Below, piece by piece: positions 1 to 27,585 of a DNA stretch of 27,585 nucleotides (the first letter of the stretch is position 1; each line of letters opens with the position of its first letter). Origin of the DNA: a virus. Both the position numbers and the translations under genes were made by a program. The notes beneath the pieces were generated by a model. It was not told the origin of the DNA. It ran no database searches and was given only the letters and a program-made list of their open reading frames with translations. Location: positions 1 to 27,585 of IMG/VR virus record IMGVR_UViG_3300006735_000179, one strand, 5' to 3'.

Positions 1-575
1 CAGGAATAATTAAAGATGCCTCTGGTAATGATATAGAAAGATATTGGTCATCTGCTGTAGCTGGTCCAGATGGATTGATATATTTAATACCAGATCAGTG
101 GCCTTGGATTTACACTTATGATCCTGCTGGTAGCGGTAGCAACGGTTTTGCTCCACACATGGGTAGTATAACTACTGTTAATGAGAATAATATGCAACTT
201 GCTGCTGTTGGAACAACTGCTGGTAATAATCCCATAACTAATGCTAACGATAATCAGAAGACTTGTGGTGCTGTTGTAGGTGCAGATGGTAATATATACT
301 GTGGTCCAGAAAAAACAGGTAGTGCAAAAATTTTAAAAATATATACTGGAACAAATAAGACTATCACAAGCTATGGACATGAATTTGTTGATCTTAAAGG
401 TTGGACTGGATCATACGATGGTTTTCATTCTGCTGTATTAGCACCAAATGGACATATGTATTTGGTGCCTGGTGATACTAAAACAACTGGTCCACAGGGA
501 GTTGTTGAAGTTCATTTAGGAACTGCATCCAAGCCTGCACCTTGGACATATGGACCTTATATAACTGCTAAATAA
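1..575 (+). CDS. Virion protein with beta-propeller-like repeats, 3' end of gene
   Basis: The reading frame is open from the first full codon at position 3 to a TAA at 573-575, so the gene starts upstream of the window and only its last ~190 residues are visible. Three short repeats share the pattern [P/A]-[D/N]-G-x-[I/M]-Y-x-[V/I/C]-P: GPDGLIYLIP, GADGNIYCGP and PNGHMYLVP. This spacing is typical of beta-propeller blades. It lies 11 bases before a tail fibre gene in a fibre cluster, so a virion surface role is inferred. An in-frame TTG at 75 is not a credible start, because the repeats run through it without a break. The exact product is not recognised. Confidence 0.75.
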   Translation, partial: GIIKDASGNDIERYWSSAVAGPDGLIYLIPDQWPWIYTYDPAGSGSNGFAPHMGSITTVNENNMQLAAVGTTAGNNPITNANDNQKTCGAVVGADGNIYCGPEKTGSAKILKIYTGTNKTITSYGHEFVDLKGWTGSYDGFHSAVLAPNGHMYLVPGDTKTTGPQGVVEVHLGTASKPAPWTYGPYITAK

Positions 576-586
576 TCTCCTCAATC

Positions 587-3500
587 ATGACAGCAATTAA
601 TTTTCCAATATCTCCTAGTCCTGGAGACAAACATCCAATTACAGGTAGTATAGATGGAAAGGTTTGGGCTTGGGATGGTACTACTTGGAAAATAGTATCT
701 ACTAATGGCACAGTTAATTTAACTGTAGTTGATGATACTTCACATGATCATGATTGGATAGATCTAGATGATACCCCAAGTTCTTATAGTGGACAAGCTG
801 GTAAGTTTACTAAGGTAAATGCTAATGAAGATGGTCTAGAATTTACTACGGCTCCTACAGGAGGTAGTACTTATAATGCATTTGCTGGTGTAGATGCTGG
901 TTTGGTTCCTGCATCTATATTAAGTGAAACTAATTATTATTTAAGATCTGATGGTAATTGGGCTACTCCTACTGATACCACTTACTCTAGTTTTAATAAT
1001 ACAGTAGCAGGTTTAGTACCTGCATCTGGTGTATCTTCTGGTCCGACAACATACTCAATTAATGTTACTAATAGTGGATCTGGTGCATATACTTTTTCAG
1101 GAACTGATAGAAATGGTTCTGTTTCTGGTAATAATCCCACTATTAATGTTAATGAAGGAGACACTATTAATTTTGCAGTTAATGCTAGTGGACATCCATT
1201 CTTAGTTAAGACTGTTAGTGGTACTGGTACTGGTAATCAACTTGCAAATTTTGTTAATGGAGTTGATTATACTGGTGGTGGTGTTTCGGGAAATGGAACC
1301 GCAAGTGGAACTGTTACTCTCTACACATCTGCTTTAGGAGGAACTACTCTCTATTACAATTGCCAGTATCATAGTAGTATGGCTGGATCTATTGTAATTG
1401 GTGTTGCTAGTTCTACTAATAAGTATCTCAGAGCAGATGGCACTTGGGTAGTTCCTCCTGATACTGATACTGGAGAAGATAATGTTCAGGCAGATTGGAC
1501 AGAACAAAATGGAACATCAGATGCTTTCATACGAAATAAACCTAGTGGAACTTTATTAACTACTAGTAGTAAACTTAACGATCTTGATGATGTAAATATA
1601 CCAACTAATGCTAGTTTAATAGATGTAGGAAAAATATTAAAATGGGATGGATCTAATTTTGTTATTGGTAGTGATGATCTAGGAACTGGTGGTGGAAGTT
1701 TAAATATTAAATATTTACAAGATACTGGTTCTGCTAACAATAACTACATCAGTTATTTCACTGGAGTTCAAGGTAGTTATGCAAATTACCAATTTGATAC
1801 AAATTATCCTTCAGGATTCCAGTCTCAATCTTGGAATAATTGGGGTGGATGGATAAATCCTTGGAATGCAGGAGGACAGCAAGGTGATGGTCTACTATTC
1901 TTTACTTTATCTGATAATAGTGAGACTACTTGGAGCTTAAAATTACATAGTACTTCTCCTAATACTAGTTTAACATCAGGCAATCAATGCCGTTGTTGGA
2001 CATCAACTGATGGTGTGAACTGGGTTTATCAAGGTGCAAATAACACCATAAGCACAACTACTACAATAAGTATTACAACTGCATATCTTATTGTTACTGA
2101 TCTTGGAATGGGTTCTGGAAGTGAAGTTTATCTAGAAGTTGGTAGTTCTAGTGTTGGAGGTACAAATTACTTATCTAAAACTGAACTAAGTGTTACTCAG
2201 GTTGGTAATAGTGGTACTGGTACTTTAACATATGATAATGGAGGAACACTTACATATACACCACCTTTAGTTCCTACAATACCTGGTGCTGCTACTTCTT
2301 CTTCTGCTGGATTAGTACCACAATTACCTGCTGGTACATTTTCAGATAGATTTTTAAGAGAAGATAATACTTGGGTAACTCCTCCTGATACTGATACTAC
2401 ATATAATAATTTTACTGGTGGTGTTAGTGGGTTAGTTCCAGCACCATTGGCGAATGGCAATAATGATGCTAACTTCTTAAAAGGTGATGGTACTTGGGGT
2501 ACACCTTCCGATACTAATACTACTTACTCTAATTTTACCAGTTCATCTGCTGGATTAGTTCCTATATCACCTCAATGGAGTACTACTAAGTATTTACGAG
2601 GTGATGGTACTTGGGTAGTTCCTCCAGATACAGATACAGATACTACTTACTCTAATTTTACTTCTTCAGTAGCAGGTTTAGTACCTGCATCTGGTGGTGG
2701 CACTACTAAGTATCTTAGAGCAGATGGTACTTGGCAGACTGTATCTGGAAGTGCTGATGGAAATGATTACGTTAATAATCTTTCTCTAAGTGGTACTACA
2801 TTAACTGCTTCGTTTAGCAATGCATCATTAAATCAAACTGTTGATCTTGCTTCTATAAACACAGATACTAATACAACTTATAGTGTTGTTAGTACTAGTG
2901 CTAATGGATTAGCTCCAATATTACCATCTTCACATGGTGGTAAATATTTAAAAGCAGATGGTACTTGGCAGCTTCCACCTGATACTAATACTGATACCAC
3001 TTACTCCAATTTTAATTCTTCGGCAGCAGGTTTAACACCTGCATCTGGTGGCGGTACTACTAAGTATCTTAGAGCAGATGGTACTTGGACAGTTCCTCCA
3101 GATACAGATACAGATACTAATACAACCTATAATACTTTTACTGGTGGTACTGAAGGTTTAGTTCCTAATGGAACTTCTGCTGGTAGTGATAAGTATTTAA
3201 GGTCTGATGGTACTTGGCAGACTGTAACATCTGGTGGAGGTGCTGATGGAAACGATTATGTTACTAACTTATCTTTAAGTGGCACTACATTAACTGCTTC
3301 GTTTGGTAATACATCATTAAATCAAACTGTTAATCTTGCTTCTATCAACACAGACACTAATACAACTTATAGTGTTGTTAGTAATAGTGCTAATGGATTA
3401 GCACCACAGTTACCAGCATCATCTACTGGTAAGTATCTTAAGGATGATGGAACTTGGCAAACTCCACCTGATACAAATACAGATACAAATACCAACTATT

Positions 3501-4159
3501 ATGCAAATAGTTTTTCTTTCAATAACAGTTCAAATGTTTTAAGTATAGGGTATGCAGGTAATAGTTCTTTAAACACAACTGTTACTATTAATCCTAGTAG
3601 TAGTGGTGGTGGAGATATCCCATCAGGATCTGTTATGTTATTTGCACAGAGTAGTGCTCCTACTGGATGGACAAAATCAACATCACATAACAATAAAGCT
3701 CTCAGAGTTGTAAGTGGTAATGGTGGTGGTTCTGGTGGTAGTGTTGGATTTACCAGTGCTTTCCAGAATCATAATGTAAGTATTAGTGGCAGTGATACTG
3801 TAAGTGTTTCAATTAGTGGAGATTGTACTGGAAGTCAAGTAATGTATAGAAACACCACTCAAGCATTCTTAACAACAGATCAGATGCCATCTCACCAACA
3901 CGACTACGATGTTCCTCGTGGTACTACTGGTTCTTCATATGGTTTCCAAGATACTGCAACTGGAACTTCTTCAGGTCTCCAAAAAGTTGCTAGTACTGGT
4001 GGTAGTAACTACCACACACATGCTATAATAATGTATTACATTGAAGGTTCCAACTTTAGTTTCAGTGGTAGTGGTTCTGATACTGTAAGCATTAGTGGTA
4101 GTGATTCTGTAAACACAGCAGTTCAGTATGTTGATGTTATAATATGTACTAAAAGTTAA
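587..4159 (+). CDS. Long tail fibre protein with repeat shaft, embedded cupredoxin-like domain and HxH tip
   Basis: This is an 1190-residue probable tail fibre. The shaft is made of degenerate repeats built around KYLRADGTW, PPDTDT and TYSNFTSSVAGLVPA, a pattern seen in fibres of marine T4-like phages. Residues ~155-275 form a different module that looks like a cupredoxin (separate entry). The C-terminal ~160 residues begin at IPSGSVMLFAQSSAPTGW, which resembles the phage tail collar and short-fibre tip family. They carry two HxH motifs, HQH at 1103-1105 and HTH at 1143-1145. In T4 fibre tips such motifs bind iron. The tip is therefore the likely receptor-binding end, by inference. The ATG at 587 follows the previous stop by 11 bases and lacks a strong Shine-Dalgarno sequence. 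Genes for a four-cysteine protein and a chaperone-like protein follow directly. Confidence 0.85.
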   Translation: MTAINFPISPSPGDKHPITGSIDGKVWAWDGTTWKIVSTNGTVNLTVVDDTSHDHDWIDLDDTPSSYSGQAGKFTKVNANEDGLEFTTAPTGGSTYNAFAGVDAGLVPASILSETNYYLRSDGNWATPTDTTYSSFNNTVAGLVPASGVSSGPTTYSINVTNSGSGAYTFSGTDRNGSVSGNNPTINVNEGDTINFAVNASGHPFLVKTVSGTGTGNQLANFVNGVDYTGGGVSGNGTASGTVTLYTSALGGTTLYYNCQYHSSMAGSIVIGVASSTNKYLRADGTWVVPPDTDTGEDNVQADWTEQNGTSDAFIRNKPSGTLLTTSSKLNDLDDVNIPTNASLIDVGKILKWDGSNFVIGSDDLGTGGGSLNIKYLQDTGSANNNYISYFTGVQGSYANYQFDTNYPSGFQSQSWNNWGGWINPWNAGGQQGDGLLFFTLSDNSETTWSLKLHSTSPNTSLTSGNQCRCWTSTDGVNWVYQGANNTISTTTTISITTAYLIVTDLGMGSGSEVYLEVGSSSVGGTNYLSKTELSVTQVGNSGTGTLTYDNGGTLTYTPPLVPTIPGAATSSSAGLVPQLPAGTFSDRFLREDNTWVTPPDTDTTYNNFTGGVSGLVPAPLANGNNDANFLKGDGTWGTPSDTNTTYSNFTSSSAGLVPISPQWSTTKYLRGDGTWVVPPDTDTDTTYSNFTSSVAGLVPASGGGTTKYLRADGTWQTVSGSADGNDYVNNLSLSGTTLTASFSNASLNQTVDLASINTDTNTTYSVVSTSANGLAPILPSSHGGKYLKADGTWQLPPDTNTDTTYSNFNSSAAGLTPASGGGTTKYLRADGTWTVPPDTDTDTNTTYNTFTGGTEGLVPNGTSAGSDKYLRSDGTWQTVTSGGGADGNDYVTNLSLSGTTLTASFGNTSLNQTVNLASINTDTNTTYSVVSNSANGLAPQLPASSTGKYLKDDGTWQTPPDTNTDTNTNYYANSFSFNNSSNVLSIGYAGNSSLNTTVTINPSSSGGGDIPSGSVMLFAQSSAPTGWTKSTSHNNKALRVVSGNGGGSGGSVGFTSAFQNHNVSISGSDTVSVSISGDCTGSQVMYRNTTQAFLTTDQMPSHQHDYDVPRGTTGSSYGFQDTATGTSSGLQKVASTGGSNYHTHAIIMYYIEGSNFSFSGSGSDTVSISGSDSVNTAVQYVDVIICTKS
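1049..1411 (+). other. Cupredoxin-like domain inside the tail fibre (residues ~155-275)
   Basis: This stretch interrupts the fibre repeats. It reads as a beta-sandwich with a NEGDTINFAVN strand, then SGHPF containing H203, and ends in YYNCQYHSSMAGSIVI with C259, H262 and M265. The C-x2-H-x2-M spacing is the one found in amicyanin-type blue copper proteins, and an upstream His in an S/N-x-HPF context supplies the fourth ligand. All four type-1 copper ligands are therefore present. The domain call rests on motif and spacing only. Copper binding in the virion is inference. Confidence 0.7.
2740..3470 (+). repeat. Near-identical duplicated shaft segment in the fibre gene
   Basis: Two copies of a ~200-base segment lie about 490 bases apart, at ~2755-2945 and ~3240-3430. 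Both encode ADGNDYV-NLSLSGTTLTASF followed by SLNQTV-LASINTDTNTTYSVVS. They match at most bases, including long exact runs around TTAACTGCTTCG and CTAATACAACTTATAG. Shorter KYLRADGTW units, for example at ~2703 and ~3057, are also nearly identical in DNA. This points to internal duplication or recombination between repeats. Confidence 0.8.
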
Positions 4160-4165
4160 ATTAAT

Positions 4166-4480
4166 ATGGCTCAAATCAAACCAGGAAAGTTCTGCCCTTT
4201 AATTGGGGAGGATTGTATAGAATTAAAATGTGCTTGGTATAATCAAGTTCGTGGAGTTAATCCTCAAACAGGTCAAGAAATTGATGAGTGGGGATGTGCA
4301 GTAACTTGGATGCCTATGTTGCTGATAGAAAATTCTCAAATGCAAAGACAAACAGGTGCTGCTGTAGAATCTTTCAGAAATGAAACAGTTAAAGTAAATC
4401 AACAAGCACAACAATTATTTGTTAATGCTTTAAATCAGCAGAAACCAATAAATACCATTAATCCATCTATTACACAATGA
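4166..4480 (+). CDS. Conserved small four-cysteine phage protein
   Basis: The product has 104 residues. Cysteines at positions 10, 17, 22 and 44 have the spacing C-x6-C-x4-C-x21-C. The surrounding pattern is FCPLIGEDC, KCAWYNQVRG, then DEWGCAVTWMPMLLIE. Four conserved-looking cysteines in a short protein suggest a metal site, zinc or an iron-sulfur cluster, but this is inference. The C-terminal half is Gln/Asn-rich and probably helical. It starts 6 bases after the fibre gene and overlaps the next gene by 4 bases (ATGA), so it is translationally linked to fibre and chaperone production. The family looks familiar as a hypothetical protein beside phage tail fibre genes. No function is known to me. 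Confidence 0.8.
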   Translation: MAQIKPGKFCPLIGEDCIELKCAWYNQVRGVNPQTGQEIDEWGCAVTWMPMLLIENSQMQRQTGAAVESFRNETVKVNQQAQQLFVNALNQQKPINTINPSITQ

Positions 4481-4986
4481 AGATCCAAGTTATACCTTCC
4501 GATAAAACTATAGTTCTTGACAGTGTTGCAGTACATCCTTGTACTCATGTTGATCTTTCATGGATTCCATCAGATGTTCATGGAATGTTTTTTGACACTA
4601 CCACAGGAAAAGGTTATGTTGAATATAATGAAGATGCTGTAAAAGCAGATGGAACTAAGAAATGGGGTGAAGAGATTACTGAAGTTGGTATCTGGCAACA
4701 AGCAGTAACAGATCATGCAGATGAACAAACCCTTGCAGCTGCTGCATATGAAGCAGCGAGAGATCATCTTGCAGAAGTAAAGGATTATAGAAATGCTCAG
4801 TTAATATGGTCTGATTGGACTCGTTTAGATGACATTTCAATAGCAGCAGATAAAAAAGTAGAGTGGGCTACATATCGTCAGGCATTGAGAGATCTTCCAG
4901 CAACCATAGCAGCAGATTCTAATCTAACTGCCAAAGCTTTGGCAGATGATCATTCCCATTCTTCTTGGCCAACTAAACCTTCATAG
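4477..4986 (+). CDS. Probable tail fibre assembly chaperone (Phage_tail_APC-like)
   Basis: The product has 169 residues. The N-terminal half is beta-rich and hydrophilic. Residues ~91-142 contain YRNAQLIWSDWTRLDD followed by WATYRQALRDLP, the hallmark arrangement of the phage tail assembly chaperone family (Phage_tail_APC). Members of that family sit next to tail fibre genes and are thought to help fibre folding or attachment. Its place two genes downstream of the 1190-residue fibre fits that role. The start ATG overlaps the upstream stop (ATGA at 4477-4480), so translation is probably coupled. The function is a family-level assignment. Confidence 0.75.
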   Translation: MKIQVIPSDKTIVLDSVAVHPCTHVDLSWIPSDVHGMFFDTTTGKGYVEYNEDAVKADGTKKWGEEITEVGIWQQAVTDHADEQTLAAAAYEAARDHLAEVKDYRNAQLIWSDWTRLDDISIAADKKVEWATYRQALRDLPATIAADSNLTAKALADDHSHSSWPTKPS

Positions 4987-4994
4987 GATAAAAA

Positions 4995-5414
4995 ATGGTA
5001 CTCAGAAACGTCCCAAAAACTTTTACCTTTGAAGAACAAAGGATAGAAATTAATAATATTGCTCAAGACTTACATACTTTTGAGAGTAATGCTATTAATA
5101 CAAGTAGTTTTAGTGTTACACTAGACACTGCTACTGGTGGTGGTAGTTTGACATATGATGCTGGTGTATTTACATTTAAACCAGCTAATCTAACAGGGTA
5201 TTTACAATCAGAATCTGATCCTACAGTAGCTGCCCATGTAAAGGGTATTACTCAAGCAAATATTACTTCTTGGACTGATACTGCTACAACTGTTAGTAAT
5301 AATAATGTTGCTTGGAATGCTGGAGCATCACTTACTCTTTCTGATTTAAAAGCAGTAGTTGCTGCATCAACTGACTTCGCTGATTTCCAGACGAGAGTCG
5401 CTGCATTGACCTGA
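4995..5414 (+). CDS. Small virion or fibre-like protein
   Basis: The product has 139 residues. The N-terminus FTFEEQRIEINNIAQDLH is a putative helix of a kind seen at the start of marine phage fibre proteins. The middle, TATGGGSLTYDAGVFTF followed by YLQSESDP, matches the shaft-like sequence of phage fibres. The protein is too short to be a complete fibre, so it may be a fibre head or a trimerising adaptor. An AGGA at 4985-4988 sits 6 bases before the ATG. The gene ends directly in front of a late promoter box. No enzymatic motif was seen. Confidence 0.7.
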   Translation: MVLRNVPKTFTFEEQRIEINNIAQDLHTFESNAINTSSFSVTLDTATGGGSLTYDAGVFTFKPANLTGYLQSESDPTVAAHVKGITQANITSWTDTATTVSNNNVAWNAGASLTLSDLKAVVAASTDFADFQTRVAALT

Positions 5415-5422
5415 TATAAATA
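5415..5422 (+). promoter_or_regulatory. T4-type late promoter box TATAAATA
   Basis: A perfect TATAAATA begins at the first base after the stop codon of the upstream gene. It lies 20 bases before the ATG at 5443. T4-like phages use this sequence with a gp55-type late sigma factor. Transcription would start about 6 bases downstream and leave a leader of about 15 bases. Confidence 0.75.
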
Positions 5423-5442
5423 TTATTACATGACTATTTGCT

Positions 5443-5637
5443 ATGGATGCTTCACAATTGCGTATTGAATTTGAGAAACAAATTAAAGATGCTGATACCA
5501 AAATTACAGCAGCAGAAACTAATTTGAGACAACTTCAAGATTATAAAACAAAGTTACTGGGTGGTATGGAAACTTTGGAACTTTTGGGTGGTGCTACTGC
5601 TCCCCCTGAAGAAGAACAACCACCAACTGATAAATAA
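5443..5637 (+). CDS. Small coiled-coil protein
   Basis: The product has 64 residues. Residues ~1-45 are strongly helical, with heptad-like hydrophobic spacing (LRIEFEKQIKDADTKI, then LRQLQDYKTKLL), and are followed by a Pro/Glu-rich acidic tail. It is probably a small oligomerising structural or assembly factor. The gene has its own late promoter box upstream, and its stop overlaps the next late promoter box at 5629-5636. No Shine-Dalgarno sequence is obvious. No function is known to me. The coding call is supported by tight spacing and by the promoters on both sides. Confidence 0.65.
   Translation: MDASQLRIEFEKQIKDADTKITAAETNLRQLQDYKTKLLGGMETLELLGGATAPPEEEQPPTDK
5629..5636 (+). promoter_or_regulatory. 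Late promoter box GATAAATA overlapping a stop codon
   Basis: GATAAATA overlaps the last two sense codons and the TAA of the upstream coiled-coil gene. It fits the NATAAATA form of the late promoter described for cyanophages. The box ends 20 bases before the ATG at 5657, the same distance as the box before 5443. Confidence 0.6.
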
Positions 5638-5656
5638 AATTAATTCAGGTAATTAA

Positions 5657-5992
5657 ATGGCAGCAATCCCCTTAAATCTATTATTGGAAAAAGGAACGGA
5701 TTTTGATGCCACCTTTAATATCCAAAACGAAGATAATACAACACCGCTTAATCTGACTGGTTACACAGCAGAAGCAAAGTTGAAGAAGAGTTATTATACA
5801 ACTGCTTCAACTAGTTTTGTTGTTGATTTCGTTGACAGGTATAATGGTATATTAAAAATTAGTTTAACCAATACTAATACTTCTGCATTAGATCCAAGAC
5901 GATATGTTTATGATATTGTTTTGACATCTCCGCAAAGTATTAAAACAAGAGTTATAGAAGGTATACTTGAAGTAACTCCTGGGGTAACCTAA
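5657..5992 (+). CDS. Beta-sandwich virion protein, resembles BppU N-terminal domain
   Basis: The product has 111 residues. The pattern of KGTDFDATFNIQNED, then PLNLTGYTAEAKLKK, then NGILKISLTNTNTSAL, then RRYVYDIVLTSP, then TRVIEGILEVTP follows the strand order of the phage baseplate upper protein N-terminal family (BppU_N). In that family the domain anchors fibres to the baseplate. An AGG lies 7 bases before the ATG. The stop overlaps the next start as TAATG. The family match is by eye and of moderate strength. A general virion role is more secure. Confidence 0.7.
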   Translation: MAAIPLNLLLEKGTDFDATFNIQNEDNTTPLNLTGYTAEAKLKKSYYTTASTSFVVDFVDRYNGILKISLTNTNTSALDPRRYVYDIVLTSPQSIKTRVIEGILEVTPGVT

Positions 5993-6717
5993 TGCCAAAG
6001 TATAATGTATCGGTAAAATCTTCTAATTATCAGGTTCTTACAGATCCTCAGAAGAAATATAACGTTGGCGTTAACTACGAGATACCTAGTAAGTATCTTC
6101 AGTATGGCAACGAGATACTAGATACATCTGGATGGACTTTTGATGGAACCACCACTGGATATTCATTAATTGATTCTTCTGGTGATCCATATACACCGAT
6201 TAATGATCAACAATTAATTGTTTGTATTAATGGTCTTGTACAAGTACCTGGAATAGATTATACAACTAGTGGCACAAGTTTAATATTTACTACTGCTCCT
6301 AGTTCTAGCGATACAGTATATGTTGTAGGTCTCTCTACAACTGCTGACCTTACAAGAACAATTAACTTTGTTGTTGATGCTGGTTCCGCACCCATGTCTT
6401 CTGGAATTAAAGGAGATATGACATTAGATGTCACTGGTAAAATTATCAGTTGGACTTTAATTGCAGATCAAGATGGTCAAGTACAATTTGATATTGCAAA
6501 ATCAGATTATGCAAACTTCCCTAACTTTTCTTCTATTTGTGGTACTGAAAGACCACAGTTGGGTGATATAAATACGGGGGTAGAAGCAAGAATAAATAGA
6601 AATACAACTATTACAAGTTGGAGTCCCACTCTAAATTCTGGAGACATTCTTCAATTTGAAATTGTGTATGCACTAAATATACAGAGGTGCGTAGTATCAC
6701 TGAAGCTCGCACTGTAA
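5992..6717 (+). CDS. Fibre-like virion protein with C-terminal beta-sandwich
   Basis: The product has 241 residues. Residues ~70-120 hold INDQQLIVCINGLVQVPGID followed by LIFTTAPSSSDTVYVVGLS, a beta-strand module common in phage fibres. Residues ~125-241 hold GSAPMSSGIKGDMTLDV, ISWTLIADQDGQVQFDI, YANFPNF, then SWSPTLNSGDILQFEIV. This resembles a C-terminal fibre or head-decoration beta-sandwich seen in many phages. The gene starts at the TAATG shared with the upstream gene, so both are likely made from the late promoter at 5629. A second late promoter follows its stop. Exact place in the virion is unknown. Confidence 0.75.
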   Translation: MPKYNVSVKSSNYQVLTDPQKKYNVGVNYEIPSKYLQYGNEILDTSGWTFDGTTTGYSLIDSSGDPYTPINDQQLIVCINGLVQVPGIDYTTSGTSLIFTTAPSSSDTVYVVGLSTTADLTRTINFVVDAGSAPMSSGIKGDMTLDVTGKIISWTLIADQDGQVQFDIAKSDYANFPNFSSICGTERPQLGDINTGVEARINRNTTITSWSPTLNSGDILQFEIVYALNIQRCVVSLKLAL

Positions 6718-6721
6718 TTAT

Positions 6722-6729
6722 TATAAATA
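6722..6729 (+). promoter_or_regulatory. T4-type late promoter box TATAAATA
   Basis: A perfect TATAAATA lies 5 bases after the stop at 6717 and 38 bases before the ATG at 6767. A strong GAGGAG ribosome binding site at 6752-6757 lies between the box and the start codon. Confidence 0.75.
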
Positions 6730-6766
6730 AGTTCATATAGGAAGAAAACACGAGGAGTAAACTTAA

Positions 6767-8185
6767 ATGGCACTGCTAGTTACCGACCAGGGTGAGATTG
6801 ATTCACTCCGTACGTTATTGAATGCAACGCACACTATACCAAGGAACTTGGTACTAAAGCTTTATACGAGTAATACTACTCCGTCAGAGCAGGACGTTCC
6901 TTCATCTACAACATATTACGAACCATACAATGCCAGCAACTCAAGTGGCTATGGTTCAGCACCTAGTACTGGATATCCACAGGTAGAAAATAATCGGGTT
7001 GAAGAAGATCAAGATTTTGATTCTGCATACGGTATCCTACTAAACGGTAACCGTTGGACTATTGCTACTACAAGTACTGCTGTTGCAAGCACAACATGTA
7101 CAGGTACTTCAGGAACATATCAGATTGCAGTCGCAGACGCTGTTGATATTAAGAAAGGAGACTATGTAACTGCTGGTGCTGGTGGAATTCCTACAAACAC
7201 ATACGTTGTTGACATTCAAGGAACAGACCTTGAGTTAAGTCAGCAATTAACTGCTGATATCACAAACTCCAATCCTGGTGTTTCTGACGCAGTTAGTTTT
7301 GGTAGAGGTAGAACAACTGCTTCTTACCCAGAAAAAGTTTTCACATTTACATCTGCTGCTGGTAGCGTATATGGTTACTTCCTAGCACGTGCAAACAACA
7401 TGCCAGAATCTATCTGTGGTGTTGTTGATGCTGGTGCAGCTACTGCTGGTACTCAGATTGATAAGACTGGTTGTAAAGGAGTTATCGGTTATGACTACAT
7501 CAACCTTCTTGATGTTGATGTTGTTACTGCAATAAGCTCTGGTGTATCTGGTACATTTGAGATTGCTGTTGCAAGTGCTACAAACATTGCTGCTGGTCAA
7601 CGTGTATCTGGTACAGGTATTGCTGCTGGTACAACTGTAGTTGGTGTTTCTGGAACTGCTATCTATCTAAGCAAAGCACTTACAGGTGCTGCTTCAGGTG
7701 ATGCTACTTTCAAAGTTAATGTTGCTGAAAACTTGACTCCTGGAATGAAAGTTTCTCAGACTGCAACTCCAAATGGTATTGCTGCTGATACAGTAATTAC
7801 TGGTATTGACTACGAAACAGTTAGTGGTGAGATTGGTCCTCGTGTTTATCTAAACAACCTATTGGTTGATAACATTCAGGTATCAAACGGAAACGATAAC
7901 GTTAAGTTTGACTTCTCTAAAGTTACTGCTGCTGGAAACCAATTAAATCCTGGTGACGTAATTTACCTTGCTCAAGGTAGTACAAGTACAATCGCTGGTG
8001 CTCATTACACAGTATTTGAGACTCCTGATGCTAATACATTCACCACAACACCTGCTTTACAGGGAACTGGAGATGTAACACTTTACAGTAGTATATTTTT
8101 CGCAGAAAGATTTACAAACGGTCCATACGCCATTCAGAACAATGGTGACCAAATCAAGGTTACTCTAAACGTCAGCCTAGACTGA
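6767..8185 (+). CDS. Virion protein with two inserted beta-rich modules
   Basis: The product has 472 residues. The start MALLVTDQGEIDSLRTLL, NLVLKLYTSNTTPSE, the middle YPEKVFTFTSAAGSVYGYF and the end FFAERFTNGPYAIQNNGDQI together make up a phage virion protein that I know as normally about 130-160 residues long. Here it is split by extra sequence. One insertion at ~110-166 reads GTSGTYQIAVADAVDIKKGD. A second, larger one at ~230-435 contains a related unit, GVSGTFEIAVASATNIAAGQ, and a third, degenerate unit starting NVAENLTPGMKVS. GAGGAG sits 9 bases before the ATG, and the gene has its own late promoter. A hairpin terminator follows. The function is probably surface display or adhesion, by inference. 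Confidence 0.8.
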   Translation: MALLVTDQGEIDSLRTLLNATHTIPRNLVLKLYTSNTTPSEQDVPSSTTYYEPYNASNSSGYGSAPSTGYPQVENNRVEEDQDFDSAYGILLNGNRWTIATTSTAVASTTCTGTSGTYQIAVADAVDIKKGDYVTAGAGGIPTNTYVVDIQGTDLELSQQLTADITNSNPGVSDAVSFGRGRTTASYPEKVFTFTSAAGSVYGYFLARANNMPESICGVVDAGAATAGTQIDKTGCKGVIGYDYINLLDVDVVTAISSGVSGTFEIAVASATNIAAGQRVSGTGIAAGTTVVGVSGTAIYLSKALTGAASGDATFKVNVAENLTPGMKVSQTATPNGIAADTVITGIDYETVSGEIGPRVYLNNLLVDNIQVSNGNDNVKFDFSKVTAAGNQLNPGDVIYLAQGSTSTIAGAHYTVFETPDANTFTTTPALQGTGDVTLYSSIFFAERFTNGPYAIQNNGDQIKVTLNVSLD

Positions 8186-8186
8186 T

Positions 8187-8194
8187 TATACATA
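8187..8194 (+). promoter_or_regulatory. Possible late promoter variant TATACATA
   Basis: TATACATA differs from TATAAATA by one base and lies just after the stop at 8185. A 7-bp inverted repeat flanks it (TAGACTG 8178-8184, CAGTCTA 8204-8210). The giant fibre gene at 8262 has no other late promoter box. A start here would still transcribe through the terminator-like hairpin at 8227-8253, so the assignment is weak. Confidence 0.3.
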
Positions 8195-8226
8195 GAGTAC
8201 ACCCAGTCTATATTCTTTACTTTGTG

Positions 8227-8253
8227 GGGGTTGCATTTTGCGACCCCTTTTTT
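8227..8253 (+). terminator. Intrinsic terminator hairpin after the 472-residue virion gene
   Basis: GGGGTTGC (8227-8234) pairs with GCGACCCC (8240-8247), with one G-T wobble and an ATTTT loop. Six T bases follow (8248-8253). This is a standard Rho-independent terminator form. It lies 41 bases after the stop at 8185 and ends 8 bases before the ATG at 8262. Confidence 0.8.
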
Positions 8254-8261
8254 ATTGGTCT

Positions 8262-11200
8262 ATGTTCTATACCTACGAGTCAGGAGGAAGAGTCTCAAGA
8301 CCTGTATTTGACTACAGGACTGAGGTTTTGTCTGGCTCGTTTGCTGCTAGAGGTTTAGAAAGCTTTAAATTTAATCAAGGTCCAGCAGTACCACTCAGTG
8401 ATATTGGTGGTACTCTTGCACAATATGCAAGTCGTAGTATATACAATACTGAAAGTTATAGATCAGGACTAGGAATATTAAATGGTGCTCAAACATCTGC
8501 TCAAGATGTACCTGATGGATATGTACCACATCAAGGAGGACCAACATATGCATGGACAACCAACGAACTTGGTGGTAATTTAGATCCTCAAAGTAATCGT
8601 GTACTAGCACCAGCACCAAGTAGGTTCTTGGTATTCAATAATGCTGAAGAGAGTAAATCATATAGTTATCATCCTGCAATTCTTGATCTATACACTGAAG
8701 TTGACTTCGGATCAATAACGCAGAATGCTACAACAACAAGTAATAATGGTCTAGTTGCAGACCTTAATGCAACACAAGTTGAATATGGACGTATCATCCA
8801 TGTTACAGATCTAGAATCCTTTGGATTCAGTAAGACACTTAATGCTGCTTCATGGAAAGCAACTAGTGCATGGGTTGGTAGTGGTAGTCTCATATCATTT
8901 GGTAGACAGACATCTCCTGCTGTATACGGTATCATTATTGATGGTAAGGTCAAAGGTCTATCTGGTACTGCGGATGTTGACTATTCTCCTGCCTCCTACG
9001 GCAGGGGAATTCTTCCGCTACAAGGAACTTCACTCATTGGAATTGGTGCTGCACTTATTGGTAGTGGAAGTCTTAAGAAGTTTACTGGTACATCAGAGTC
9101 ATTCACAATTAATCCAGATGAGAAGCAAATGCTCTTCTCATTCTTTGGAGATGCTATACAGAAGAATAGTGAATCGTACTTTGGTAGTGGATCCCTCAAG
9201 AATTTCTCTAATGCTATAGACAAGCAAGTCTTTGCATGGAACGGATCTGGTACTATTAGCATAGTAAGTAGGAAACCATTCCTATACACCTTGGATGAAA
9301 TTGCTGATTGGATATTAGGAGATATCAGCAACAAACCACTAGGTAGTATTAAGTATGAACTCTCTGACGAGAAGCATACTGAGAGTTATAACGAATCTGC
9401 AATTGTTCCTTGGTCTGCACGTGACTATGGATCTCTTTCTGTATGTAATACAGAAGAAACTATATCTGGAGATGTATCTGGTAATGCAACTGGATGTATT
9501 GTTAAAGTTGATACAACAGCGAGAGTTGTATCTGGACAAACATATCAAGTAGCAGCTTCACTTAATGCTCCTACCGATACAGTTGATTGGGGTGATATTA
9601 CAACTATTGCTTCCCTTCAACAGGATTGGGGTTACATTTATGATAGTAGTAACCTTATGCCTCAGGGTGGTATTAAGGTTGATCCTACTGTTGGAGCTGC
9701 TGATAAGTTCTTACCTAGTTGGACTAGTCGTGGTTATATTAGTAAGATCACTGGTGTTGCTCAAGTACCACTTGATGTTGGTGTACGTGGTACTGGTGGA
9801 TTTAGATTCCTTGGAGCATCCAAAACTAACTTCAGTCTACTACAACCTGCTGATGGATTATTCACAATTCTTAGTGGCAGTAAGGCTAACTTTGGAGTTG
9901 GAATACTTGGTGATGGATCATTCTCCACGTTCTCTGGTTCTGCTGATTCAATATCCTTCAATCCTGAAGAGAAGCAATTACTCTTCTCCTTTGTTGGATC
10001 TCGTGGAAGTGAGAAACATACAGAAGTATATGTTGGTTCTGGAAGACTTAGAAACTTCGCTACACTTGAAGCAGAGAAAGGAACATTTGATTATGAAGGA
10101 TCTGGTGGTCTAAGATTACGTTCTGTCAAACCAAAACTAACAGAGCTTTCAGAAGAGAAACATACAGAATCATATAATGTCAGTGCATTTGTACCGTCAG
10201 TAGATCTTGATTATGGTCTAATCATTGATCCTACATTAGCACAGATAACAACTCTCAATACTCAGACAATTTCTTCTGATACTACTTGCCCAAGTGGTGC
10301 TGCTAGAGTTGTTCTTAATGATATTGTTACTCTTGATGCAAACTATAGTGTTCCTGCACAATATTCAACTCCAAGTAATACTTTAGATTACGGACTTGTT
10401 TCTGATATCCATAGTCCTGATGATGATTATGGTTGGATACTTGGAACCCATGCTCATGGCATACCTTATGGTATGTTTGATATTACTGGAAATGCTGGTA
10501 CTCCAAGAGTTCGTACACATGTATCTGAAGGTGGTCTGTTCAAGGTTACTGGTAAGGCATTACTTCCACTATTTGCTAGTGTATTTGGTACTGGACTATT
10601 CAAACCTCAAGGTGCATCTAAGACTAACTTCAGTCTACTTGCTATTGGTGATGGACACATCAATGGAATGTCTGGTGATGCAGCATATAACTTCAAGGTT
10701 GAGCACAGAGGTGATGGATCATTCTCTACATTCTCTGGTTCTGCTGAATCTGTTAGCTTCAATCCTGAAGAGAAGCAATTACTCTTCTCCTTTACTAGTG
10801 GATACAGTAGTCTTAAATTTACTCATGGAACATTTGATGGTGATGGAGTACTTTACAACTTCGCTGGTGGTGATGAGAGAGCAGCATTTGATTGGGTAGG
10901 TACTGGTGGTATTGAACTTAAGTCTGCTAAACCAGACACATTAACACTAAGAGATCTTGCAGATTATGGTTTAGGTACTGCTCATCCTTATGATCTATAC
11001 TTTGATCCTGATTACGATCAACTTGGAACTGTACTTCTTAAGAATCTTGGTGATGAGATATCAGAAGAGATATTTGCTAAGGCTTACAACCTTACATCTG
11101 AGATTCCATTCCAAGATCTTGATTATGGATTAATCATTGATCCTTCAACATACACATGTGTTGATACTAATGGAGATGTTCTTGCCAGCACCACTGCTCC

Positions 11201-14200
11201 AAGTGGTTGTATCAAGGTATCTACTGAACTTGCTATTTCTACAGGTGCTACTTATGCAGTACCACCTCAGACAACACAACCAACATTCTCTGAAGATTAC
11301 GGACTTATCAGCAATAGTGCTGATGAACCTCGTGATTATGACTGGATTCTTGGTACTATTGCAATGGGTATGCGTTATACCCTTGTTGATATTGTTGGTT
11401 CTGCTGCATCTAAATTCCAACCTAACTGGGTTGGTCGTGGTGGAGTTAAAGTACTTGGTGCTTCTGATACACCTCGTGCTAGAGATTACAATGCTTCAGG
11501 AACACTATTTGCAATTGATGGTTCTGCTAACGTCTTTAGTAAGGCTGAAGTTGGAGAAGGTCTATTCAAGATTGACGGTGATCCTGCAATCGCATTCAGT
11601 CCTCGTGTTATTGGTACTGGTACATTTAAGAAATTCTCTGGTGCTGCTGAGTCTCTTACCTTTAATCCAGATGAGAAGCAAATGCTCTTCTCGTTCACTG
11701 GAACTGCTGGTGACCCAGTTATTTCTTATGGTGTACTTGGAACAGGATCAATTAAAGGTCTTAGTGGATCAATCTTTACAGAGACAGATTCTTACGTTGG
11801 TTCTGGTACTATCACCTTACGTTCTGTTAAACCAGAACTTACTGAACCTTCAGAAGAGAAGCATACAGAAGTATACGATATTAATGTATGTTACGACCTT
11901 CCAGAAATTGATAATGGATTCATTATTGATGCATCACTTGCAACATGTACATTAGTAAGTGGATCTATAAGTCAGAATACCACTGCAACTACTGGTTGTT
12001 CAACTGTTGATCTTGGACAGACATTATCTATTGATGATGGAGTCACATACACAGTACCAATTCAGGTTACATCACCATCACTTACTGAACAGTACGGATT
12101 TATTGTTGATCCTGAAGATGAACTTCGTGATTATGGTTGGATTCTTGGAACTCTATCCAAGGTATGTCCATTCGGATCTATCAGTACTCTTCGTGGTACA
12201 TCTGGTCCTGCCATCAGAACATTCCGTGAAATCTTTACTGGTGAAACTGAGGTACGGCCTTACAGTATGGTTCTTAGTGGTGAAGCAGATATTGTTGTAC
12301 CACCTCAATGGGATTCACCTGCTGAACCTCCAGTCAAAGTATACGGTGCTGGTAAACCTAACTTTAGTCTTCGTACCTTTGGTAGTGGTAGATTATATGG
12401 AATGGGTGGAGCTGCTGAGACAGTTGGATACTCACCAGATACTAGTCAACTTCTATTCAAGTTTGTTCCTGGTCCGTTTGATAGATGGACAACATACGAT
12501 TGGCAACCTTCTTGGGTATCCAGAGGTGGAGTTACTATTCCAACTGGAGAAGCCAAGACTCATTATGTACCAAATGTTGTTGGTACTGGATTCTTACCAG
12601 TTCTTGCTGGAGCAGCAGAATCTATTACCTTCAATCCAGAAGAACGGCAAATGCTGTTCTCCTTTGTTGGAACAAGGATCAGCGAGAAACATACAGAAAC
12701 CTTTACTGGTTCTGGAGATATCAAAGTATATCCAGAAGCAGCAGACTTCAGATTTATTCCGAAGTATCCAGGTTCTGGACATATTCTCACCAGTGGTATT
12801 GCCAAGACTCATTATGTACCAAACGTTATTGGTACTGGTCTATTCAAGAAATTCTCTGGAGCTGCCGAGTCTATTACCTTCAATCCAGAAGAGAAGCAAA
12901 TGCTCTTCTCCTTTGTTGGAACAAGAGAAGCAGAGAAAGTATCTGTTACAGAAACAGGATTTGGTACTTTACATCTTACTGGAGAATCCACTCAGTTACT
13001 TACATTTGCCGAGCAACCATTTGGTACAATACCTGTATCTGGAGAAGCCAAGACTCATTATGTACCAAACGTTATTGGTACTGGTTCACTCAGAAAGATT
13101 GGTGGTTCTGCCGAGTCTATTACCTTCAATCCAGACGAGAAGCAAATGCTATTCTCCTTTATGGGAGAAGGAAGAGACAGCAAATCTGTTGTTGCAGGTG
13201 GATCTGGTACTCTCTTTGGATTCAGTGGTGCATCTGTTGTTACAGCATCTGCCTACGAAACTCAAGGTCTGTACAGAGTCAGTGGCGAAGTACATATTGT
13301 ATTCTCTCTTACACACTTTGGTTCTGGTACATTCAGGAAATTTGGTGGATCAGCAGAGTCTATTACTGTCAACCCAGACGAGAGACAACTTCTATTCTCC
13401 TTCGCAGGTGAAGGTAGTGAATCTCTTGGTGTTGCTGAGACCAAACATATTGAAGTTGATATCAGTGGAAAGGCAGATCCAGTTCTCAGGACTCATGCAT
13501 TCCAAGGATTTGGAACAATTTCTGTTACTGGAGAAGCCAAGACTCATTATGTACCAAACGTTATTGGTACTGGTCTATTCAAGAAATTCTCTGGTGCAGC
13601 AGAATCTCTTACTGTCAATCCAGAAGAGAAGCAAATGCTCTTCTCGTTTACTGGAGAGAAAGAAGAAAGCATACTTGTCAGAGAAATCAGCAAAGGTGGA
13701 ACTCTTACATTCTCTGGTACATCTGGAGATCCACTACTTACATTTGCAGAGCAACCATTCGTTCAAACCAAGATCAGTGGAAAGGTTGCTTTCACTGTTC
13801 ATCGCAGTATATTTGGTACTGGTTCACTATTTGGATTTGGTGGTGCAGCAGAATCTATTGCGATTGTACCAGAACCAAGTACGATTCTATTCCAAACATC
13901 TGGAGAATCAGAGCTCAGACTTACACGTTCTTATATTGGTTCTGGTACTCTCAGAAAAATCAGTGGTGCTGCGGAATCTATCACAGTCAATCCAGACGAG
14001 AGGCAGATGCTATTCTCGTTCACTGGAGAAGGTGCAGATTCCAGAACAGCGAGAGAGATTGGAACAGGAACTCTTACTACAACTGGAGAAGCAGGAGTTC
14101 TTCTCAGGTTTGCACACACTGGAGAAGGTACAATATCTCTCAGTGGAGATGCTCATACAACCAGAGCAAGAGACTTCGTTGGATTTGGAAACATTCCAGT

Positions 14201-14582
14201 TCTTACAGGTGCAGCAGAATCTATCAGCTTCAACCCAGACGAAAAAGATCTTCTATTCTCTTTCTTTGGATCAAGGATTTCCGAGAAGTCAACATTCAGA
14301 GAACTCAGTCAGGGTGGCACTCTTACAGTCGGAAGTACATCAGGAGATCCACTACTTACATTCGCAGAGCAGCCATACGTTGAGATTGACATCACTGGAG
14401 ATAGTTATGATGTTCGTACACGTGCATATCAAGGTTCTGGAAGAATATCAAATGTCAATAACCTTGATGAGGCATTTGCTATTGCTCCATACATCGGTAG
14501 CGGTAGTGCAACAATTACTGGTAAGGCACTAGTACAAGTACAACTATTCCAGCCACCACACGTACAAGTCTGGATTATTTGA
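8262..14582 (+). CDS. Giant repeat fibre or adhesin-like virion protein, 2106 residues
   Basis: One open frame contains 13 copies of a motif close to NPEEKQMLFSF, usually preceded by GTGxFKKFSGAAESITF. The first half (~8262-12200) also holds four copies of a module reading EEKHTESYN, DYGLIID, VPxQ and DYGWILG. The second half is almost entirely 81-83-residue repeats. It ends GSGSATITGKALVQVQLFQ, then a short Pro/His tail. It is too regular to be an enzyme, and no catalytic motif was seen, so a long fibre or surface protein is inferred. The frame stays open up to a TTG at 8238, but that lies inside the terminator hairpin. ATG 8262 is preferred, although it lacks a clear Shine-Dalgarno sequence. 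Overlapping long open frames in other registers reflect the repeated low-stop sequence. Confidence 0.85.
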   Translation: MFYTYESGGRVSRPVFDYRTEVLSGSFAARGLESFKFNQGPAVPLSDIGGTLAQYASRSIYNTESYRSGLGILNGAQTSAQDVPDGYVPHQGGPTYAWTTNELGGNLDPQSNRVLAPAPSRFLVFNNAEESKSYSYHPAILDLYTEVDFGSITQNATTTSNNGLVADLNATQVEYGRIIHVTDLESFGFSKTLNAASWKATSAWVGSGSLISFGRQTSPAVYGIIIDGKVKGLSGTADVDYSPASYGRGILPLQGTSLIGIGAALIGSGSLKKFTGTSESFTINPDEKQMLFSFFGDAIQKNSESYFGSGSLKNFSNAIDKQVFAWNGSGTISIVSRKPFLYTLDEIADWILGDISNKPLGSIKYELSDEKHTESYNESAIVPWSARDYGSLSVCNTEETISGDVSGNATGCIVKVDTTARVVSGQTYQVAASLNAPTDTVDWGDITTIASLQQDWGYIYDSSNLMPQGGIKVDPTVGAADKFLPSWTSRGYISKITGVAQVPLDVGVRGTGGFRFLGASKTNFSLLQPADGLFTILSGSKANFGVGILGDGSFSTFSGSADSISFNPEEKQLLFSFVGSRGSEKHTEVYVGSGRLRNFATLEAEKGTFDYEGSGGLRLRSVKPKLTELSEEKHTESYNVSAFVPSVDLDYGLIIDPTLAQITTLNTQTISSDTTCPSGAARVVLNDIVTLDANYSVPAQYSTPSNTLDYGLVSDIHSPDDDYGWILGTHAHGIPYGMFDITGNAGTPRVRTHVSEGGLFKVTGKALLPLFASVFGTGLFKPQGASKTNFSLLAIGDGHINGMSGDAAYNFKVEHRGDGSFSTFSGSAESVSFNPEEKQLLFSFTSGYSSLKFTHGTFDGDGVLYNFAGGDERAAFDWVGTGGIELKSAKPDTLTLRDLADYGLGTAHPYDLYFDPDYDQLGTVLLKNLGDEISEEIFAKAYNLTSEIPFQDLDYGLIIDPSTYTCVDTNGDVLASTTAPSGCIKVSTELAISTGATYAVPPQTTQPTFSEDYGLISNSADEPRDYDWILGTIAMGMRYTLVDIVGSAASKFQPNWVGRGGVKVLGASDTPRARDYNASGTLFAIDGSANVFSKAEVGEGLFKIDGDPAIAFSPRVIGTGTFKKFSGAAESLTFNPDEKQMLFSFTGTAGDPVISYGVLGTGSIKGLSGSIFTETDSYVGSGTITLRSVKPELTEPSEEKHTEVYDINVCYDLPEIDNGFIIDASLATCTLVSGSISQNTTATTGCSTVDLGQTLSIDDGVTYTVPIQVTSPSLTEQYGFIVDPEDELRDYGWILGTLSKVCPFGSISTLRGTSGPAIRTFREIFTGETEVRPYSMVLSGEADIVVPPQWDSPAEPPVKVYGAGKPNFSLRTFGSGRLYGMGGAAETVGYSPDTSQLLFKFVPGPFDRWTTYDWQPSWVSRGGVTIPTGEAKTHYVPNVVGTGFLPVLAGAAESITFNPEERQMLFSFVGTRISEKHTETFTGSGDIKVYPEAADFRFIPKYPGSGHILTSGIAKTHYVPNVIGTGLFKKFSGAAESITFNPEEKQMLFSFVGTREAEKVSVTETGFGTLHLTGESTQLLTFAEQPFGTIPVSGEAKTHYVPNVIGTGSLRKIGGSAESITFNPDEKQMLFSFMGEGRDSKSVVAGGSGTLFGFSGASVVTASAYETQGLYRVSGEVHIVFSLTHFGSGTFRKFGGSAESITVNPDERQLLFSFAGEGSESLGVAETKHIEVDISGKADPVLRTHAFQGFGTISVTGEAKTHYVPNVIGTGLFKKFSGAAESLTVNPEEKQMLFSFTGEKEESILVREISKGGTLTFSGTSGDPLLTFAEQPFVQTKISGKVAFTVHRSIFGTGSLFGFGGAAESIAIVPEPSTILFQTSGESELRLTRSYIGSGTLRKISGAAESITVNPDERQMLFSFTGEGADSRTAREIGTGTLTTTGEAGVLLRFAHTGEGTISLSGDAHTTRARDFVGFGNIPVLTGAAESISFNPDEKDLLFSFFGSRISEKSTFRELSQGGTLTVGSTSGDPLLTFAEQPYVEIDITGDSYDVRTRAYQGSGRISNVNNLDEAFAIAPYIGSGSATITGKALVQVQLFQPPHVQVWII
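9364..12180 (+). repeat. Four long-period modules in the giant fibre gene
   Basis: Four copies of an acidic, Tyr-containing module lie at ~9364-9690, ~10150-10480, ~11065-11400 and ~11850-12180. Each runs from EEKHTESYN (or a degenerate form) through D-[Y/N]-G-[L/F]-I-I-D and a Cys-containing Thr/Ser stretch to VPxQ and DYGWILG. The first copy is the most diverged (it has DWGYIY for DYGWILG). Each copy is separated by GxGxF-SGxAES-NPEEKQ-LFSF sequence, giving a long period of about 770-900 bases. Confidence 0.75.
12540..14270 (+). repeat. Short-period (~246 base) tandem repeats in the giant fibre gene
   Basis: The first codon of the NPxE motif falls at 12633, 12882, 13128, 13371, 13617, 13866 (degenerate), 13989 and 14232. 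The steps are 249, 246, 243, 246, 249, 123 and 243 bases. The 123-base step is half a unit, so each ~82-residue unit is two ~41-residue halves. The DNA of the segment encoding AKTHYVPNV is almost identical in four copies, near 12550, 12800, 13050 and 13540. Confidence 0.85.
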
Positions 14583-14584
14583 TG

Positions 14585-14592
14585 TATAAATA
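14585..14592 (+). promoter_or_regulatory. T4-type late promoter box TATAAATA
   Basis: A perfect TATAAATA lies 3 bases after the stop of the giant fibre gene and 30 bases before the ATG at 14622. It probably drives the 14622-20212 genes, which run on with overlap or short spacing. Confidence 0.75.
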
Positions 14593-14621
14593 TACTTGAG
14601 AAAGAAAGTGTGTGAACATAA

Positions 14622-15089
14622 ATGACCACTCAGGTACAATTTAGAAAAGGTACTACAGCTGAACACGCTCTATTTACTGGTGCAGTAGCAGAAATTACAG
14701 TTGACACTGATAAAAAAACTGCTGTTATACATGATGGGAGTGATGTTGGAGGATTTGAACTTCAACGAGCTAGGTGGGAAGTGATTGACGCATCGGGAAA
14801 TGTATCATGTGGTGTAAAATACCTCGTTGATACTAGCTCTTCAGCTTTAACTTTGAACATGCCATTTGAGTCTTCGGGCATAGTCCCTCATGTAGGCGAT
14901 ATGGTTGAAATGACTGACTTTAAAGCGTCATGGGCTATAAATAATGTTACCCTAACAACAGTTGGGAACGGTAATAATCAATTATTTTTAAATAAATTTG
15001 GAAATACTGATGATACTTTCGTTCTTGATGTTGCTGGACTATATGTTCAGTTTGTTTGGGACGGAACTTACTGGAGGATCTTAGCATGA
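14622..15089 (+). CDS. Fibre-type protein with Mtd-like N-terminal domain
   Basis: The product has 155 residues. It begins QVQFRKGTTAEHALFTGAVAE followed by ITVDTDKKTAVIHDGS and GGFEL. This is the short beta motif at the N-terminus of the Bordetella phage major tropism determinant and of many phage fibres, where it binds the fibre to the virion and trimerises. The rest (residues ~50-155) is beta-rich and ends in VQFVWDGTYWRILA, a form common in small capsid- or tail-surface proteins. It has a late promoter 30 bases upstream and overlaps the next gene by 4 bases. No reverse transcriptase or variable-repeat pair was found, so there is no sign of a diversity-generating system. Confidence 0.75.
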   Translation: MTTQVQFRKGTTAEHALFTGAVAEITVDTDKKTAVIHDGSDVGGFELQRARWEVIDASGNVSCGVKYLVDTSSSALTLNMPFESSGIVPHVGDMVEMTDFKASWAINNVTLTTVGNGNNQLFLNKFGNTDDTFVLDVAGLYVQFVWDGTYWRILA

Positions 15090-15451
15090 GTTTATATCTC
15101 AGTGCAAGTACTGCAACACAAGAACAAAATGTTGCAAATTCAAATGACTTTACCGTACATGCTCTTCGCAGAGACAAGGATGGTATGCTTCATTACACAA
15201 ATGCTAGATCTACAGAAGATGTAGTTTATGATTTTCACCGTACAGATGGTGAAGAGTATCCAGATTTTCTTCAAGGAACAGAATATGTTCTTGCTGATGC
15301 TGGAGATAGAAAGTATTCAAATGATCCTGATGATAAATATCAACAGTTCAGATTTGATTTTAGAAGGTTAACCTATTTCATTGATAGTGAAGGTTACCTA
15401 GTTGCAAGACTAAATAAAGATTATGATCACACAACTAACGGACCTAAGTAG
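15086..15451 (+). CDS. Small conserved structural-type protein
   Basis: The product has 121 residues. ATG 15086 was chosen because it overlaps the upstream stop as ATGA and has GGAGG at 15073-15077 with 8-base spacing. An open frame extends upstream but lacks such a signal. The protein is acidic and Tyr/Asp-rich: RRDKDGMLHYTNARS, DFHRTDGEEYPDF and FDFRRLTYFIDSEGYLVAR. No known motif was recognised. Its position between the Mtd-like protein and the CBM/beta-helix protein suggests a virion component or assembly partner. Confidence 0.7.
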   Translation: MSLYLSASTATQEQNVANSNDFTVHALRRDKDGMLHYTNARSTEDVVYDFHRTDGEEYPDFLQGTEYVLADAGDRKYSNDPDDKYQQFRFDFRRLTYFIDSEGYLVARLNKDYDHTTNGPK

Positions 15452-15463
15452 GAATTATAACAA

Positions 15464-18400
15464 ATGGCAGATTTTAGACTCGGTAGACTAAAGTTTAAGT
15501 GGCAAGGCGATTGGACGGCTTCCACTGCTTATGTCATTGACGATATCGTCAAGTACGGTGCAAACTCATATGTTTGTGTAAAGAACCACACTTCTGCAAA
15601 TGCAGAAACTTCATTCTATACAGTAGATATCAGTGCTCAGTACTGGGATCTTCAAGGAGAAGGTACTGAGAGTAAAGGCGATTGGGGAGCTGCTGTTTGG
15701 TATAAACTTAATGATGTAGTTAAGTTTGGTAATACACAATATCGTTGTACAAGTGGTCATACTTCTGGAGCAACATTTGACACTACAAAATTTATTGTTT
15801 ATGTTGAGGGTCTAAATTTTGAAGATTCTTGGACATCAAACAATCCATATCAGAAAGGAGACATTGTAACATATAGAGGTTACAGCTATATTAGTAAGAC
15901 AACTCATACAAGTGCTACTACTCCTAATAACGATACAACAAATTGGGATGTAGTTACAACTGGTTTTTCTGCTCAAGGTGAATATGCTGCTGCCACAACA
16001 TACGCTCCAGGTGATGTTGTAAGATATGGTGGTAACACTTATGTTAATAAGGTAGGTTCTACTGGTGTTGCTCCTACAACTTCTGCTAATTGGGATCTTA
16101 TTTCAGAAGGATTCAACTGGACAGGTGGATGGGATTCTGCAACTGTATACCAATTAGGTGACGTTGTTAATAGAAACTCAAACTCTTATGTTTGTAAGAA
16201 CTCAGATACTTCTGGTGCTTCTACAGCTCCTGAATTAGATCCAGGCGGAACATATTGGAACTACGTTGCACAGGGTGGTGACACTGCACAGGTTCTACAA
16301 GAGACTGGAGACCTTCTCTATCAGGCAGCAAGTGGTGTTAACAGGATTGCCCTTCCATCTGGTGCAGCAACTGCTAACGCTGCTCAGAGCACTGTTACAG
16401 CGACAGGTGCAGATTATACTCCTTCTACAGGTGTACTTCAAGTTACTGTTGCTTCTCATGGATTCACTACAGGAGACTTTGTTAAGTTTGCTGATGGTTC
16501 AATCACATTTACTTGTGCTAAGGATGGTAACGCTAGTAACCACCCATACCCACGTGCAACTGACCCAGCTAGCAAGAAGTTCCTAGAACTAACTGTTGTT
16601 AATGCAAATACATTTACAGTTAATGTTGGTATTTCTTCTGATACATCTGCACATACATTTGTTTCTGCTGTTACAGACGGAATCACAAGAGTTGGTAACG
16701 TATCTGCTGAAAGAGAAGCAAGTGGTCAAGTACTAACAGTTGGTGGATCACCTCTACTACCTCAGTGGGAAAGAAATAACGTATCAGAAAGTGTCTACTA
16801 TGTCACAAAGGAAGGATCTGATGCTAACCACGGTAAGAGTATTTCTAGAGCATTCGGTACTCTAAGACATGCATGTGATTTCATTAGTGGTTTAACAGGT
16901 TCTCAAAAACCTTCTCCTACAAATCTACTTACAATCTTTGTTAAGTCTGGTGTATATTCAGAAGTTCTACCAATTATTGTTCCCGAACATGTTTCAATTA
17001 TTGGTGACAACTTAAGAACTTCTATCATTAAGCCTGCTCTCGGTGATTCCGACATGCAAGCTTTAGTACTTGCTTCTAATGTTACACACCTAAGATTTGG
17101 TGAGACTATCAGTAACTCTACTGGAACCAAGACCGCTATGGTTCTTGATTCTGACTACCAGAATAACGTCCATCTACTTAACTTAACTGGTGGAGTTTGG
17201 ACTGCTGCTGATAAGTATGTTGATATCGTAGACAACAAGGCTGCTGATGCACGTGATCTACTTATCACAAACAGAGCATTCATTGCTGCTGAAGCTTATC
17301 ATCGCCACGCAGCAAACGAAGGTGCTGTAACTGGTACTGAAGCTACTGTCAAGGAACGTCTTGCTGCATTAGTTGATGCTATTGGTTTCAACGTCAAGCA
17401 TGGTAACAACAATAAAGTATATGATTATACTACTGCTTTGCTTGGTGGTTCTGCTATAACTGGAGACAATACTCAAGATACAGCACTTGCCAACTACATT
17501 GAAACAGTTGGTATTGAAGTCGCTCGTAACGAAGTTGTTTCTGCTTCTGCTGGTAACACTCTTACACAGACAAGAGACCTCACAATTACTTCTGATGGTT
17601 CTAATCCTAAATGTGTCAACGTTGCTTCTGCAATGACAACACTTGTTGGTATAGTTACTTCTGCTATTGCTAATGGTGACCTGTCTGGTACTACCAGTTC
17701 AGAACCATATATTGATATTTCTACTGTAGCAACTCGGATTAACTCTGAGTCTACAATGTGCTTGCTTGGTTCTCATACTACTATCAAGGAGATGGTATTT
17801 GACGGAATGACTGGATTCCAAGCTGGTGCTGATGATAAGGATATGGACACTGCTACCATTAAGGGTGTGTTCTTCAGATTTAATCCTAATTCACCGATTA
17901 CTAAGTCACCATACATTCAGAACTCTACCATCTTTGCTGGAGCAGCAGTTGGTATTCTACTTGATGGTGCTGTACATAACCACTTTAATGATTCGTCAAC
18001 ACCTTCATACAAATCAATGGTGTTTGACTCCTTTACTCAGGTACTAGATGGTGGTGTTGGTATTTACGTTACTAACGCTGCTGCAACTGAGATTGTATCA
18101 TCATTTACATACTACGCTCATATTTCCTACACTGCTACACGTGGTGGTAGAATTCGTGCTGTTACTGGTAACTCATCTTACGGTAAGTATGGTGCAATTG
18201 CTAGAGGATTTGATTCTGCTGAGACAACCATTGATGGTTTCGTCAAAGGTAAGCGTCTTACAATTGATACTAACGTGCCTCTTAGTGGAGCTCTCACTAC
18301 AGGAGAAAATCTTGTTGGTGGAACATCAGGTGCTGTTGGAGAACTAATCAATGACCAAAATGGTTCTGGTTTCTTATACTACTTCCCAGTTAAGGGAACC

Positions 18401-20212
18401 TTCCAACAAGGTGAGGTAGTTACAGGTGCAACATCTGGTGTTGCTGCAACTCTTGTAAACAACACAGATGCTGTTCAAGGACAGAAAGGATTTATTCTTA
18501 CAGTTGTAGGATTAGGTACTGCTCCTGATTCTGGTGGATCTGTTTCTCTTGATGATAATGGAGTTAACGATGACACTGGTTCATACGTTATCTCTAATGC
18601 TAGTTACGTAGCACAGGATGGTAGAGGTTCAATAGGAGTTGATAGAGGTCTCTTAGGAAGTTCTTCTGCAACACATGATGGTACTACTGCTATCTCATTG
18701 TACGCTGATGCTGGAAACGATACAACACTTTCTGGATCAGTTGCTTCAGGTGCAGCTTCACCTGTAACAATGCAAGTTGCTAGTGTTACTGGAATGACCA
18801 TTAACGGATTCATCATTATTAATGATGAGATGTTCAAGGTTGTTTCATTCCCATCTGCAACATCTGTTGAAGCAGAACGTGCTCAAGAGGGTACATCTGC
18901 TGGAGCACACGCTGCTGCTGCCTCTATTGCAATAGTTAATGCTAAGATTGCATCTCAGGATGTATTGATTGAAGACGTTGCTATTAACGATTTAACACTT
19001 CGTGTTGCTGCTGCAAACATTGGTCTTGATCCTACTGACTATATCAAGATTGATAATGAGTTTATGAAGATTACAACTGTTACTGCTGATACAACTGGTA
19101 TCACAACACTACAGTTGGCAGATGAGAAGACAGTTGAAGCTGGAGACGGACAAGGATTCAAGACACGTTATAGGTACTCACAAGTACGTCTAACTGCTCA
19201 TGACTTCCTAGACGTTGGTACTGGAAGTAAGGCTAATACTAACTGGCCTGGTCTTCCACTATCTGCTAACGTTCCTTCTAACGAAACAGACGAAGCTCGT
19301 CCAGGTCGTGTTTACTACGTATCTACTGACCAAGATGGTAACTTCTCTGTTGGTAAGTTCTTTAAAGTTGAGCAGTCAACTGGTAAGGCAACACTAGACG
19401 CTTCTGCGTTTGACTTGTCTGGTCTATCAAGTTTGAGACTTGGTTCTATCGGTGCTCAGTTGGGTGCTGCTATTGACGAATTCTCTACTGATGGTACATT
19501 GTCACAGAACAGTGACCAGAAGGTTGCTACACAAAAAGCAACTAAGACATACGTTGATAACCTTTCAGCACTTGGTGGTAACCTCACCATCGCTGGTAAC
19601 TTAACAGTTAAAGGTACAACAACATCTATCAATTCTGTTACGTTGACTTCCAAGGATCGTAACATTGAATTGGGTAAGGTTGCTATTGGAAGCTTTACTG
19701 GTGATATATCTACTGGTTCAGCAGATATCACTAACTGTAGTGATATGGACAACATCGCACCTGGTGTAGCAATCACGCTAACTGGTAGTGGTGGTACAGT
19801 TACACTTCCTTCTGGAGGTATCGTAACTGCTGTTGTTGGAACTACAGTAACACTTGATCAAGTATTCCAAGGATCTGGAACTGCTGCTGGTGCTGCATTA
19901 GCAACAGGTGGTGCTTCAGATACAACTGCAAACTCTGGTGGTTTGACTGTTCTTGGTGCAACCAATAAGACAATCCAATGGTTGTCTTCTAACGACAAGT
20001 TTAATTTCAATAAAGGTATTGAACTTGCAAATGGTGAAGGTCTCACCATTAATGGAACCTCTGTATTAACAGAGACTACAATGATGGGTAAGACCGTCAT
20101 CACTGATTTGACTAATGCGGATCACACACAATTTGCTACTGCTGGTGCAGTTAAAGATTATGTTGATAATCCTGCTAATAGTCTTAGTTACTTCCTTGCT
20201 ACAATGGCATAG
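15464..20212 (+). CDS. Large virion protein: five CBM5/12-like modules and probable beta-helix region
   Basis: The product has 1582 residues. Residues ~11-273 hold five tandem modules of about 50 residues with the pattern W-x(4-6)-Y-x3-D-[I/V]-V-x-[Y/F]-G-x-x-Y, like the chitin-binding CBM5/12 fold. Residues ~325-420 form a beta-rich domain with VASHGFTTGDFV and FTCAKDGN, also known in marine phage proteins. From ~440, VYYVTKEGSDANHG, AFGTLRHAC and VPEHVSIIGDN look like the start of a pectate-lyase-type beta-helix. The C-terminal part has VATQKATKTYVDN and NLTVKGTTTSINS, fibre motifs. An AGGA lies 10 bases before the ATG. The role is inferred to be a glycan-binding tail or fibre protein. No complete catalytic site was seen. 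Confidence 0.8.
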   Translation: MADFRLGRLKFKWQGDWTASTAYVIDDIVKYGANSYVCVKNHTSANAETSFYTVDISAQYWDLQGEGTESKGDWGAAVWYKLNDVVKFGNTQYRCTSGHTSGATFDTTKFIVYVEGLNFEDSWTSNNPYQKGDIVTYRGYSYISKTTHTSATTPNNDTTNWDVVTTGFSAQGEYAAATTYAPGDVVRYGGNTYVNKVGSTGVAPTTSANWDLISEGFNWTGGWDSATVYQLGDVVNRNSNSYVCKNSDTSGASTAPELDPGGTYWNYVAQGGDTAQVLQETGDLLYQAASGVNRIALPSGAATANAAQSTVTATGADYTPSTGVLQVTVASHGFTTGDFVKFADGSITFTCAKDGNASNHPYPRATDPASKKFLELTVVNANTFTVNVGISSDTSAHTFVSAVTDGITRVGNVSAEREASGQVLTVGGSPLLPQWERNNVSESVYYVTKEGSDANHGKSISRAFGTLRHACDFISGLTGSQKPSPTNLLTIFVKSGVYSEVLPIIVPEHVSIIGDNLRTSIIKPALGDSDMQALVLASNVTHLRFGETISNSTGTKTAMVLDSDYQNNVHLLNLTGGVWTAADKYVDIVDNKAADARDLLITNRAFIAAEAYHRHAANEGAVTGTEATVKERLAALVDAIGFNVKHGNNNKVYDYTTALLGGSAITGDNTQDTALANYIETVGIEVARNEVVSASAGNTLTQTRDLTITSDGSNPKCVNVASAMTTLVGIVTSAIANGDLSGTTSSEPYIDISTVATRINSESTMCLLGSHTTIKEMVFDGMTGFQAGADDKDMDTATIKGVFFRFNPNSPITKSPYIQNSTIFAGAAVGILLDGAVHNHFNDSSTPSYKSMVFDSFTQVLDGGVGIYVTNAAATEIVSSFTYYAHISYTATRGGRIRAVTGNSSYGKYGAIARGFDSAETTIDGFVKGKRLTIDTNVPLSGALTTGENLVGGTSGAVGELINDQNGSGFLYYFPVKGTFQQGEVVTGATSGVAATLVNNTDAVQGQKGFILTVVGLGTAPDSGGSVSLDDNGVNDDTGSYVISNASYVAQDGRGSIGVDRGLLGSSSATHDGTTAISLYADAGNDTTLSGSVASGAASPVTMQVASVTGMTINGFIIINDEMFKVVSFPSATSVEAERAQEGTSAGAHAAAASIAIVNAKIASQDVLIEDVAINDLTLRVAAANIGLDPTDYIKIDNEFMKITTVTADTTGITTLQLADEKTVEAGDGQGFKTRYRYSQVRLTAHDFLDVGTGSKANTNWPGLPLSANVPSNETDEARPGRVYYVSTDQDGNFSVGKFFKVEQSTGKATLDASAFDLSGLSSLRLGSIGAQLGAAIDEFSTDGTLSQNSDQKVATQKATKTYVDNLSALGGNLTIAGNLTVKGTTTSINSVTLTSKDRNIELGKVAIGSFTGDISTGSADITNCSDMDNIAPGVAITLTGSGGTVTLPSGGIVTAVVGTTVTLDQVFQGSGTAAGAALATGGASDTTANSGGLTVLGATNKTIQWLSSNDKFNFNKGIELANGEGLTINGTSVLTETTMMGKTVITDLTNADHTQFATAGAVKDYVDNPANSLSYFLATMA
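15485..16285 (+). repeat. Five tandem carbohydrate-binding-like modules
   Basis: Module starts are near residues 11, 69, 123, 174 and 223 of the 1582-residue protein. Each has an early aromatic (W or Y), D-[I/V]-V, a [Y/F]-[R/G]-x-x-[S/T/Q]-Y strand, then a Thr/Ser-rich loop and a closing W, as in KGDIVTYRGYSY and PGDVVRYGGNTY. This is the CBM5/12 pattern. The copies differ clearly in DNA, so the duplication is old, unlike the repeats of the 2106-residue fibre. Confidence 0.75.
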
Positions 20213-20219
20213 TACCTAA

Positions 20220-20238
20220 TATCTCAATGAGATAAATA
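20220..20238 (+). promoter_or_regulatory. Late promoter box GATAAATA overlapping a small inverted repeat
   Basis: GATAAATA at 20231-20238 fits the NATAAATA late promoter and lies 50 bases before the ATG at 20289. TATCTC (20220-20225) and GAGATA (20229-20234) form a 6-bp inverted repeat with a 3-base loop that shares its 3' arm with the promoter. There is no T-run, so a terminator is unlikely. Confidence 0.6.
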
Positions 20239-20288
20239 AATCATAAGCAACTACAAAACTGACATTTAATTAAACGGAGTAAAACCAA

Positions 20289-20603
20289 ATGGCTTCTGGA
20301 GTATACGGAAAAGAAGATGTAACAGCATCAACCTGGACTGAGGTTGTCGCTGCACCTGCATCGGGCATCAAAGTGGTAACACTTTCAGTTGCCAACCGCA
20401 CTGGCAGTGCAATAAATGTGTCTGTTGCTCTTAGAGACGCAGCAGCCAATGTTACTGACGCTGACCATTTAGAGTCTGGAGTATCACTTCCAGCAAACGG
20501 TGTTCTTGAAAGGACTGGTATTGTTCTTGACACATCAAACGGGTTACATGTCTACGCTGGAGCAACAGGCATCACTGCTGTTGCCTACGGTATGGACGGT
20601 TAA
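20289..20603 (+). CDS. Small beta-rich virion structural protein
   Basis: The product has 104 residues. It is Ala/Val/Thr-rich with clear alternating beta strands (KVVTLSVANRTGSAINVSVAL, split here by one residue of usual variation, then HVYAGATGITAVAYGMDG). It has no cysteine and no charged patches typical of an enzyme. The form and the position after a long fibre gene match small structural proteins of marine T4-like phages. GGAG at 20276-20279 lies 9 bases before the ATG, and a late promoter box is upstream. A strong expression signal with a short beta protein suggests a high-copy virion component, by inference. Confidence 0.75.
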   Translation: MASGVYGKEDVTASTWTEVVAAPASGIKVVTLSVANRTGSAINVSVALRDAAANVTDADHLESGVSLPANGVLERTGIVLDTSNGLHVYAGATGITAVAYGMDG

Positions 20604-20642
20604 GGATAACCACTAGTACACACATATAAGGAATGCAAAACA

Positions 20643-22175
20643 ATGGCACGTAGAATTACAGAAGTAGAACAAAAACAAGCTAGTGGTGGAACTTATAAAG
20701 ATCCGTATGATCAACCCTGTTTTACCACGTATGCACATGAACAGAGTGGTTCATCTGGTTACTATTCTTTCACACATAGATTAGATAAGCATAGCTTTAC
20801 GTTTGGTGGTAACGATCACTATGGTATGTTTAGACCATACTCCAGTTATTCTCCAGAATTCTATGAGCAGGAGTCTGGTTCAGCTTACTTCCAAACTACT
20901 TCTACTGTTAACAGTAATAGTAACTATCCAAGTATGACATGTAACGTTGGTTACTTAGGTCACCAATACTTGAAGAGAACTGGTACTAATTCTGGATCTG
21001 GTGGTTGGATCATGCATACCAGAGGTATGAATTATCTATCATATGCATATACCTGCTGTAACCCAATTGTTAACGAGACAAAGCAAGACTGGGCATGGTT
21101 CTCTAACGATAATAACAATACTCGTACTAGAACTTATTTCGGTCCTAGATCAGCTACAATTTATCGTAATATGAGCCACCAGTCTGGTGGATCTAAAGGT
21201 TCTTGGTTGGATATCCCTTGTAAGTGGTCTCACTCATGTCTCGGTTCTTCCTGCTATAACAGGAAGCTTCAGAAGATGGTTGTCATGGAACAGAATAGTG
21301 GTAACTATACTTTCCGTCCAGTTATTTGGCATGGTGTTCCTAACCTTAGAGCAATTTCTCTTAACGAGAACATGGACTACGATGGTGCTGAACAGTATAG
21401 TGCTAGAGATAGAACTCAAAGTTCACTGAAGCTTTGGATGGATTCTGCTGACTCTGCTGGTGCAGTTGCATTTAATTCTAGTTTAGGTTATACTGAATAT
21501 GCCAACTGGAGTGGTAAACCATATAACTATTCAACAGAAGACCAATATCGTTGTTCTCCTGTTCTTTGTGACAATGGTAAAGTTTTAACATTCCAGATGC
21601 TTCCTCATAGTGGAGCATGGGTTCATAGATGGAATGAAAGTGGTAGTGCTGAAGGTAGTAAGAGACATTATTCTGGTACTACATCATACGGTAGAGGTTC
21701 AGGTGAAAGATTTGGTATGAGATGGCAGGTAACCAGTGATGGTAGATACCTCTGTGCTTACTGTCCTTACTACTACTATGGTTCTGGTTGGCTAGGAGCA
21801 TTCATCAGAGTTTCTGATGGTAAGTGGCTTTGGGATCAGAGTACTGATACTACTTACGGTTTCCAGATATGCCCAATCGGTAAGTCTAGTTTCTTCATGA
21901 ACCACACTTACAACAGTGATGGTGGTTATGGAATGTATCATACAATGGTCAATTTGGATCAACAGTTCTCTGAAAGATCTGATGGTGATAGATTGAGTCC
22001 TCATATGTTCACAGGTGAGCAGCACTCAACTCTTGATACTGCATACTGGAGTACAACTTATCCTGTACTAATTCCTGCTATGTACGATACACATGCCTTT
22101 ACTACACAAGTTGAAGGTGGACATAGTACAGTAGAAGGAGCACCAAAACAAACTGAGTTCACAACATATACCTAA
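20643..22175 (+). CDS. Cysteine- and aromatic-rich virion protein, possibly beta-propeller
   Basis: The product has 510 residues. It has 12 cysteines, several in close pairs (YTCCNP, CKWSHSC, CAYCP), and very many Tyr, Trp, Ser and Gly residues. Blade-like stretches such as VTSDGRYLCAYCPYY, FIRVSDGKWLWDQ and LCDNGKVLTFQM suggest a repeated beta-sheet fold such as a propeller. The N-terminal ~20 residues (RRITEVEQKQASGG) are polar and may be an attachment segment. AAGGA at 20628-20632 lies 10 bases before the ATG. It is in the late cassette that starts at 20231. I do not recognise the family by name, and no catalytic motif is visible. A surface role is inferred from its place. Confidence 0.75.
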   Translation: MARRITEVEQKQASGGTYKDPYDQPCFTTYAHEQSGSSGYYSFTHRLDKHSFTFGGNDHYGMFRPYSSYSPEFYEQESGSAYFQTTSTVNSNSNYPSMTCNVGYLGHQYLKRTGTNSGSGGWIMHTRGMNYLSYAYTCCNPIVNETKQDWAWFSNDNNNTRTRTYFGPRSATIYRNMSHQSGGSKGSWLDIPCKWSHSCLGSSCYNRKLQKMVVMEQNSGNYTFRPVIWHGVPNLRAISLNENMDYDGAEQYSARDRTQSSLKLWMDSADSAGAVAFNSSLGYTEYANWSGKPYNYSTEDQYRCSPVLCDNGKVLTFQMLPHSGAWVHRWNESGSAEGSKRHYSGTTSYGRGSGERFGMRWQVTSDGRYLCAYCPYYYYGSGWLGAFIRVSDGKWLWDQSTDTTYGFQICPIGKSSFFMNHTYNSDGGYGMYHTMVNLDQQFSERSDGDRLSPHMFTGEQHSTLDTAYWSTTYPVLIPAMYDTHAFTTQVEGGHSTVEGAPKQTEFTTYT

Positions 22176-22198
22176 ACAGAACGGAGAATTAAAAGAAA

Positions 22199-22753
22199 AT
22201 GGCATTAACATACTATCTTTGGAGAAAAGATCCTGCTGGTATTATTGATGTGGATGTGAACGAAATTGCACATCCAACTGATAGAGATACCCGTACAAAC
22301 CCAGATCCAAACTATGTTGTCGTACGACAAGATTTGGATGCGGCAGTTCCACTAACAAGTTGGAAGTTGAATGCAGCAGGTAATGCGTTGGAAGACGCTC
22401 ATGCTGGCAAAAGCGATGATGAAAGAGTATCCTTAGATAAAACATCATCGGAGGAAAAACTCTTTACACTCAAGAAAGAGTCTCATAGGAGAATGATCAA
22501 AGTGTCTTGCGGAGATCGTTTAAATAACCTTGCATGGAAAATTGAAAGAGCACAGGAGACCGATCTTCTTAATGGCAATAATGTTGCTATGACAGCCGTT
22601 GCTAATGAGAAAAAAGCAATCCGTGATGGAAATAATGCAAAAGAAGCTGCACTTGATGCAATTGCACCAAACGATTGGGCATCTATGGAAGCTTTTGATC
22701 CTGAGGATTATGAAGGTAAGGATACTACTCCTAAGAATACAGGCATTGCTTGA
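22199..22753 (+). CDS. Unrecognised protein at the end of the fibre cassette
   Basis: The product has 184 residues. The N-terminal third (YYLWRKDPAGIIDVDVNEIA, VVVRQDLDAAVP) is beta-rich. Residues ~75-165 are helical and charged (EEKLFTLKKESHRRMIK, LAWKIERAQETDLLNGN, NEKKAIRDGNNAKEAAL). The order of a beta N-terminus followed by a helical C-terminus is like that of the chaperone-like protein at 4477-4986, though the sequence motif is not shared. A fibre-assembly role is possible but weakly supported. GGAG at 22183-22186 lies 12 bases before the ATG. It is the last gene before the hairpin and late promoter that start the gp13 unit. Confidence 0.65.
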   Translation: MALTYYLWRKDPAGIIDVDVNEIAHPTDRDTRTNPDPNYVVVRQDLDAAVPLTSWKLNAAGNALEDAHAGKSDDERVSLDKTSSEEKLFTLKKESHRRMIKVSCGDRLNNLAWKIERAQETDLLNGNNVAMTAVANEKKAIRDGNNAKEAALDAIAPNDWASMEAFDPEDYEGKDTTPKNTGIA

Positions 22754-22777
22754 TTTAATTTTGAGTAAAAGATGATT

Positions 22778-22785
22778 TATAAATA
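22778..22785 (+). promoter_or_regulatory. Late promoter TATAAATA for the gp13-gp16 unit, overlapping a hairpin
   Basis: A perfect TATAAATA lies 28 bases before the ATG of gp13. Its last five bases are also the first bases of the 5' arm of the hairpin at 22781-22810. With the usual T4 late start about 6 bases downstream, transcription would begin near 22791-22793. Late transcripts would then lack almost the whole 5' arm and keep the AGGGG ribosome binding site (22801-22805) unpaired. Confidence 0.8.
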
Positions 22786-22813
22786 CCCCTAGGACATACT
22801 AGGGGTATTTTTT
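22781..22813 (+). terminator. Terminator-like hairpin with T-run, covering the gp13 ribosome binding site
   Basis: AAATACCCCTAG (22781-22792) and CTAGGGGTATTT (22799-22810) are perfect reverse complements with a 6-base loop. They are followed by T bases up to 22813, and the ATG comes next. In RNA read from upstream the hairpin can end transcription. If read through, it covers the AGGGG element 8 bases before the gp13 start. Confidence 0.85.
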
Positions 22814-23629
22814 ATGGCTGAACCCACAAGTAGGACAGAACTTAAAGATTACTGTCTTAGAAAGTTAGGGTTCCCTGTACTAGAAGTCAATGTAGATGAC
22901 GACCAGATAGAGGACTCAATTGATGATGCTTTACAGTATTATCGTATGCGTCATTATGATGGTGTAGAGCTTGCTTATATGAAGCATGTCTTGACCACAG
23001 ATGACATGACAAGATTTCAAACTTCAGATACTGTAACAACTATAGGTACTGCTCCTAATACTACAGAATGGAAAACAAGAGATAAGTATCTTGAACTTCC
23101 TGCTGATGTTGTTGGTGTTACTAAGGTATTTGGTCTTGCTAGTAATGCTGTAAGGAATAACCTATTTGGTATTGAGTATCAGATCTTCTTGAATGACTTA
23201 TATGCTGTAGGTTCTCTTGACTTCCTTAACTATTATATGGTTAAGACTTGGATGGAGACTATGGACATGGTACTTAACAATGGTGCTTTTGTTCAGTTCA
23301 GATTTAACATGAGACAGGATAGACTGTATCTTGATGTTGGTGAGGACATGATGAATGAAGATGTTCATGTTATTGTTGAATGTCATAGAGCAATAGATCC
23401 TGAAAGCTTTGGTCAAGTTTATAGTGATGTCTTTCTTAAGAAATATACTACTGCTCTTATCAAAAGACAGTGGGGGCAGAACTTAATTAAGTTCAATGGC
23501 ATACAACTTCCTGGTGGAGTTAGTATGAATGGAAGAGAGATCTTTGAAGATGCTCAAAGAGAAATTACAGAGATAGAAGAAGCTTCTAGTAGCACATACG
23601 AGTTACCACCATTTGACATGATCGGATGA
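22814..23629 (+). CDS. gp13: Neck protein gp13
   Basis: The product has 271 residues, somewhat shorter than T4 gp13 (309). The N-terminus SRTELKDYCLRKLGFPVLEV followed by NVDDDQIEDSIDDALQYYR matches the gp13 neck family of marine T4-like phages. In T4, gp13 and gp14 close the filled head and form the site where the tail joins. Later segments DVVGVTKVFGL, YYMVKTWMETMDMVL and ECHRAIDP fit the same family. The start follows AGGGG with 8-base spacing. The gene overlaps gp14 by 4 bases (ATGA), and the order gp13-gp14-gp15-gp16 supports the assignment. Its expression may depend on the hairpin/late-promoter leader described above. Confidence 0.92.
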   Translation: MAEPTSRTELKDYCLRKLGFPVLEVNVDDDQIEDSIDDALQYYRMRHYDGVELAYMKHVLTTDDMTRFQTSDTVTTIGTAPNTTEWKTRDKYLELPADVVGVTKVFGLASNAVRNNLFGIEYQIFLNDLYAVGSLDFLNYYMVKTWMETMDMVLNNGAFVQFRFNMRQDRLYLDVGEDMMNEDVHVIVECHRAIDPESFGQVYSDVFLKKYTTALIKRQWGQNLIKFNGIQLPGGVSMNGREIFEDAQREITEIEEASSSTYELPPFDMIG

Positions 23630-25047
23630 AAAAAGTATACTTTCCTCAACACGGTGGTGTTACCACTGAACAGAATCTTGTACAGGACTTGGTTGATGAA
23701 CAAATCAAGTTGTTTGGATCTGATGTGTTTTATATTCCTAGAGTACATATTAAAGATAAATCTCTTGGAGAAGTCATACAGTCTGAATTTAGTCAGAGCT
23801 ATATGATAGAAATGTTCTTAGTGAATGTTGAGGGATTTGGTGCTGGTGCAGAGTTTGTAAGTAAGTTTGGATTACGTATTACAGATGAAATACAATTTGT
23901 AGTATCAAGAAGAAGATGGGAACAGTCTGCTAATCCAGCATTGAACCTTGCTGTGGATGGTAGACCTAATGAAGGAGATCTAATCTACTTCCCATTAACA
24001 GAGGATCTGTATGAGATCAAGTATGTTGAACGGGAGAATCCTTTCTTCCAGTTAGGTAAACAGTATTTCTATCAACTAACTGCTGAGATCTACGAGCAAG
24101 GTGCTGATAAGTTTGATACAGGTATTGATGAGGTTGATGATGTTGAAAGGCAGTTTAGTAATATCACCACACTCAATCTTTCACCTTCTACTAGAGTACA
24201 GGCAACAGGAACAGTAACTGTAGATTCAAGTGGTGCTATTACTGCTGCTAATATAACCACTGCTGGTAGTGCATATAGTACACCACCTAGTGTTACTATT
24301 AATGGTGGAATAAATTCTTCTGGTGGTATTATTGAATCTACAATTATGGATAATGGTGTGGTTACACTTACTGTTGTTAATGGTGGTACTGGATATGAGT
24401 CTGATACAGCAGAACCAGACTTTCCAACTATTACAATTGAAGCTCCACCAGAACCAGTGCAGTTTGTATCAGATGAGCATGTTGTTATTGGTGGATTCAC
24501 TCAACAGAGTGGAGGAAGGACATGGACTTCTAGTAATAAAACTGTTACAATTACAGCACTTGGTGGATTTGATCCTACCTTTGCTACTACTACGCAGAAG
24601 AAATATTTCTATTGGAAGTTTGAAGATAGTCGTTTAAACTATGTTTACACATACAATGGAACCAGTGCAACCACTGTTCCTGGTTTCTTTTATTATGATG
24701 AAACAAATTTAAAATATATTATTAACACTTATGAAGATACTACTACCAGTGGTGCTCAAGCAACTATGTATGATTTAGATAGTGCTACACTTGCTGAAGT
24801 TGCTGACTGGAATGGTGTTACATATACTCTTGAGGTTATGAATCGTACAGGTAATTTCTTAGATGGAGACACCATTAGAGGGGTTCAATCTAATGCCCTA
24901 TATACGTTAGGAGATTTCTCTACTATTGATAATCAGAGCACTGACTACGATCAGAACGCTGCTATTGAAGAAGGTGCTGATGATATTATAGATTGGGGTG
25001 AAGATAACGCCTTTGGTGAATTTGGTAATTATACAGGTAGCTTCTGA
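23626..25047 (+). CDS. gp14: Neck protein gp14 with a large internal insertion
   Basis: The product has 473 residues, against about 256 in T4. Residues ~1-175 (KKVYFPQHGG, EQNLVQDLVDEQIKLFG, VQDLV and FGLRITDEIQFVVSRRRWE) match the gp14 neck family. The last ~25 residues, GADDIIDWGEDNAFGE, match its C-terminus. Between them lie ~220 extra residues, with two units of the kind ITTAGSAYSTPPSVTI and VNGGTGYESDTAEPDFPTI and further beta-rich sequence. This looks like Ig-like decoration on a neck protein. Gp14 joins the head connector to the tail. The start overlaps gp13 (ATGA), and the stop overlaps gp15 by one base (TGATG). Confidence 0.9.
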   Translation: MKKVYFPQHGGVTTEQNLVQDLVDEQIKLFGSDVFYIPRVHIKDKSLGEVIQSEFSQSYMIEMFLVNVEGFGAGAEFVSKFGLRITDEIQFVVSRRRWEQSANPALNLAVDGRPNEGDLIYFPLTEDLYEIKYVERENPFFQLGKQYFYQLTAEIYEQGADKFDTGIDEVDDVERQFSNITTLNLSPSTRVQATGTVTVDSSGAITAANITTAGSAYSTPPSVTINGGINSSGGIIESTIMDNGVVTLTVVNGGTGYESDTAEPDFPTITIEAPPEPVQFVSDEHVVIGGFTQQSGGRTWTSSNKTVTITALGGFDPTFATTTQKKYFYWKFEDSRLNYVYTYNGTSATTVPGFFYYDETNLKYIINTYEDTTTSGAQATMYDLDSATLAEVADWNGVTYTLEVMNRTGNFLDGDTIRGVQSNALYTLGDFSTIDNQSTDYDQNAAIEEGADDIIDWGEDNAFGEFGNYTGSF

Positions 25048-25859
25048 TGTTAGGAACACAATTTTATAACGAAGCAGTTAGAAAGACTGTTGTTGGATTT
25101 GGTACTCTCTTCAATAATATTGAATTGAAGAAGACTGTAAATGGACAAGTACTTGAGGTTGAGAAAGTACCTCTTGCTTATGGTCCTAAACAAAAATTCT
25201 TATATAGATTACAAGGTAATCCTGTTGATGGTAAGAAGGTAGCAATTACTTTACCAAGGATTTACTTTGAGATGACTGGTATTGATTATGATGCTGCAAG
25301 AAAAACTACTGCTACTACAAAGTATAAAGCAATTGTTCCTGTTGAAGGTAGTGAAGATAATGCTAAAGCAGTAAAGACACAGTATGTACCTGTCCCATAT
25401 AATATTTCATTTGAAGTTGGTATCATTGCTAAGTCGCAGGACGATGGATTACAGATACTAGAACAGATACTTCCTTTCTTTCAACCATCATTTAGTATGA
25501 GCCTTAAATTCATTCCTGATATGGATGAGGTTAAAGACGTTGCTGTTGTTTTAAACAGTGTTGATTTTGATGATGATTGGGAAGATGACTTTACAACCAG
25601 ACGAAGTTTGACTTATACTATGCAGTTTACTGCTAAGACTTGGATCTACGGTCCATACACCAAGGCAGATGTTATTCGTAAGTCTCGTATCATTCAAACT
25701 ATTGGTGATAAAGCAGTTAATAAACGTCATGCCGAATTAACTTATTCACCCAAAGCAAAGACTGATATTAATCAGGATGGACAAGTTACTGCTGCTGATG
25801 ATGCATTAGTAACTTCTACAGATGACTTTGGATTTAACGAAGGATTTGAATTCTTATGA
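25047..25859 (+). CDS. gp15: Tail sheath stabilizer and completion protein gp15
   Basis: The product has 270 residues, close to T4 gp15 (272). The start LGTQFYNEAVRKTVVGFGTL, FNNIELKK and the later ITLPRIYFEMTGIDYD and SRIIQTIG match gp15, which caps the tail tube and sheath and meets the neck. Near the C-terminus, residues 240-251 read DINQDGQVTAAD, the D-x-N-x-D-G-x-V-x3-D pattern of a dockerin calcium loop. An acidic Phe-rich end, DDFGFNEGFEFL, follows. The gene starts in the TGATG overlap with gp14 and overlaps gp16 as ATGA, so it is translationally coupled on both sides. Confidence 0.92.
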   Translation: MLGTQFYNEAVRKTVVGFGTLFNNIELKKTVNGQVLEVEKVPLAYGPKQKFLYRLQGNPVDGKKVAITLPRIYFEMTGIDYDAARKTTATTKYKAIVPVEGSEDNAKAVKTQYVPVPYNISFEVGIIAKSQDDGLQILEQILPFFQPSFSMSLKFIPDMDEVKDVAVVLNSVDFDDDWEDDFTTRRSLTYTMQFTAKTWIYGPYTKADVIRKSRIIQTIGDKAVNKRHAELTYSPKAKTDINQDGQVTAADDALVTSTDDFGFNEGFEFL

Positions 25860-26272
25860 GTAGTCTAGAAGAAAATATGCAGGAACTTCTTGATGTTGAA
25901 GTTTCTGATGTACCCGAAGGTGGTGATGCTAAACGCAAGGATCAACTCAAAGATGTCTCAGAGGACAGGGACAAGGACTATGTGTATACTAGAGCAGAAC
26001 TCTATAGACTCATAGATCAAGGTCAGGAGGCGGTTCAGGGGGCGTTAGAGGTCGCACAGGAGTCAGGGCATCCAAGAGCATATGAAGTTGCTACAAACGC
26101 CATGAAGCAGGTAGCAGACATGACTGATAAACTCATGGATCTACAGAAGAAAGTTAAGGATCTTGATGAAGAGAAGAAAGGTCCAAGTAAGGTTACAAAC
26201 AATGCTATGTTCGTAGGTTCTACAGCAGAGCTTCAGAAAATGTTAAAACAAATGGGGGGCGGTAAACGCTAA
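25856..26272 (+). CDS. gp16: Small terminase subunit gp16
   Basis: The product has 138 residues (T4 gp16 has 164). The middle, YTRAELYRLIDQGQEAVQGA followed by LEVAQESGHPRAYEVATNAM, then KLMDLQKKVKDLDEEKK, is helical with coiled-coil character and matches the small terminase of marine T4-like phages. Its ring recognises DNA and stimulates the gp17 packaging motor. The N-terminal ~35 residues are acidic, and the C-terminus ends in a Gly/Lys-rich tail (MGGGKR). ATG overlaps the gp15 stop. The large subunit gp17 is not in this window and is expected downstream. Confidence 0.85.
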   Translation: MSSLEENMQELLDVEVSDVPEGGDAKRKDQLKDVSEDRDKDYVYTRAELYRLIDQGQEAVQGALEVAQESGHPRAYEVATNAMKQVADMTDKLMDLQKKVKDLDEEKKGPSKVTNNAMFVGSTAELQKMLKQMGGGKR

Positions 26273-26277
26273 ATTTT

Positions 26278-26925
26278 ATGACTACAAATTATGGTGGTGA
26301 TCATTGGGAATATATAAATCCATTCCCGTACATCTACAAAAGTAGATTTGATTTTGAATTTGATACATTTAAAGATAAAGTAGATGCTCATCTTACAGAG
26401 TCAAAAAAAGTTACTGATAAACAAAATCTCATAACACCTGAAAAAAATGGTGGTATAACTAGTGTTGTTTTACATAGAAAACCAGATAATATATACCCAC
26501 ATAAGTGGTCAGAATTTGGATTAGAATTTGATGGATTTCTTAATGATTCTCTAAAAACTATATGGGATGAAAGATTTTACGATCAAGGACTTGCAAAATA
26601 TATTGAAAGATCATGGATTAATGTTCATTACAAAGATGGTTATACAGAAGAACATCTCCATCATGGTGTTGACGTTGCTTGTGTTTGTTATTTAAAAGTT
26701 CCTGATAATTCTGGTGGTCTTCAAATAAAAAATCCTTTATCAGCATATGATACATCCGAACCTAAAGTAGACACTTATTATTATGAGGGAAAGGATTGGG
26801 TTACCATTGATGTAAAAACCAATGATGTTATCTTTTTTCCAGGTTGGTTGTTGCATAGAACAGAACCAAATAAGGTTGACGAGGGAAGATATGTCATGTC
26901 TCTCAATGTGCGACATATGAATTAA
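26278..26925 (+). CDS. 2-oxoglutarate/Fe(II)-dependent oxygenase superfamily protein
   Basis: The product has 215 residues. It has the double-stranded beta-helix signature of phage 2OG-Fe(II) oxygenases: WINVHYKDGYTEEHLHHGVD, then ACVCYLKVPDNSGGLQI, then DVIFFPGWLLHRTEPN and YVMSLNVRH. Candidate iron ligands are H126 or H128, D132 and the distal H193. R204 is the likely 2-oxoglutarate-binding Arg. Such enzymes hydroxylate a protein, nucleic acid or small molecule, and are common in cyanophages. The substrate here is unknown. It starts 5 bases after gp16 with no clear Shine-Dalgarno sequence, so it may be read through translation of the gp13-gp16 string. Placement between gp16 and the next cassette suggests co-expression with packaging genes. 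Confidence 0.85.
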   Translation: MTTNYGGDHWEYINPFPYIYKSRFDFEFDTFKDKVDAHLTESKKVTDKQNLITPEKNGGITSVVLHRKPDNIYPHKWSEFGLEFDGFLNDSLKTIWDERFYDQGLAKYIERSWINVHYKDGYTEEHLHHGVDVACVCYLKVPDNSGGLQIKNPLSAYDTSEPKVDTYYYEGKDWVTIDVKTNDVIFFPGWLLHRTEPNKVDEGRYVMSLNVRHMN

Positions 26926-26954
26926 TTGACAAACCCTGACATTTCTGTTATAGT
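26926..26954 (+). promoter_or_regulatory. Sigma-70-like promoter, TTGACA-17-TATAGT
   Basis: TTGACA (26926-26931) and TATAGT (26949-26954) are separated by exactly 17 bases. The box begins directly after the stop of the oxygenase gene. Transcription would start near 26961 and read the small genes from 26990. This is a host-type (early) promoter form, unlike the NATAAATA late boxes elsewhere in the window. Confidence 0.7.
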
Positions 26955-26956
26955 AC

Positions 26957-26986
26957 TTGACAGTATCGTTATAATTAGATTGTAAT
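26957..26986 (+). promoter_or_regulatory. Second sigma-70-like promoter, TTGACA-18-TGTAAT
   Basis: A second perfect TTGACA (26957-26962) lies 31 bases after the first. TGTAAT (26981-26986) follows after 18 bases. A perfect TATAAT at 26970-26975 lies too close to this -35 element to pair with it. A start near 26993 would fall inside the next gene and favour its second ATG at 26999. Confidence 0.45.
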
Positions 26987-26989
26987 GGC

Positions 26990-27157
26990 ATGAACACTAT
27001 GAGATTAAACGAAGGAGACGTAGCCCGTCTCATCACTGCTTGTAACACATACAAGGAACAAACTGGTTCTGAGTATATGTGGGATGAGTACACTCATCTT
27101 ATAGAAAAATTGGAGAGATTATGTGAACAAGGACACTGTGCGATCACACATGAGTGA
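26990..27157 (+). CDS. Small conserved-looking protein of 55 residues
   Basis: ATG 26990 opens a frame to TGA 27155-27157. The product, MNTMRLNEGDVARLITACNT followed by YKEQTGSEYMWDEYTHLIEK and LERLCEQGHC, is a mostly helical, mildly acidic protein. A second ATG at 26999 could be the true start. There is no clear Shine-Dalgarno sequence, but two sigma-70-like promoters lie directly upstream. It overlaps the following frame by 35 bases. The family is not known to me. A small early regulatory or accessory protein is possible. Confidence 0.6.
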   Translation: MNTMRLNEGDVARLITACNTYKEQTGSEYMWDEYTHLIEKLERLCEQGHCAITHE

Positions 27158-27341
27158 ACTTACAGAAGAACAACTCAATGTAAGAGAACGAGCATTATTA
27201 ATACTACTTAAAGAATTTGGTAGTGTGAAAAATAACAAAGCAATTTATGCTTGTGCTGAAGAGTGGTGTAGTAAACAGGTAAACACCAACGGTCTCGTTT
27301 CTTACTACAAAGCTTATTACAACCAGCATGGACAAACATGA
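27123..27341 (+). CDS. Small protein of 72 residues, probable GTG start
   Basis: GGAG at 27112-27115 lies 7 bases before GTG 27123, which supports this start. An ATG at 27121 is directly followed by TGA and is not usable. ATG 27150 is an alternative, giving 63 residues, but has no Shine-Dalgarno sequence. The product contains MSELTEEQLNVRERALLILL, then FGSVKNNKAIYACAEEWC and VSYYKAYYNQHG. It is helical, with two cysteines and an aromatic end. No function was recognised. It overlaps both the preceding and the following frame. Confidence 0.65.
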   Translation: MNKDTVRSHMSELTEEQLNVRERALLILLKEFGSVKNNKAIYACAEEWCSKQVNTNGLVSYYKAYYNQHGQT

Positions 27342-27585
27342 CATACCAGTATTAGGTAATTTCTATACTAAAGCAGAAGTAGATCAGATGATCGCTGATG
27401 CATTAGCAGAAGCAAGACGCATAGATGAAGAGTCAATGCGTAAGCACAATCGTGATGCAACTATCATATCAATGATACTTGGATTTACAGCACTAGCACT
27501 ATTAGTAGATGGATTACTTCGCATACTTGGTATCATTCCACCATTCGCAGGTCTTGATGTTAATGTCTTGGATGCTATCGCAGAG
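27328..27585 (+). CDS. Small membrane protein, 3' end outside the window
   Basis: ATG 27328 opens a frame that runs 86 codons to the window edge without a stop. It overlaps the preceding gene by 14 bases. The first ~45 residues are polar and charged (NFYTKAEVDQMIADALAEAR, then DEESMRKHNRDATI). Residues ~47-70 (IISMILGFTALALLVDGLLRI) are a likely single transmembrane segment, followed by PPFAGLDV. The layout suggests a cytoplasmic helix with a membrane anchor. The family is not known to me. Confidence 0.7.
   Translation, partial: MDKHDIPVLGNFYTKAEVDQMIADALAEARRIDEESMRKHNRDATIISMILGFTALALLVDGLLRILGIIPPFAGLDVNVLDAIAE

Follow-up and report, generated by a model that had tools for sequence, protein, structure and literature searches.

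A cupredoxin domain with a predicted type 1 copper site as an exchangeable module of a marine phage tail fiber

Known blue copper proteins and the fiber locus

The familiar roles of blue copper proteins are those of a free electron carrier or of a component of an oxidase; one such protein, amicyanin, has a C-x2-H-x2-M ligand loop. Amicyanin, pseudoazurin, and plastocyanin are free-standing exported electron carriers; amicyanin is encoded beside methylamine dehydrogenase, and plastocyanin is a stand-alone photosynthetic carrier. We analyzed a 27,585 nt stretch of viral DNA (IMG/VR record IMGVR_UViG_3300006735_000179, positions 1 to 27,585; hereafter the window), in which a domain that shares with these three proteins a predicted cupredoxin fold and the His…Cys-His-Met ligands is embedded in a 1190-residue tail fiber, among phage tail and neck genes. 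Unlike the exported carriers, this fiber module has neither a signal peptide nor a visible redox partner. Its ligand loop has the amicyanin spacing, as is visible in alignments, whereas the first-ligand motif of its family is H-P-F in place of the P-H-N of plastocyanin. Cyanophages encode plastocyanin (petE), described in connection with photosynthetic electron transport (PMC3037559). Cyanophage petE is likewise a copper protein but forms a separate gene, whereas the window cupredoxin is a domain of a virion protein.

Among the nearest known counterparts of the fiber is PSSM2_028 of P-SSM2, a cultured Prochlorococcus phage. The N-terminus and C-terminal tip of the window fiber, together with the next two genes, are syntenic with PSSM2_028-030, and the two fibers share a related adapter (39% identity), the cupredoxin domain (46%), and the tip (38%). 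PSSM2_028 differs in its collagen-like shaft and is annotated only as "phage tail fiber-like protein". The genes concerned in the window are as follows:

587–4159, + strand: tail-fiber protein of 1190 aa (from the ORF, its repeats, and synteny with P-SSM2)
4166–4480, + strand: small conserved protein 3′ of the fiber gene, 53% identical to PSSM2_029
4477–4986, + strand: phage tail assembly chaperone (PF16778), 45% identical to PSSM2_030

The fiber comprises a short N-terminal adapter, ten GLVP…KYLRxDGTW repeats, two inserted modules, and a C-terminal tip, which contains HxH pairs and was assigned as collar-like by eye and from its match to P-SSM2, with no match in Pfam. The long repetitive shaft, the collar-like tip, the adjoining PF16778 chaperone gene, and the synteny with P-SSM2 are those of a T4-like tail fiber. 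Elsewhere in the window, a gp15-like tail-sheath stabilizer is 61 to 63% identical to those of marine T4-like cyanophages and a single-cell marine virus.

Fold and ligand set of the domain

The earlier note on this DNA had read a blue copper site into the fiber, with H203, C259, H262, and M265 as its ligands. In the translation of the ORF at 587–4159, the four residues are present exactly as claimed; they map to their positions, which rules out misnumbering or a frame error. The domain and its ligands lie at these coordinates:

1052–1405, + strand: cupredoxin domain, residues about 156–273, with 10 predicted strands (AlphaFold2, Foldseek against the PDB, and profile against the PDB)
1193–1195, + strand: H203, first histidine ligand, directly ahead of a strand
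1361–1363, + strand: C259, cysteine ligand, closing the penultimate strand
1370–1372, + strand: H262, second histidine ligand
1379–1381, + strand: M265, axial methionine ligand

The ligand loop reads C259-Q-Y-H262-S-S-M265, that is, C-x2-H-x2-M, and the first histidine lies 56 residues from the cysteine, a spacing that is mostly 46 in the family and ranges from 40 to 84. Cysteine is rare in the fiber, with five residues in all. None of 20,000 shuffles of the fiber protein produced the pattern H-x(30-79)-C-x2-H-x2-M; this result and the invariance of the ligand columns in 45 relatives rule out a chance motif.

Structure prediction of residues 152–276 by AlphaFold2, with relatives in the alignment, gave a pLDDT of 93.7 and a pTM of 0.88. 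The predicted strand map is that of a cupredoxin: the first histidine precedes a strand, the cysteine ends the penultimate strand, and the loop with the second histidine and the methionine precedes the last one. From these predicted strand positions, the four ligands should converge in space. AlphaFold2 and Foldseek agree on the Greek-key β-sandwich (about 8 strands) expected of this fold. Nearly all of the 50 PDB matches listed by Foldseek are copper-protein cupredoxins (best E 9e-5), led by a nitrite reductase of Hyphomicrobium denitrificans (2dv6), rusticyanin, and small laccases, at moderate TM-scores of about 0.36 to 0.54; one non-copper entry, 3njm, stands among the top 15. These matches rule out a fold other than cupredoxin, the outcome that the earlier note had said would count against its reading. 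The label "amicyanin-type" that it gave the site fits the C-x2-H-x2-M spacing and not the fold, for which the Hyphomicrobium copper nitrite reductase (CuNiR), rusticyanin, and the small laccases are the better matches. Rusticyanin and the Hyphomicrobium CuNiR themselves differ from the window domain in being longer proteins of about 17 to 22% identity in another protein context. On the predicted model, residues about 156–273 of the fiber almost certainly form a complete cupredoxin fold.

Sequence comparison links the family to blue copper proteins at significant scores. The family profile finds CuNiR, plastocyanin, amicyanin, azurin, and auracyanin in the PDB (best E 0.003), and one phage relative (L063) aligns with pseudoazurin 3tu6 (E = 4e-5), each of the four ligands falling opposite its counterpart. 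The first ligand is shifted by two residues relative to plastocyanin in the profile alignment, and histidine falls on histidine in the pseudoazurin alignment. The window copy alone gave no significant match to known blue copper proteins and no hit to PF00127 or PF13473 above the cut-off, which is a curated threshold and not a structural criterion; among the 45 relatives, three match PF00127 and one PF13473 at E below 0.01. The At5g54830-like domain PF25489 is matched by eight of the 45 phage copies at E up to 0.01, whereas the window copy (E = 0.016) scores 15.6 bits, below the curated cut-off of 27. The fiber carries no copper-domain annotation in Pfam or NCBIfam, and its PHROGs labels are tail or unknown only; annotation overlooks the domain because the window copy, taken by itself, hits none of the curated copper families.

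Relatives and exchange of the module

The domain was found at 71 loci when viral contigs were scanned, and a tblastn search of phage records returned 46 of them, nearly all from cyanophages. The seed set had been found partly with the search peptide LYYNCQYH, which spans the Cys-His loop; we therefore also checked copies recovered by plain tblastn and by profile search, and the ligands of the plain-tblastn copies agree with those of the seed set. In an alignment of 45 non-redundant homologous domains, which are 31 to 78% identical to the window copy, only seven columns are invariant: H53, P54, Y107, C109, H112, M115, and G117 (H53 is a label in the tool's numbering; with counting from 152, H203 becomes residue 52 of the construct). 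The seven include all four ligands, and the remaining proline, tyrosine, and glycine lie close to them. Over a wider set of viral and bacterial copies that includes phage isolates found by tblastn, 107 of 111 carry His, Cys, His, and Met at the ligand columns. The four exceptions are a copy cut by a contig end (L070), an alignment slip in a copy whose sequence does carry HPF (L038), and two partial copies in phage S-CAM1. The earlier note had named ligands that are not conserved in homologs as a second outcome against it, and they are conserved in 45 of 45 non-redundant copies and 107 of 111 overall. With the fold and these ligands, the fiber domain very probably holds a copper-capable type 1 site.

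The two S-CAM1 copies lie in tandem in the proximal tail fiber (L084:3329-5584); one has C-H-M and the other H only, and they are possibly a decaying or rearranged pair.

Phage structural proteins commonly bear immunoglobulin-like β-sandwiches as optional decorations, and the cupredoxin domain is itself optional among the sisters of the window fiber. The fold and its residues might on those grounds be kept by descent alone, in a metal-free adhesion or spacer module of the immunoglobulin-like kind. Four ligands spread over more than 60 residues that stay strictly the same when identity to the window copy falls elsewhere to about 31% are hard to explain without a metal, and we regard the metal-free reading as unlikely.

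That the module looks inserted between stretches of fiber repeat, as had been claimed from the sequence, is borne out by the repeat itself, by a sister fiber that lacks the domain, and by the fiber of contig L001, which shares only that stretch. The interrupted repeat is divided as follows:

1010–1030, + strand: GLVPASG (residues 142–148), left half of the interrupted repeat
1415–1447, + strand: TNKYLRADGTW (residues 277–287), right half of the interrupted repeat

The shaft consists of ten GLVP-(loop)-KYLRxDGTW units, in nine of which the motif starts are 11 to 14 residues apart. They are 137 residues apart in the tenth, and the domain therefore lies inside the loop of one repeat, replacing the short loop found in the others. 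The window fiber and the cupredoxin fiber of contig L001 have only residues 144–285 in common (67% identity); this domain pair has a dN of 0.14 and a dS of 0.44, which indicates purifying selection. The sister fiber L098 matches the window fiber from residue 300 to the tip and has no cupredoxin domain, which makes the domain optional, and another sister fiber, L096, carries a different, diverged copy at another place. In P-SSM2, the shaft is collagen-like, yet the domain is present. These comparisons together characterize the module as optional, exchangeable, and retained across a change of shaft. Base composition gave no signal of recent foreign origin (GC 0.364 for the domain versus 0.366 for the rest of the fiber).

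The second non-repeat module of the window fiber, WNNWGGWINPWNAGG...CRCWTSTDG (window 1682–2266, residues about 366–560), has copies that are 78 to 88% identical in other fiber contexts, namely in L096, in L098, and in the gene after the cupredoxin fiber of L001. It has no match in Pfam, and its structure prediction, from a shallow alignment of three sequences, has a pLDDT of 37.

Beyond these fibers, the phage proteins that carry the cupredoxin domain bear the annotations tail fiber, proximal tail fiber, baseplate wedge-fiber connector, and S8 protease, and the domain stands at the extreme C-terminus in 20 of 78 non-redundant copies. A search for the motif in other phage fibers, as the earlier note had suggested, thus finds it recurring in fiber, baseplate, and S8-protease proteins of aquatic phages. 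By sequence, the domain is a recurrent virion module of aquatic phages and not peculiar to the window phage. All 45 alignment members match phrog_677 and phrog_9158; the domain is contained in phrog_9158, phrog_677 (baseplate wedge tail fiber protein connector), phrog_15006, and phrog_892 (tail fiber), which are whole-protein clusters, none of them labeled copper or cupredoxin in the tables shown. Matches in BFVD include "beta-sandwich" proteins of Pithovirus and Marseillevirus and a "blue type 1 copper protein" of Fadolivirus.

Four proteins of ACG-2014 and S-H9-1 phages (L073, L074, L075, and L076) are S8 (subtilisin) proteases or resemble proteases, with the cupredoxin domain at their C-terminal end, and their genes directly precede a structural protein gene.

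A related domain is also found in 15 of 296 genomes of the phylum of a Flavobacterium-labeled record. Several Bacteroidota carriers (L106-L108, L090, and L111) are lipoproteins that combine CHRD repeats with a cupredoxin-family domain at the C-terminus, all four ligands of which are intact; these are cellular lipoproteins and not virion parts. It is possible that they represent the cellular source of the phage domain or a sister group to it.

Possible roles of the domain

We propose that the cupredoxin domain was spliced as an exchangeable module into one loop of the fiber repeat, and that other phages spliced the same domain into collagen shafts, baseplate-fiber connectors, and S8 proteases. 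Each fiber chain would bind one copper ion, which would amount to three per fiber if the fiber is a trimer. We place copper loading after release from the cell, in sea water or at the host envelope, because free copper is almost absent from the cytoplasm where phage proteins fold. The bound metal would then lock the β-sandwich, which would be free of disulfides, and the locked sandwich would project from the fiber as an accessory host-contact module. We judge it rather more probable than its opposite that the whole account holds, with a type-1-copper-capable cupredoxin as an exposed, metal-stabilized accessory module of host-contact proteins. For the stabilized host-contact role of the domain, taken separately, our confidence is evenly divided. 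Such a role would not require electron transfer. Electron transfer and docking to a copper receptor are possible, with less support than stabilized host contact.

The fiber-displayed copper might be taken as cargo by an outer-membrane copper receptor of the host. Azurin, itself a cupredoxin, interacts with OprC, a TonB-dependent copper transporter of Pseudomonas aeruginosa (PMC6907878), which provides a precedent for such metal presentation. It would transfer to copper the Ferrojan Horse idea, which concerns iron in tail fibers and in which the HxH motifs of marine phage fibers have been discussed (PMC11705849); HxH pairs are present in the tip of the same window fiber. The cupredoxin domain, however, lies in the N-terminal quarter of the fiber and not at the tip, and docking is less obvious for the baseplate connectors, proteases, and giant-virus proteins that also carry the domain. 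We therefore hold metal presentation to be quite unlikely.

The HxH pairs of the collar-like tip (window 3893–4021) are HQH at residues 1103–1105 and HTH at residues 1143–1145. They resemble pairs proposed as iron binders in marine phage fibers, and the window fiber may thus have two kinds of metal site, the cupredoxin site and the tip HxH pairs.

Electron transfer is the normal task of a type 1 site, and the ligands here are all intact, as would suit a blue copper center that passes electrons to and from the host envelope or oxidizes a surface ligand during attachment. We consider such a redox module very unlikely: the window proteins examined include no redox partner, second copper site, or cluster, no electron-transfer partner for the domain is visible in the window, and the proteins in which the relatives are found are structural ones or proteases and have no oxidoreductase domain. 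Cupredoxin sites accept other metals in vitro. A site that binds zinc or iron in nature is nonetheless highly improbable, even with iron known in the HxH sites of phage fibers (PMC11705849), as the Cys-His2-Met ligands of a cupredoxin are those of a type 1 copper site, and copper proteins give the closest matches in both sequence and fold.

The recurrence of the domain in fiber, baseplate, and protease proteins of many aquatic phages suggests that the host-contacting parts of some virions bear copper. A broader version would have many marine T4-like phages bearing copper, with loaded blue copper domains in fibers, baseplate connectors, and virion proteases that aid engagement of host copper-uptake receptors or envelope redox chemistry; we view that version as decidedly doubtful. 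If particles do bear copper, virions would join the oceanic pool of copper ligands.

The domain itself is a cupredoxin and so of a known kind. As far as we searched, its occurrence as a virion fiber module with an intact predicted copper site is undescribed: the open-license papers that we covered included no relevant one on cupredoxins or blue copper in tail fibers or virions. Some copies of the domain may already be labeled in automated databases. An exchangeable copper-site domain in phage host-contact proteins would, if true, be a new use of the cupredoxin fold, place copper on marine virions alongside the iron already discussed, and allow parts of several PHROG families labeled tail or unknown to be named for a function. 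The cultured carriers (P-SSM2, S-CAM4, and ACG-2014 types) make the domain directly testable.

Other genes of the window include a 2114-aa repetitive protein with GSG and FNPDEKQMLFSF repeats (8238–14582), which has no match in Pfam, and a 2OG-Fe(II) oxygenase gene (26278–26925) close to that of the gp15-like tail-sheath stabilizer. Between them, at 15464–20212, the window encodes a protein of 1582 aa that contains four family 5/12 carbohydrate-binding modules.
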